Assembly (NCBI GenBank): GCA_020247305.1
Contig: JADCJE010000029.1
Span: 1-52,559, forward strand
Direction: 5' to 3'
DNA from: Phycisphaerales bacterium
GTDB taxonomy: Bacteria; Planctomycetota; UBA1135; UBA2386
Length of the DNA stretch: 52,559 bases
Each line of letters starts with the position of its first letter. The first letter of the stretch is position 1. Made by a program: the position numbers and the translations under genes. Below are positions 1 through 52,559 of the stretch, piece after piece. Under the pieces are notes generated by a model. The model had not been told where the DNA came from. It did not search any database and saw nothing but the letters and a program-made list of their open reading frames with translations.

Positions 1-2
1 AC

Positions 3-1406
3 GGTCTCGCCGGCCCCTACACCAACGTCGGCTCGACGACGTCCTTTCCTTGGCCGTGCGCGATCGGCGGCAACGACGTCTGGTTCGTCTACCAGTCGGG
101 CGCCGCGGGTTCGCTGACCGTCGACCTCTGCGGCCAGGCGTCGTACGACTCGGCGCTGGAGATCTTCGACGGCGCCGGCGGCTGCGGCGGCCTCGTCTCG
201 CTCGGTTGCAACGACGACACCTGCGGCCTGCAGTCGTCGGTCACGGCGACGCTCCCTGCTCCTGGCCTCTACTACGTCCGCGTCGGCGGCTACAACGGCG
301 ACACGGGCTCGTTCTCGCTCAACGTCAACGGCCCCGGCGGCGGCAGCGGCGTGCTGGCGAGCAACACTTCGCTCGGCATCGGCTGCATCCGCCAGTTCAC
401 GTCGTTCTACGAGCGGTTCCCGACGACGCCGTCGATCGACCTGTCGAACACGGCGTTCTCGATGGTCTCGACCGGCAGCGGCTACGTCGTGATCCCGTCG
501 TCGACGGCCTTCATCCCGCCGTCGGCCACGGCCGCCAATCTCGGCCTCGGTGACGACACCGAGACCGGCATCTCGCTGTCGGCGCCCTTCGCCTACCCGG
601 GCGGCACGACGACGACGCTGAACGTCTGCTCGAACGGCCACATCGCGACGGCGAGCAACGGCGCGGCCTTCGACTACACGCCGACGGCCAGCGAGTTCCT
701 CGGCTGGACCAATGCGACGTGGGCCGTCTGGCGCGACTTCATCTGCACGCCGACGGGCAACGTCAAGTTCGAGGAAGTCGGCGGCATCGCCTGCGTCACG
801 TGGGACGGCGTCATCGGCTATGTCGGCACGCAGCCAGGCACCGTGACGAGCACGTTCCAGATCCAGTTCGAGCTGGCCACGGGCAACGTCAACTTCGTGT
901 TCCAGAGCATGGACACGGTGTCGATCAGCGGCCTCACGGGCGGCGACGGCTACCTCATCGGCTACTCGGGCCCTGGCGCCAACGCCGATGGCGGCAACAC
1001 GGACATCTCGACGATCGGGGCACTGAGCCTCGTCGGCGCCGACGTCCTGCCGCTGACGCTCGCCGGCACGTCGCGCCCGGTGACGGGCACCAACTGGGGT
1101 CTGTCGGTCAGCAACATCCCGGCGACGGGCATCCTCGGCGTCGACGTGTTCGGCCTGAGCGACCCGGGCATCAACGACCTGTTCTTCCTCGGCGCGCCGG
1201 GCTGCGGCCTGCGCGCAGCGCTGGACGTCACCAACGCCTGGCTCGTGACGGGTCCGACGCACGCGTACAGCCTGTCGATCCCGAGCAACCCCGCGCTGCT
1301 GAGCCTCAACCTGTACACGACCTCGGCAGTGTTCCAGGTGCCGCAGGTGAACAGCCTCGGCGCGATCACCAGCAACGGCATCCAGGGCCTCGTCGGCAAC
1401 CTGTGA
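3..1406 (+). CDS. Secreted surface protein, PPC-like and C-terminal beta modules (5' truncated)
   Basis: The reading frame is open from the left edge, so the start lies outside the window; 467 residues are visible. The first ~115 residues look like a pre-peptidase C-terminal (PPC)-type beta sandwich: a block ending LTVDLCG, then IFDGAGGCGGL, a CNDDTC cysteine pair, and a closing strand GLYYVRVGGYNGDTGSF. A Gly/Ser linker leads to a second beta-rich region of about 220 residues. The C-terminus carries LGAPGCGL and a late SNGIQGLVG segment, a layout I associate with large extracellular planctomycete proteins. Cysteines come in pairs and Lys is rare, as expected for an exported protein. No enzymatic motif is visible. 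The likely role is as a cell-surface or secreted structural protein; the exact function is unknown. Confidence 0.8.
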   Translation, partial: GLAGPYTNVGSTTSFPWPCAIGGNDVWFVYQSGAAGSLTVDLCGQASYDSALEIFDGAGGCGGLVSLGCNDDTCGLQSSVTATLPAPGLYYVRVGGYNGDTGSFSLNVNGPGGGSGVLASNTSLGIGCIRQFTSFYERFPTTPSIDLSNTAFSMVSTGSGYVVIPSSTAFIPPSATAANLGLGDDTETGISLSAPFAYPGGTTTTLNVCSNGHIATASNGAAFDYTPTASEFLGWTNATWAVWRDFICTPTGNVKFEEVGGIACVTWDGVIGYVGTQPGTVTSTFQIQFELATGNVNFVFQSMDTVSISGLTGGDGYLIGYSGPGANADGGNTDISTIGALSLVGADVLPLTLAGTSRPVTGTNWGLSVSNIPATGILGVDVFGLSDPGINDLFFLGAPGCGLRAALDVTNAWLVTGPTHAYSLSIPSNPALLSLNLYTTSAVFQVPQVNSLGAITSNGIQGLVGNL

Positions 1407-1457
1407 GGTCGCGGCCCGCGACGCGGGCACGCTGACGCGGGGGCTGCGCTCCTGCGA

Positions 1458-1503
1458 CGCCGCGCGGCGCTTCCCGGATCCCGGGGAGCGCCGCGCGGCG
1501 TTT
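1458..1503 (+). terminator. Strong hairpin terminator after the surface protein gene
   Basis: A 20-bp stem (1458-1477 with 1481-1500) has only one G-T wobble and a 3-base ATC loop. It is followed by TTT at 1501-1503. It lies 51 bases after the stop codon of the surface protein gene. The stem is extremely G+C-rich, and the T-tract is short but present. Confidence 0.7.
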
Positions 1504-1629
1504 CAGTTGGCACGCGCGGCGGCGTGCGCGCCGCAGGGGGGAGCAATCCGAACGGGCGCCGGCGACCGCGGGCGCGCCCGTGCGCACGAATGCAGACCGG
1601 CGCGGTCGAAACGACGGCCCTGCGAAAGG

Positions 1630-1660
1630 AAAAAGCCCCCGGTCCTGAGGACCGGAGGCT
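1630..1660 (-). terminator. Rho-independent terminator of tRNA-Ala
   Basis: Read on the minus strand, a 12-bp stem (1649-1660 with 1634-1645, one U-G wobble) with a 3-base loop is followed by a run of five Ts (1634-1630). It starts 9 bases after the encoded CCA of the tRNA gene, so it is a textbook intrinsic terminator for that transcript. Confidence 0.8.
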
Positions 1661-1668
1661 TCTCGATC

Positions 1669-1744
1669 TGGTGGAGTCGAGGGGAGTTGAACCCCTGACC
1701 TACGCATTGCGAACGCGTCGCTCTACCAACTGAGCTACGACCCC
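1669..1744 (-). tRNA. tRNA-Ala (anticodon CGC)
   Basis: The minus strand folds into a full cloverleaf: acceptor GGGGTCG pairing with CGACTCC, D arm GCTC/GAGC, anticodon stem ACGCG/TGCGT around loop TTCGCAA, and T arm AGGGG-TTCAACT-CCCCT. The loop gives anticodon CGC, which reads the GCG alanine codon. The third acceptor pair is G3-U70, the classic alanine identity element. The 3' CCA is encoded in the DNA. The gene stands alone, with an intrinsic terminator directly downstream. Confidence 0.95.
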
Positions 1745-2031
1745 GTAGCGATCGGGGCGGACACCGTAGCGAGCGAACCCGGCGAGGTAAAGGGAATCCT
1801 CGCCGACCGCACCGCCGTGGCCCACGCCGCCGCGGCCGGCGCGTGGACCCGACGGCATCGGCGCATGCGCGGCTTGGCGCGGTCGAGCCCGCCGCGGCTT
1901 CGGCTCGTCGTCCGCCCGCATGCCGCCCTGCGATGCGCGGCGTCCCCCCGTCTCCGAGTTGGACACAAGGTCGACGCCGCTGCCTGCCGATCTACAGAAC
2001 GATTCGAGGGGAACGACTCCAGCAAGCAACC

Positions 2032-2871
2032 ATGGTCGAGCAAGCGCAACCGTCGGCGTCTGGGAAGCGGGCGACGATCTTCGCAGTGACTTCAGGCAAG
2101 GGCGGCGTCGGCAAGACGTCGCTGTCGGTCAACCTCGCGTGCGAATTCAGCCGACGCGGGCATCGCACCATCATCGTCGACACCGACCTCGGACTGGCGA
2201 ACGCGCACATCCTGGCCGGCATCAAGCCGGCGCGCACGCTGTCCGACTACATCGACGGCAAGGCCGAGCTCGCCGACATCATCGAGACCGGGCCGTGCAA
2301 GGTGAAGTTCATCACCGGCGGCAGCGGCGTGAAGGAGATGGCGAACCTCGACGACAACGGCCGCGCCCGCATCTGCCTCGCCGTCGAGGAGCTGGCGCCG
2401 TTCTGCGACGTCATCCTGCTCGACACCGGCGCCGGCGTGTCGAAGGGGGTCACCGACTTCGTCAGCATCGCCGACCACACGATCCTGGTCACCACGAGCA
2501 ACTTCGCCGCGATCGCCGACGCGTACGGCATCGTCAAGGTGATCGTGCAGGACGGCTTCCGCAAGCCGATCCACTGCGTCGCCAACCGCGTCCGCTCGCC
2601 GGAGGAGGCCGAGCAGGTGTTCCTCAAGCTCAAGGGCTGCACCGAGCGCTTTTTGCAGTTCGAACTCAACTGGCTCGGACTGATGCCGGAAGATAGCTCC
2701 GTTGAGGGCGCCGTCTTGAAGCGCGCGCCCTTCAGCGAGGTCTTCCCGAACAGCGTCGCGACGCGGTACCTGGGCAAACTGGTGTCCGCGCTCGAACGCT
2801 ACGTCGGGGACGGCAAGCCGGCGCAGCCGGCCGCGCCGCCGCAGCCGGCACAGCCGGCGGCGAAGGCCTGA
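2032..2871 (+). CDS. MinD/ParA-family P-loop ATPase (FlhG/YlxH-like)
   Basis: This 279-residue protein is a deviant-Walker ATPase. The motif SGKGGVGKTS sits at residues 21-30 with signature Lys23 and catalytic Lys28. A switch I region VDTDLGLANAHI and the Walker B-like ILLDTGAGVSKGV follow. Such proteins dimerise on ATP and position cell machinery: flagella, poles or septum. The LGLANAHILAG pattern is closest to FlhG/FleN (MinD-like regulators of flagellar number). No flhF or other flagellar gene is nearby, so the partner is unknown. ATG at 2032 is chosen because the motif begins about 20 residues later, as in the family. A weak purine run (GAGGGGA) lies about 20 bases upstream. The C-terminal tail is Pro/Ala-rich. 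An HU-like gene follows 66 bases downstream. Confidence 0.85.
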   Translation: MVEQAQPSASGKRATIFAVTSGKGGVGKTSLSVNLACEFSRRGHRTIIVDTDLGLANAHILAGIKPARTLSDYIDGKAELADIIETGPCKVKFITGGSGVKEMANLDDNGRARICLAVEELAPFCDVILLDTGAGVSKGVTDFVSIADHTILVTTSNFAAIADAYGIVKVIVQDGFRKPIHCVANRVRSPEEAEQVFLKLKGCTERFLQFELNWLGLMPEDSSVEGAVLKRAPFSEVFPNSVATRYLGKLVSALERYVGDGKPAQPAAPPQPAQPAAKA

Positions 2872-2924
2872 GGGAAGGGGCATCCGACACTGGGCAAAGG
2901 GGCGAGAGCCCGCATCAAGAGGCA

Positions 2925-2931
2925 AGGGGAG
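2925..2931 (+). promoter_or_regulatory. Ribosome binding site of the HU-like gene
   Basis: The purine run AGGGGAG ends 6 bases before the ATG at 2938. It is one of the few clear Shine-Dalgarno sequences in the window and fixes the start of the HU-like protein. Confidence 0.6.
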
Positions 2932-2937
2932 AGTTTC

Positions 2938-3348
2938 ATGACGCGCACCACCAACCAGAATGCAGTGCAGAACACGGCCGACACCGAGACCGACGCGTTC
3001 GGTCGTCAGGCCAACAAGGGCATCCTCGCCGACCAGGTCGCCGAGGAACTCAACGTGCCGCGCCGCACTGCCGCCCGCGTCCTCGACGCGGTGCTCGACG
3101 CCGTCAGCGACCTGCTGCGCGGCCGCGGCAAGGTCGCGGTCAAGGGCTTCGGCACGTTCGAGCGGCGCATCCGCAAGGGCCGCGCCTACAAGCACCCGCT
3201 GACGGGCGAGAGCATCGACGTCGCCAACAAGGAGACGATCATCTTCAAGCCCAGCGACCAGCTGATCATCGACACGCGCACGGACGCGCCGGCGCGGCCG
3301 AAGAAGGCCCAGGGCAGCAGCACGGACGACATCCTGTTCCAGGGCTGA
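2938..3348 (+). CDS. HU/IHF-family DNA-binding protein
   Basis: This 136-residue protein has the HU fold in the middle: helical dimerisation region with ADQVAEELNVPRRTAARVLDA, then KVAVKGFGTFERR, the family's GxFxxxxR signature, and the DNA-grasping beta arm with a KHPLTGE segment. HU-type proteins bend and compact DNA. Compared with a standard ~90-residue HU it carries about 28 extra N-terminal residues rich in Asn/Thr and a polar C-terminal tail of about 20. The arm tip is KGRAYKHPLTG rather than the usual RNPxTG, so DNA bending may differ from classical HU. It sits after the MinD-like ATPase and could be co-transcribed with it. A long hairpin follows downstream. Confidence 0.9.
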   Translation: MTRTTNQNAVQNTADTETDAFGRQANKGILADQVAEELNVPRRTAARVLDAVLDAVSDLLRGRGKVAVKGFGTFERRIRKGRAYKHPLTGESIDVANKETIIFKPSDQLIIDTRTDAPARPKKAQGSSTDDILFQG

Positions 3349-3386
3349 ACCGCTGCGGCGGGACGCGGCGCCGAAGCGCCGTGCGC

Positions 3387-3423
3387 ACGGGGGAGTCGAC
3401 GCCGCAGGCGTCGACTCCCCCGT
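3387..3423 (+). terminator. Perfect 17-bp hairpin after the HU-like gene
   Basis: The inverted repeat 3387-3403 / 3407-3423 is perfect over 17 bp with a 3-base GCA loop. There is no T-run on the plus strand, so it may be a factor-assisted terminator or an mRNA-stabilising end. It lies between the HU-like gene and the nitrilase-family gene. Confidence 0.5.
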
Positions 3424-3498
3424 CGCCATTCCGGCCGCAGCGCTGGCGCCGCGCCGGCGAAGTGGCGCGGCGGGAGGGTCGCGATATCGTCGCGCTCC

Positions 3499-4383
3499 GT
3501 GCCCAACGCCGACCGTGAGTTCCAGGCCGCCTGCGTGCAGTTCGACGTGCGCCCGGGCGACGTCGCCGCCAACAAGGCGGCGATGTGCGCAGGCATCGAG
3601 GAGGCGGTCGGCGCCGGCGCGCGGCTGTGCGTGCTGCCCGAGCTCTGGGCGACGTCCTTCCTGCCCCAGTTCGACGACGACGTGGTGCGGCAAGCCGAAG
3701 CCGCCGAGGCAGAACTGCGCGAACTGTCGCACGGCCTGCGCCTCGTCGTCGTCGGCAGCAACCTTGAGGTCGTCGGCGGCGAGGTCTTCAACACCGCGCA
3801 GGTCTGGGACGGCGGTGAGCTGCGCGGCTCGTACCGCAAGATCCACCTGTTCTCGCCCAACCTGGAGCACCGCCGCCACGCCGCCGGCGCGTCGCCCTGC
3901 GTCGCCGAGACGTCGCTCGGCCGCCTCGGCGTGCTGATCTGCTACGACCTGCGCTTTCCGGAACTTTCGCGCTACTACTTTCACCGCGGCGTCGAAGTGC
4001 TGGCCGTGCCGGGCCAGTGGCCGGAAGCGCGGTCGCAGCACTGGCGCACGCTGCTGCGCGCCCGCGCCATCGAGAACGAGTGCTTCGTCGTCGGCTGCAA
4101 CCGCACCGGCCAGGAACCCTCGCAACGCAACGGCGAGCCGATGACGTTCCCGGGCGACGGCCGCATCGTCGATCCGATCGGCGACGTGCTCGCCGCGGGC
4201 TCCGGCGACGCCGGCGCGATCGTCGCAGCGATCGAGCCGCGCAAGGTGCGCACCATGCGACGCATCCTGCCGATCGCGCGCGACGTGCGCCCCGACGTCT
4301 ACGCGCAGCTGTTCGCCGAGACGCTGCCGATCATGCAGTCACAGCAGCGGCCGCCGCGCACAGCCGACGGCGACGCCGACTGA
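3499..4383 (+). CDS. Carbon-nitrogen hydrolase (nitrilase superfamily, omega-amidase-like)
   Basis: This 294-residue protein has the complete Glu-Lys-Cys triad of the nitrilase superfamily: Glu48 in LPELWA, Lys114 in YRKIHLF and Cys148 in LICYDLRFPE. The family hydrolyses amide or nitrile C-N bonds in the cytoplasm. The YDLRFPELSR block and overall length match the Nit2/YafV omega-amidase branch (alpha-keto acid amides) better than true nitrilases; that substrate is an inference. The GTG start at 3499 directly precedes the N-terminal beta strand (QAACVQFDV), leaving only a few extra residues. It converges on the sigma-factor gene, with 54 bases between their stop codons. Confidence 0.88.
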   Translation: MPNADREFQAACVQFDVRPGDVAANKAAMCAGIEEAVGAGARLCVLPELWATSFLPQFDDDVVRQAEAAEAELRELSHGLRLVVVGSNLEVVGGEVFNTAQVWDGGELRGSYRKIHLFSPNLEHRRHAAGASPCVAETSLGRLGVLICYDLRFPELSRYYFHRGVEVLAVPGQWPEARSQHWRTLLRARAIENECFVVGCNRTGQEPSQRNGEPMTFPGDGRIVDPIGDVLAAGSGDAGAIVAAIEPRKVRTMRRILPIARDVRPDVYAQLFAETLPIMQSQQRPPRTADGDAD

Positions 4384-4437
4384 CCGCCGCAGCAGGCGTC
4401 TGCGGACGACCATCGCCGTCCGCAGAGGCCGTGGCGG

Positions 4438-5646
4438 TCACTCGACGAAGGCCTGCAGTTGCCGCAGCTTCGCCGGCCGCTTGATGCGCCCGATCGCCGC
4501 GTTCTGCAGTTGGCGCACGCGCTCGGCCGTGATGCCGAGGTCGATGGCGATCTCGCCGAGCGTCTGCGGCTCGCCGCCGTCGAGACCGAAGCGCCGCGAC
4601 AGGATGCGCTGCTCGCGCTCGGGCAGGTCCGCCATCACGCCCGCGAGCGCCTTGCCGAGGTCGCCGACCGGCACCGTGTCCGGCACCGGGATGGCGTTCT
4701 CGTCGGGCAGCCGGGTGGCGAGCGAGCCGCCCTGCTCACCCGGTTGCTCGGCGTCGAGGCTGACGGCGTAGCGACGCGTCGCCAACACCCACTCGACCTT
4801 GCTGACCGGCACGCCGATGCGCTCGGCGATCTCGGTCGGCGAGAAGGTGCGCCCCATGCGGCTGCCCTCCTCCTGCACGCGGCGGATCTTGCCGAGGATC
4901 TTCTGCACCCAGATCGGCACGCGGACCGTGCGCGAGCTGTTGTAGAGCATCTTGAGCACCGCCTGGTGCACCCAGAACTGCGCGTAGGTGCGGAACCGGA
5001 CGTCGCGGCGCCAGTCGAAGCCGTCGATGGCCTGGAACAGCGACGCGTTGCCTTCCTGCACGAGGTCGGCCGTGTCGACGCCGAGCCCGCGGTAGCGGTT
5101 GACCGTGGTCAGCACGAGGTAGAGCGCACCCTCGACGTAGAGTTGCCGCAGGTCCTCGAACTGGCGGACGATCGCGGCGAACCACGCGGCGTCGAGGCCG
5201 CGGACCGCCGGTCGCCGCTCGGCCGCGGCGATCACGACGCTCGCCGGCTGCTTCAGCAGTTCGTCGGCCTCGGCCAGCGGCATGCCGGTGCGCAGGAACC
5301 CGTCGCGGACGACGGCGGCCAGGAATTCGTGGCGACGCGCCATGCGGAACTCCTCCGCCCGGTCCATGGCAGCGACCCGTCGCAGGTCGTGCTGGTACAT
5401 GGCCTCCCGGACGTCCGGCATTTCTGGCAGGGCTGCCACATTAGCAGCCGACAGCCGCTGCAGGCGGTACATGTCGAGGTCGACCGTCGCCCTGGCGCGC
5501 CGGAAGGCGTCGACCCACTGAGCGACCGTCGCCTCGAAGCGATCGGTGGCCACGTCGAGCATGGCATCGAGTGTCGCAACCTCAACCTTTTGTTGGGGTT
5601 GCAGCCTCGAGGGGGTTACGGCTGCGAGCAGTTTGGCGAGCACCAT
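4438..5646 (-). CDS. RNA polymerase sigma-70 family factor
   Basis: This 402-residue factor has sigma region 2 (core binding DLVQEGNASLFQAIDGFDW, then the -10 recognition helix RTYAQFWVHQAV), region 3 (helix starting FSPTEIAERIG) and region 4 (DLPEREQRILSRRFGL with helix-turn-helix TLGEIAIDLGITAERVRQL). The ~180-residue N-terminal part is helical and unlike the usual regions 1.1/1.2. The -10 helix differs from housekeeping factors (WVHQAVLKML instead of WWIRQAI), so this is probably an alternative group 2/3 factor, not the primary one. ATG at 5646 is chosen because AAGGTG lies 5 bases upstream; a TTG 105 bases further up is open but lacks such a site. It follows a secreted-protein gene on the same strand by 141 bases. 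Confidence 0.85.
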   Translation of the reverse strand: MVLAKLLAAVTPSRLQPQQKVEVATLDAMLDVATDRFEATVAQWVDAFRRARATVDLDMYRLQRLSAANVAALPEMPDVREAMYQHDLRRVAAMDRAEEFRMARRHEFLAAVVRDGFLRTGMPLAEADELLKQPASVVIAAAERRPAVRGLDAAWFAAIVRQFEDLRQLYVEGALYLVLTTVNRYRGLGVDTADLVQEGNASLFQAIDGFDWRRDVRFRTYAQFWVHQAVLKMLYNSSRTVRVPIWVQKILGKIRRVQEEGSRMGRTFSPTEIAERIGVPVSKVEWVLATRRYAVSLDAEQPGEQGGSLATRLPDENAIPVPDTVPVGDLGKALAGVMADLPEREQRILSRRFGLDGGEPQTLGEIAIDLGITAERVRQLQNAAIGRIKRPAKLRQLQAFVE

Positions 5647-5651
5647 GACGG

Positions 5652-5657
5652 CACCTT
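5652..5657 (-). promoter_or_regulatory. Ribosome binding site of the sigma factor gene
   Basis: On the minus strand AAGGTG is followed by a 5-base spacer and the ATG at 5646. It favours this start over the open TTG further upstream. Confidence 0.5.
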
Positions 5658-5787
5658 GTGGGCGCGTTCGACCTTGCCACTGCGGCGGATGCAGCGCCCT
5701 GGCCGAGTTGGCCGAACGCCCATCCACCGCGAACGCACCCGACACGAACAAGTGCCGTGCCGTACTCCTCGACTGTTGCCGGAATCC

Positions 5788-6711
5788 CTACTTGCGACGG
5801 AGCAGCAGCAGCCCGAGCACGACCGCCGCAACCGCGCCGCCAACCAACAGGCCTACCGGCACCCCACCGGCCTCGTCGACCGTGGGCTGGGACGACTCCG
5901 CCGGCGGCGGCTCTGCCGCAGTCGGCGCCGCGGTGGCTGGCGTGGTGTCGGCGACGAGGACCCGGCCGGTGAGCGGGCGATCCAGGCCGGCGACGGGGGC
6001 GGCGCCGGGGGCGGCTGACGGTGTGCCGGTCGTCGGGGCCTCGGCCGGCGGGGCACTCCCGCCGCGCGCCAATCCGCGCACCTCAGGATCCGCCACCCGA
6101 CCGACCTCGATCTCCATCGACACGCGGTCGACGAAGCGACCGATCGGCTGGGCCGTGTTGCCGTCGAAGAGGTCGAACCGCATGTCGACCGCGGCGACGT
6201 GCTTGCTGCCGAGCGCGGCGTCCCCGGCCATCGCCACCGGCACTTCGAAGACGGCGTAGTTGTCGTAGACCGGCCGACCGAGGTACGCCGCGGCGAGCCG
6301 TCCCGGTCCGGCAGGCTGCGGGCTCAGCGCACCCAGCGTCAGGCTGCCCTGCGCCGTCGGCCCGACCATTTCTAGGGGCGCGGGCGATGGCAGCACGGTG
6401 TTGCCGCGGAGCGCTGCGAGCACCCGCAGGGTGCCGGACTGACCGGGCATCAACTTCGCGGGCACCACCGACAGCTGGAACGAGCAGTACGCGCCGGCGC
6501 CGCTGGTGATGTTGCGCGCCAACCGCTGCTCGGGCGTCAGGTTCTCCTCCGCCTCCTTCTCGCCGGCCTCGCCCCGCATGCCCTTGCCCTCCTTCATCCG
6601 GCGCTCGACCTCGGCGCCGCGGACGTCGGCTTCGCCACCGACCTCCTCGACCTGACAGGGAAGCAGTGCGACCAAGAGGGTGGCGGCGGCGATGGCGCGA
6701 AGCAGCAGCAT
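5788..6711 (-). CDS. Secreted, C-terminally anchored hypothetical protein
   Basis: This 307-residue protein has an N-terminal signal sequence (MLLLRAIAAATLLVALLPC, possible lipid attachment at Cys19 but a poor lipobox). A charged Glu/Lys-rich stretch follows, then a domain of about 160 residues with strand-like segments (CSFQLSVVPAKLMPGQSGTLRV). An Ala/Pro/Thr linker leads to one C-terminal membrane helix ending in LLLLRRK. The KLMPGQSGTLRVLAAL text resembles the N-terminal domain of thiol:disulfide interchange (DsbD-like) or immunoglobulin-type modules, but I do not recognise it firmly. ATG at 6711 is chosen for the signal peptide. It is divergent from mrp and could be an upstream member of a transcript with the sigma factor. 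Confidence 0.65.
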   Translation of the reverse strand: MLLLRAIAAATLLVALLPCQVEEVGGEADVRGAEVERRMKEGKGMRGEAGEKEAEENLTPEQRLARNITSGAGAYCSFQLSVVPAKLMPGQSGTLRVLAALRGNTVLPSPAPLEMVGPTAQGSLTLGALSPQPAGPGRLAAAYLGRPVYDNYAVFEVPVAMAGDAALGSKHVAAVDMRFDLFDGNTAQPIGRFVDRVSMEIEVGRVADPEVRGLARGGSAPPAEAPTTGTPSAAPGAAPVAGLDRPLTGRVLVADTTPATAAPTAAEPPPAESSQPTVDEAGGVPVGLLVGGAVAAVVLGLLLLRRK

Positions 6712-6880
6712 GGCAGGATGGCGGTTGGTCGGGTTGGCGTCGGAGCGCAACGAGGCAATCCTAGCCAATAGGGCACGACCTCGGACGCGGCGAGGGGCTG
6801 GTTCTTCCCGGTATGGGCCGGTCGGCGCCACTTCGCAGCTTGAAAGGGCCCCATTTTGTGGCTAGTCACAGCCCCCCCAC

Positions 6881-7945
6881 ATGCCCGTTCCGACCGCCTC
6901 GCCGACCGAAGCCGCCGTCCTTGACGCCCTGCGCGCCGTCCAGGACCCGGACCTGCACCAAGACATCGTCACGCTCGGGTTCGTCAAGGACCTGCGCGTG
7001 TGCGGCGACCAGGTGGCCTTCCAGATCGAACTGACGACCCCCGCCTGCCCGGTCAAGGACCTGATGAAGGGCCAGGCCGAGCGCGCCGTGAAGGCGCTGC
7101 CCGGCGTCGCCGGCGTCGCGATCGAGATGACGGCGCGGGTCACGGCCAGCCGGCCGGTACTCGGCAACAAGGGCGTCATCCCAGGCGTCAAGAACGTCGT
7201 CGCGGTGTCGTCGGGCAAGGGCGGCGTCGGCAAGTCGACCGTCGCGGTCAACCTCGCCTGCGCCCTGCGGCAGACGGGCGCGCGGGTCGGCATCCTCGAT
7301 GCCGACGTCTACGGCCCGAACGTGCCGCTGATGCTCGGCGTCAGCGGCCAGCCCGCCGTCGTCGACAAGAAGATCGTGCCGTTCGAGCGCCACGGCCTGC
7401 AGGTCATGTCGATGGCCCTGCTGATCGCCGAGGACCAGCCGGTGATCTGGCGCGGCCCGATGCTGCACAGCGCCGTGCGCCAGTTCCTCTTCGACGTCGC
7501 CTGGCACGACCTCGACTACCTCGTCGTCGACCTGCCGCCGGGCACCGGCGACGCCCAGCTGTCGCTGAGCCAACAGGCGCACCTGATGGGCGCCGTCATC
7601 GTCACGACGCCGCAGGACGTGTCCGTCCTCGACGTGAAGAAGGCGATCCGCATGTTCCAGACCGTCAACGTGCCGATCCTCGGCGTGGTCGAGAACATGG
7701 CGTGGTTCAGCCCGCCGGGCAGCAGCGAGCGGTACCATCTCTTCGGGCAGGGCGGCGGCGCCAAGATCGAACGCGAGTTCGGCGTGCCGCTGCTCGGCCA
7801 GATCCCGATCGAGATCGCCGTCCGCGAAGGCGGTGACGGCGGCAACCCGATCGTCGTCGCGGCCCCTGCCTCGGCCAGCGCCAAGGCGATGACCGAGATC
7901 GCCGGCAAGGTCGCGCAACGCATCAGCATCCTGAACGCAGAGTGA
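6881..7945 (+). CDS. mrp: Mrp/ApbC-type Fe-S cluster carrier ATPase
   Basis: This 354-residue protein has an N-terminal MIP18 (DUF59) domain (about 8-90, with the conserved Cys56 in TTPACPVKD) followed by a MinD-like ATPase domain with SGKGGVGKST at 111-120, DADVYGPNVP and the VVDLPPGTGD block. Mrp/ApbC/Nbp35 proteins carry Fe-S clusters to target apoproteins. In most members a CxxC near the C-terminal part bridges a cluster between two subunits. Here the equivalent loop after ENM reads AWFSPPGSSERYHLFG with no cysteine, like forms I recall from cyanobacteria. The next gene, 4 bases downstream, is a small CxxC protein, so the two are almost certainly co-translated. Confidence 0.93.
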   Translation: MPVPTASPTEAAVLDALRAVQDPDLHQDIVTLGFVKDLRVCGDQVAFQIELTTPACPVKDLMKGQAERAVKALPGVAGVAIEMTARVTASRPVLGNKGVIPGVKNVVAVSSGKGGVGKSTVAVNLACALRQTGARVGILDADVYGPNVPLMLGVSGQPAVVDKKIVPFERHGLQVMSMALLIAEDQPVIWRGPMLHSAVRQFLFDVAWHDLDYLVVDLPPGTGDAQLSLSQQAHLMGAVIVTTPQDVSVLDVKKAIRMFQTVNVPILGVVENMAWFSPPGSSERYHLFGQGGGAKIEREFGVPLLGQIPIEIAVREGGDGGNPIVVAAPASASAKAMTEIAGKVAQRISILNAE

Positions 7946-7949
7946 ACCC

Positions 7950-8186
7950 ATGAACAACCCGACCAACACGACCCCGACGGCCGCCACGGCCCGTTTCACC
8001 ACCAAGTCGACGATGCTGGAGTGCCTGACGGCCGACCCGTCGCTCGGCATGGTGCTGATGCGCGACTTCCACCTCGGCGGCTGCCGCAACTGCGGCTTCA
8101 ACCCGCACGACTCGATCGAGACCGTCGCGATGCAGAACGGCATCCCGACCGACCGCCTGCTGGCGGCGATGAACCGCCAGGGCTGA
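7950..8186 (+). CDS. Small DUF1858/ScdA-N-like CxxC protein
   Basis: This 78-residue cytoplasmic protein begins 4 bases after the mrp stop. After a Thr/Asn-rich start it has a helical segment (MLECLTADPSLGMVLM) and the loop GGCRNCGFNPHDSIETVA, followed by a final helix. The layout matches the DUF1858 / hybrid-cluster-associated redox disulfide domain, where a CxxC sits in a short four-helix fold. These domains are linked to Fe-S and nitrosative-stress proteins, but their activity is poorly known. Tight coupling to an Mrp that lacks its own CxxC makes a partnership attractive, but that is inference only. Confidence 0.8.
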   Translation: MNNPTNTTPTAATARFTTKSTMLECLTADPSLGMVLMRDFHLGGCRNCGFNPHDSIETVAMQNGIPTDRLLAAMNRQG

Positions 8187-8218
8187 GAGCCTGAGAACCC
8201 GGCAAGCATTCACTGCAC

Positions 8219-8243
8219 GGCCCTCAGGTTGCCTCTGAAGGCC
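8219..8243 (+). other. Imperfect hairpin downstream of the DUF1858 gene
   Basis: GGCC-C-TCAG, a 7-base loop, then CTGA-A-GGCC form an 8-bp stem with one C/A mismatch. It lies 32 bases after the stop of the small CxxC gene. No T-run follows, so a terminator role is only possible. The rest of 8187-8402 shows nothing I recognise. Confidence 0.25.
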
Positions 8244-8402
8244 GCGCGTGCGGTCTCGGCGTGAACGCGGTCTCGTGCTGCGCACGCGCCGCAACGGCTC
8301 GCCATCCGCACCGAACGTCCGCCGCTGCAACGGCGACGCTTGCACCCTGCCTCGCAACGGCCAGAATCCGCGACGGCGCGACTGCGCCAGCCCCTCCACT
8401 CC

Positions 8403-8723
8403 ATGGTCACCGAACTCAACGACAGCAACTTCCAGAGCACCGTCCAAGGCGCGAAGACGCCGGTGCTCGTCGACTTCTCCGCCACCTGGTGCGGCCCCTG
8501 CAAGGCGCTCGCGCCGACGATCGACAAGGTCGCGACCGAGTACACCGGCAAGCTCGCCGTCTACAAGGTCGACATCGACAACGCGCAGGAGTCGGCCGCC
8601 TCGTTCGGCATCCAGAGCGTGCCGACGTGCATCTTCTTCAAGGGCGGCAAGGAAGTCGGCCGCTTCCTCGGCAACCAGCCGTTGCAGGCGATCAAGAGCC
8701 AGATCGACCGCGTGCTTGCCTGA
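8403..8723 (+). CDS. trxA: Thioredoxin
   Basis: This 106-residue protein is a complete thioredoxin of normal length. The active site is WCGPC at residues 29-33 after VLVDFSATW, and the cis-proline loop is SVPTCIFFKGG. Such proteins reduce protein disulfides in the cytoplasm with electrons from thioredoxin reductase, which is not in this window. ATG at 8403 gives the standard N-terminus. The cis-Pro is followed by Thr-Cys, which adds a third cysteine near the active site, a variation seen in some bacterial thioredoxins. The lipB gene follows with an apparent overlap. Confidence 0.95.
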   Translation: MVTELNDSNFQSTVQGAKTPVLVDFSATWCGPCKALAPTIDKVATEYTGKLAVYKVDIDNAQESAASFGIQSVPTCIFFKGGKEVGRFLGNQPLQAIKSQIDRVLA

Positions 8724-9363
8724 TCCAACGCCGGCCCGCGCCGCCGACGACGCGCGGCAGGTCGAGGTGATCGACCTCGGCCGCGCCGCGTACGGCGACG
8801 TGCTCGAACGCATGCGTGCCCGGCACGCAGCCGTGCAGCGCGGCGAAGCCGATGGCGTGGTCTGGCTCGTCGAGCACGAACCGGTGTACACGGCCGGTCG
8901 AGCGACGCCGACCGGCGACCTCGGGCCAGGGATCGTGCCGATCGAGCGCGGCGGCAAGATCACCTACCACGGCCCCGGGCAACTGACCGTCTACCCGCTC
9001 GTGCGCCTGCCGCGGCGCGACGTGCGCGACTGGCTTCGGCGCCTCGAAGCCTTCGGGGTCCGCATCGCCGCCCGCTTCGGCCTCACCGCCACGCCGTCCG
9101 TCGACGGCACCGGCGTGTTCGTCGGCGACCGCAAGTTCGCGTCGATCGGCGTGCACGTGAAGGGCTGGGTCAACCTGCACGGCATCGGCGTCAACATCGC
9201 GATGGACCTGACGCCGTGGCACGCGGTGCGGCCTTGCGGCCTCGCACCCGACGTGATGACCGACCTGTCGCGCGCCGCCGGGCGGCCGATCGCGATGGCC
9301 GAGGCCGCTGCCGCCGCCGCCGGCGAGGTTTCCGTGCTGGTCGATCCGGACGGTGCGGTATGA
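8716..9363 (+). CDS. lipB: Octanoyl-ACP:protein octanoyltransferase LipB
   Basis: This protein, about 215 residues long, transfers octanoate from acyl carrier protein to lipoyl domains, the first step of lipoate synthesis. Motifs are VWLVEHEPVYTAGR, the glycine-rich KITYHGPGQL, Lys140 in DRKFASIGV, and the catalytic Cys174 in RPCGLAPDVMT. The start is uncertain. TTG at 8716 overlaps the thioredoxin stop and keeps the first beta strand (VEVIDLGRAAY); GTG at 8767 would cut into that strand. LipA, the sulfur-inserting partner, is not in the window. The Mrp/thioredoxin neighbourhood fits a cofactor and Fe-S theme. Confidence 0.93.
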   Translation: MPDPTPARAADDARQVEVIDLGRAAYGDVLERMRARHAAVQRGEADGVVWLVEHEPVYTAGRATPTGDLGPGIVPIERGGKITYHGPGQLTVYPLVRLPRRDVRDWLRRLEAFGVRIAARFGLTATPSVDGTGVFVGDRKFASIGVHVKGWVNLHGIGVNIAMDLTPWHAVRPCGLAPDVMTDLSRAAGRPIAMAEAAAAAAGEVSVLVDPDGAV

Positions 9364-9373
9364 ACGGCGAGCG

Positions 9374-11065
9374 ATGAGCGGCAGCGTCGAACTGGATCGC
9401 GACGGGGCGAACCTGTGCATCCGGTTCCCCTACCGACCCGACCTCGTCGCCGCGGTGAAGGACATCCCCGGCCGTCGCTGGGATCCCAAGGACAAGGTCT
9501 GGCGGGTGCCCGCGGCGCAGGTCGAGACGGTCTACGCGGCCCTGACGCGCCACCTGTTCGAGTTCGCGCCCGAAGTATCGTCGCTGCTCGCCGGCACGCT
9601 GCGCCCGGCAGCGCCGCGGGACGCCGGCGGCGGCCGCAGCCGGGCGCGGGCGCCGATCGCACTGCCGGGCGACGAGGCCAACGCCGCGCCGGACGACCGC
9701 AACGCGGCGGCGGCGACCGACGGCGGCGGATCGGCGACGCTGCGCGCGCCCGCGTGGACGGTGCGCGAACTCAACGAGCGCGTGCGCGACGGCCTGAAGC
9801 AGCTGTTCCCCGAGTCGCTGTGGGTCGTCGGCGAAGTCGTCGACTTCGACAAGAGCTCCGGCCGCCAGCACCGCTTCTTCAAGCTCGTCGAGAAGGCCGC
9901 CGGCGAGGGCAGCGTCGTCGCAACGGTCGAGGTGGCCCTGTTCGCCGGCGTCGCCGAGCGGCTGCTGACCGCGCTGCAGCGCCACGACCCGCCGCTGGCG
10001 CTGCGCGACGGCCTGGAGATCCGCGCGCAGGCCAAGGTCGACTTCTACCCGCAGTCGGGCCGCTTCCAGCTGGTCGTGCAGGACATCGACCCGAGCTTCA
10101 CGCTCGGCAAGCTGGCGCTGTCGCGCGAGCAGGTGCTGCGCGAACTCGCCGACAAGGGCCTGCTGCAGCGCAACCGCATGCTCGGCGCGCCGACGCCGGC
10201 GCTGCGCATCGGCGTGCTGACGAGCCCGGACGCCGACGGCTGGAACGACTTCCTGCGGCACCTGCAGGAGTCCGGCTGCGGCTTCGAGGTGACGCTCATG
10301 CCGGTCAAGGTGCAGGGCGCCGAACTGCGGCCGACGATGCTCGCCGGCCTGCGCTGGTTCGCCGAGCGCGCCGACGAGTTCGACGTCCTGTGCATCGTGC
10401 GCGGCGGCGGCTCGCGCACCGACCTGGCGTGGTTCGACGACCGCGAGGTCGCCTTCGCCGTCGCCCGCCATCCGCTGAAGGTGCTCGTGGGCATCGGCCA
10501 CCAACGTGACCAGTCGGTGCTCGACGTGATCGCGCACTCCGAGAAGACCCCGACGGCGGTCGCGCAGTGGCTCGTGCAAGGCGTCGAGAACGCGCGCGCC
10601 GACGTGCGCGACCGCGGCCAACGGCTGCTCACGGCGGTCGCCGAGCGCGTCGCCGTCGGCCGCGAGGACCTCGCGCGCGCTGGCCGCGACCTGCAGCGCT
10701 TCGTCGCGGAACGCCTGCACCGCTCGCGCGCGGATCTGGGCGCCAGCGGCCGGCAGATCGTCGCGGCGACGGCGCTGCGCCTGCAGCGGCACGCGTCGGA
10801 ACTGCGCGCTGCCGGCGTGCGCACGGCGATGGGCGCGTCGCGCGCGCTCGAACGCGGCGCGTCGCGCCTCGAGCAGCAGGCCATGCGCCTGCGCCTGCTC
10901 GATCCGCGCTCCGTGCTCGCGCGCGGCTTCGCGCTGGTGCGCGACGCCGCCGGCGCGGTGCTGCCGGCCGCCATGCGCGTGCGTCCAGGCCAGGAGATCC
11001 AGGTGCAGTTCCGCGACGGACGCGCCCGCGCCCGCGTGGACGACGTACAGGAGGAACGACCATGA
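9374..11065 (+). CDS. xseA: Exonuclease VII large subunit with N-terminal HARP-like extension
   Basis: This 563-residue protein degrades single-stranded DNA with the small subunit. From about residue 126 it is a normal XseA: OB-fold (ELNERVRDGLKQLFP, VVGEVVDF), then the nuclease domain with RGGGSRTDLAWFDD and VGIGHQRDQSVLD, and a long Arg/Ala-rich coiled coil. Unusually, it starts with an extra ~75-residue domain (LCIRFPYRPDLVAAVKDIP, RRWDPKDKVWRVP) that resembles the HARP DNA-annealing module of SMARCAL1-type proteins. An Ala/Gly/Arg linker follows. ATG at 9374 is 11 bases after the lipB stop; a GTG at 9353 is less likely. The stop overlaps the xseB start (ATGA). Confidence 0.92.
   Translation: MSGSVELDRDGANLCIRFPYRPDLVAAVKDIPGRRWDPKDKVWRVPAAQVETVYAALTRHLFEFAPEVSSLLAGTLRPAAPRDAGGGRSRARAPIALPGDEANAAPDDRNAAAATDGGGSATLRAPAWTVRELNERVRDGLKQLFPESLWVVGEVVDFDKSSGRQHRFFKLVEKAAGEGSVVATVEVALFAGVAERLLTALQRHDPPLALRDGLEIRAQAKVDFYPQSGRFQLVVQDIDPSFTLGKLALSREQVLRELADKGLLQRNRMLGAPTPALRIGVLTSPDADGWNDFLRHLQESGCGFEVTLMPVKVQGAELRPTMLAGLRWFAERADEFDVLCIVRGGGSRTDLAWFDDREVAFAVARHPLKVLVGIGHQRDQSVLDVIAHSEKTPTAVAQWLVQGVENARADVRDRGQRLLTAVAERVAVGREDLARAGRDLQRFVAERLHRSRADLGASGRQIVAATALRLQRHASELRAAGVRTAMGASRALERGASRLEQQAMRLRLLDPRSVLARGFALVRDAAGAVLPAAMRVRPGQEIQVQFRDGRARARVDDVQEERP
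11049..11054 (+). promoter_or_regulatory. Ribosome binding site of xseB
   Basis: AGGAGG, the strongest Shine-Dalgarno I see in the window, lies inside the end of xseA, 7 bases before the ATG at 11062. It fixes the xseB start. Confidence 0.75.
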
Positions 11066-11340
11066 GCAGCAGCAAGCCGAAGAAGGGCGACGAACCGACC
11101 TACGCCGCCGCCACCGCCGAACTGGAGCAGATCCTCGCGGACATCGAGAGCGGCGACGCCGACCTCGACGTGCTGGCCGAGAAGGTCGAGCGCGCAGCGG
11201 CGCTGCTGACCGTCTGCCGGCAGCGGCTGGCCGCCACCGAGACCAAGGTCCGCAAGGTCACCGCCGAGATCGCCGCCGCGCTCGAGGCGCCCGCGGCAGG
11301 CGGCGACGACGACGCAGACGAGGACGGAGACGCCAAGTGA
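11062..11340 (+). CDS. xseB: Exonuclease VII small subunit
   Basis: This 92-residue protein has the XseB helical hairpin: TYAAATAELEQILADIESGDADLDVLAEKVERAAALLTVCRQRL contains the conserved ELE-I--L-SG-L-LD pattern. Several XseB copies wrap the coiled coil of XseA to form exonuclease VII. The C-terminal tail is acidic (DDDADEDGD). The ATG overlaps the xseA stop in ATGA and follows a strong ribosome binding site, so the two subunits are translationally coupled. The stop overlaps the next gene's GTG (GTGA). Confidence 0.93.
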   Translation: MSSSKPKKGDEPTYAAATAELEQILADIESGDADLDVLAEKVERAAALLTVCRQRLAATETKVRKVTAEIAAALEAPAAGGDDDADEDGDAK

Positions 11341-11969
11341 ACTGGGACCAGGCGATCCTGACCTTCGGCGCGCTGATCGTCAGCCTGACGCTGCACGAGG
11401 CGATGCACGCCTGGGTGGCGATGCTGTTCGGCGACCTGACCGCGTACCGCACCGGGCAGGTGACGCTGAATCCGATCCCGCACATCCGGCGCGAGCCGTT
11501 CGGGATGCTGCTGCTGCCGATGATCAGCCTGATGGCGAGCAAAGGCACATCGTGCCTCGGCTTCGCGCACGCTCCGTACGATCCGGTGTGGGCGGCGCGC
11601 AATCCGCGCAAGGCGGCGGTGATGTCCGCCGCCGGCCCGTTCGGCAACCTGCTGCTGGCGGCGATCGCGTTCGGGACGCTGGCGGTCGTCGGCGTGTACC
11701 GCCACTACGACACGGCGACCGCGGTGCAGGTGATGGCCTTCGAGTTCCTCTACATCAACCTGCTGCTCGTGGTCTTCAACCTCATCCCGCTGCCGCCGCT
11801 CGATGGCGCCGGCGTGGTGCGCGGCCTGTGGCCTGCGGGCGGTCGCTGGCTCGACGCCTTCGCGGCGCTCCCGTTCAGCTTCGTCATCGTCTTCCTGCTC
11901 GCGTCGACCGTTCTCGGCGAAGTGATGACCCCGATCCTGCGGTGGGTGCTCGAACTGCTGCCGCGCTGA
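11337..11969 (+). CDS. Site-2 protease family membrane metalloprotease (M50)
   Basis: This 210-residue protein is an intramembrane zinc protease of the compact S2P group. The zinc motif is HEAMH at residues 20-24 in the first membrane helix. A later helix carries NLIPLPPLDGAGVV, whose Asp156 is the third zinc ligand. About five hydrophobic segments are visible, and no PDZ domain is present. Members of this short group are usually housekeeping proteases of unknown substrate. The insert NPIPHIRREPFGMLLLPM is the typical re-entrant loop. The GTG start overlaps the xseB stop, so it is coupled to exonuclease VII expression, though no functional link is known. Confidence 0.9.
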   Translation: MNWDQAILTFGALIVSLTLHEAMHAWVAMLFGDLTAYRTGQVTLNPIPHIRREPFGMLLLPMISLMASKGTSCLGFAHAPYDPVWAARNPRKAAVMSAAGPFGNLLLAAIAFGTLAVVGVYRHYDTATAVQVMAFEFLYINLLLVVFNLIPLPPLDGAGVVRGLWPAGGRWLDAFAALPFSFVIVFLLASTVLGEVMTPILRWVLELLPR

Positions 11970-11996
11970 CGCGGCCGCAGCCCGTGGCCGCGCACC

Positions 11997-12878
11997 TCAC
12001 GCCGGCGCGAGCAGCGCCGCGGCGTGTTCGAGCGACTGCGCGGCGTGCTCGATCGGCCGATGGCAGGCGGCGGAGCGCAGGGCGTCGAGGTAGGCCCGCA
12101 GCACCTCGCGGTCGTCGAGGTCGCGCAGCAGCGGCGCGACCGGCCGCCGGCCGACGTGCCGCAGATGCCGCATGCAATCCGACTTGGTGATGGTGCGACC
12201 GCCGCGGCACGGATCGACGAGCACCGGCCGCCGGCCGTGCAACCGCACCAGGAAGTGACCGGGCATGGCGACGCCGGCGGCCGACAGCCCCGCCCAGCGC
12301 GCCACCAGCATGTAGACGAGCGAAAGCGCGATCGGCGCGCCGACGCCGGTCGCGAGCACGCGGTCGACGGCGAGTTCCTCGACCGGGCCAGCCTCGCTGC
12401 GCCCGCCGCGCAGGCCAGCCTCGCCGCACAGGCGCTCGGCGAGGGTCCGCGCCGCGTACGGCAGGCTGCGGCCGGTGATGCGCGCAGCGACGGCGTGCGC
12501 GTGCTCGCGCAGGGCGCCGCCGAGCTCACGGTCCATCGGCACGAACGTGCGCACCATGCGCGTCAGCAGGGCGACGCCGGCGAGCAACGTCGTCGGCGAC
12601 CCTGCGCCCTGGCCGGCCAGCCGCAGCCGGCTCAGGCGAACGAGGCACTCGCGGACCTCGAGCGAACGCAGCAGCGAACGACACCGGGCGCGCACGCGGG
12701 CTGCGCCGGCCTCGGCGGCCACGCGCACCGCCGGCAGCGCCTGGTCGCCCCAGTGCAGCACGCGGGCGCGCGCGGCCGCAGCGACCGCAGGCTGCGCGTC
12801 GGCGAGCAGGTCGACGACGGCCGCCAGTTCGGCGGCGGTCGGCGGTGGCGGTGGATCGGCTTCGGTGTCGCGGGGCAT
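11997..12878 (-). CDS. SirB1-like transglutaminase-fold protein with N-terminal helical repeats
   Basis: This 293-residue protein has an N-terminal part of short helices (HEAT-like, roughly 15-85) followed by a SirB1/transglutaminase-like domain. Recognisable blocks are RVLATGVGAPIALSLVYMLVARWAGL, MPGHFLVRLHGRRPVLVDPCRGGR, which match the GIPI-LS-VY-A---GL and MPGHFLV motifs of the family. The protein lacks an obvious catalytic cysteine ahead of the GHF histidine, as is usual for SirB1-type members, so it may be a non-enzymatic adaptor. The ATG at 12878 is divergent from the decarboxylase gene, 168 bases away. The last ~40 residues form an Ala/His-rich helix. Confidence 0.8.
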   Translation of the reverse strand: MPRDTEADPPPPPTAAELAAVVDLLADAQPAVAAAARARVLHWGDQALPAVRVAAEAGAARVRARCRSLLRSLEVRECLVRLSRLRLAGQGAGSPTTLLAGVALLTRMVRTFVPMDRELGGALREHAHAVAARITGRSLPYAARTLAERLCGEAGLRGGRSEAGPVEELAVDRVLATGVGAPIALSLVYMLVARWAGLSAAGVAMPGHFLVRLHGRRPVLVDPCRGGRTITKSDCMRHLRHVGRRPVAPLLRDLDDREVLRAYLDALRSAACHRPIEHAAQSLEHAAALLAPA

Positions 12879-13046
12879 CTCGTGGTTGCGTCGGGCGGTG
12901 GCGGCGCGAGCATAGCAACCGACGTTGCGCGCGCAGCCGCGCCCCACGACGCCGACCGGCGCGCCGCTGCCGACGCGGCCGCACCGCCGCGGTGGCGCGC
13001 GCGGCAAGCGCCCGTGCCACCGCCGCCTCCACGCCCGAACGACGCC

Positions 13047-14495
13047 ATGCAACCCGAACCAGCCGCAGAAGCCGCCGACACGTCGATGTCCCCCGAGGAG
13101 TTCCGTCGGCTGGGCCATCGCGTCGTCGATTGGATCGCCGACTACCGCGCGCGCGTCGCCGCCATGCCCGTGCAAACGCAGACCCGGCCCGGCGACGTGC
13201 TGTCGGCGCTGCCGGCCGCCGCGCCCGAGCACCCAGAGGGCTTCGATGCGGTGCTGCGCGACCTCGACACCGTGCTGCTGCCGGCGCTCTCGCACTGGCA
13301 GCATCCGCGCTTCTTCGCCTACTTCCCGTCGAACGGCGACCTCGCGTCGGTGCTCGGCGACTTCCTGAGCACCGGCCTCGGCGCGCTCGGCCTGTCGTGG
13401 CAGACGGCGCCGGCGCTCACCGAGCTCGAACAGCGCGCCACCGAGTGGCTGGCGCAGCTCTGCGGGCTGTCGCCGGCGTGGCGCGGCGTGCTGCAGGACA
13501 CGGCGTCGACCTGCTCGTTCCTGGCGATGGTCTGCGCGCGCGAACGCGCCAGCGGCCACGGCGCCGCGCATGCGGGCATGCAGCACGGCGGCGCGCCGCT
13601 GGTCGTCTACACGAGCTGCGAAGCGCACAGCTCGATCGAGAAGGCGGCGCTGCTCGCCGGCTTCGGCCGCGAGCACGTGCGCAAGGTCGCCGTCGACGCC
13701 GCGCGGGCGATGGACGCCGCGGCGCTCGCGGCCGCCATGCGCGCCGACGCGGCCGCCGGCCTGCGGCCGTGCGCCGTCGTGGCGACGACGGGCACCACGG
13801 CGACCACCGCCATGGACCCGATCACGGCGTGCGCCGAAGCGGCCGACGCGCACGGCGCGTGGCTGCACGTCGACGCGGCGATGGCCGGCAGCGCCATGCT
13901 GCTGCCGGAGTGCCGCCCGCTGTGGCACGGCGTCGAGCGCGCCGACTCGATCGTCGTCAACCCGCACAAGTGGCTCGGCGCGGCCTTCGACTGCTCGGTG
14001 TTCTGGGTCCGCGACGACGAGCTGCTGGTGCGCGCGCTGAGCACCAACCCGAGCTACCTGCGCACCGAGGCCGACGGCCGCGTGCGCAACTACCGCGACT
14101 GGAGCATCGCGCTCGGCCGCCGCTTCCGCGCCCTCAAGCTGTGGAGCCTGCTGCGCACGCACGGCGCCGAACGGCTGCGGACCCGGCTGCGCCGCGACCT
14201 CGCCAACGCGCGCTGGCTCGCCGCCCAGGTCGAAGCGACGCCGCCATGGCGCCTGCTCGCGCCGACGCCGCTGCAGACCGTCGTGCTGCGCCACGAGCCG
14301 CCGGGACTAGCCGGCGACGAGCTCGACCGCCACACGCTGGCGTGGCTCGCTCGCGTGCACGCGACGGGCGCAGCGTGGCTGACGCCGACGCAACTCGACG
14401 GCCGCTGGGCGGTGCGCGCGTCGATCGGCGCGCTGGCGACGGAGCGCGCCGACGTGGCGGCGCTTTGGCGGCTGTTGCAGGACGCCGCGCACTGA
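13047..14495 (+). CDS. PLP-dependent group II amino acid decarboxylase
   Basis: This 482-residue protein belongs to the aromatic-L-amino-acid decarboxylase family. It opens with MSPEEFRRLGHRVVDWIADY, then HPRFFAYFPSNG, a PLP-ring region with SCEAHSSIEKA, the HVDAAMAGSA strand, and NPHKWLGAAFDCS with the Schiff-base Lys308. The family removes CO2 from aromatic or other amino acids to give amines. HPRFFAYFP and the AHSSIEKA histidine are typical of DDC/TDC-type enzymes, but the exact substrate cannot be read. ATG at 13047 is the first that gives the usual short N-terminus. It is divergent from the SirB1-like gene and convergent with the sensor kinase. Confidence 0.9.
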   Translation: MQPEPAAEAADTSMSPEEFRRLGHRVVDWIADYRARVAAMPVQTQTRPGDVLSALPAAAPEHPEGFDAVLRDLDTVLLPALSHWQHPRFFAYFPSNGDLASVLGDFLSTGLGALGLSWQTAPALTELEQRATEWLAQLCGLSPAWRGVLQDTASTCSFLAMVCARERASGHGAAHAGMQHGGAPLVVYTSCEAHSSIEKAALLAGFGREHVRKVAVDAARAMDAAALAAAMRADAAAGLRPCAVVATTGTTATTAMDPITACAEAADAHGAWLHVDAAMAGSAMLLPECRPLWHGVERADSIVVNPHKWLGAAFDCSVFWVRDDELLVRALSTNPSYLRTEADGRVRNYRDWSIALGRRFRALKLWSLLRTHGAERLRTRLRRDLANARWLAAQVEATPPWRLLAPTPLQTVVLRHEPPGLAGDELDRHTLAWLARVHATGAAWLTPTQLDGRWAVRASIGALATERADVAALWRLLQDAAH

Positions 14496-14503
14496 CTGCT
14501 CAA

Positions 14504-14531
14504 AGCCTGAGCGACAATCGTCTCTCAGGCT
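14504..14531. terminator. Hairpin between convergent genes
   Basis: AGCCTGAG (14504-14511) pairs with CTCAGGCT (14524-14531); inside, GAC/GTC extends the stem after one mismatch around an AATC loop. It lies between the decarboxylase and sensor-kinase stops. On the minus strand a short TTT follows, so it may serve both genes. The motif CTCTCAGGCTC recurs around 14586-14596. Confidence 0.45.
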
Positions 14532-14599
14532 CCGAGCGGCCGCGTTGGCGGCCACCAAGGGCAACGTGCGAGCCTGTAGCGTGAATCTCTCTCAGGCTC

Positions 14600-16375
14600 T
14601 CAGACCCGCACGGCGGGACGCTCGACCAGCGCTGGCAGCCGCACGCGGAACGTCGTGCCGCGGCCGGGCTCGCTCGTCACCGCGACGACGCCGTCGTGCC
14701 GTTCGACGATGCGGCGCACCAGCGTGAGCCCCAGCCCGGCGCCGTTGGCCTTGTCCGTCATCTGGTCGCGGCCGACCTGCCGGAACGGCTCGAACACCTG
14801 CTCCAGGTGCGCCGGCGCGATGCCGGACCCGCGATCGACGACCGCGACCTCGACCTCGTGCGCCCGGACCGACACCGCGACGTCCACCTGCGTGTCGCTC
14901 GGACTGAACTTGAGCGCGTTGTCGAGCAGACGGGTCCACATCTCGCGCAGCTTCTCGGCGTTGCCGAGCACGCTGGCCGTCGGCAGCTGGCTGACGTGGA
15001 CGCGCAGCCGCAACGCGGCGGGGAGCGCTTCGATGGCCGCGGCGATGGTCGCGCCGACCTCGGTCGGTCCCGTCGTCCAGGCCTCGTTCACCGTGAGTTC
15101 CAGCACGTCGTCGACGAGCCGTGCGAGCCGCCGGGCGCCGCTCAGGGCGATGCCGGAGAACTCGACGCGCGCGTCCACGTCGTCGTCGACCTGCGACAAG
15201 ATCTCGACGGCGCTCAGGATCTCGGTCATCGGCGTCCGGAACTCGTGGCTGATGTGGCCGACGAACTCCTCCTTGGCGCGGGCGGCCGCGAGGGCGGCGT
15301 CGCGCGAGCGGATCAGCTCCTGCTCGGTCTGCTCGCGCCGGCGCACGTTCTCCTGCAACCGAGCGGCCATCGCGTCGAAGGCGATGCCGAGCGCGCCGAT
15401 CTCGTCGGAGCCCTCGACGCCGGTGCGCGCGTCGAGGTCGCCCGCGGCCAGCCGCTTGGTGGCCTCGCGCAGCGACATCACCGGCACGAGCGTGCGGCGG
15501 ATCTGCATCAGGCCGGCGAGCAGCGCTAGCAGCAGCGTGAGGGCAGCAGTGGCCGAGAACCAGATCGCGAACTGGTCGCTGACCGCCAGCGCGTAGCGGA
15601 CCGGGCGCGTCTGCACGACGAAGAAGTTGCAGCCGAACTGCGGCTCGACGAAGACGTTCCAGTAGCGCGCGAGGTGCTCCTCACCGCCGTGGCGCCACGC
15701 GACGGTGCCCGACGACGGCGAGGCGAGCGCGGCCTCGGCGAACGGCTTCAGGTCGGGCGCGTCATCGCAGGTGCGATACAGCGGCCGCCAGCCCTGGTCG
15801 CACACCACCACGTCGGCGCCGACGCCGCACAGTTCGTTGCCGTCCCAGAACTTGTCCAGCCGGATGCGGACGGCGACGAGGCCCTGCGCCGGATCGCGGT
15901 CGCGCAGCGCACCCACCATCGTCAACCTGCCGTCGGCGCCGCAGAGGACGACGGGCCGCGCGCCGGCGAGGTGCTGCTTCCTGGCGGCGTCGAGCGGCGC
16001 CAACGGCGAAGGTTCGCCGAACAGCGCGAACATCGCGCCGTCGACCACGGTCCACGCCGCCTCGCAGCGGGCCGCGACGAGCGACTGCAGCACGGCCTGG
16101 TCGGACGGCGGCCGGTCCGCGAACGCGCGCGCAAGGGCGAGGTCGGTGGCGACGCGCCCCAGGCGCATCGTCACCTGCGCGCCGGCGGACTTGGCCGCGC
16201 CATGGAGCGCCGTCGTGGCTTCGCTCCGCATCAGCGAGGTCGTGCGGTCGACGGCGAAGACGGCGAAGGCGGCGATCGGCAGCAGCGCGCAGACGGCGAA
16301 CAGCGCGAAGAAGCGGCGCCCGATCCTCGAACCGAGGAGATCGCGCAGCGCGAGTTCACCGCCGGCCCGGCTCAT
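14600..16375 (-). CDS. Membrane sensor histidine kinase
   Basis: This 591-residue kinase has membrane helices at about 22-42 and 270-291 enclosing a ~225-residue periplasmic sensor, a HAMP domain (about 292-345), a short coiled coil, a HisKA domain with the phospho-acceptor His377 in GHISHEFRTPM, and an ATPase domain with the N box (RLLDNALKFS), DRGSGIAPAHLEQVFEPF and GAGLGLTLVRRIVERH. It transfers phosphate to a response regulator that is not encoded next to it. The periplasmic part has several cysteines (for example LCGADGR, ELCGVG, DVVVCDQ) and may be a CACHE-type fold. Its ATG overlaps the stop of the HAMP protein gene (ATGA), so these two are co-translated. Confidence 0.9.
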   Translation of the reverse strand: MSRAGGELALRDLLGSRIGRRFFALFAVCALLPIAAFAVFAVDRTTSLMRSEATTALHGAAKSAGAQVTMRLGRVATDLALARAFADRPPSDQAVLQSLVAARCEAAWTVVDGAMFALFGEPSPLAPLDAARKQHLAGARPVVLCGADGRLTMVGALRDRDPAQGLVAVRIRLDKFWDGNELCGVGADVVVCDQGWRPLYRTCDDAPDLKPFAEAALASPSSGTVAWRHGGEEHLARYWNVFVEPQFGCNFFVVQTRPVRYALAVSDQFAIWFSATAALTLLLALLAGLMQIRRTLVPVMSLREATKRLAAGDLDARTGVEGSDEIGALGIAFDAMAARLQENVRRREQTEQELIRSRDAALAAARAKEEFVGHISHEFRTPMTEILSAVEILSQVDDDVDARVEFSGIALSGARRLARLVDDVLELTVNEAWTTGPTEVGATIAAAIEALPAALRLRVHVSQLPTASVLGNAEKLREMWTRLLDNALKFSPSDTQVDVAVSVRAHEVEVAVVDRGSGIAPAHLEQVFEPFRQVGRDQMTDKANGAGLGLTLVRRIVERHDGVVAVTSEPGRGTTFRVRLPALVERPAVRV

Positions 16376-17010
16376 GGCATGGCGCCGTCGGCTACTGCGG
16401 CGACCGGGCGCGCGGTTGCGGCCGACTTCTTGCCGTCCACATCGACCGCGGTGAACGCCGCGAGCGCCGCGTCGACCTGCCGGACCGCGGCGCGCAGCGC
16501 CTCGCGGTGGCGACCGTCGAGATCGACGTCGATCTCGACGAGCCGGTCGAGGGCCTCGTGCACGGATGCCTGCGCCGCGCGCAGCCCGTCGACGCGCGCC
16601 GCCACGCCGGCGACCGCGGCGTTGAGGCAGGCGACCTCGTCCTTCAACATGTCGCTGCGCCGCGTGCGCAGCAGCGGCGGGATTTCGCCGCCAGCCAACT
16701 GCCGCAGATGCCGCTTGAAGCGCACCATCGGTCCGGCGATGCGGTGCGACTGGCGGATGCTGGTAAGGCCGACGACCGCCGCGCACAGCAGCACGATCAG
16801 CGGCAGCCGCTCGTGCAGGTAGAGCATGATGATCGCTTCCTCCTCGAAGCGCCGCGTCGGCGACGCGGCGAGATCGAGGACGACCGGGGCGAAGATGCCG
16901 CCGAGCAACGCGGCGAGGGCGAGCCCGCCGTGCAGGAGCCCGGCGAGCAGCATGCGGCCCTGCAGGCCCATGTCGACGAGGTAGCGCCGGCGCTTGTAGG
17001 GTGCGGCCAT
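16372..17010 (-). CDS. Small HAMP-type membrane protein
   Basis: This 212-residue protein has a basic N-terminus (YKRRRYLVD), two membrane helices (about 17-48 and 68-86) and then a HAMP-like segment (SHRIAGPMVRFKRHLRQLAGGEIPPLLRTRRSDML). A helical region with repeated Ala/Val/Asp heptads follows. It lacks a kinase or methyl-accepting domain, so it looks like a stand-alone transmembrane relay or scaffold. Many related short HAMP proteins begin with KRRRYLVDKxxQ. Its stop overlaps the start of the sensor kinase and it lies 19 bases after the pseudopilin, making a three-gene unit. It may tune or dock the kinase; that is inference. Confidence 0.75.
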   Translation of the reverse strand: MAAPYKRRRYLVDMGLQGRMLLAGLLHGGLALAALLGGIFAPVVLDLAASPTRRFEEEAIIMLYLHERLPLIVLLCAAVVGLTSIRQSHRIAGPMVRFKRHLRQLAGGEIPPLLRTRRSDMLKDEVACLNAAVAGVAARVDGLRAAQASVHEALDRLVEIDVDLDGRHREALRAAVRQVDAALAAFTAVDVDGKKSAATARPVAAVADGAMP

Positions 17011-17029
17011 GGTTGGGGAATCCTCGGGC

Positions 17030-17662
17030 TCAGTACTCGCTGGCCACGCCGAAGTAGGCGCCGTTGTTGGCGCGGATGACGTCGTCGAGCGAGAACTGGC
17101 TGTCGATCGAGATCGCCGACAGGCCGTCGGGACCGATCGTGAACAGGTCGTAGTCGGAGTTCAGCGGCAGGTTGGGTCCGGTGCGCCGCTGCGTGTCGAC
17201 GACTTCGATTGCTGTCGACACCTCGAAGTCGTACCTCGCGAGCTGCCGCTGCTTGACCGCGGTCTCCTTCAGGAGGCTCGGTGGGATCGCCTGCGTCTTG
17301 ACCTTCGGCTTCGGCGCTTCGAGCAAGCCGGCCCGCATCGCCGCTTCCCAGCCGTCGCCGGTGCCGTGCTCGTAGTTCAGGTAGAAGTACGGATTGCCCC
17401 AGGGATCGGTCTTGCCGGGGAAGCCGACGACGCCGAGCGCCAGCGGCAGTTCGCCGTTGACGACGCGGAAGGAGTCGATGGCCGTGGAAATCGTGCGCAA
17501 TTCGAACTTGGCCTTCCCGATGCGCGCGGTCCGCAGCGCGGCGCTGTACTGCGGCACGCCGACGACGGCGAGGATCGCGAGGACGGCGACGACGATGCAC
17601 AGTTCGAGCAGCGTGAAGCCGCCGTCGTCGCCGCGCGCGCCCCGGTTCGGTTGCCCCGTCAT
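17030..17662 (-). CDS. Type II secretion/type IV pilin-like protein (GspG-like)
   Basis: This 210-residue protein has a prepilin N-terminus: short leader, cleavage between Gly15 and Phe16 (GGFTLLELCIVVAVLAIL), with Glu5 of the mature protein present. The hydrophobic helix is followed by the GspG-style helix-loop (FELRTISTAIDSFRVVNGELP) and a WGNPYFYLNY segment like the conserved DPWGNPY of type II secretion major pseudopilins. It should assemble into a short pseudopilus after cleavage by a prepilin peptidase located elsewhere. About 70 residues are inserted after the WGNP block compared with standard GspG. It is the first gene of a unit with the HAMP protein and the kinase. Confidence 0.88.
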   Translation of the reverse strand: MTGQPNRGARGDDGGFTLLELCIVVAVLAILAVVGVPQYSAALRTARIGKAKFELRTISTAIDSFRVVNGELPLALGVVGFPGKTDPWGNPYFYLNYEHGTGDGWEAAMRAGLLEAPKPKVKTQAIPPSLLKETAVKQRQLARYDFEVSTAIEVVDTQRRTGPNLPLNSDYDLFTIGPDGLSAISIDSQFSLDDVIRANNGAYFGVASEY

Positions 17663-17820
17663 GCCGGTGCTATCGACCCGCCGCCCCCCGCGTCCTGAGT
17701 CGAGAACAAATGAGCCCCTACCACCTTGACCGGTGCTTCGCGATTGGCCACGCCGAGCCGGGCAGGCTGCCCGTGGCAGCATGCGGCGGTGTCGATGCGC
17801 CCGGGCGCACGGCACCGATG

Positions 17821-17870
17821 GCCAGCACTAGGGGCCAGCACTGGAGGCCGGCACGGGCCAGCACTGGAGG
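17821..17870. repeat. Three short direct repeats
   Basis: GCCAGCACTAGGG at 17821-17833, then GCCAGCACTGGAGG at 17834-17847 and again at 17857-17870. They lie in the 292-base gap between the pilin start and tRNA-Leu, which shows nothing else I recognise. Probably local duplication; no function is assigned. Confidence 0.4.
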
Positions 17871-17954
17871 TCGGGAGCGACGGCCGCCGTCGGCAGCCAG
17901 CCAGGACCGCCGCGCGCCGGGGGCGCATGCCCCTCGCGCGCGGCCGCGGGACGA

Positions 17955-18042
17955 TGGTGCCCAGGACAGGATTTGAACCTGCAAGCCCTTTTGGGGCGCT
18001 AGCACCTCAAGCTAGTGCGTCTGCCAATTCCGCCACCTGGGC
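17955..18042 (-). tRNA. tRNA-Leu (anticodon GAG)
   Basis: The minus strand gives an 88-base class II tRNA: acceptor GCCCAGG/CCTGGGC, anticodon stem CTAGC/GCTAG with loop TTGAGGT (anticodon GAG, reading CUC/CUU leucine codons), a long variable arm CGCCCCAAAAGGGC typical of leucine tRNAs, T arm GCAGG-TTCAAAT-CCTGT and an encoded CCA. It stands alone, followed by the repeat-bearing gap. Confidence 0.95.
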
Positions 18043-18119
18043 GTCCAGCGAGGGCGCGGAGCCTAGCGAGCACGTCGGGGTTTGCAACCTCGAACCGGCG
18101 CCAACCCGCCCGCCGGTCC

Positions 18120-20252
18120 TCACCGCTCGGCGGCCGCGACCCGCGCCTGGAAGCGGATCGCCCCGTTCTCCAGCTCGAGCTGCACGTAGGCGCTGTCGAC
18201 CATGCTGGCGACACTGCGGAAGGTCTTGAGCCGCTCGCGGCCCTCCGCCGTGAAGCTGGAGCGCTCCTTGCGCCACTGCTCGCGCAGCCACGCCACGACC
18301 GCCGCGTCGAAGTCGCCGCCGGGCGCGGTCATCGTCTTCGGCATGCTCGCCTTGCTGGGGTACTGCGGGAACCGCTGCCGGCGCACCTGGTCCTCGGCGT
18401 TGGGCCGGTTCTGCATCATCCACTCGGGGTCGGCCTGCTCGCTGTCGGCCTCGGCGAACGCGATGTAGTCGTCGAGCAGCGGCAGCATGTTGCCGCCGTG
18501 TAGCCAGACGAAGGCGTTGAGGTCCTTGGGCAGTTCGCGCTCGGCCGCGGCGAAGCCGGGCAAGTCGCGGATCGAGCGACTGCCGGTCAGGCCCGGATAG
18601 CGGGCGCGCAGGATGTCGCAGATCAGCGGACCGGAGTTCGACAGCACGAAGAACTCGCGGAAGACGATGACCGCGATCTCGCCGGTGCCGGGGATCTGCG
18701 GGTTGGTGAACTCGTTGACCGGCTCGGGCAGCTTGCCGCCGCCGAACGGCACCGACAGCAGCCACTGCTTGCGGAAGCCGAACGTGCTGGCGTAGGTGCG
18801 CAGCAGGGTGACGACCTCGTCGGCGATCGGCTTGCCGTTGGGCTGCAGCCAGAACACCCACGCCACCTGCGGCACCGGCGAGCGCGCCGCCACCGGGATC
18901 TTCAGCTCGCCGTTCTCCTCGCGCTCCGTCACCGGGTCGTTCTGGCGGAAGACGAAGCCGGTGCGCGGCAGCAGCGCCGGCCGGATGCGCTCGATCAGTT
19001 CGCGCACGTTCGGCACGTTCTGGCCGAGGAAGCTGGTGCGCGCGACCATCTCGTCGAAGAGTTGGCGCTCCTTCTCGTCGAGCGCGTCGAACATGGCGTT
19101 GAGGAACTCGCCGGCCGGCATGCGCAGCGCCGCCGCCGCGCACGCCGACTCCGGCACCATCGCCAGGAACGGATCGAGCCACTTCTCGCGCGGCTCGACC
19201 TCGGCCTTGTAGAAGCTCGACTGGAAGGTCGTGTGCTGGCGGCTGTTGAGCCCGATCTGGCCGGTGGCGCAGACGGCGCCGTCGGCGAACATCGCGCCGC
19301 CGGAGACCTGCTGCCAGCCGCGCAGGTTGAGGAACGCGGCGAGCACGCGCTCGTTCATGCTGTCCTTGGCCTGCGGATCGGGCCACGAGGCCGCGAACCG
19401 GCGGAAGCCGTCGAAGGCGTTCGGCTCGACGACGAACTCGGCGACGTTCGCCGGCGCAACGTCGTTGACGTCGGCCCAGCGCACGATGCGCTTCTCGGCG
19501 CCGTCGGTATAGGCGGCCATGCGGCCGACCGGCTCCTCGTCGCGGTTGCCGTCGATGAGCCGCTGGCTCTGCTCGAAGAGGCCCTTGTCGTTGCCGACCA
19601 TCAGCAGGTCGAGGTGCCGGCGCACGCGCAGCGGCGTGGCGGCGCCGGGCAGCTTGACGACGAGGTCGGGGCCGTCGACGGCGCATTCGACGCCGGCCTG
19701 CCGCAGCTGCGACTGCACGAAGCCGAAGCGGGCGAGGCCGGCGATGGCCTTCACGCGCCACGTCACCCGCATGTAGGCGCACCACTGCGGCTCGGCCAGC
19801 GGCCGCGGCGGCTGCTGCGAGTAGTCCTGCTCGTAGCCCGCGACGAGCACCTCGTCGCCGACGAGGTCGCGCAGCACGTCGAGGAAGCCGCCCGAGTCGG
19901 CGCGCACGCGCGCGACCTCGGCCGCGGCCTGCTCGCTCAGACGGGTGATGCCGGCGCGTTCCCACGCCTTGCCCAGCTCGCCGTCGGCCAGCGCGGCGAA
20001 CCCGCGCAACTCCGCCAACCCGTCCCAGAAGCGGGGTTTCGGGAACTCGGCGAAGTCGTCGGCGAGGCGCTGCTTGCGCACGAAGAAGTTGACGCCGCGC
20101 GGCACCACGTCGCGCAGTTCGCCGGCCGCGGCTTCGAACGGGTTGAAGACGAAGGCGGCGACGAAGAGCAGCAGGAACAGCACGAGACCGCCGAGCGCGA
20201 TCCCGACCTTGCGGAGGATGCGTCGCGAACCCTTGGGCTTCGGTTTGGCCAT
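18120..20252 (-). CDS. Large single-pass envelope protein of unknown function
   Basis: This 710-residue protein has a basic start (MAKPKPKGSRRILRKVG), one membrane helix (about 18-44) and a large, presumably periplasmic, remainder. It has many aromatic and Trp residues and mixed alpha/beta character. I recognise no catalytic motif. Segments such as VPRGVNFFVRK, RRHLDLLMVGNDKGL and the ASSMVDSAYVQLELENG-type end look like the large substrate- or lipid-contacting proteins that planctomycetes encode with one N-terminal anchor. ATG at 20252 is chosen for the anchor. The gene is divergent from the aminotransferase, 139 bases away, with no clear promoter visible. Confidence 0.65.
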   Translation of the reverse strand: MAKPKPKGSRRILRKVGIALGGLVLFLLLFVAAFVFNPFEAAAGELRDVVPRGVNFFVRKQRLADDFAEFPKPRFWDGLAELRGFAALADGELGKAWERAGITRLSEQAAAEVARVRADSGGFLDVLRDLVGDEVLVAGYEQDYSQQPPRPLAEPQWCAYMRVTWRVKAIAGLARFGFVQSQLRQAGVECAVDGPDLVVKLPGAATPLRVRRHLDLLMVGNDKGLFEQSQRLIDGNRDEEPVGRMAAYTDGAEKRIVRWADVNDVAPANVAEFVVEPNAFDGFRRFAASWPDPQAKDSMNERVLAAFLNLRGWQQVSGGAMFADGAVCATGQIGLNSRQHTTFQSSFYKAEVEPREKWLDPFLAMVPESACAAAALRMPAGEFLNAMFDALDEKERQLFDEMVARTSFLGQNVPNVRELIERIRPALLPRTGFVFRQNDPVTEREENGELKIPVAARSPVPQVAWVFWLQPNGKPIADEVVTLLRTYASTFGFRKQWLLSVPFGGGKLPEPVNEFTNPQIPGTGEIAVIVFREFFVLSNSGPLICDILRARYPGLTGSRSIRDLPGFAAAERELPKDLNAFVWLHGGNMLPLLDDYIAFAEADSEQADPEWMMQNRPNAEDQVRRQRFPQYPSKASMPKTMTAPGGDFDAAVVAWLREQWRKERSSFTAEGRERLKTFRSVASMVDSAYVQLELENGAIRFQARVAAAER

Positions 20253-20391
20253 CGCGGCGGAAGGTAACGGTCCCGGCGGCGCGCCGGGAGCGCGATGCTC
20301 GGCACCGACGCCAGACCGGCGACTTTCTTCCCCGGAGCGCGCGGGCGAGCCGTTTGCCTTCGCCGCCGGGCGGGGGTCTACTGCCCGGCCC

Positions 20392-21579
20392 ATGTCCGGC
20401 CTGCAGCCCAACGCCCGCTCCCGCCGCATTGAGGAATCCGCGACGCTCGCGATCTCGGCGACGGCCGCGCGCCTGAAGTCCGAGGGCAAGGACGTCGTCT
20501 CGCTCGGCGCCGGCGAGCCCGACTTCCCGGTGCCCGCGCCGATCGCCGACGCCGGCGTGCGCGCGATCCAGCAGGGCAACTACCGCTACACGCCCGCCCC
20601 CGGCGTGCCCGAACTGCGCGCCGCCGGCGCGGCGTGGCTGCAGCAGGCCTTCGGCCTGTCGTACGCCAAGGACGAGGTCATGGTCTGCGCCGGCGCCAAG
20701 GCCGCGCTGCACATGGCGCTCGACGCCATCGTCGAACCGGGCGACCGCGTGCTCATCCTGGCGCCGTACTGGGTCAGCTACCCGGCGCTGGTCACCATGT
20801 CGGACGGCGTGCCGGCGGTCGTGCCGGCCGTGCCCGAGCAGGGTTTCGTGCACACGCCCGAGCAGATCGCCGCCGCCATCGCGCAGCACGGCGCCAAGGG
20901 CATCGTGCTGAACTTCCCGAACAACCCGTCGGGCACGGTGCCGACGCGCGCGCAGCTGCAGGCCATCGTCGACGTGTGCCTGCGCCACGGCCTGTGGATC
21001 GTGTCGGACGAGATCTACGCGACGCTGCTGTACGACGACGCGACGCACGTGTCGCCGGCCGCCCTGCCCGGCGCCCGCGACCACACGATCGTGGTCAACG
21101 GCTTCACCAAGAGCCACACGCTGACCGGCTGGCGCACGAGCTTCCTCGCCGGCCCGCGCGCCGTCGTCGACGCCGCCTGCCGCATCCAGAGCCAGGTGCT
21201 CGGCAACCCGTGCACGATCAGCCAGGCGGCGACGCTCGCGGCGTGCGAGGTGCCGGTGCCCGGCGAGCACGAGAAGCGCATGCGGGCGTTCCACGAGCGC
21301 CGCGCCTTCCTGCTCGACCGCGTCAACCGCATCCCCGGCATGAAGCTCGCGCCGCCGCGCGGCGCCTTCTACGCGCTGATCGACGTGCGCGACTTCTGCC
21401 GCGAACGCGGCATCGACGACGTCGTCTTCTGCGAGCGCCTGCTCGCCCGCCACCTGCTGGCGGCGGTGCCGGGCAGCGCCTTCGCCATCCCGGGCTTCGT
21501 GCGGCTCAGCTACGCCGCCTCGATGGACAGCCTGCGCAAGGCCGCCGACCGCCTCGCCGCGTTCGCGGAGGCGAAGTGA
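20392..21579 (+). CDS. Class I aminotransferase (aspartate aminotransferase-like)
   Basis: This 395-residue protein is a fold-type I PLP enzyme of the I-gamma/beta AspB type. Motifs: SLGAGEPDFPVP at the N-terminus, YRYTPAPGVPELR, the NFPNNPSGTV loop, SDEIYATLLYDD, and the Schiff-base Lys240 in GFTKSHTLTGWRTS, with the carboxylate-binding Arg near the C-terminus (GFVRLSYAAS). It transfers amino groups between amino acids and 2-oxo acids; aspartate/2-oxoglutarate is the likely pair, but this group also includes prephenate and tyrosine aminotransferases. The stop overlaps the next gene (GTGA), so an OB/exonuclease protein is co-translated with it. Confidence 0.93.
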   Translation: MSGLQPNARSRRIEESATLAISATAARLKSEGKDVVSLGAGEPDFPVPAPIADAGVRAIQQGNYRYTPAPGVPELRAAGAAWLQQAFGLSYAKDEVMVCAGAKAALHMALDAIVEPGDRVLILAPYWVSYPALVTMSDGVPAVVPAVPEQGFVHTPEQIAAAIAQHGAKGIVLNFPNNPSGTVPTRAQLQAIVDVCLRHGLWIVSDEIYATLLYDDATHVSPAALPGARDHTIVVNGFTKSHTLTGWRTSFLAGPRAVVDAACRIQSQVLGNPCTISQAATLAACEVPVPGEHEKRMRAFHERRAFLLDRVNRIPGMKLAPPRGAFYALIDVRDFCRERGIDDVVFCERLLARHLLAAVPGSAFAIPGFVRLSYAASMDSLRKAADRLAAFAEAK

Positions 21580-22664
21580 ACGACCCCGAGATGAGGGGCC
21601 GCGTCGCGCAGGCCCCGAACCTCGCCGCGCTGCATCCGGCCGACCACGACTGGGACGTCTTCGCGCAGCTGCGCACGGTGAAGGAACTGCAGACCAAGGC
21701 CGGCAAGCCGTTCCTCGTGCTCGAACTCGGCGACCTCAGCGGCTCGATCGAGGGCAAGGTCTGGTCGAACAGCGCCGAGGCAATGGCGGCGGCGAAGGCG
21801 GCCGCGCCGGGCAGCCTGCTGAAGCTGCGCGGCCGCGTCGACGAGTACCAGGGCAAGGGCCAGTTCGTCGTCGACCGCCTGCGCGTCGTGCCCGACGACG
21901 AGAAGCCGGAGGGCTACGACCCCGAGCAGATCGTCGATCCGGCGCTGGCGGCGGTCGAGGACCTGTGCTGCCGCACGCTCGTGTTCGACATCGAGACGGT
22001 GCCGGCGCACGACCGCCGCGAGCTGCCGACCTCGATCGCCGCGGCGCTGTCGGAGTCGGCGACGCAGAAGGAGATGGAGCCGGCGGCGCTGATGGGCATG
22101 TCGCCGTTCCTCGGCAAGGTCGTGTCGCTGGCGATCGGCGACGGCGACGCCGAGGGCGGCATCGACGACGTCACCGTGCTGGCCGTGCCGCCGCCCGGCT
22201 TCGACGCCAGCGCGTGCCCCAAGTGGCTGCGGCTGATGGACGAGGCCGAGCTGCTGCGCGCGTTCTGGGCGCTGTGCAGCCGCGCCGAGACGGTGGTGTC
22301 GTTCAACGGCCGCGGCTTCGACGTGCCGTTCCTGGCCGCGCGCAGCCTGATCCACGGCGTGCCGGTGCGCGTCGACCTGATGTCGCAGCGCTTCAGCCTG
22401 CGCCCCCACCTCGACCTGCTGGAGATCCTGAGCCAGAAGGGCCGCGGACCCAGCAAGCTCGACGTCATCTGCTGGGCGCTCGGCATCCAGAGCCCCAAGG
22501 GCGAGATGGACGGTTCGATGGTCGCGCCGGCGTACGAGCGCGGCGACCTCGTCAAGATCGCCGAGTACAACGCCCACGACGTGCGCGCGACCGGCGCGGT
22601 CTACCGGCGCTGCCGCGACCTGCTGCTGCGCTATCGCAGCGATTGGGCGGCGGCGCGCAAGTAG
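21576..22664 (+). CDS. OB-fold plus DEDDy 3'-5' exonuclease fusion
   Basis: This protein, about 362 residues long, joins an N-terminal OB-fold (about 25-105: QLRTVKELQTKAGKPFLVLEL, DLSGSIEGKVWS, GRVDEYQGKGQFVVD), very like the nucleic-acid-binding domain of YhaM, to a C-terminal PolB-type proofreading exonuclease domain. Exonuclease motifs are FDIET (Asp138, Glu140), SFNGRGFDVPFL and YNAHDVRATG with the Tyr and Asp of the DEDDy class. It should remove 3' nucleotides from DNA or RNA. The GTG start overlaps the aminotransferase stop; ATG at 21591 is an alternative. It converges on the candidate selenoprotein gene with only 22 bases between their ends. Confidence 0.85.
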   Translation: MNDPEMRGRVAQAPNLAALHPADHDWDVFAQLRTVKELQTKAGKPFLVLELGDLSGSIEGKVWSNSAEAMAAAKAAAPGSLLKLRGRVDEYQGKGQFVVDRLRVVPDDEKPEGYDPEQIVDPALAAVEDLCCRTLVFDIETVPAHDRRELPTSIAAALSESATQKEMEPAALMGMSPFLGKVVSLAIGDGDAEGGIDDVTVLAVPPPGFDASACPKWLRLMDEAELLRAFWALCSRAETVVSFNGRGFDVPFLAARSLIHGVPVRVDLMSQRFSLRPHLDLLEILSQKGRGPSKLDVICWALGIQSPKGEMDGSMVAPAYERGDLVKIAEYNAHDVRATGAVYRRCRDLLLRYRSDWAAARK

Positions 22665-22686
22665 GGCGGCGGACGGCGCCGCGCGC

Positions 22687-23163
22687 TCACCGTGCGAACG
22701 GCAGCGCGTCCGGCACCAGCACGACCTCCGGCCGGCGCTCGACGCGCGCCAGCACGAGGCCGTCCGCCGCCGGGCCTTCCCAGCGCCACGCCAACTCTGC
22801 GCCGGCGAGTTCGAACCACAGCCCGCCGGCGCGCGCCGTCGTGCGCCCGCGCGCCTCGATCCACATGCGCTCGGGCAGGAACCCGGCCTGGTCGACGGCG
22901 ATCGGCACGCCGGCGAGGTCCGGCACGCGGTCCGTCGCCGGCGTGATCGTGCAGCGGTTGGCTTGCAGATCCACCTGGACATCAGCCACGCCATCCAGGC
23001 GCAGCAGGCCGTCGGCCACGGCCTTCACTCAAGGCAGTCACTCGAGCCCGAGCGTCTCGATCCAGATGGTCTGCAGGCCGTGGCCGCGGGCGGCGGCGGC
23101 CTGCGGCAGCGGCGCCTGGCAGGCGACGGCGAGCAGCAGGGGAAGGGCGAGCGTGCGGCGCAT
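22687..23163 (-). CDS. Candidate UxxU selenoprotein: exported HMA-domain protein
   Basis: Read through two in-frame TGA codons, this gene gives one protein of 158 residues. Residues 1-15 form a signal sequence ending in a possible lipobox (LLAVAC, Cys15). From residue 31 it is a heavy-metal-associated (HMA/MerP-like) domain: strand QTIWIETLG, loop G39-L-E-U42-L-P-U45, helix VKAVADGLLRLDGV, strand ADVQVDL. MerP-type domains have GMxCxxC at this exact place, so both metal-binding cysteines are replaced by TGA and the protein has no other CxxC. TGAs are at 23040-23038 and 23031-23029. The same frame is intact before, between and after them. A further ~50-residue C-terminal part is unfamiliar. 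The ATG lies 15 bases after the upstream gene's stop. Without Sec insertion the alternative is a 41-residue peptide and a GTG-started ORF. Confidence 0.72.
23006..23024 (-). promoter_or_regulatory. Possible bacterial SECIS hairpin
   Basis: On the minus strand AGGCCGT (23024-23018), a GGCCG loop and ACGGCCT (23012-23006) form a 7-bp stem. The loop begins with GG, and the first loop G lies 21 bases after the first TGA, within the distance range known for bacterial SECIS elements. A second stem, CCTGGA/TCCAGG (22999-22994 with 22979-22974), could serve the second TGA. Sequence alone cannot prove SelB binding. Confidence 0.4.
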
Positions 23164-23178
23164 CGGGGCAGGCGGCGA

Positions 23179-24024
23179 CTAGAACAGAACGCGGAAGGTT
23201 ACCAGCACGCCGACGCGGAAGCCGCCGAGCGCCGATTCCGTGTCGTCGACGAGCGGCAGCAGCACGCCGGCCTCGACGCTCGTCGCCGCGGTGGCATTGG
23301 CCTGCAGACCGACCAGCGCCTTGGCGTAGAAGCCGCCATTGTCCTGGCCGACGCCGCCCTGGCGGTCGTCCTGCTGCCAGCCGGAGATCAGCTCCACCAC
23401 CGAGCGCAGTTCGTTGCGGTGCACACCCGGCTCGAAGCGCACGGGGTGCAGACGCATCCACCACGCGGCGTCGAAGGTGACCGCCTCACCGGGCGCGAAG
23501 ACGCCGTCCTCGGTGTATGTCCAGCCGCGCAGCGCCGCCGCGGCGCGGTGGCGGTCGCGCACCGTCGTCCAACCAACACCCGCGCCGAAGCCGTACACGC
23601 CGAGCCCGAGCGCGGCGCGGCGGCCGAGGTCGACGCCGCCGACACGGCCGTCATCGTCGCCGGTCGGCAGGCGCACGTTGCCGAGCACCGACAGGCGCTC
23701 GGACCGCATCACCGCGTCGGCGCGAACCAGCGCCCACTTGGCGCCGAACTCCAGGTCGCCGAGGCCGCTCGTGCTGCCCTGCGTCGCGGCGGTGTCGACC
23801 TCGCGTGCGATCCACGGCACGCCGGCTTCGAACTGCAGCCAGCGGTTCTGCGACCACGCTGCGCGCGTCGTCGCGCGCAGGTCGTCCGCGCCGGCCCGAT
23901 GCTGCCACTCGAACGTCTCGCGCGCGGCGATCAGCGCCGGCGACAGCACGCCGGCGTCGGTCGTCAGCAGTTGCGCCGGCAGGACGGCGGCGAGCGCGGC
24001 GACGGCGAGGACGGGGCGCAACAT
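23179..24024 (-). CDS. Outer-membrane MetA-pathway/transporter-like protein
   Basis: This 281-residue protein has a signal peptide (MLRPVLAVAALAAVLPAQ) and then alternating beta strands ending in a terminal Phe (VLVTFRVLF), as outer-membrane beta barrels do. Segments such as GLGDLEFGAKWAL, GNVRLPTGDDDG and a strand-rich C-terminal half match the PF13557-type 'phenol MetA degradation' outer-membrane family, whose members often sit beside metal or solvent transport genes. It probably forms a small barrel or channel. The next gene downstream (15 bases) encodes the candidate HMA selenoprotein, which suggests a metal- or chalcogen-related role. The HD gene lies 59 bases upstream on the same strand. 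Confidence 0.75.
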   Translation of the reverse strand: MLRPVLAVAALAAVLPAQLLTTDAGVLSPALIAARETFEWQHRAGADDLRATTRAAWSQNRWLQFEAGVPWIAREVDTAATQGSTSGLGDLEFGAKWALVRADAVMRSERLSVLGNVRLPTGDDDGRVGGVDLGRRAALGLGVYGFGAGVGWTTVRDRHRAAAALRGWTYTEDGVFAPGEAVTFDAAWWMRLHPVRFEPGVHRNELRSVVELISGWQQDDRQGGVGQDNGGFYAKALVGLQANATAATSVEAGVLLPLVDDTESALGGFRVGVLVTFRVLF

Positions 24025-24083
24025 GCCCACAGAAGAACGCCGCGGCGCGCCGCGCGCAACGCAGACGGCGCGCCACGGCCCCT

Positions 24084-25424
24084 TCACAGCACGAACGCGT
24101 TGCGGCAGCCCCTGGGCAGCGTCGCGAGGCACATGCGCTGCAGTTCGGCGCGCTGCGCCTTGTCCTCCAGCGACGTGAACACGTACAGCTTCCACATGCG
24201 CGGGTAGCTGGCGGCGAGGTCGGACAAGCGCGGGATGCGCGCGGTGAACGCGTCGAGCGGCTGCAGCCGGCCGCCCTCGCCGGGGAAGCGCACCAGCGTC
24301 TTCGCTTCCTTGAGCTGCATGCGGCGCTTGGGGCAGTACAGGATCACGTCGACCGGCCGGCCGAACGCCGCCGCCGCCTGCTGCTCCATCGTCGCCTCCC
24401 AGGCAAAGCGCGCTTCGGGCTGGCCGGGAGCGAAGTACGTCGCCAGCAGTTCGTCCTGCACGCCCTGGTTGTCGTGCCACGGCAGCACCAGCACGCGCTT
24501 GGGCAGTTGGCGGCGGCCGTAGCGGGAGACGAAGCGGTGCAGGCGGGCCGTCGCGGTGGCGTCGCCGAGGTCGAGCTGCGAGAGCCGGTAGACCAGCGTG
24601 TCGTCGGTCAGCCGCTGCAGCTCGGCGGCGGTCAGCGCGCCCGCGCGCAGCGCCAGCTCGACCATGCGCGAGAGCAGCGCGCCGGCGGCGATCTTGGCGT
24701 GGTGGTAGTAGACGCGCTCGCTGAAGTGGTAGCGGCACTCCAGCACGCGCAGCAGCTCGGACACGATGTCCTCGCGCAGCATGCCGTTCTTCTCGCAGTC
24801 GACGAACATCGCGCCCGAGCCGCGGTCGACGCGGAAGTAGTCGACGACGCGGCGGTCGTAGCGCAGCTCGAGGCCGGTGTAGTGGGCGTCGCGGCGCAGG
24901 TAGTCGAGCAGGTCGGCGTCGATCGTGTCGCTGACCACCTGCCGCCAGAAGGGCGGCACGTCGCGGCCTTCGCCGGTCAGGATCGCCAGCACGTCGTCGA
25001 ACAGGCCCTGGCGGCGCAATTCGTCGCCGAGTTCGCCGTCGTCGAGCGCGGCCCGGAAGCGCTCGGGGCGGTCGTGCCGCGGCAGCAGGCCGGTCTGGTC
25101 CTCGATGTTGTGGCCGAACGGAATGTGCGTGACGTCGTGCAGCAGCGCAGCGGCACGCAGCAGCCGCCGCTCGTCGTCGCCGACCGGCCGGCAGGCGGCG
25201 TCGCGCGCGGCGTTGCGGTTGCAGGCCGCGAGCAGCTGGTCGCAGACGTGCAGCGTGCCGATCGAGTGCTCGAAGCGCGTGTGCGTCGCGCCCGGATAGA
25301 CGAACGAAGCGCTGCCGAGCTGCTTGACGCCGCGCAACCGCTGCACGGCCGCGGTGTCGACGAGGCGCAGCTCGTCGCGCGACAGCTCGATGTCGCCGTG
25401 GACGGGATCGCGCAGGATGCTCAC
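24084..25424 (-). CDS. HD-domain phosphohydrolase (SAMHD1/dGTPase-like)
   Basis: This 446-residue protein starts VSILRDPVHGDIELS and has the HD-superfamily metal motif: THTRFEHSIG, LLHDVTHIPFGHNIED, and a following Asp in SDTIDADLLDYLRRD. This pattern matches the COG1078 family, which includes SAMHD1 and bacterial dNTP triphosphohydrolases. It likely hydrolyses deoxynucleotides in the cytoplasm, though many members are uncharacterised. The GTG at 25424 is used because the conserved RDPVHG begins at once and no better start is nearby. It appears to lead a three-gene unit with the outer-membrane protein and the HMA protein. A hairpin with T-run on the same strand lies upstream and terminates the preceding gene. 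Confidence 0.87.
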   Translation of the reverse strand: MSILRDPVHGDIELSRDELRLVDTAAVQRLRGVKQLGSASFVYPGATHTRFEHSIGTLHVCDQLLAACNRNAARDAACRPVGDDERRLLRAAALLHDVTHIPFGHNIEDQTGLLPRHDRPERFRAALDDGELGDELRRQGLFDDVLAILTGEGRDVPPFWRQVVSDTIDADLLDYLRRDAHYTGLELRYDRRVVDYFRVDRGSGAMFVDCEKNGMLREDIVSELLRVLECRYHFSERVYYHHAKIAAGALLSRMVELALRAGALTAAELQRLTDDTLVYRLSQLDLGDATATARLHRFVSRYGRRQLPKRVLVLPWHDNQGVQDELLATYFAPGQPEARFAWEATMEQQAAAAFGRPVDVILYCPKRRMQLKEAKTLVRFPGEGGRLQPLDAFTARIPRLSDLAASYPRMWKLYVFTSLEDKAQRAELQRMCLATLPRGCRNAFVL

Positions 25425-25459
25425 GCGCGCGACCGTAGCGCGGGCATCGCGGGGCGGAA

Positions 25460-25498
25460 AGAAAAGTGGGGATCGGGCGACGAGCCCGATCCCCCCAC
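25460..25498 (-). terminator. Rho-independent terminator
   Basis: On the minus strand a 13-base G+C-rich stem (25498-25484 with 25478-25466, one bulged base in a C-run) is followed by TTTTCTTTCC. It lies about 190 bases after the stop of the CarboxypepD-regulatory protein gene and just ahead of the HD gene, so the HD operon starts fresh after it. The rest of 25425-25686 shows no gene. Confidence 0.75.
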
Positions 25499-25686
25499 CA
25501 CACAACGAAGCCACACGAGGTGCGCCGCGCGCGCAAACGCGCGACGCAAGTAGAGAATACCCCAGGCCGCCGAACGTGACGGCGCGCGACGCGCGGCCGC
25601 CGAACGGCACGGCGGTCCGGCCGATGCCACCGCGGCGACGCCGTTCCCGGTTCGGGACGGAAGCGCGCAGCCGTCGGAGCGCCCGG

Positions 25687-27213
25687 TCAGCGTCCCGCCG
25701 CCACGTCGACGGCGAGCTCGACGGGGCCGGTGGCGACGACGTCGCGCCGTTCGCAGCGATGTGACGGGCCGTCGACGGGCGTCGTCGTCAGCGTGAAGTC
25801 GTAGCGACCGGCCTGCGGCAGGCTGACGCGCCAGGGCTCGTCGGCGGCGAGCGCCGCCCGGATGCCGCCGGCGAGGTCGGCCGCGGCGGTCCACGCCACG
25901 CCCGCCTGCGGCGGCGCCAGCGCGAAGCCGGGCTCGCCGCCGCGCCAGCGCGGCAACGCGATGCGGCCCGTCGCCGGCCACTCGGTCAGCAACACGACGC
26001 GGCCAGCGTGGCCCGGAGCGCGCACCTGCACGACCGCGGGCGCATCGCCGTCCGGCACGCCGAGCACGAACGCCCCGACTGCGTCGGCGGTGACGGCGAA
26101 CACGCCGCGCCACGTGGCCTCCGCCGGCGCCAACCGCGGCGCGCGCGGCCACGCTGCCGCGCCACCCGACGCGAGGCGCACCATGGCGCCGGCGACCGGC
26201 GCGCCATCGGCGTCGACGACGACGCCGGCGAGGGTGCGCGCCGCATAGGCCGGCAGCGCCACGACGGCGCGCGCGCGTTCGCCCTTGGTTCGCACGACCT
26301 GCGGCGCCATGCGCGCGACCAGCGGGTGCGCCACCACGACGCCGACCTCGACGTCGCGCGGCAGGTCGTCGATCTGCGCCCGGCCGCTGCCATCGACCGC
26401 GTAACCGCCGGTGAGCGCCTGCGCGTGGAACGGCCAGTTGGCGAGGCTCGCGGCGAGTTCCGCCGTCGGCAGCACGTAGACGCGGACGTGGTCGAGCTGC
26501 GCGGCGACTGCCGCCAGTTGCACCTCCAGCACGCACGCCGGCTCCAAGCGCGCGTCGGCGATGGCGCCGTCGCCGACGTCGATCGCGCGCGCGTGGGCGG
26601 CGCAACCCGGCGCGCGCACGACGAACGGCACGCCGTCGCCCGCCGGCGTGCTCGCTTCGTAGCGGCCCTCGTCGTCGACGACGAACTCGCGGCGGCCGGC
26701 AGACGTCGTCTCGCCGAACCATACCGACGCCCCGCGCGCCGGCGCCCCGTCCGGCCCCAGCACGCGGCCGCGCACGACGCGCACGCCGCCCAGGCGCACC
26801 GACGCCGCGCCCCGCGCCGGCACGCTTGCGTGGCGCAGCAGTTCGCCACCGGCCACCGCGATGGCGACGAGGCTGCCACCCGCGGCGCCGTCGTCGGGAT
26901 CGCACCCAGCGCCGACGCCGGCGACGACGCGCAGCGGCAACGGCGCGTCGGCCGCTGCGGCCTCGACCGCCTGCACGCGCGCCGACGGCGGCGGCGCGAA
27001 GGCTTCGCGCAGCGCGACGGCAACCGCGACGTGGGGGCCACCGACGGCGGCCGGCGCTGGCGCGGGCACGCCAGGCGCGACCGGCGCGGCAACGGCAGAC
27101 GGTTCGTCCGGCTCGACCGCGGGCGCTGGCGATTCGCCGGCGGCCAGCAACCACAGCGCGAGCGCTGCGCCCGCGGCGGCCAGCAGCAGGAACATGGCGT
27201 GGCGGCGTTGCAT
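25687..27213 (-). CDS. Membrane-anchored protein with carboxypeptidase-regulatory-like domains
   Basis: This 508-residue protein begins MQRRHAMFLLLAAAGAALAL, a signal-anchor, followed by a Pro/Ala linker. It then carries at least two carboxypeptidase-regulatory-like beta domains with the pattern VRGRVLGPDGAPARGASVWFG ... GRYEAS and TLAGVVVDADGAPVAGAMVRLA ... GAFVLGV. These folds are common in exported proteins that display or bind other modules. The C-terminal ~100 residues form another beta-rich unit. No catalytic residue is visible. ATG at 27213 fits the signal better than the upstream GTG at 27234. It is divergent from the first glycosyltransferase, with only 49 bases between the ATGs. Confidence 0.7.
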   Translation of the reverse strand: MQRRHAMFLLLAAAGAALALWLLAAGESPAPAVEPDEPSAVAAPVAPGVPAPAPAAVGGPHVAVAVALREAFAPPPSARVQAVEAAAADAPLPLRVVAGVGAGCDPDDGAAGGSLVAIAVAGGELLRHASVPARGAASVRLGGVRVVRGRVLGPDGAPARGASVWFGETTSAGRREFVVDDEGRYEASTPAGDGVPFVVRAPGCAAHARAIDVGDGAIADARLEPACVLEVQLAAVAAQLDHVRVYVLPTAELAASLANWPFHAQALTGGYAVDGSGRAQIDDLPRDVEVGVVVAHPLVARMAPQVVRTKGERARAVVALPAYAARTLAGVVVDADGAPVAGAMVRLASGGAAAWPRAPRLAPAEATWRGVFAVTADAVGAFVLGVPDGDAPAVVQVRAPGHAGRVVLLTEWPATGRIALPRWRGGEPGFALAPPQAGVAWTAAADLAGGIRAALAADEPWRVSLPQAGRYDFTLTTTPVDGPSHRCERRDVVATGPVELAVDVAAGR

Positions 27214-27262
27214 GCGCGTGGCGTCGGGAAGCACGATAGCCTGCCCGCCGTCCTACCGCCGC

Positions 27263-28333
27263 ATGCGCCTGCCGATCGCCCTCGACTACCGCCCCGCCAT
27301 GCTCTCGGGGTCGGGCATCGGTCGCGCCGTCCGCGAGTTGGCGCGCGCACTGGCGGCTTGCGACGATGTCGACGTGCGGCTGTTCGCGCACAGCCTCGCG
27401 CCGGCCCGCGTGGCGTGCCCGCCACCGCCGGGCGCCCGCTTGAGCCGATTGCCGCTGCCCGGCCGCTGCCTGCCGGCGCTCGCGCGCCTCGGCCTCGGCG
27501 CCGACCGGCTCGCCGGCGGTGCGCGCATCGTCCACTGGACCGACTACGTGCACCCGCCGGTGTCGACGGCGCGCGTCGTGCTGACCGTGCACGACCTCGC
27601 GTTCGTGCGCGAACCGGCGTGGCACGGCGCCGCCGCTGGCGGCCTGCGCGCGCGCACCGCCGCCGCCATCGCTGCGGCGGCCGTCGTCGTCGCGCCCTCG
27701 CAGGCGACCGCCAGCGACGTGCGTGCCTTCGCGCCGCGCGCCGACGTGCGCGTGATCCCGTTCGGCGCCGACCACGCGCCGGTCGCGCCGCTGCCGACCG
27801 CCGACCACGTGCTGTGCCTGGGCACCATCGAACCGCGCAAGAACCACCGCGCTCTGCTGCAGGCATGGTCGCTGTTGCCAGCGCCGCGGCCGCGCCTCGT
27901 CGTGGTCGGCCGCGTCGGCTGGGAATGCGCCGACGTCGTGCGCGAGCTGCGCGCCGCCGCGGCGGCCGGTTGGCTCGATTGGCTGCCGGCCGCCGACGAC
28001 GCGACGGTGTGGCGCTTGCTGCGCAGCGCCCGCGCGCTGGCCTTCCCGTCGCTTTGGGAAGGCTTCGGCTTCCCGCCGCTGGAAGCGATGGCGCTCGGCG
28101 TGCCCGTCGTCGCGCACGACTGTGCGCCGATGCGCGAACTCGGCCACGGCGTGTTCACGTTCGCCGACGCGCGCGAACCGGCGCTGCTCGCCGCCGCGCT
28201 GCAGCGCGCGCTGACGGACGACGGCGTGCGCATGCGCGCGGCGACTGCCGGCCCGGCGCGCGCGGCGCAGTTTCGCTGGGCGGACTGCGCGCAGTCGCAC
28301 GCTGCGCTCTACCGCGAGGTCGCCGCATGCTGA
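27263..28333 (+). CDS. GT4-family glycosyltransferase (1 of 3)
   Basis: This 356-residue protein has the GT-B fold: an N-terminal acceptor half (LDYRPAMLSGSGIGRAVREL) and a C-terminal nucleotide-sugar half with LGTIEPRKNH and PSLWEGFGFPPLEAMALGVPVV, the E-x7-E motif of family 4. It should transfer a sugar from a nucleotide donor to a growing glycan. The donor is not readable. Its stop overlaps the next gene's start (ATGCTGA), and three related enzymes follow in a row, so they probably assemble one surface polysaccharide or a lipid-linked glycan. Confidence 0.88.
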   Translation: MRLPIALDYRPAMLSGSGIGRAVRELARALAACDDVDVRLFAHSLAPARVACPPPPGARLSRLPLPGRCLPALARLGLGADRLAGGARIVHWTDYVHPPVSTARVVLTVHDLAFVREPAWHGAAAGGLRARTAAAIAAAAVVVAPSQATASDVRAFAPRADVRVIPFGADHAPVAPLPTADHVLCLGTIEPRKNHRALLQAWSLLPAPRPRLVVVGRVGWECADVVRELRAAAAAGWLDWLPAADDATVWRLLRSARALAFPSLWEGFGFPPLEAMALGVPVVAHDCAPMRELGHGVFTFADAREPALLAAALQRALTDDGVRMRAATAGPARAAQFRWADCAQSHAALYREVAAC

Positions 28334-29328
28334 TCGCCTTCGACGGCGCCGGGCTCGGCGACGGCCCGCCGACCGGCGTGGCGCGCGCATTCCTGACCGG
28401 GCTGCAGGCGTATGCGGCGCGCGGCGAGCACGCAGCGGTGCTGCTGCTGCCCGCCGGCGCCCCCGATCCGGCGTTGCCCGGCGTGCGCGTCGTCGCCGCG
28501 CCGCGCGGCCGCCTGCAGCGACAGCTGGCATTGCCGCGGTTGCTGCGCGCCCTGCGCGCCGACGTGCTGCACAGTTCGGTCGCCGCCGTGCCGCTGCGCG
28601 CGCCGTTGCCGGCGATCGCAACCGTGCACGACCTGCCGTGGCGCCACGCCGAGGCCGGCGAAGCGACGACGCTCTGGCGGCGCTTCGCCACTGCGCGCGC
28701 GCTGCGCGCGGCCGACGCCGTGCTGGCGCCGTCGACGATGACCGCCGCGGATGCGCGCGCGCTGCTCGGCGCGGACGCCACCGCCAAGGTGCGCGTCGTG
28801 CCGCACGGCTGCGCGCGCAGCGCCCCGCCGACGCCGGCAGCGATCGCCGGCCGACGCGGCCCCTTCCTGGCGCTCGGCGACGACCGGCCGCGCAAGCAGC
28901 GCGATGTGCTGCGCGTCGCGCACGCGCGCGCGCTGGCGCAGGAGCCGGGCCTGCCGCCGCTGCGCTTCGTCGGCCCGCCCGACGACTACGTCGACGAAGC
29001 GACCAAAGAGCAACTGCTGCGCGACTGCCGTGCGCTCGTGCACCCGTCGCGCTTCGAGGGCTTTGGCCTACCGGTGCTCGAAGGCCTCGCCCACGGCGCA
29101 CCAGTCGTCTGCAGCGACCTGCCGCCGCACCGCGAGATCGCGGGCGACAGCGCGCTGTACGCGCCAGCCGGCGACGTCGCAGCGTTCGCCGACGCGCTGC
29201 TCGCCGTGCACCGCGACGCGGCGCTGCGCGCGCGGCTCGCCACCACCGGCCATGCGCGTGCCGCCGACTTCGCGCCGGAGCGCACAGCCGCCGCATGGGC
29301 GCAGACGCATCGCGAGGTGGCGCGATGA
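28327..29328 (+). CDS. GT4-family glycosyltransferase (2 of 3)
   Basis: This 333-residue GT-B enzyme overlaps the first by 7 bases. The C-terminal half carries a shortened donor block (ALGDDRPRKQRDVL) and the PSRFEGFGLPVLEGLAHGAPVV motif with the family-4 glutamates. The N-terminal half contains TVHDLPWRHAEAG, typical of GT4 proteins acting on lipid-linked or polysaccharide acceptors. The KN dipeptide of the RKN motif is replaced by RKQ, a mild change. A 29-codon ORF starts inside its ATGA stop and bridges to the third enzyme. Confidence 0.86.
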   Translation: MLIAFDGAGLGDGPPTGVARAFLTGLQAYAARGEHAAVLLLPAGAPDPALPGVRVVAAPRGRLQRQLALPRLLRALRADVLHSSVAAVPLRAPLPAIATVHDLPWRHAEAGEATTLWRRFATARALRAADAVLAPSTMTAADARALLGADATAKVRVVPHGCARSAPPTPAAIAGRRGPFLALGDDRPRKQRDVLRVAHARALAQEPGLPPLRFVGPPDDYVDEATKEQLLRDCRALVHPSRFEGFGLPVLEGLAHGAPVVCSDLPPHREIAGDSALYAPAGDVAAFADALLAVHRDAALRARLATTGHARAADFAPERTAAAWAQTHREVAR

Positions 29329-29414
29329 ACTCCAGCACCGCGCGGCGACGTGAGGTGACGGCAACGCGCAACCCGGCGCGCGCGGGCGGCACCACGCGCG
29401 AGGACACAGCGTGA
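29325..29414 (+). CDS. Possible 29-residue bridging ORF
   Basis: An ATG overlapping the stop of glycosyltransferase 2 opens a 29-codon, Arg/Thr-rich frame that ends at TGA 29412-29414, overlapping the GTG of glycosyltransferase 3. Its composition looks like G+C-rich shadow coding. It might only keep ribosomes moving between the two genes. There is no other support. Confidence 0.2.
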   Translation: MNSSTARRREVTATRNPARAGGTTREDTA

Positions 29415-30496
29415 GCCTGCACGTCGCCGTCGCCGGCTGGTTGCTCGGACCAACGTCGGGCGCCAACCGTCGGCTGCTCGCGCTGCTGCGCGCGCTCGGC
29501 CCGCAACTCGCGGCGGACGAACGCGTCACCGTGCTGCACGGTCCGGACTTCACCCCGCCGTCGCTGCCGCGCATCGACTGGCAGCCGATCGCGATCCCCG
29601 CCGGCCCGACGCTGCGCCGCGTGCGCGCGGAACGGCGCCTGCTGCCGCGCGCACTGCGGCAACTTGGCGCCAACGTGCTCGACCACGGCTTCCTGCCGCT
29701 GCCACCGTCGCCGATCCCGGTCTGCTTGCTGGTGCACGATCTGCGCGCGGTCGACGGCTTGACGGGCTGGCCGCGCTGGCTCGCGCGCGCGACGCTGCGG
29801 TCCGCGCTCCACGGCGCGGCGGCCGTCGTCGCGCCGAGCCGCTGGACCGCCGCGCGCCTGCGCGCGCTGGCGCCCAACGCAGTCTCCCCGGTCGTCGTCG
29901 CCAACGCGGTCGACACGCCGGGCTACGGCAACGACGGCGATGCAGCGTTGACCGCGGCCGCCGACCAACCGCCAACCGGCTTCGTGCTGCACGTCGGCCA
30001 CGTCGAAGCGCGCAAGAACCTCGGCGTCGTCGTCGCCGCGCTCGCCGGCCTGCCGCCGACGCAGCGGCCCGAGTTCTGGCTGGCCGGTCGCGACGCCGGC
30101 GCACTCGCGGCCCTCCAGCGCGCCGCGGCCGGGACGGTGGCGCTGCGCGCGCTCGGCGTCGTCGACGACGACCGCCTCGCCGCGCTCTACCGCGGCGCGC
30201 GCGCCGTCGTGCTGCCCTCACGCCACGAAGGCTTCGGCTTGCCCGCGCTCGAAGCGCTCGCCCACGGCAGACCGGTGCTCGCCAGCGCCTGCGGCGCGCT
30301 GCCCGAAGTCGTCGGCGCCGTCGGCGTGCTGCTGCCCGCCGACGACGTCGGCAGTTGGCGGCGCGCACTCGCCAACCTGCCGCCCGAAGACGCGGCGGCG
30401 CGCGCGGCGCGGCGTGCGCACGCGGCGACCGTGACCTGGGACGCCAGCGCGGCAGCGCTGCTGGCGACGTGGCGGCGCATCGCCGCCGAGATCTAG
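29411..30496 (+). CDS. GT4-family glycosyltransferase (3 of 3)
   Basis: This 361-residue GT-B enzyme has LLVHDLRAVDGLTGWPRW in the N-terminal half, HVGHVEARKNLGVV and PSRHEGFGLPALEALAHGRPVL in the C-terminal half, with the family-4 EX7E pattern. The GTG start at 29411 gives the typical beginning SLHVAVAGWLLGPTSGANRR. It is the third of a tandem set and probably extends the same glycan. Its stop codon is only 2 bases from the stop of the convergent FHA gene; an AGATCTAGATCT palindrome spans both, with no room for a normal terminator. Confidence 0.88.
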   Translation: MSLHVAVAGWLLGPTSGANRRLLALLRALGPQLAADERVTVLHGPDFTPPSLPRIDWQPIAIPAGPTLRRVRAERRLLPRALRQLGANVLDHGFLPLPPSPIPVCLLVHDLRAVDGLTGWPRWLARATLRSALHGAAAVVAPSRWTAARLRALAPNAVSPVVVANAVDTPGYGNDGDAALTAAADQPPTGFVLHVGHVEARKNLGVVVAALAGLPPTQRPEFWLAGRDAGALAALQRAAAGTVALRALGVVDDDRLAALYRGARAVVLPSRHEGFGLPALEALAHGRPVLASACGALPEVVGAVGVLLPADDVGSWRRALANLPPEDAAARAARRAHAATVTWDASAAALLATWRRIAAEI

Positions 30497-30498
30497 AT

Positions 30499-31344
30499 CT
30501 AAGCGACCAGCCGGATCGTGAACCAGACGATCCCCGCGCCGAGCGCCAGCGCGCCGAGCACGAAGAGCGCGCGCATGCCGCCGCCAACCTGCCCGAGGTC
30601 GTCGCCGAGCACACCGCCGCCGCCAGCCTGCTTGTGGAACTGCAGGATGCGGCCGCTCGTCGACGGCGCCGCGCCCGACGGCGCGGCCGCTGCAGGCTTG
30701 GCCGCCGGCGCGGCAGCCGGCTTGCGCACCTCGACGACTTCGTCGGCGAACTCGACGACGTTCGCCGGCGGCTTGGCGGCCGGCGGCTTCGCGGCGGGCG
30801 GCGCTGGCGGCACAGGCGGCGTCGGGCGCGCCGGCGGCGGCACGGCGCGCGGCGCGGCGGCCGCCGATGGCGCACCACCGAGCAGGTCGTCGTCGTCGTC
30901 CGCGAACGGCGAGGCCGGCGGTTCCACCGCCGGTGGCGCCACAGCGGCAGACTTCGGTGAGGGTGGCGGCGCGGTCGTCGGCGCAGCATCACCCAGCAAG
31001 TCGTCGTCGTCCTCGAATGCAGCGCGCGCCAGCGTCGGCGCAGCCGTCGCCGCTGCCGCGCCGGGCGCCTTGCCTTCGCGGTAGACGAGCACGGTCGCGC
31101 CGATCTGGATGCGGTCGCCGTCGCGCAGCACGCGGCGCGTGACCGGTTTGTCGTTGAGGCGCGTGCCGTTGCTGCTGCCGAGGTCCTCGACCTCGGCGAC
31201 GCCCGCTTCGACGACGAGGCGCGCGTGCCGGCGCGAAGCCTTGCTGTCGTCGATCACGAGGTCGCAGCCGGCGACGCGGCCGATGACAAAGCCGTCGTGC
31301 ACCGGCAGGTGCTTGCCAGCCAGCGTGGTGAGGTAGCCGCTCAT
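30499..31344 (-). CDS. FHA-domain protein with Ala/Pro linker and C-terminal membrane helix
   Basis: This 281-residue protein starts with an FHA phosphothreonine-binding domain (about 1-89) showing GRVAGCDLVIDD, SRRHARL and DLGSSNGTRLN, all key binding residues. A long low-complexity Ala/Pro/Lys linker follows and contains two acidic copies of a DDDDLLG motif. The end is a single membrane helix (about 258-278), so the protein is tail-anchored with the FHA domain in the cytoplasm. FHA proteins read Ser/Thr kinase signals; no kinase is adjacent. ATG at 31344 directly precedes the domain. It is divergent from the ABC ATPase gene, 70 bases away. Confidence 0.86.
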   Translation of the reverse strand: MSGYLTTLAGKHLPVHDGFVIGRVAGCDLVIDDSKASRRHARLVVEAGVAEVEDLGSSNGTRLNDKPVTRRVLRDGDRIQIGATVLVYREGKAPGAAAATAAPTLARAAFEDDDDLLGDAAPTTAPPPSPKSAAVAPPAVEPPASPFADDDDDLLGGAPSAAAAPRAVPPPARPTPPVPPAPPAAKPPAAKPPANVVEFADEVVEVRKPAAAPAAKPAAAAPSGAAPSTSGRILQFHKQAGGGGVLGDDLGQVGGGMRALFVLGALALGAGIVWFTIRLVA

Positions 31345-31414
31345 CGTCCATCCGCCGCGTCGCCGCGGCGCTTGGCAGGAAACCGCATCGGCGCAGATAT
31401 ACCATCGCGCCGCC

Positions 31415-32269
31415 ATGGCGACTGCCATCTCGGTGCGGCAACTGGCGGTGACGTTCCCCGCGCGCGGCCGTCAGCCGGCCGTCGCGGCGCTGCGGCCGAT
31501 CGACTTCGAGGTGGCGCAGGGACGCATCGTCGGCGTGCTCGGCCCCAACGGCTCGGGCAAGTCGACGCTGTTGCGCGTGCTCGCCGGCCGCCAGCGCCCG
31601 AGCAGCGGCGACGTGCGCGTGCTCGACCTGCCGCCCGAGGCCCCCGCGCTGCGGCGGCGCGTGGCGTGGCAACCGGAGGGGCCACTGCCGCTCGACGTGC
31701 TGTCGGCGCGCGAGTTCCTGCAGTGGGTCGGGGCCGAACTCGGCCTCGCCAACGCCGACGCCGACGCGCGCGCCGAGCGCTGGCTCGCGCGGCTCGACCT
31801 GCTGCACGCCGGACGGCGGTGGATCCGCACGTTCAGCACCGGCATGCACAAACGCCTGGCGCTCGCCGCCGCGCTGCTCGCCGATCCGGAGGTGCTGCTG
31901 CTCGACGAGCCGACCGCGGGCCTCGACCCGTTCGGCAGCGAAACGGTGATGGCGATCCTGCGCGAACGCGCCGCCGCCGGCGCCACCGTGCTGATGGCCT
32001 CGCACCACCTGCTCGAAGTCGAGGAAGTCTGCGACGAGGTGCTGGTGCTGCAGGACGGCGAGATCCAGGCGCGCGGCCGCCTCGACGACCTGCTGGGCGG
32101 CGACGCCCACGCCATCGTCGTGCGCGGCCTCGACGCCGGCGGCCTCGACGCCGTCGCCGCCGCCGCGCGCGCCCGCGGCGGCGACGTGCTGCGCGTCGAA
32201 CGGCCGCGCGACCACCTGTTCGCGCTGTTCCGCCGGCTGCGGCAGGCGCGCGGCGGGACCGGCCGATGA
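31415..32269 (+). CDS. ABC transporter ATP-binding protein
   Basis: This 284-residue ATPase has Walker A GPNGSGKST, Q-loop WQPEGPLPLD, a signature TFSTGMHKRLALA in place of LSGGQ, Walker B VLLLDEPTAGLD and the H-loop MASHHLLEVE. The weak signature and ~50-residue C-terminal extension fit exporters of the ABC-2 type (for example CcmA/NatA-like). Its stop overlaps the next gene (ATGA). The substrate is unknown. The downstream membrane protein of about 340 residues is the likely permease partner. Confidence 0.9.
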   Translation: MATAISVRQLAVTFPARGRQPAVAALRPIDFEVAQGRIVGVLGPNGSGKSTLLRVLAGRQRPSSGDVRVLDLPPEAPALRRRVAWQPEGPLPLDVLSAREFLQWVGAELGLANADADARAERWLARLDLLHAGRRWIRTFSTGMHKRLALAAALLADPEVLLLDEPTAGLDPFGSETVMAILRERAAAGATVLMASHHLLEVEEVCDEVLVLQDGEIQARGRLDDLLGGDAHAIVVRGLDAGGLDAVAAAARARGGDVLRVERPRDHLFALFRRLRQARGGTGR

Positions 32270-33288
32270 GCGCACGCCGCCGCGCCTTCGGCCTGACGGC
32301 GCGCCGCTGCGCGCTGCGCGCGCTCGCGCCGACGCTGGCCACGGCCATCGCCGCCGTCGTCTGGCACCGCGCGTGGTCCGCCGATGCCGCGGCCGCGCCG
32401 GGCGCCGCGTCGCCGTGGCTCGGGCTGCCGCTCGCCATCGCAGCGCTGGCCACGACGCTCACCGCCGTGGTGTTCTGGCCGACCTTCGCGCAGAAGCGGC
32501 CTGGCCGCGCCGTCATCGAACGGCTGCAGCCCGGCCCGCTCGCCGGCGCCGGCGCCGCCGCGGCCGGCGCGCTCGCCGCCACCGCCGCGCTGACGCTGCC
32601 GCTCGCCGCCGCGCTGGCGCCGGCGCTCGGCGCGCCGGCGACGGCGTTCGCCGTGCACGCACTGACGCCGGTCGGCGACGGCCTGCTCGACGCGAGCCAG
32701 CCGCGGCTCGCGCTGCGCTGCCCGACCCGCGCACCGGTCCGCGAACTGCGGCTGCAGCCGCTCGTCGGCATGCCGACCGAGTCGTGGCAGGCGACGGCGG
32801 TGCGCGTGTTCGCCGACGGCGTCGAACTGCCGCCGTTGCCCAGCGCGTTCGCGGATTCGCGGCAGGCGGTGCGGCTCGCGTTCCCGCCACAGCCGGTGCG
32901 CGAGTTCGAACTCCTCTACGCCGGCGGCGGCATGCCGCTCGCGTTCGACGCCGACGCCGCCGCGGTCGCCGCCGCCACGACGCACCCGGCCGTGGCCAAC
33001 GCACTCGCGGTCGGCCTGCTCGCGCTGCTGCCGGCGTTCGTGGCGCTGGGCCTCGCGGCGCTGATCGGCAGCATGGCGCCGCTGGCGACGACGCTCGCGG
33101 CCGCGGCGAGCGCTGTGTTCCTGCTGACGGTCGGCGGCGTCGGCCCGTTCCAGCCCGCAGTCGTCGCCGTGCTGCGCGGCGAATGGCTCGCCACGGCCGC
33201 GGTTTTCCGCGCCGCAGCGGCTTCCCTCGCCGTGGGGGCCGCTGCCATGATCGCGGCCATGGCCGTGCGCGCCCAGGATCGTCGATGA
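32266..33288 (+). CDS. Multi-pass membrane protein coupled to the ABC ATPase
   Basis: This 340-residue protein has hydrophobic segments at about 20-45, 50-72, 95-120, a ~110-residue beta-rich soluble insert (WQATAVRVFADGVELPPLP) and three or four more helices at the end (ALAVGLLALLPAFVALGLAAL onward). This layout fits an ABC-2 permease variant with a large periplasmic loop, but I see no clear family motif. The ATG overlaps the ATPase stop and its own stop overlaps the next gene, so all three are co-translated. Confidence 0.7.
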   Translation: MSARRRAFGLTARRCALRALAPTLATAIAAVVWHRAWSADAAAAPGAASPWLGLPLAIAALATTLTAVVFWPTFAQKRPGRAVIERLQPGPLAGAGAAAAGALAATAALTLPLAAALAPALGAPATAFAVHALTPVGDGLLDASQPRLALRCPTRAPVRELRLQPLVGMPTESWQATAVRVFADGVELPPLPSAFADSRQAVRLAFPPQPVREFELLYAGGGMPLAFDADAAAVAAATTHPAVANALAVGLLALLPAFVALGLAALIGSMAPLATTLAAAASAVFLLTVGGVGPFQPAVVAVLRGEWLATAAVFRAAAASLAVGAAAMIAAMAVRAQDRR

Positions 33289-34067
33289 CCGCCACCACGG
33301 TGGCGTTCGGCGTCGCGGTCGTCGGCGCGGCCGGGGCGTTGGGGCTGCTGCAACCGGCGGCTGCCGACCTCGCCGCAGCGACCCAGTGGGCGGCGCGGCC
33401 GCTGGTGCTGCCGTTCGCGTGGCGCGGCGTGCGCGCGGCCGAGCGCGCCGGCGATCCGGGCGAAGCCTTCGCCCGCGCCCGCCACCTGATGCGCCTGCTG
33501 CCGCAGTGGGCCGACGGCTTCGCCGCCTTCGCCTACCGCTTCGCGCTCGCCGCCGACGCCGCCACCGGCGACGACCCGGCGCTGCGCGCCGAGCGCGCCC
33601 GCAGCCGCCTGCTGCTGGCGATGGCCTGGATGGACGGCGCCCGCGCCGACGCCGGCCGCCACGCACCGGGCCTGCTGCAGGCGCTGGCCTTCCTGCCCGA
33701 GGTCGCCGTGCGCACCACGCCAGGCCTCACCGCACGCCTGCGCGCCGACGGCGGCGCTGCCGCCCTGACCGACCGCTGGCTCGCGGTCGCCGAGCAGCAG
33801 TTCCCGAGCGACGCGGCGCGCGAACAGCGCACGTTCTACGCCGCACCGCTGGCCGCCAACCTGCTGGCCGCCGGCGACCGCGACGGCGCGCTGGCCGTGC
33901 TCGACACGGCGATCGCGCGCAGCCGCGACGTGGCCGACCAGGAACTGGCGGCGACGTGGCGCGACCGCCTGACCGCCATCCGCCGCGCGCTCGCCGGCGA
34001 ACCAGCCGACCTGCGCGCGGCCCTGGCCGACCCGCGCTTCGCGGCGCTGCACCCGTACCTGCGCTGA
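33285..34067 (+). CDS. Hypothetical helical protein of the ABC operon
   Basis: This 260-residue protein has a hydrophobic N-terminus (about 1-30) and then Ala/Arg-rich helical repeats resembling TPRs (AWRGVRAAERAGDPGEAFARARHLMRLLP; ERARSRLLLAMAWMDG; NLLAAGDRDGALAVLDTAIA). It may dock other proteins on the membrane for the transporter encoded just upstream, whose stop overlaps its ATG. I recognise no enzyme motif. The DedA gene follows 13 bases downstream. Confidence 0.65.
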   Translation: MTATTVAFGVAVVGAAGALGLLQPAAADLAAATQWAARPLVLPFAWRGVRAAERAGDPGEAFARARHLMRLLPQWADGFAAFAYRFALAADAATGDDPALRAERARSRLLLAMAWMDGARADAGRHAPGLLQALAFLPEVAVRTTPGLTARLRADGGAAALTDRWLAVAEQQFPSDAAREQRTFYAAPLAANLLAAGDRDGALAVLDTAIARSRDVADQELAATWRDRLTAIRRALAGEPADLRAALADPRFAALHPYLR

Positions 34068-34080
34068 ACCGCCGACGCCG

Positions 34081-34776
34081 ATGTTCGACCAGATCGTCGA
34101 AGTGATTGCGCGGCACCCCTACCTCGCCGTCGCCACCCTGTGCGTGCTTTGCGGCCTCGGCCTGCCGCTGCCCGAGGAAGTCATCCTGCTGGCGGCGGGC
34201 TACGTCTGCGCCAAGTTCCCGACCCACGCGGAACTGCCGGTGATGATCGCCTGGAGCGCCGCCGCGATCCTGACCGGCGACGCCCTGCCGTACGTGCTCG
34301 GCCGCGTGTTCGGCGTGCGTCTGCTGCGCCTGCGCTGGCTGCGCCTCGTCGTCACCCGGCAGCGCCTCGCCCGCTTCGACCGCTGGTTCCGCCGCCGCGG
34401 CGACTGGGTGGTGTTCATCGCCCGCTTCATCCCCGGCATCCGCGTCGTCGCCTTCTTCACCGGCGGCACCATGAACATGCCGTGGCAGCGTTTTCTGCTG
34501 CTCGACGGCCTGGGCATCGTCATCACCGTGCCGACGCTGACCTGGCTCGGCTACCACAGTGCAGCGATGATCGAGCAGATGATCGCCACGGTGCAGCGCG
34601 TCGAACGCGGCATCCTGTGGGGCGCGCTCGGGGCGGCGGTGTGCGCCGCCCTGCTGGTCTGGGTGCGCCGCCGCCGGCAGCAGCGCCAACTGCGGCTCAC
34701 CCGCCCGGACGAGGCGATCGTGCATCCGCAGCGCCCGGTCCAGGGTGCGGACCAGGAACCACCGATCGCACCGTAG
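34081..34776 (+). CDS. DedA-family membrane protein
   Basis: This 231-residue protein belongs to the DedA/SNARE-associated superfamily, which flips or transports phospholipid-linked intermediates. It opens GLGLPLPEEVILLAAGYV, the family's E-motif, and contains RFIPGIRVVAFFTGGTMNMPWQRF with the conserved Arg-Pro-Gly residues. About five hydrophobic segments are visible. The basic C-terminal tail (RRRRQQRQLRL) would be cytoplasmic. It may be part of the same transcript as the ABC genes upstream. Confidence 0.9.
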   Translation: MFDQIVEVIARHPYLAVATLCVLCGLGLPLPEEVILLAAGYVCAKFPTHAELPVMIAWSAAAILTGDALPYVLGRVFGVRLLRLRWLRLVVTRQRLARFDRWFRRRGDWVVFIARFIPGIRVVAFFTGGTMNMPWQRFLLLDGLGIVITVPTLTWLGYHSAAMIEQMIATVQRVERGILWGALGAAVCAALLVWVRRRRQQRQLRLTRPDEAIVHPQRPVQGADQEPPIAP

Positions 34777-34968
34777 TGCCCGTGCGAGGGGACCGGCCGG
34801 GTCGACTGGGCTGGCCGGGCACTGCGGCGCGCGGCCGCCGCGGCCGCGGCATCCGCTCGACAGCGCGCCGCCGAGCGGATGTCGCGCTTGCCCAGGCCGT
34901 GGCCGCCCGGCTAGCCTGCTCGCCCGACATTCTGGCGCCAGGCCCACCCGGCCGGCGGAACGTTCTCC

Positions 34969-37038
<2,070 letters not shown>

Positions 37039-37100
37039 CCCCGGCTGCGATGCCGGCGTCGGCCTGAACCGACCCGCCGGGCCCGCTGGCCCGGTCCCAC

Positions 37101-37136
37101 GGACCCCGCCCCCGCGCCGCCGCGGTGGCGGGGTCC
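37101..37136 (+). terminator. Terminator-like hairpin after hppA
   Basis: GGACCCCGCC (37101-37110) pairs perfectly with GGCGGGGTCC (37127-37136); the 16-base loop can itself pair. A short ATTT follows at 37142-37145. It lies 62 bases after the hppA stop. Confidence 0.55.
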
Positions 37137-37221
37137 GCGCCATTTCCGGGGCGACTTGCTGCCGGAGGGGCGCACGGGGACTTACGCCAAGCGCAGCGAC
37201 CGCTATCCTCCAGGCCAGCAC

Positions 37222-37770
37222 GTGCCTTCCAAACCGACCTCCAAGACCGACCCCTTGCCGACCCAAGCCCGCGCGGCCAGCCCGCGCCCCCACCGCGTCC
37301 CTGACGCCGAGACCAGGGACCTGGCGCTGCGCATCGCGCAGCGGCTCGACGAACGGCAGGCGCGCGACATCGCGATCCTCGACGTGTCCGGTCCGTTCGT
37401 GATCGCCGACTACTTCGTCATCGCGACCGTCACCAGCACACGCCAGGGGCAAGCGCTCGCCAAGGAACTCGACCAGGAGCACAAGGCGCTGCGCGGCCGC
37501 CGCCGCATCAACCAGGGCGGCATGGAGAGCGAGGAGAGCAATTGGGTCCTGCTCGACTTCGACGACATCGTCGTGCACCTGTTCCTGCCAGAGGCGCGCT
37601 CGTACTACGACCTGGAGACGATGTGGGCCGACGCCCCCCGTCTGCCGTTCACGCCCGCGCCCAAGCCCGCGGCAGCGCCGACCGAGATCCGGCAGCCGAC
37701 GATCGATGGCTTCGGCGCGTTCCAGCCGGGCGCGAAGGCCGACGGCGACGACGACGCGCAGGACGACTGA
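37222..37770 (+). CDS. rsfS: Ribosomal silencing factor RsfS
   Basis: This 182-residue protein contains a complete RsfS/DUF143 domain (about 35-145): ALRIAQRLDERQARDIAILDVSG, IADYFVIATVTSTRQ, NWVLLDFDDIVVHLFLPEARSYYDLETMW. RsfS binds ribosomal protein L14 and blocks subunit joining when nutrients run low. The GTG start at 37222 leaves a basic extension of about 30 residues; the C-terminal tail of about 40 residues is acidic and Asp-rich, beyond the usual ~110-residue RsfS. The gene stands alone between hppA and the DUF255 protein. The 253 bases after it show nothing I recognise. Confidence 0.93.
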   Translation: MPSKPTSKTDPLPTQARAASPRPHRVPDAETRDLALRIAQRLDERQARDIAILDVSGPFVIADYFVIATVTSTRQGQALAKELDQEHKALRGRRRINQGGMESEESNWVLLDFDDIVVHLFLPEARSYYDLETMWADAPRLPFTPAPKPAAAPTEIRQPTIDGFGAFQPGAKADGDDDAQDD

Positions 37771-38023
37771 AGCGCAGCGCGCGCGGTCGGCCCGCAGCCG
37801 GTCGCATGGCCGCCGGGCAGCCGGGCCTTGGCAGCGACACGCGGCCTGCCAGCCCCGTGCGCGCCGGACGCGCGCATCGCGCCCGTGGCATCGGCGGCGG
37901 CGCCCGCCGGCGGCTCGCACCGGGCGGCTTTGACGCCCTGGCGCCGCGCGCCTGGAATCGGCGAACCGCGAGTTCTAACTCCGGTCGGTCGATGTAGACC
38001 GCGGCGGCACGCTCCGGGACCCG

Positions 38024-39769
38024 ATGGACCACCCCATCCGCTGGCAGCACTTCGAACCGGCGACGCGCAAGGCGGCCGTCGCGGCGAACCGTCCGATCCT
38101 GCTGCTGCTGACGATGCCGTGGTGCCAGCACAGCCGCGACCTGCTGGCGTCGTTTCGCGACCCGCAGATCGTTCGCCTCGTCGGCGAGACCGTCGTGCCG
38201 GTGCACGTCGACGCGCAGCGGCGGCCGGACGTCGACCAACGCTTCGGCGCAGGCACGTGGCCGACGATCGCGTGGCTGACGCCGGACGGCGAGACGATCG
38301 CCAAGGACGGCTGGCTCGACGTCGCCGGCCTGCGCGACCGGCTCGAATGGCTGCGCACGGCATGGCAACGCGGCGAGCGCGACATCCGCCGCGGCTTGCG
38401 CGACACGCACGCCCGCCGCGGCGAGGGCCCGACACCGCGCCAGGGCCGGTTGCGGCGCGAGATGATCGACGACATCGCCGAGTCGATCCTCGGCAAGTAC
38501 GACGCGGTGCACGGCGGCTTCGGCGACGGCACGCGCTTCCCGCACCCCGAGGCGATCGACTTCGCCCTGATCCAGGCCAGCAAGCGCGGCGATCCGCGCA
38601 TGGCCGACGTGGTGACCCGCACGCTCGACCGGCTGCTGGCGAGCCCGATGCACGACCGCGTCGGCGGCGGCTTCTTCCGCTTCTCGCGCACGCCCGACTG
38701 GCAGTCGCCCAACTTCGAGAAGCTGCTCGACCAGAACGCGCTGGTGTTGCGCGCCCTGCTGGAGGCCCACCAGGTCTTCGGCAACGAGTCGTACCGCGAC
38801 GCCGCGGCCGGCATCGTGCGCTGGCTGTCGACCACGATGCTCGATCCGGCGACCGGCGCGTTCGCCGGCAGCGAGCACGGCGGCAGCGACCAGTTCGCCG
38901 ACACGGCGGCCGAACGCGCGGCGCGGCCGCCGGCGACGATCGATCGCACGGTCTTCTGCCACGCCAACGCCCTGGCCGTCTCGGCGCTGCTCAAGGCGGC
39001 GGCCGTGCTGGAGCAGCCGGACTGGCGCGCGCAGGCGATGGCGACGTTGCGCTTCGTGCTCGGCAACCTGTTCGACGGCCAGGACGTCCACCACTACTGG
39101 GACGGCATCTACCACCTGCCCGGCCTCGTCAGCGACCAGGCGCTGCTGATCCGCGCGCTGATCGACGCGTCGCAGAACACCGGCGACGCCGACCTGCTGC
39201 TGCCGGCGGAGGCGATCGCCGCGCGCGTGCTGGCGCGCAACAAGGCGCCGACGGGCGGGTTCCACGACGCGCTCGACGACCGCCAGGGTGCGTGGCCGGC
39301 GCGGCGGCGCAACCGCTCGATCCTCGACAACGCGACGATGGCCGAGTCGCTGATGCGGCTGTCGTTCCTGTCGCGCCGGCCGGAGTTCCGCCGCGAGGCG
39401 ATCGCCGCGCTGGAGTCCTTCGCCGACGACTACCGCGAGTACGGCTACTACGTCGCCGGCTACGGCCGCGCGGTCGACCTCGTGTTCTACGAACCGCTGT
39501 TCCTGACCATCGTCGGCGACCGCGACGGCGCCGCGCTGCAGGAACTCAGGCGCACGGCGCTGGCGACCTACGTGCCGTCGCGCATCGTGCAGACGCTCGA
39601 CCCGCGCCACGATCCGATCCTGCTGGCGCGCAGCGGCCTCGCCGTCGAAGCCGGACCGGTCGTGCACCTCGCGGTCGGCGACACGCCGCACGGCGCAGCG
39701 CGCACGCCGGCCGAGCTGCTCGCCGCGATCGAAGCGATCGAGGCCGAGCGCCGCGCCAAGCTGGCCTGA
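38024..39769 (+). CDS. DUF255/YyaL-like thioredoxin-fold and glycosidase-fold protein
   Basis: This 581-residue protein starts with a thioredoxin-like domain (about 1-115) in the DUF255 style (IRWQHFEPATRKAAVAANRPILLLLT). A large (alpha/alpha)6-barrel-like part follows: LGKYDAVHGGFGDGTRFPHPEAIDFAL, DRVGGGFFRFSRTPDWQSPNFEKLL. This is the architecture of YyaL/SPATA20. The redox site reads PWCQHS (Cys34, Ser37), a CxxS where relatives have CHWCH-type CxxC, so it cannot form the normal disulfide. YyaL-type proteins are poorly characterised; an epimerase or N-acetyl sugar-related role has been suggested from the barrel. Confidence 0.85.
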   Translation: MDHPIRWQHFEPATRKAAVAANRPILLLLTMPWCQHSRDLLASFRDPQIVRLVGETVVPVHVDAQRRPDVDQRFGAGTWPTIAWLTPDGETIAKDGWLDVAGLRDRLEWLRTAWQRGERDIRRGLRDTHARRGEGPTPRQGRLRREMIDDIAESILGKYDAVHGGFGDGTRFPHPEAIDFALIQASKRGDPRMADVVTRTLDRLLASPMHDRVGGGFFRFSRTPDWQSPNFEKLLDQNALVLRALLEAHQVFGNESYRDAAAGIVRWLSTTMLDPATGAFAGSEHGGSDQFADTAAERAARPPATIDRTVFCHANALAVSALLKAAAVLEQPDWRAQAMATLRFVLGNLFDGQDVHHYWDGIYHLPGLVSDQALLIRALIDASQNTGDADLLLPAEAIAARVLARNKAPTGGFHDALDDRQGAWPARRRNRSILDNATMAESLMRLSFLSRRPEFRREAIAALESFADDYREYGYYVAGYGRAVDLVFYEPLFLTIVGDRDGAALQELRRTALATYVPSRIVQTLDPRHDPILLARSGLAVEAGPVVHLAVGDTPHGAARTPAELLAAIEAIEAERRAKLA

Positions 39770-39992
39770 GGGCGGCGGCCGACGGGCAGTTCGCCAAAGG
39801 ATGGCGCCCACTCATGCCGCCGGCGCGAGCCGACAGCAGCCAGGGGCCGACCGCAGCCTGGGGACTGCACAGGGTGTGCGCTGCCAGGCTGCAACCGCGA
39901 CCAACAAGGGCGGTCGCGACGAGTGCCGCGATCGGGGACCGCGGCAGTTAGGCCGCGGTGCGCGACCGGCGGCGGTCACGCGGCGCGGTCGG

Positions 39993-40217
39993 TCACACTT
40001 CCAGCTTCGTCGGGCCGGTCTGTTCCTCGTCGGCCACGAGCTCGATCAGCCCGCGCTTGAGTTCCTCGCTGGCGATCTTGATGTAGTTGCGCTCGCGGGT
40101 CTCGAACAGCGGGCGCTGGCCGCGGACCAGTTCGCGGACGCGCTTCTGCAACAAGGCGGTGAGGCGGAACGAACCGCCGACCTGCTTCACGAGCTCCTGC
40201 GGGAGGCTCTGGTCCAT
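39993..40217 (-). CDS. rpoZ: RNA polymerase omega subunit-like protein
   Basis: This 74-residue protein matches the core of RNA polymerase omega: SFRLTALLQKRVRELVRGQRPLF followed by NYIKIASEELKRGLIELV, the two helices that clamp the beta-prime C-terminus. Length and order fit the short omega forms seen in planctomycetes and deltaproteobacteria. The ATG at 40217 has no strong ribosome binding site. It is divergent from the ABC exporter, 72 bases away, and convergent with the DUF255 gene. The 223-base gap before it holds nothing recognisable. Confidence 0.87.
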   Translation of the reverse strand: MDQSLPQELVKQVGGSFRLTALLQKRVRELVRGQRPLFETRERNYIKIASEELKRGLIELVADEEQTGPTKLEV

Positions 40218-40289
40218 GGGGTGTGGGCTGCTGCTGCGGGTAGGGGCCGAAGGGGCGGAGCATCCTAGGGACCGGCCCCGCCGCCGGCA

Positions 40290-42116
40290 ATGCCCGACCG
40301 GTCCCTGGCCGGATTGCATCGCCCCCTGGGCTCGTCGATGCTGCCGCGCTTGCAACGCTTCCGCTCGCTGCGCCGCGCCTTCGGACGGCCGACCGCCCTG
40401 CTGCGCCGCCACTGGGGCCGGGTCGCGATCGGGGCTGCCCTCGTGCCGGCGCACGCCGCCGCCATGTTGTGGATGCCCCGCCTGTTCGGCGACGCGCTCG
40501 ACGCCATGGCCGCAGGCGGCGACCGCAGCGCCCTGCTGGCGACCTGCCGGTTGCTGCTGTGGCTGGCGCTGGCCGAGGCGGTGACCCGCTACATCTCGCG
40601 CCAGACGCTCGTCGACGCTTCGCGCTACGTCGAACGCGACCTCAAGGACGCCCTGGTCGCCCACCTGCAGCGGCTGCCGATGCGCTGGTACGACCGCGCC
40701 CGCACCGGCGACGTCACCAGCCGCCTGACCCAGGACGTCGAACTGGTGCGCTTCGTCATGGGGCCGCTGCTGCTGCACGGCGGCAGCGCGCTGTGCCTGC
40801 TGCCCGCCGGCATGTGGCTGATGCTCGGCATGGACGTGCCGGTGACGCTCGCCAGCCTCGGCGGTTTCGCCGTGCTGTTCCTGACCATGCGCCTGCTGGT
40901 GCCGAAGCTGCACGGCTGGAGCAAGAAGTCGCAGGAAGCGATCGCCGAGGTCTCGCAGCGCGCGCAGGAGGACTTCGCCGGCATCCGCGTGGTGCAGCAG
41001 TTCGGCCTCGTCGAGCGCGAACGCGCCGCGATGGCGACGCGCAACCGCCGCTACCTGCTGGCCAACCTGCGGCAGACGCGCCTGCGCGCGCTGATGCACG
41101 CGCTGACGCACTCGACCAGCGGTCTCGTCATGCTCGGCGTGCTCGCGGTCGGCGGCTGGCAGGTCATCGACGGTGCGATCACCGTCGGCCAGCTGTTCCA
41201 GTTCACCGGCTACCTCGGGATGATGACCTTCCCGCTGGAGATCCTCGGCTGGACCGTCGCAACGCTGCCGCGCGCCTACGCCGCCGGCATCCGCATCGCC
41301 GAGTTGTTCGAGGAACAACCGGAGCCCGACGCCGGGGACGACGCGTCGCTGCGCGGCGGCCTGCGCGCCGACGGCCTCACGTTCACCTACCCGGGCAGCG
41401 CCGAACCCGCGCTCGCCGACGTGGCGTTCGAACTGCCCGCCGGCGGCAAGCTCGGCCTCGTCGGCGGCGTCGGCAGCGGCAAGTCGACGCTGCTGGCGCT
41501 GCTGCTGCGCTACTACGACCCGCCGGCCGGCGCACTGCGCGTCGACGGCCGCGACGTGCTGACGCTGCGGCCGTCGGCGCTGCGGCGGCTGTTCGCCTAC
41601 GCGCCGCAGGAGCCGTTCCTGTTCAGCGACACCGTCGCCGCCAACGTCGCCTTCGCGCGCGACGGCGCCAGCGCCGCCGAGGTCGACGCCGCCGTCGCCG
41701 CCGCGGCGCTCGGCCAGGACCTGCCGGCGCTGAAGGACGGCCTCGCCACCGTCGTCGGCGAGCGCGGGGTCACGCTGTCCGGCGGCCAGAAGCAGCGCGT
41801 CGCGCTCGCCCGCGCGCTGCTCAGCGACCGCCCGGCGCTGCTGCTCGACGACACGATGTCGGCCGTCGATCCGGCGACCGAGGCGCGCATCCTGCGCGGT
41901 CTCGCCGCGCGCCGCGGCGGCCGCACGATGGTCGTCGCCACCCACCGCCTGTCGGTCGTCGCCGACGCCGACCTGATCCTCGTGCTCGACCGCGGCCGCG
42001 TGATCGAGCGCGGCACGCACCGCGAACTGCTGGCGCACGGCGGCCGCTACGCCGCCGCGTGGCGGCTGCAGACCGAGGCCGAAGCGCTCGGCGGCGGCAC
42101 GGAGGGCGCGGCGTGA
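40290..42116 (+). CDS. ABC exporter half-transporter A (degenerate site subunit)
   Basis: This 608-residue half-transporter has six membrane helices (residues about 45-320) and an ATPase domain with Walker A GGVGSGKST, signature LSGGQKQR and Walker B ALLLDDTMSAVD. The residue after Walker B is Asp instead of the catalytic Glu, the mark of the degenerate-site half in heterodimeric exporters such as TM287/288 or BmrCD. It therefore should pair with the next gene product. An internal ATG at 40338 is an alternative start. The substrate may be a lipid or drug. Its stop overlaps the partner's GTG (GTGA). Confidence 0.92.
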   Translation: MPDRSLAGLHRPLGSSMLPRLQRFRSLRRAFGRPTALLRRHWGRVAIGAALVPAHAAAMLWMPRLFGDALDAMAAGGDRSALLATCRLLLWLALAEAVTRYISRQTLVDASRYVERDLKDALVAHLQRLPMRWYDRARTGDVTSRLTQDVELVRFVMGPLLLHGGSALCLLPAGMWLMLGMDVPVTLASLGGFAVLFLTMRLLVPKLHGWSKKSQEAIAEVSQRAQEDFAGIRVVQQFGLVERERAAMATRNRRYLLANLRQTRLRALMHALTHSTSGLVMLGVLAVGGWQVIDGAITVGQLFQFTGYLGMMTFPLEILGWTVATLPRAYAAGIRIAELFEEQPEPDAGDDASLRGGLRADGLTFTYPGSAEPALADVAFELPAGGKLGLVGGVGSGKSTLLALLLRYYDPPAGALRVDGRDVLTLRPSALRRLFAYAPQEPFLFSDTVAANVAFARDGASAAEVDAAVAAAALGQDLPALKDGLATVVGERGVTLSGGQKQRVALARALLSDRPALLLDDTMSAVDPATEARILRGLAARRGGRTMVVATHRLSVVADADLILVLDRGRVIERGTHRELLAHGGRYAAAWRLQTEAEALGGGTEGAA

Positions 42117-43909
42117 GCGACCCGTACGCCGACGACGCGCCGGAGGGGCGCATCCAGCTCGGCTTCCTGGCGCGGCTGTGGCCGTTCGCGCGCCCGTACC
42201 GGCGCGGCTTCACCGCGTGCCTCGGCATCCTGTTCGTCTCGTTCGCGCTGGAGCTGCTCGGCCCGTGGGTGCTGCGCCAGGCCATCGACGGGCCGATGCG
42301 CGGCGCCGGCCCGACCGACGAGCGGCTGCGCGCGCTCGGCTGGCACGGCCTCGCCTTCCTCGGCGTCACGCTCGCCGGCGCCGGGCTGGGCTACGTCTAC
42401 GGCCTGCTGACCGCGTGGAACGGCCAGCGCGTGATCCGCGACGTGCGGCGCGCGCTGTTCGACCGGCTGCTGCGCGCGGGGCTGTCGTTCCACGAGAAGC
42501 AGACCGCCGGCAAGCTGACGACGCGCGTCACCAGCGACGTCGAGAACCTCAACGAACTGATCGCCACCGGCGTGCTGCAGTCGGTGTTCGACCTGCTGAA
42601 GATCGGCGGCGTGCTCGTCGTGCTGTTCTGGCTCGACGTCGGACTCGCGCTGTTCACCGTGGCGACGACGCCGGTGGTCATCGCGCTGAGCCTGTTGTTC
42701 CGCCGCAACGCCCAGCGCGCCTACCGCGCCGTGCGCGGCCGGCTGGCGCTGCAGAACGCCTACACCGCCGAGCTGATCGGCGGCGTGCGCACGACGCGCG
42801 CCTACGGCCGCGAGGACGCCGTCGCGCTGCGCTACGGCGAGCGCAACGGCGCCACCAACACCGCGTGGCTGGCGACGGTGTTCCACTTCTCGGTGTTCTT
42901 CTCGCTCGTCGACCTCGCGCTGCGCGCGACCACGGTCGGCCTGCTGTGGTTCGGCGGCACGGCGGTGCTGGACGGCTCGCTGCAGCCCGGCCAGTTCGTG
43001 CAGTTCTGGCTGTACTACGGCCTGCTGTCCGGCCCGGTGAAGGAGCTCGGCGAGAAGTACAACGTACTGCAGGCGGCGTTCGCCAGCTGCGAGCGCGTGT
43101 TCGGCCTGCTCGCCGAACCGGCGTTCCCGCCGCCGCGCCCGGGCGGCGCGCCGGGCCTGCCGAGCCCGCGGCGAGGCGCTGCGCGCGTCGAGTTCGCCGC
43201 CGTCGACTTCGCCTACGGCCCGCACGCCGAGGTGCTGCGCGGCGTGTCGTTCGCCGCCGAGCCGGGCCAGACGATCGCCGTCGTCGGGCCGACGGGCGCC
43301 GGCAAGACGACGCTGCTCGGACTCGTCGGCCGCCTGCGCGACGCGACCGGCGGCAGCGTGCGCCTCGACGGCGTCGACGTGCGCGACCTCGATCCGGCGC
43401 AGCTGCGCGCGCGCGTCGCCTACGTCGCGCAGGACCTGTTCCTGTTCACCGGCACCGTGCTCGACAACGTCCGCCTGTTCGACCCGACGGTCGACGAAGC
43501 CAAGGTGTGGGCGGCGCTGACGACCGTCGGCATCGCCGACTTCGTGCGCAGCCTGCCGCAGGGCCTGCAGGCGCCGGTCGCCGAGCGCGGCGGCACGTTC
43601 TCGCAGGGCCAGCGGCAGCTGCTCGCGTTCGCGCGCGCGCTGGTCGTCGACCCGGACGTGCTGGTGCTCGACGAAGCGACGGCGAGCATCGACAGCGAGG
43701 CCGAGGCGCGCCTGCAGCAGGCGCTCGCAGCGGCGCTGCGCGGCCGCACCGCGCTGGTCGTCGCCCACCGGCTGTCGACCGTGCGCGCCGCCGACCGCAT
43801 CCTGGTGCTCGAGGGCGGCCGCGTCGTCGAGGACGGCGACCACCGCACGCTGTTGGCGCGCGGCGGGCGCTACGCAGGGATGCTGGCGCACGCCGCCGCG
43901 CGCGCCTGA
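42113..43909 (+). CDS. ABC exporter half-transporter B (catalytic subunit)
   Basis: This 598-residue partner has the same six-helix plus ATPase layout. The ATPase carries Walker A GPTGAGKTT, Q-loop YVAQDLFLF, signature FSQGQRQL (a normal-like QGQ core) and Walker B VLVLDEATASID with the catalytic Glu. Since it alone has a Glu, its consensus site should hydrolyse ATP while subunit A holds the degenerate site. The GTG start overlaps the previous stop, giving 1:1 synthesis. It converges with the peroxidase gene. Confidence 0.93.
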   Translation: MSDPYADDAPEGRIQLGFLARLWPFARPYRRGFTACLGILFVSFALELLGPWVLRQAIDGPMRGAGPTDERLRALGWHGLAFLGVTLAGAGLGYVYGLLTAWNGQRVIRDVRRALFDRLLRAGLSFHEKQTAGKLTTRVTSDVENLNELIATGVLQSVFDLLKIGGVLVVLFWLDVGLALFTVATTPVVIALSLLFRRNAQRAYRAVRGRLALQNAYTAELIGGVRTTRAYGREDAVALRYGERNGATNTAWLATVFHFSVFFSLVDLALRATTVGLLWFGGTAVLDGSLQPGQFVQFWLYYGLLSGPVKELGEKYNVLQAAFASCERVFGLLAEPAFPPPRPGGAPGLPSPRRGAARVEFAAVDFAYGPHAEVLRGVSFAAEPGQTIAVVGPTGAGKTTLLGLVGRLRDATGGSVRLDGVDVRDLDPAQLRARVAYVAQDLFLFTGTVLDNVRLFDPTVDEAKVWAALTTVGIADFVRSLPQGLQAPVAERGGTFSQGQRQLLAFARALVVDPDVLVLDEATASIDSEAEARLQQALAAALRGRTALVVAHRLSTVRAADRILVLEGGRVVEDGDHRTLLARGGRYAGMLAHAAARA

Positions 43910-43931
43910 GCGCACCGCCGTCCCGCCCGGC

Positions 43932-44996
43932 TCACTTCGCCTGGGCGAACTCTTCCGGCAGCTTGCCCGTCAGCGCCTTCAGGAAGATGACGAGGCCGCG
44001 CATCTGCTCGTCGGTCAGGGTCTTGCCGAGCTGCGTGTCGGCCATCGTCTTGATGGCCTCCTCCAGCGTCGCGACCTTGCCGTCGTGGTAGTACGGCGCC
44101 GTCTTCTCGACGTTGAGCAGCGACGGCACCTTGAAGAAGTGCTTGTCGGCCTCGCTCTTGGTCACCTGCATGCGACCGGTGTCCTCGAGGTGCGCGTACG
44201 GCTTCAGCAGGCCGTTCTTCTGGTACATGTTGCCGCCGAGCAGACGGGTCATGTGGCAGGTCGTGCAGCCGACCTCGATGAACGTCTTCAGGCCGTAGAC
44301 CTCGTCGCTGCTCAGCGCGCGCTGGTTGCCGTCGAGGTACTCGTCCCACTTCGACTTGGTAGCCAGCGTGCGCTCGAAGGCGCCGACCGCGAGGCGGAAG
44401 TTGCCGGCTGTGACCGGATCGGCGTCGCCCGGGAAGGCCTTCTTGAAGCCTTCGACCAGCTCCGCCTTCTCCTTGATCTTGGCGACCAGTTGCGCCTCGT
44501 CGGCGACGCCGTGCTCGTCCGGGTTCAGCACCGGCATCGAGGACTGCTCCTCGACCGTGCTGGCGCGACCGTCCCAGAACTGGCGGAAGTTCCGGAAGGC
44601 GTTCCACGTCGTCGGCGTGTTGCGGTCGCCGTTCTTGCCGTCGGTGCCCGGCGAGGTGGGCTTGCTGTCGACGCCGTAGTTGGCGAGGTCGTGGCACGAC
44701 GCGCAGCTGATGTTGCCGTTCTTCGACAGGTGCTTCTCGTGGTAGAGCGCCTTGCCGAGCGCGACCTTCTCCGGCGTGCTGGGGTTCTTCGGGTCGTCGG
44801 ACGCCGGGTCCTTGCCGAACAGCGTCTTGACCATGTTGTAGTCGATGCGCACCTTCGGCAGGGGCTTGGGGTCCTGCGCGGCGGCGGCCGCGGCGGGCGT
44901 CGACGGAGCGGACGGGGCGGCCGGCTGCGGCTCGCCGCCGAGGGTCAGGGACAGCAGCGCAATGGCGCCGCACGAACCGACGATGTGGGTCAGCAT
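43932..44996 (-). CDS. Di-haem cytochrome c peroxidase (MauG/CcpA family)
   Basis: This 354-residue protein has a signal sequence (MLTHIVGSCGAIALLSLTLG), an Ala/Pro-rich linker and two c-type haem motifs: CASCH (98-102) and CTTCH (244-248). Between them lie the family blocks NRNTPTTWNAFRNFRQFWDGR and FERTLATKSKWDEYLDGN, and near the end FKVPSLLNVEKTAPYYHDGKVATLEEAIK. These periplasmic enzymes reduce hydrogen peroxide with electrons from small c-type cytochromes; a few oxidise other proteins. ATG at 44996 gives the signal peptide. The 279 bases upstream of it, towards the acyl-CoA-dehydrogenase-like gene, show no gene, so two divergent promoters probably lie there. Confidence 0.92.
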   Translation of the reverse strand: MLTHIVGSCGAIALLSLTLGGEPQPAAPSAPSTPAAAAAAQDPKPLPKVRIDYNMVKTLFGKDPASDDPKNPSTPEKVALGKALYHEKHLSKNGNISCASCHDLANYGVDSKPTSPGTDGKNGDRNTPTTWNAFRNFRQFWDGRASTVEEQSSMPVLNPDEHGVADEAQLVAKIKEKAELVEGFKKAFPGDADPVTAGNFRLAVGAFERTLATKSKWDEYLDGNQRALSSDEVYGLKTFIEVGCTTCHMTRLLGGNMYQKNGLLKPYAHLEDTGRMQVTKSEADKHFFKVPSLLNVEKTAPYYHDGKVATLEEAIKTMADTQLGKTLTDEQMRGLVIFLKALTGKLPEEFAQAK

Positions 44997-45275
44997 GTGG
45001 AAGGCGAACAGGTTAGGACGGGGGCACCCCGCCACCAAAGGACGTTCGGGCCCGCCTTGGCCGCGGATGCGGCGCCGGCGGCAGGAGGTGCAACGCCGGG
45101 ACGGGCACGGACTTTCGCCAGCCCCTCCGCCCGTTACGCTGCCGCGCCGTGGACGTTTTCCGCCGACCCCCATCCTGACGCAGCGCCGGGCCCGACGTGA
45201 TCGGGCCGCGCCGCCCCCCGGGCTGACGGCCGGTCGCGTGGACCGGCCCCGGCCCGGCCAGCCCCACGCCCTGCC

Positions 45276-46403
45276 ATGACCTACGACTACCGCGCCGCCG
45301 CCGAAGCCGTCGCCGCCGCTGCCCACGAACACGCCCTCGCCGTCGACCAGACCGGGGCCTTCCCGAGCCACACCATCGACGCCGCCCGCAAGGCGGGCGT
45401 GCTCGGCATGACCAGCAAGGCCGCCGTCGGCGGCCACGGCCTCGGCCTGCGCGCCGCGGCCCACGTCGTCGAACGCGTCGCCCGCGAGTGCGGCAGCTCG
45501 GCGATGGTGCTGACGATGCACTTCTCCGGCGCTGCGGTGCTCGACGCACACGGCAGCGAACCGGTGCGCCGCGACCTCGCCGCCGGCCGCCACCTGTCGA
45601 CGCTGGCGTTCTCCGAAGCCGGCTCGCGCTCGCACTTCTGGGCCCCGGTCAGCACCGCGCGCGTCGACGGCGGCACGGCCGTGCTCGACGCCAAGAAGAG
45701 CTGGATCACGTCGGCGCGCGCCGCGACCGCGTACGTCTGGTCGAGCAAGCCCGCCGCCGGCAGCGAAGCCAGCACGCTCTGGCTGGTGCCGTCGAACAGC
45801 AAGGGCCTCGCCGTGCAGGGGCCGTTCGACGGGCTCGGCCTGCGCGGCAACGACTCCGCCCCGGTCGCCGCCGAGGGCGTGCACGTGCCGGTCGCCAACC
45901 GCCTCGGCGGCGATGGCGAGGGCTTTGGGATCATGATGGGCACCGTGCTGCCGACGTTCGCGGTGCTCAACGCCGCCGGCTCGCTCGGCCTCGCCGAAGG
46001 TATGGCGCAGAAGACCGCGGCCCACGCCGGCGGCACGCGCTACGCCCACATCGCCCAGCAGAATGCGCTCGCCGACCTGCCGACGATCCGCGCCTACGTC
46101 GCGCGCATGCGCATCCAGGTCGACATGGCCAAGGCGCTGTGGCAGGAGACGATCGGCGCGCTGGAAGAAGGCCGCGCCGACGCCGGCCTGCGCGTGCTGG
46201 AGACCAAGGCCGCCGCCGGCGAGACGGCGTGCAGCGTCGCCGACATGGCGATGCGCGTCTGCGGCGGCATGGCCTTCCGCAAGGAGGTCGGCGTCGAACG
46301 GCTGTTCCGCGACGCGCGCGCGGCGATGGTCATGGCCCCGACCAGCGACCAGCTGTTCGACTTCATCGGCAAGGCGGCGTGCGGCCTGCCGCTGTTCGGC
46401 TGA
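45276..46403 (+). CDS. Acyl-CoA-dehydrogenase-like flavoprotein without EGT motif
   Basis: This 375-residue protein has the acyl-CoA dehydrogenase fold: FSEAGSRSHFWAPVSTA for the FAD/substrate loop, LDAKKSWITSARAATAYVW, a QQ-ALADL---R helix, and the VCGGMAFRKEVGVERLFRDARAAMVM helix. At the end the usual YEGTS with the catalytic Glu is replaced by MAPTSDQL, so a normal alpha-beta dehydrogenation base is missing. Some relatives without that Glu are FMN- or FAD-dependent oxygenases (DszC-type). A signal-less PhnD-like gene follows 17 bases later and a diiron protein after that, so the three likely work together. Confidence 0.85.
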   Translation: MTYDYRAAAEAVAAAAHEHALAVDQTGAFPSHTIDAARKAGVLGMTSKAAVGGHGLGLRAAAHVVERVARECGSSAMVLTMHFSGAAVLDAHGSEPVRRDLAAGRHLSTLAFSEAGSRSHFWAPVSTARVDGGTAVLDAKKSWITSARAATAYVWSSKPAAGSEASTLWLVPSNSKGLAVQGPFDGLGLRGNDSAPVAAEGVHVPVANRLGGDGEGFGIMMGTVLPTFAVLNAAGSLGLAEGMAQKTAAHAGGTRYAHIAQQNALADLPTIRAYVARMRIQVDMAKALWQETIGALEEGRADAGLRVLETKAAAGETACSVADMAMRVCGGMAFRKEVGVERLFRDARAAMVMAPTSDQLFDFIGKAACGLPLFG

Positions 46404-46420
46404 TCGACTAGCCTCTCCCC

Positions 46421-47269
46421 ATGACCGACACCCTGCTGCTCGGCGCCGTCGCCTACGACCCCAAGGTCGTCACCATCTGGGACGGCTTCCAACGCTGGTT
46501 CGCCGCCCGCGGCCTGCCGTTCGACTACGTGCTGTACACCAACTACGAGCGGCAGGTCGAACAGCACTTCGCCGGCGCCTTCCACGTGGCGTGGAACTCG
46601 CCGCTCGCGTGGCTGCAGGCGCAGCGGGTCGCCAAGGCGCGCGGCCGCGATTGCCGCGCCGTCGCGATGCGCGACACCGACCAGGACCTGACGTCGGTCG
46701 TCGTCGTGCGCGCCGACGCGCCGATCCGCAGCGTCGCCGACCTGCGCGGCAAGCGCCTGGGCGTCGGCGCCGGCGACTCGCCGCAGGCGACGATGATCCC
46801 GCTGCAGCAGCTCGCCGAGCACGGCCTCGTCGGCGGCCGCGACTGCGAGGTGCGCCGCTTCGACGTGCTGGTCGGCAAGCACGGCGACCACGTCGGCGGC
46901 GAGCGCGACGCCGCGAAGGCCCTGATGCGCGGCGAGGTCGACGCCGCCTGCATGATCGACGGCAACCACCTGCTGTTCGCGCAGGAAGGCACGCTGCCGC
47001 GCGGCCAGACGCGCGTGCTGCTGCAGACCGGCGCGTACGACCACTGCAACTTCACCGTGCTCGACGGCGCGCCGACGGCGCTGATGCAGCGCTTCACCGA
47101 CCTGCTGTTCGGCATGCGCTACGACGACCCCGAGGTGCGGCCGCTGCTCGACCTCGAAGGCCTCAAGGCGTGGCGGCCGGGCCGCACCAGCGGCTACGCG
47201 CTGCTCGAACGCGGCTGCGAGCAGTTCGGCTGGCTGCAGCCGTTCCTGCAGCACATGGCGGCAGGCTGA
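46421..47269 (+). CDS. PhnD-like periplasmic-binding-fold protein without signal peptide
   Basis: This 282-residue protein has the two-lobe binding-protein pattern of PhnD/phosphonate-type solute receptors: LLLGAVAYDPKVVTIWDGFQRWF, VVRADAPIRSVADLRGKRLGVGAGDSPQATMIPLQQL and GEVDAACMIDGNHLLF. It starts directly with MTDTLLLGAVAYDPK and has no signal peptide, and no ABC permease or ATPase is adjacent. It may therefore be a cytoplasmic enzyme or sensor using this fold, as MqnA/MqnD do. It lies between the flavoprotein and the diiron fusion and probably shares their transcript. Confidence 0.82.
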   Translation: MTDTLLLGAVAYDPKVVTIWDGFQRWFAARGLPFDYVLYTNYERQVEQHFAGAFHVAWNSPLAWLQAQRVAKARGRDCRAVAMRDTDQDLTSVVVVRADAPIRSVADLRGKRLGVGAGDSPQATMIPLQQLAEHGLVGGRDCEVRRFDVLVGKHGDHVGGERDAAKALMRGEVDAACMIDGNHLLFAQEGTLPRGQTRVLLQTGAYDHCNFTVLDGAPTALMQRFTDLLFGMRYDDPEVRPLLDLEGLKAWRPGRTSGYALLERGCEQFGWLQPFLQHMAAG

Positions 47270-47277
47270 GGGCCGGC

Positions 47278-48507
47278 ATGACCGACGACCCGATCGACCT
47301 CGGCGAACTCGGCCTCGACGCCGGCGGCGCCGTGCTGCTGCGCCTTGGCCTCGCCGAGCGCCCGGTCGGCGCCGCCGTGCCGATCGCCGGTTCGGCCGGT
47401 GACTTCGCCGTGCACCTGCGTGCCTTCGCGCGCGCCGAAGGCCACGGCTTCGCCGAGACGCCCGCGGACCAGCGCCTCGCCGGCCCGCGCGCGCCATCGG
47501 GCGCGTTGGTGGTCGCCACGCTGACCCGCGGCGACGCCGCGCCGTCGCGCTGGCGCGGGGCCGAGCGCGCCGGGGCCGCGACGGCGGACGGCGCCGTCGA
47601 CCACCCGAAGGCCAGCTGGGGACTCGCCGCGCGCGGCGCCATGGTCGAAGCCGGCGCGCCGGCGTTCCGCTTCGCCCTCGCCGACCGCGACGAGGTCTGG
47701 GCCGACGACGCCGGCGCGCTGTACCGCGAGGCGGCGGCGGCGCAGTGGGATCCCGGCGCCGCGATCCCGTGGGACGCGCCGCGCCCGCATCCGGCGTTCG
47801 TCGAGGACGCGCTCGTGCAGGTGCTCACCTACCTGATCGAGAACGAGACCGCCGCGCTGGTCGTGCCGGCGCGCTTCTGCGCGCAGGTCCATCCGCACTT
47901 CCGCGAGGTGATGCAGCTGCTCGCGATCCAGGCCGCCGACGAGGCGCGCCACATCGAGGTGTTCACGCGCCGTGCGCTGCTGGGCCGGAAGGAACTCGGC
48001 CTGTCGACCGGGGGCGGCCAGCGCTCGCTGCAGACGCTCGTCGACGAACCGGACTTCGCGCTGGCGAGCTTCCTGCTCAGCGTGCTCGGCGAAGGCTCCT
48101 TCCTGCACCTGCTCGGCTTCCTGCACGTGCATGCGCCCGACCGCTGCACCGCCGAGATCATGCGCCTCGCGGCGAGGGACGAAGCGCGCCACGTCGCCTT
48201 CGGCATGGCGCACCTGAAGCGCCACGCCGCGCACGACCCGACGTTGCTCGGCCGCCTGCGCCTCGCGATCGAGCGCCGCCACGACGCCCTGCGCCACACC
48301 GCCGGCCTCAACGCCGAGGTGTTCGACGCGCTCGTCGTGCTGGCCGCCGGCGAACTGTCGCCCGCCGCGATCGCGCGCGGCCACGCCGCGGTCGCCGACC
48401 TGCAGCGGCAGATGGACACCGGCCGGCAGGCGCGGCTGCGGCGGCTCGGATTCCCAGCCGAAGAGGCGCGCGACCTCAGCGCGCTGCACACGCGCAACTT
48501 CATGTGA
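47278..48507 (+). CDS. TusA-like/diiron ferritin-like fusion protein
   Basis: This 409-residue protein begins with a small alpha/beta region (about 8-60: LDAGGAVLLRLGLAERPVGAAV, DFAVHLRAFARAEGHGF) resembling a TusA/SirA sulfur-carrier domain but without its cysteine. The main part is a ferritin-like helical bundle with a full carboxylate diiron set: Glu190, Glu222 and His225 (DEARHIEVF), Glu272, Glu302 and His305 (DEARHVAFG). Such sites activate O2 in oxygenases, oxidases and N-oxygenases. The gene starts 8 bases after the PhnD-like stop. The actual substrate is unknown. Confidence 0.82.
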   Translation: MTDDPIDLGELGLDAGGAVLLRLGLAERPVGAAVPIAGSAGDFAVHLRAFARAEGHGFAETPADQRLAGPRAPSGALVVATLTRGDAAPSRWRGAERAGAATADGAVDHPKASWGLAARGAMVEAGAPAFRFALADRDEVWADDAGALYREAAAAQWDPGAAIPWDAPRPHPAFVEDALVQVLTYLIENETAALVVPARFCAQVHPHFREVMQLLAIQAADEARHIEVFTRRALLGRKELGLSTGGGQRSLQTLVDEPDFALASFLLSVLGEGSFLHLLGFLHVHAPDRCTAEIMRLAARDEARHVAFGMAHLKRHAAHDPTLLGRLRLAIERRHDALRHTAGLNAEVFDALVVLAAGELSPAAIARGHAAVADLQRQMDTGRQARLRRLGFPAEEARDLSALHTRNFM

Positions 48508-48567
48508 GCGCGGGGGCGGACCGATGACCGGGCGGCGGCAGCGCCATGCCGCTGCCGCGCCCAGGCC

Positions 48568-49326
48568 ATGGCCGACCCAGAGTCCTTCCCGCGATTCCGC
48601 CGCGAGGTCGTCGCCCTCGACCCGGCGCTGCGTGAACGCATCGCCGGCGACTGGCTGGCCGCGCGCGACCGGCAGGTCGGCCGCAGTCCGTGGCCGACGG
48701 TGTGCGTGTTCGGCGCGATGGTCCTCGCCTTGGGCATCGGCATCGGCGAGCGCTGCGGCGCGTGGACGACAGGCCTCGCCGTCGGCGCCGTCGGCGCCGC
48801 AATGCTGGCGCGCGCGGTGCTGCGGCGCGACCGCGCCTTCCGCGTCACGGTCGACCGCGACGTCGCCGCGCTGCGCGCCGCACCGCACGCGATCCGCCAC
48901 ACCCTCGACCTCGCTGGCCCGCACCTGCTCGCCTGCCACGAGCACGGCATCGTCGTGCTGGCGCCGCTCGCGCCCGGCCGCACGTTCTGCGTCGACCTCG
49001 ACCACTGCGCCGACCATCCGGGCCACGGCCCGGTCGACGACGCCCTGCGGCAGCAGAAGCTGACGTCGCAGTGGGTCTGGCACGACGTGCCTGCCGGCGA
49101 CGGCCGCATGTTCCGGTGGCAGGCCTTCAGCCTGGCCGGTCCAGCGCTCGCGCCCACGCTGCGCGCGGACTTTGCCGATGCCGACGAACTGGGCGAATTC
49201 GTCGATTCCTTCGCCGACGAATGGCTGCCCGAGGACTGCGTCGCCAAGGTCGACTTCGACGCGATCGTCGCCGGCGACGCGGCGCTCCGTGCGCGGCGGG
49301 CGGCGGCACGGCAACCGCGCGCGTGA
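48568..49326 (+). CDS. Two-helix membrane protein of unknown function
   Basis: This 252-residue protein has two membrane helices (about 44-62 and 65-82), then a soluble domain of about 165 residues with strands and a His-rich patch (HTLDLAGPHLLACHEHG). The cysteines at CEHG- and DLDHCADH-type segments and HxxxH spacing hint at metal binding, but no family match is recognised. ATG at 48568 follows the diiron gene by 60 bases and might share its transcript. It converges with the SOUL gene. Confidence 0.6.
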   Translation: MADPESFPRFRREVVALDPALRERIAGDWLAARDRQVGRSPWPTVCVFGAMVLALGIGIGERCGAWTTGLAVGAVGAAMLARAVLRRDRAFRVTVDRDVAALRAAPHAIRHTLDLAGPHLLACHEHGIVVLAPLAPGRTFCVDLDHCADHPGHGPVDDALRQQKLTSQWVWHDVPAGDGRMFRWQAFSLAGPALAPTLRADFADADELGEFVDSFADEWLPEDCVAKVDFDAIVAGDAALRARRAAARQPRA

Positions 49327-49359
49327 CCGGCGGCAGCGGCCGCCGATCGCGTCACGCAC

Positions 49360-50307
49360 TCACTTGCCGGAAGCGGGCTTGCCGGCCGACTTGCCGGAAC
49401 CGGCCGGCGCGGGGGTCGCGGGCGCCGGGGTGGTCGGCGCGGCAGCGGGCGCGGCCTCGCCCGCCTTGTCCCGGCGACGGATCGGCACCTGCACCTCCGA
49501 CCAACGCGCGTCCGGATCGATGAACGGGCCGTTGTAGACGAACATGCGCGGCTGACCGGCGACCTCCCACTCCTTCTGCCCCTTCAGCCACGCGCGCAGG
49601 GTGTCCATCGCCTCGGTCGCGTCGAAGCCGCCCTTGGCGCCGACGCTGAGCACGGTCACGGGCGCCGTGTCGCGGACCACGATCTTGCCGTCCTTGCCGA
49701 CCGGGCCGAGATTGGCCGAACGGTAGAGGAAGCTCATCGTCGTCTCGGTCGCTTCGCCCTCGTCCGCCGACTCGCCGCTCATGAAGTCCTTGTAGAGCTC
49801 GGCGTAGTCCATCTCGACCGGCGCGGTCATCGAGATCTCGCGCTTCTTGATGTGGTTGAACAGCGGGAAGAAGCCGGCGGTCATGCCCTCGGCAGAGTCG
49901 TCCTTCGACACCAGTTCGGCGCGGCGCACGGACGGATAGTCCTTGATGTCGATCGCCCCGGGCGGCGTCGGCTCGGGGTAGCCCTCGGGCAGCGGCGACT
50001 CGATCATCGACGGGCCGCAGCGGTAGACACCCTTGACCACGTCGATCGCGATCTCGCGATCGCCGCCGACGCGGCGCACGAGCTTCGGCGTGCGCACCGC
50101 CCCTTGGCCTTCGACCGCGCGGCCGGGCGCGGCGTCCTTGGCCTTGGCGTTGGCCTTGGCCTTGGTGCCCGCAGCCGCCTTCGACTTGGCGTCCGCCGGC
50201 TGGCTTGGTTCCGCGGCCGGTGCTTCGGGTTTGGCTTGGCCGACGAGATCGGCGGTGGCAGCGAGGATGGCGAGCGTCGCCCAGACGAATGCAGGAGTGG
50301 CGTTCAT
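49360..50307 (-). CDS. Exported SOUL haem-binding family protein
   Basis: This 315-residue protein has a signal peptide ending near VGQA, an Ala/Lys/Pro linker of about 45 residues and a SOUL/HBP domain (about 80-270): YPSVRRAEL, AGFFPLFNHIKKREISMTAPVEMDY, TMSFLYRS. SOUL proteins bind haem or tetrapyrroles; the exported form is less common and may deliver or store haem in the periplasm. The last ~40 residues are Ala/Pro-rich. ATG at 50307 is picked for the signal sequence. It lies downstream of the helical-repeat gene on the same strand, 127 bases apart. Confidence 0.83.
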   Translation of the reverse strand: MNATPAFVWATLAILAATADLVGQAKPEAPAAEPSQPADAKSKAAAGTKAKANAKAKDAAPGRAVEGQGAVRTPKLVRRVGGDREIAIDVVKGVYRCGPSMIESPLPEGYPEPTPPGAIDIKDYPSVRRAELVSKDDSAEGMTAGFFPLFNHIKKREISMTAPVEMDYAELYKDFMSGESADEGEATETTMSFLYRSANLGPVGKDGKIVVRDTAPVTVLSVGAKGGFDATEAMDTLRAWLKGQKEWEVAGQPRMFVYNGPFIDPDARWSEVQVPIRRRDKAGEAAPAAAPTTPAPATPAPAGSGKSAGKPASGK

Positions 50308-50434
50308 GGCGCCGTCTTCGCCCTCGGTGCGCCGCCGGATGCAAACGCGCGCGCGACATGCGCCAGCGCCGATCCGCTCGCGCGCGTCGCCACCGCAGGT
50401 CCGGCGATCCCGACGCGCTGCGGTTGCGGCGGCC

Positions 50435-51730
50435 TCAGCGCGGCCGCCGCAACCGCGCCGCCGCGCGCAGGCGCAGTTCCCGCGCCGCCAACGGCGACGC
50501 GGCGAGCGCGGCGATGCGCGCGCGCGCTGCTTCGTCGAGCGTCGGCAGGAACGAACAGGCATCGGCCACGGTCTCGTCCTCGCAGTCCCACAGCGCGGCG
50601 TGCAACTCGGCCTGCGCGCCCGGCGCGTCGGGCATCATCGCCAGCGCATGCACGGCGCGTCGGCGAGCCTGGCTGAACGGCGTCGTCGCCGCGACCTCGA
50701 CCAGCAGCGGCGCCGAGCGGCTGTCGCCCAGGCGCGCGAGCGCGTCTAGCTCGTCGATCACCGCCATGCCGCCGTCGCGCGCGGCGTTGCCGGCGACGAA
50801 GGCTTCGAGCACCTCGCGATCGGCCGGCGTCGCGTGTTCGCGGAACACCGCGCCGACGGCGACGTCGAAGTAGCCGCCGAAGCCGCGCCAGCGGCGCGCC
50901 TGCGCCAGCGCGTGCGGCGGCGGCAGGTGCATGACGTACTCGACGAGGCACGACCGTCGCATGCGCGTGACGCCGTCCATGCGGCGCGACGGCTCGGCGC
51001 CGTCGTCGGGCCGCGCGAAGAGGTCCTCGGCGAGCGCCAGCGGCCGATCGTCGGCGCACAGCCCGAGCGCGCGCGCCGCCAGCCGCACGCGGCCATAGAC
51101 GACGTCGTCGCGCAGCGTGGCGAACAGCCGGTTGCGCGTCGCCTCGTCGCCGCGCGCGCACAACTCGCCGAGCAGGCGATCGCGGCGGTCGTGGCGCGCG
51201 TCGCGGCCGAGTTCGAGCAGTTCGTCGGTGGTCAGGTCGGCGAGTTCGGGATTGCGTTCGCCGCGCACCGCCGCGGCGGCGCAGTCGGCGTGCTCGCGCG
51301 CGCAGCGCAGCCACATCGCCCGCGCGCGCGGCGACAGGTCGACCGGCATGGCGAGGCGACCGTCGTGCAGGCAGGCGACGACGACGCCGAGCGCGGCCGC
51401 GTCCGTCGCGTCGTCGGCGACGAACGCGCGCACCGCCGGCGCGCCGAGCGCCCACATGCCGGCGAGCGTCTCGGCGACGAGCGCAGCGCCGGGCGCGCCG
51501 GCGCGCTCGAACAGCGGCGCGGTCGGCAGGTCGAGCGCCATCGCCAGTTCGGCGTAGCAGCGCGCCCGCGCTTCGAACTCCGGCTCACGGCGCGGATCGT
51601 CGAGCACGCACGCGAGCAGGTCGGCGTGCGCGGCCGCGCCGTCGACCAGCGCGCGCCGCACGCCGCGACCGTGGCCGCGCTGCAGTTGGCCGAGGCGGGT
51701 CGTCGGATCGGCGAGCGGAACGGCGGCCAC
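50435..51730 (-). CDS. HEAT-like helical repeat protein
   Basis: This 431-residue protein is almost wholly helical with many Ala/Arg/Leu positions and repeated pairs of short helices (ADLLACVLDDPRREPEFEARAR; ELGRDARHDRRDRLLGELC; ARLGDSRSAPLLVEVAA), as in HEAT/PBS-type repeats. No enzymatic motif is visible. It likely acts as a protein scaffold. The start is a GTG at 51730. It is divergent from maf with 164 bases between them. Confidence 0.6.
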   Translation of the reverse strand: MAAVPLADPTTRLGQLQRGHGRGVRRALVDGAAAHADLLACVLDDPRREPEFEARARCYAELAMALDLPTAPLFERAGAPGAALVAETLAGMWALGAPAVRAFVADDATDAAALGVVVACLHDGRLAMPVDLSPRARAMWLRCAREHADCAAAAVRGERNPELADLTTDELLELGRDARHDRRDRLLGELCARGDEATRNRLFATLRDDVVYGRVRLAARALGLCADDRPLALAEDLFARPDDGAEPSRRMDGVTRMRRSCLVEYVMHLPPPHALAQARRWRGFGGYFDVAVGAVFREHATPADREVLEAFVAGNAARDGGMAVIDELDALARLGDSRSAPLLVEVAATTPFSQARRRAVHALAMMPDAPGAQAELHAALWDCEDETVADACSFLPTLDEAARARIAALAASPLAARELRLRAAARLRRPR

Positions 51731-51894
51731 GGTACGGCAGCGTAGGGCGAGCGTGCGCGGGGCGGCAACGGACCAGTGCGCCGCGCGCGCATAGGAACCA
51801 CCCGAGCCGGGCGCGCGCCGCGCTGGGGCGCCGCTTCGGGCCGTGCGCGCGGCCGGCGTCGCATCCGCCGCGGTGCTCGCTACCGTTTCGGTCC

Positions 51895-52476
51895 ATGCTG
51901 CCGCCGTTGGTCCTCGCCAGCACGTCCCCCTACCGCCGCGAACTGCTGGCGCGGTTGCGCCTGCCGTTCGTTTGCGAGCGGCCCGGCGTCGACGAGGACG
52001 CGGTCAAGCGCGCGCTCGGCGAACCGCTGGCGATCGTGCGCGACCTCGCGCGCGCGAAGGCGCGCGCCGTCGCCGCGCGCCACCCCGGCGCCGTGGTGAT
52101 CGGCGGCGACCAGGGCGCGGAGGTCGACGGCGCGCTGCTCGACAAACCCGGCGACGCCGCGCGCGCGACGGCGCAGTTGCAGCGCCTGCGCGGCCGCGAA
52201 CACCAGCTGCTGACCGCGGTCGCGGTCGCGCACCCGGGCGGGCTCGTCGAGTGGGTCGAGACGACGCGCTTGACCATGCGCGCGCTCGGCGACGACGCAA
52301 TCGCCCGCTACGTCGCCGCCGAGCAGCCGTTCGACTGCGCCGGCAGCTACAAGATCGAAGGGCTGGGCATCGGCCTGTTCGACGCCATCGCCGGCGACGA
52401 CCAGACGGCGATCGTCGGCCTGCCGCTGCTGCGGCTGTGCCGCGAACTGCGCGCGCTCGGGATGCTGCTGCCGTGA
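51895..52476 (+). CDS. maf: Maf/YceF-type nucleotide pyrophosphatase
   Basis: This 193-residue protein hydrolyses non-standard nucleotides; the family clears dTTP/UTP or m7GTP. Motifs: LVLASTSPYRRELL (substrate loop), ARAKARAVA, VIGGDQGAEVDG (the SDQ-type catalytic Asp), KPG and CAGSYKIEGLG. The DQGAEVDG and SYKIEG text is nearer to YceF (m7GTP pyrophosphatase) than to MafB. The ATG at 51895 is 5 residues before the first strand. The right end of the window, 52477-52559, holds nothing recognisable. Confidence 0.93.
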   Translation: MLPPLVLASTSPYRRELLARLRLPFVCERPGVDEDAVKRALGEPLAIVRDLARAKARAVAARHPGAVVIGGDQGAEVDGALLDKPGDAARATAQLQRLRGREHQLLTAVAVAHPGGLVEWVETTRLTMRALGDDAIARYVAAEQPFDCAGSYKIEGLGIGLFDAIAGDDQTAIVGLPLLRLCRELRALGMLLP

Positions 52477-52559
52477 CGGCGGCGGCGACGGCAGGTGGCG
52501 CCGCGATGCCCGGCGCCGCCCGTGTCGCCGGATCGCTCCGCGCGCGCTGGCGCGCCTGC

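Follow-up and report, generated by a model that had tools for sequence, protein, structure and literature searches.

The window, a 52,559-nt stretch of DNA from a Phycisphaerales bacterium, carries on its minus strand a gene (22687..23163) that by all sequence tests applied is a member of a selenoprotein family. Its predicted product is a lipoprotein with selenocysteine (Sec, U) at both metal-ligand positions of a heavy-metal-associated (HMA) domain, a motif of the form UxxU. The gene is paired with one for a predicted outer-membrane beta-barrel, and the occurrence of such pairs across the phylum suggests a likely selenium-based handling of soft metals, for instance mercury or copper. The reading that we favour, with a probability of about 0.7, is that the UxxU lipoprotein captures a soft metal (Hg, Cu or Ag) with its Sec pair and exchanges it with the upstream-encoded barrel. 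The part of this explanation that can be read from the DNA rests on the TGA codons at the ligand positions, the exchange of U and C among relatives, the Sec machinery, the covarying hairpins and the gene pair.

Reading frame and in-frame TGA codons

The frame opens with an ATG at 23163 and runs for 158 codons to a terminal TGA at 22689-22687, the third TGA in the frame. The two internal ones are codon 42 (23040-23038, minus strand) and codon 45 (23031-23029, minus strand), and translation of the frame places them at the first and second ligand positions of the HMA loop GLE-U-LP-U, where both are predicted to encode Sec. With TGA read as cysteine, the Pfam HMA model (PF00403) matched residues 39-79 at 28.6 bits, over its cut-off of 24.8; the segment past the second TGA alone scored 20.1 bits. 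The first-pass annotation had proposed a single 158-codon frame with an HMA domain and TGA at both ligand positions, and this was confirmed by the translation and the Pfam match.

In codons 26-41, on the 5' side of the first TGA, the window and genome G006, a member of the same genus, are separated by 3 synonymous changes and no nonsynonymous one; over codons 46-95 the dN/dS between them is 0.067. A read-through search across the order returned 30 matches bearing stop codons, 29 with TGA only and 1 with TAA. The TGA lies within the ligand motif in 28 of the 29 TGA-only matches. The remaining one, locus L083 in genome G015, had been flagged with one TGA that proved to be an ordinary final stop, and it is a CxxC form.

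The 11 closest database protein clusters (P0014-P0024, 110-120 aa) all start past the ligand motif. Since these entries begin after the second TGA, ordinary annotation does not reveal the family.

Relatives and exchange of the ligand motif

A search of 61 near genomes gave 8 matches, the window's own included. Two are UxxU forms from the same genus, 87% (G006) and 53% (G005) identical to the window protein. A third, from the same family and 57% identical (G011), has TGA followed by TGT at the two codons and is thus a UxxC form. Another family contributed a gene with the motif GVT-U-SM-U (G055), a further genome (G040) carries CPKC, and the match in G003 is a fragment at a contig edge that ends ahead of the motif. 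The match in G017 was judged to be due to chance, and the weak match at locus L026, a thioredoxin-like frame with CEPC, was taken as chance. A separate contig scan found a single relative, 87% identical, on VGZG01000078.1 from a Planctomycetota metagenome-assembled genome; this locus is probably the contig of G006.

These relatives bear on the claim, made from the window's letters alone, that chance read-through or a frameshift would hardly strike both ligand codons. It holds up well: both TGA codons recur in the two genomes of the same genus, and the same-family genome has TGA followed by TGT at the same two codons, so that neither chance nor sequencing error accounts for them. Sequencing error and a pseudogene were accordingly rejected, as the TGA codons are conserved in independent genomes under purifying selection. 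The companion expectation that homologues would show only cysteine or Sec at these two residues is true of the closest members and of the CxxC forms; it does not extend to the UxU branch, in which the second TGA falls two codons after the first.

Profile searches were run on 154 genomes from the order and on 392 from the phylum. From the matches listed, 76 loci were picked by score and TGA content, and they held 94 HMA matches, 60 of them with a barrel in reach; a stricter threshold and the removal of one artefact left 56. The artefact, one of 57 rows, was the second HMA of locus L113, which results from a split barrel. The examined loci thus contain at least 56 distinct barrel-HMA pairs in at least 54 Planctomycetota genomes, among the matches listed. 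By motif the 56 pairs divide into 23 UxxU, 14 UxU, 3 UxxC, 2 CxxU and 14 CxxC forms, which are proportions among the matches listed and, given how the loci were picked, not unbiased frequencies. Two further CxxC forms (L117, L118) have their barrel more than 400 bases away and were left out of the pair counts, and no barrel was detected at the Sec-type loci L086, L105 and L131 at the sensitivity of the barrel profile, which was built from 15 of the examined loci.

The barrel is upstream in 42/42 Sec-form pairs and downstream in 13/14 CxxC forms among the matches listed. Exchange at close range is seen within one family, where genome G348 has CNLC and G368 has CNLU. A tree of 55 barrels requires no fewer than 8 changes of motif class, and no fewer than 2 between Sec and Cys; the tree is a quick one with SH-aLRT support only, 16 of its 52 inner branches drawn open and one partial barrel relabelled by hand.

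Selenocysteine machinery

The genome of the window (G000) is a 4.93-Mb assembly in 219 contigs, 92.6% complete with 3.7% contamination. It encodes tRNA-Sec (73 bits, over the cut-off; ARAGORN anticodon tca) together with SelA, SelB and SelD, each over its cut-off, so that the search for Sec machinery on which the first reading had been made to depend came out in its favour. The SelD gene (L017, contig C197) adjoins SelA and has an in-frame TGA of its own.

Reassignment of TGA to cysteine, tryptophan or another residue in this lineage would also leave the frame open. However, this gene has TGA as its final stop in the window and in G006 and G005, and the genome encodes the complete Sec machinery; we consider a changed code the least probable of all the readings weighed here, with hardly any weight left to it.

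SelA was found in 40/40 genomes with Sec-form pairs and in 6/14 with CxxC forms (examined loci, among the matches listed; Fisher p 2.9e-6), a comparison in which the taxa are not independent and the 8 genomes lacking SelA come from 4 families and are 96-99% complete. An earlier order-level list had a SelA match in 38/38 genomes, 37 of them over the cut-off, and therefore the Sec trait does not separate the forms within the order.

Hairpins downstream of the TGA codons

Past 23040 on the minus strand, where RNA structure had been suggested as a check on the first reading, covarying hairpins lie 3' of the TGA codons. Hairpin 1 (23006..23024, minus strand) has 7 bp and a 5-nt loop that starts 20 nt past the first TGA and 11 nt past the second. 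Hairpin 2 (22985..23005, minus strand) has 8 bp and the loop TGGAT, which starts 31 nt past the second TGA and 40 nt past the first.

Of the 28 Sec-form pairs whose motif spans four residues, 27 made up the comparison set, locus L059 having been lost to a position filter. In these 27 genes no gaps are needed to align the 45 bases past the motif, for which RNAalifold, unaided, returned two adjacent hairpins (-21.85 kcal/mol) with two-sided changes in 7/14 pairs. When the structure derived from the window was imposed on the 26 distinct Sec rows, 88.5% of pair cells were formed and 8/15 pairs had two-sided changes. The covariation score was 0.389, against 0.047-0.122 when the structure was slid along the alignment, and the paired share fell to 36-47% on sliding; none of 500 column shuffles reached the paired share or the covariation of the Sec set.

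Among the 14 CxxC genes, 37.6% of cells were paired (27-41% when slid), the covariation score was 0.096 (0.066-0.126 when slid), and RNAalifold gave no consensus structure. Because only 2/500 column shuffles matched their paired share, a faint hairpin signal may be present in the Cys set. A synonymous-codon null of our own design, in a set that includes genes without a barrel, gave a mean z of -1.86 for 63 Sec regions versus -0.19 for 24 Cys regions (Mann-Whitney p 8e-7). The UxxxC genes taken alone yielded no hairpin consensus, nor did 7 UxxU genes that lack an adjacent barrel; 12 UxU genes gave a different, weaker one.

Bacterial SECIS elements are described as having an upper stem of 4-16 bp, a loop of 3-9 nt located 16-37 nt from the TGA, and a G in the first two loop positions (PMC13188914). 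In the window, hairpin 1 satisfies these rules with respect to the first TGA, and hairpin 2 does so with respect to the second. Hairpin 1 would then serve the first codon and hairpin 2 the second, because each loop is 16-37 nt from that codon only. A G is found within the first two loop positions of hairpin 2 in 26/27 genes (loop base 33 is G in 26/27) and of hairpin 1 in just 15/27. Both hairpins are also kept in single-Sec forms such as those of G011 and G122, so that one hairpin per TGA is a hypothesis.

A covariance model built from the hairpins (R1) found in the window's genome, at E <= 0.001, a sole match, the window hairpins themselves, which are a training row. Over 154 genomes at the same threshold it gave 17 matches, 9 of them training rows. 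Five untrained matches lie just past in-frame TGA motifs of HMA genes: three are known pairs (L187, L190, L194), one is a UxU gene new to the search (L191) and one a UxxxU gene (L192). The matches L193, L195 and L196 are weak and look like chance.

Were the TGA codons true stops, the window would hold a broken gene or two short genes. Standard annotation agrees with that, in that all 11 closest clusters begin past the motif, but the codons are conserved in independent genomes, purifying selection acts on both sides of them, the Cys forms are intact and the hairpin consensus is confined to the TGA forms. We regard true stops as very improbable, and decoding of both codons as Sec is the reading carried forward.

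Protein architecture and gene neighbourhood

The signal sequence proposed in the first-pass annotation is here refined to a putative lipoprotein type (23119..23163, minus strand). Cys15 is the predicted lipidated residue; its column is invariant in 17/17 aligned members, and by the lipobox rule it would be the lipobox cysteine. A lipid anchor is thereby predicted from sequence features. The claim that no cysteine pair remains elsewhere was borne out, with the single Cys71 remaining; this residue is conserved in the closest four members and missing in more distant ones.

An AlphaFold2 model with the 17-row alignment as input reached a mean pLDDT of 91. Its secondary structure and Foldseek delimit an HMA domain at residues 30-100 (22864..23076, minus strand; beta-alpha-beta-beta-alpha-beta), and the model adds a C-terminal beta domain at residues 96-158 (22690..22878, minus strand). 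Residue 42 is located just ahead of the first helix and residue 45 at its start. The best solved matches in Foldseek were HMA copper domains (HMA7, CopZ-type chaperones) and oxidized MerP.

The conserved partner gene (23179..24024, minus strand; 281 codons and TAG), which the first-pass annotation had missed, stops 15 nt ahead of the lipoprotein ATG. Its model (pLDDT 88) has a signal helix and then long strands throughout, and the closest Foldseek matches were FapF (5o65) and the COG4313 channel (4rl8), with TM-scores of 0.67-0.71 over the query. The window's barrel has no Pfam match up to E 1; of the 10 partner barrels scanned, 4 matched PF13557 (Phenol_MetA_deg) over its cut-off.

Genes related to metals are found near some of the pairs. 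MerR-type regulators occur in 11 of 56 wide loci, not every one of which holds a pair, and TIGR02051 MerR was the best NCBIfam match of the 3 MerR-type proteins scanned, each below the cut-off. Copper-type or heavy-metal P-type ATPases and a CusA/CzcA pump are near some pairs over their cut-offs, and MerTP-like proteins near others fall below that of MerTP_fusion. Fourteen MerT matches were found in 12/40 Sec-form genomes; 5 of the 14 are no more than 2.5 kb from a pair, 4 over the cut-off (G449, G189, G112, G383) and that of G150 below it. The window's genome (92.6% complete assembly) has no MerT match. Pfam analysis of 8 ORFs around the window's pair identified an HD-domain hydrolase upstream and an exonuclease-like gene downstream, and there is no match to MerR, MerT, P-ATPase or RND at 13000-33500 of the window.

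Other selenocysteine HMA genes

Several additional Sec HMA genes were met during the searches. Thirteen loci (L061, L064, L066-L074, L084, L087) encode short UxxxC HMA proteins, in which the two ligands are spaced by one additional residue; most of them are lipoprotein-like, and L066 carries the domain twice. These loci have no barrel nearby and were left out of the pair counts. UxxxU spacing occurs in L078 (G055, 11435-11746, plus strand; UGMGU) and L192 (G034, 1401-1572, minus strand; UGATU).

Locus L139 (G292, 25-360, plus strand) is a UxU-type member with UTUNDU, three TGA codons within six, and is cut by the contig end. In L098 (G178, 2325-3384, plus strand) the first pair is followed by a second barrel and then a second Sec HMA gene (QGUTUNE), incomplete at the end of the segment examined. 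L140 (G449, 7049-8995, minus strand) encodes a 649-aa protein with CopZ-type 2Fe-2S, MerT-like, HMA and thioredoxin regions and adjoins a MerR-type gene and a barrel-UxxU pair. At L063 (G032, 3068-3505 and on, plus strand) an HMA domain with UMGU continues in frame into a UAPC segment, apparently giving three Sec in one protein; its HMA part scores 66.8 bits against the cut-off of 95 of NF041115, and no barrel was detected at the locus.

Proposed function

If both TGA codons are decoded as Sec, the product would carry a lipid anchor and two selenocysteines. These two residues would together capture a Hg, Cu or Ag ion in the periplasm, and the metal would be handed to, or taken from, the predicted outer-membrane barrel as its putative physical partner. 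By analogy, the protein may work like a MerP/CopZ-type metallochaperone fixed to the membrane, and a selenol metallochaperone serving the barrel seems the most likely role. It is plausible that the predicted selenol ligands have a stronger affinity than cysteine for Hg, Ag or Cu, as was proposed at the outset.

The UxxU pair could instead belong to a selenol redox protein, forming a diselenide or reducing disulfides or metal ions with no metal in transit. Almost all selenoproteins whose function is established act in redox or antioxidant processes (PMC9312934), the related HMA domain of L063 runs in frame into a thioredoxin-like UAPC segment, HMA-thioredoxin proteins are located near other pairs (L146, L147), and Cys71 is retained by the four nearest members. 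However, Cys71 is lacking in more distant members, the predicted fold is that of an HMA domain and not of thioredoxin, and the informative neighbours are MerR, MerT, P-ATPase and RND genes. A redox role is therefore unlikely, yet it is the alternative to which we give the most weight.

A broader picture, in which metal transfer by the lipoprotein is one element, can be offered tentatively and with rather less than even odds. Planctomycetota would possess a two-gene selenium metal machine at the outer membrane, made of a barrel and a lipoprotein with a two-selenol clamp. Each UGA would be served by its own SECIS hairpin, the two hairpins standing back to back, and evolution would have switched the clamp several times among UxxU, UxU, UxxC, CxxU and CxxC.

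The location of the predicted Sec pair in a metal-clamp fold makes a ligand role of Sec directly testable, and the natural CxxC, UxxC, CxxU, UxU and UxxU versions form a ready-made comparison set. With nine bases from the start of one UGA to the start of the next and two covarying hairpins downstream, the gene also provides a natural system for the decoding of closely spaced Sec codons. How a message with two UGA Sec codons must still stop at a third UGA is a question open to the same system.

Comparison with known systems

The first-pass annotation left it undecided whether the family had been described. The kind is known: a UxxU 'putative mercuric reductase' has been tabulated (PMC13188914, PMC9312934), and a UxxU protein is also given as metal-binding protein NF041115 (PMC13188914). 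The GOS survey includes MerP in its table of selenoproteins (PMC2398784). Planctomycetes are reported to have selenoproteins (PMC4807772); mercury, copper and heavy metal do not occur in that paper's main text. A literature search with few subscription journals among its coverage found no title or abstract opening on the barrel-lipoprotein pair.

NF041115 (UxxU_metal_bind) is the nearest catalogued family, sharing with the window protein the HMA fold and Sec at both ligand positions, and its short model of 74 positions does match (E 5e-4). The window protein could on that account be a divergent member, but we think this improbable: its 20.1 bits fall far short of the cut-off of 95, three CopZ models do as well or better on it, and a different HMA gene, that of L063, reaches 66.8. 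Features that set the window protein apart from NF041115 are the lipoprotein-type signal, the C-terminal beta domain, the barrel partner and the two hairpins. NF045683, a MerT/CopZ fusion-like heavy metal transport selenoprotein, shares the use of Sec in a mercury/copper-type HMA setting but is a MerT fusion, and the window scores 12.5 bits against 375.

MerP (TIGR02052; PDB 1osd, 1afi) has the HMA fold and the two-ligand site in common with the window protein, which scores 19.3 bits against a cut-off of 92.55 and differs in its predicted lipid anchor, its C-terminal domain and a genome without a match to MerT, the inner-membrane transporter with which MerP works. The partner barrel resembles the COG4313 channel (4rl8) and FapF (5o65) in fold and, unlike these, is linked to a lipoprotein of metal-binding type. 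The case for a novel variant comes chiefly from NCBIfam and Pfam scans and from database entries that start after the motif. UxxU metal-binding selenoproteins are thus already known as a kind, and by the NF041115 and MerP cut-offs the family in the window is a distinct variant of it.
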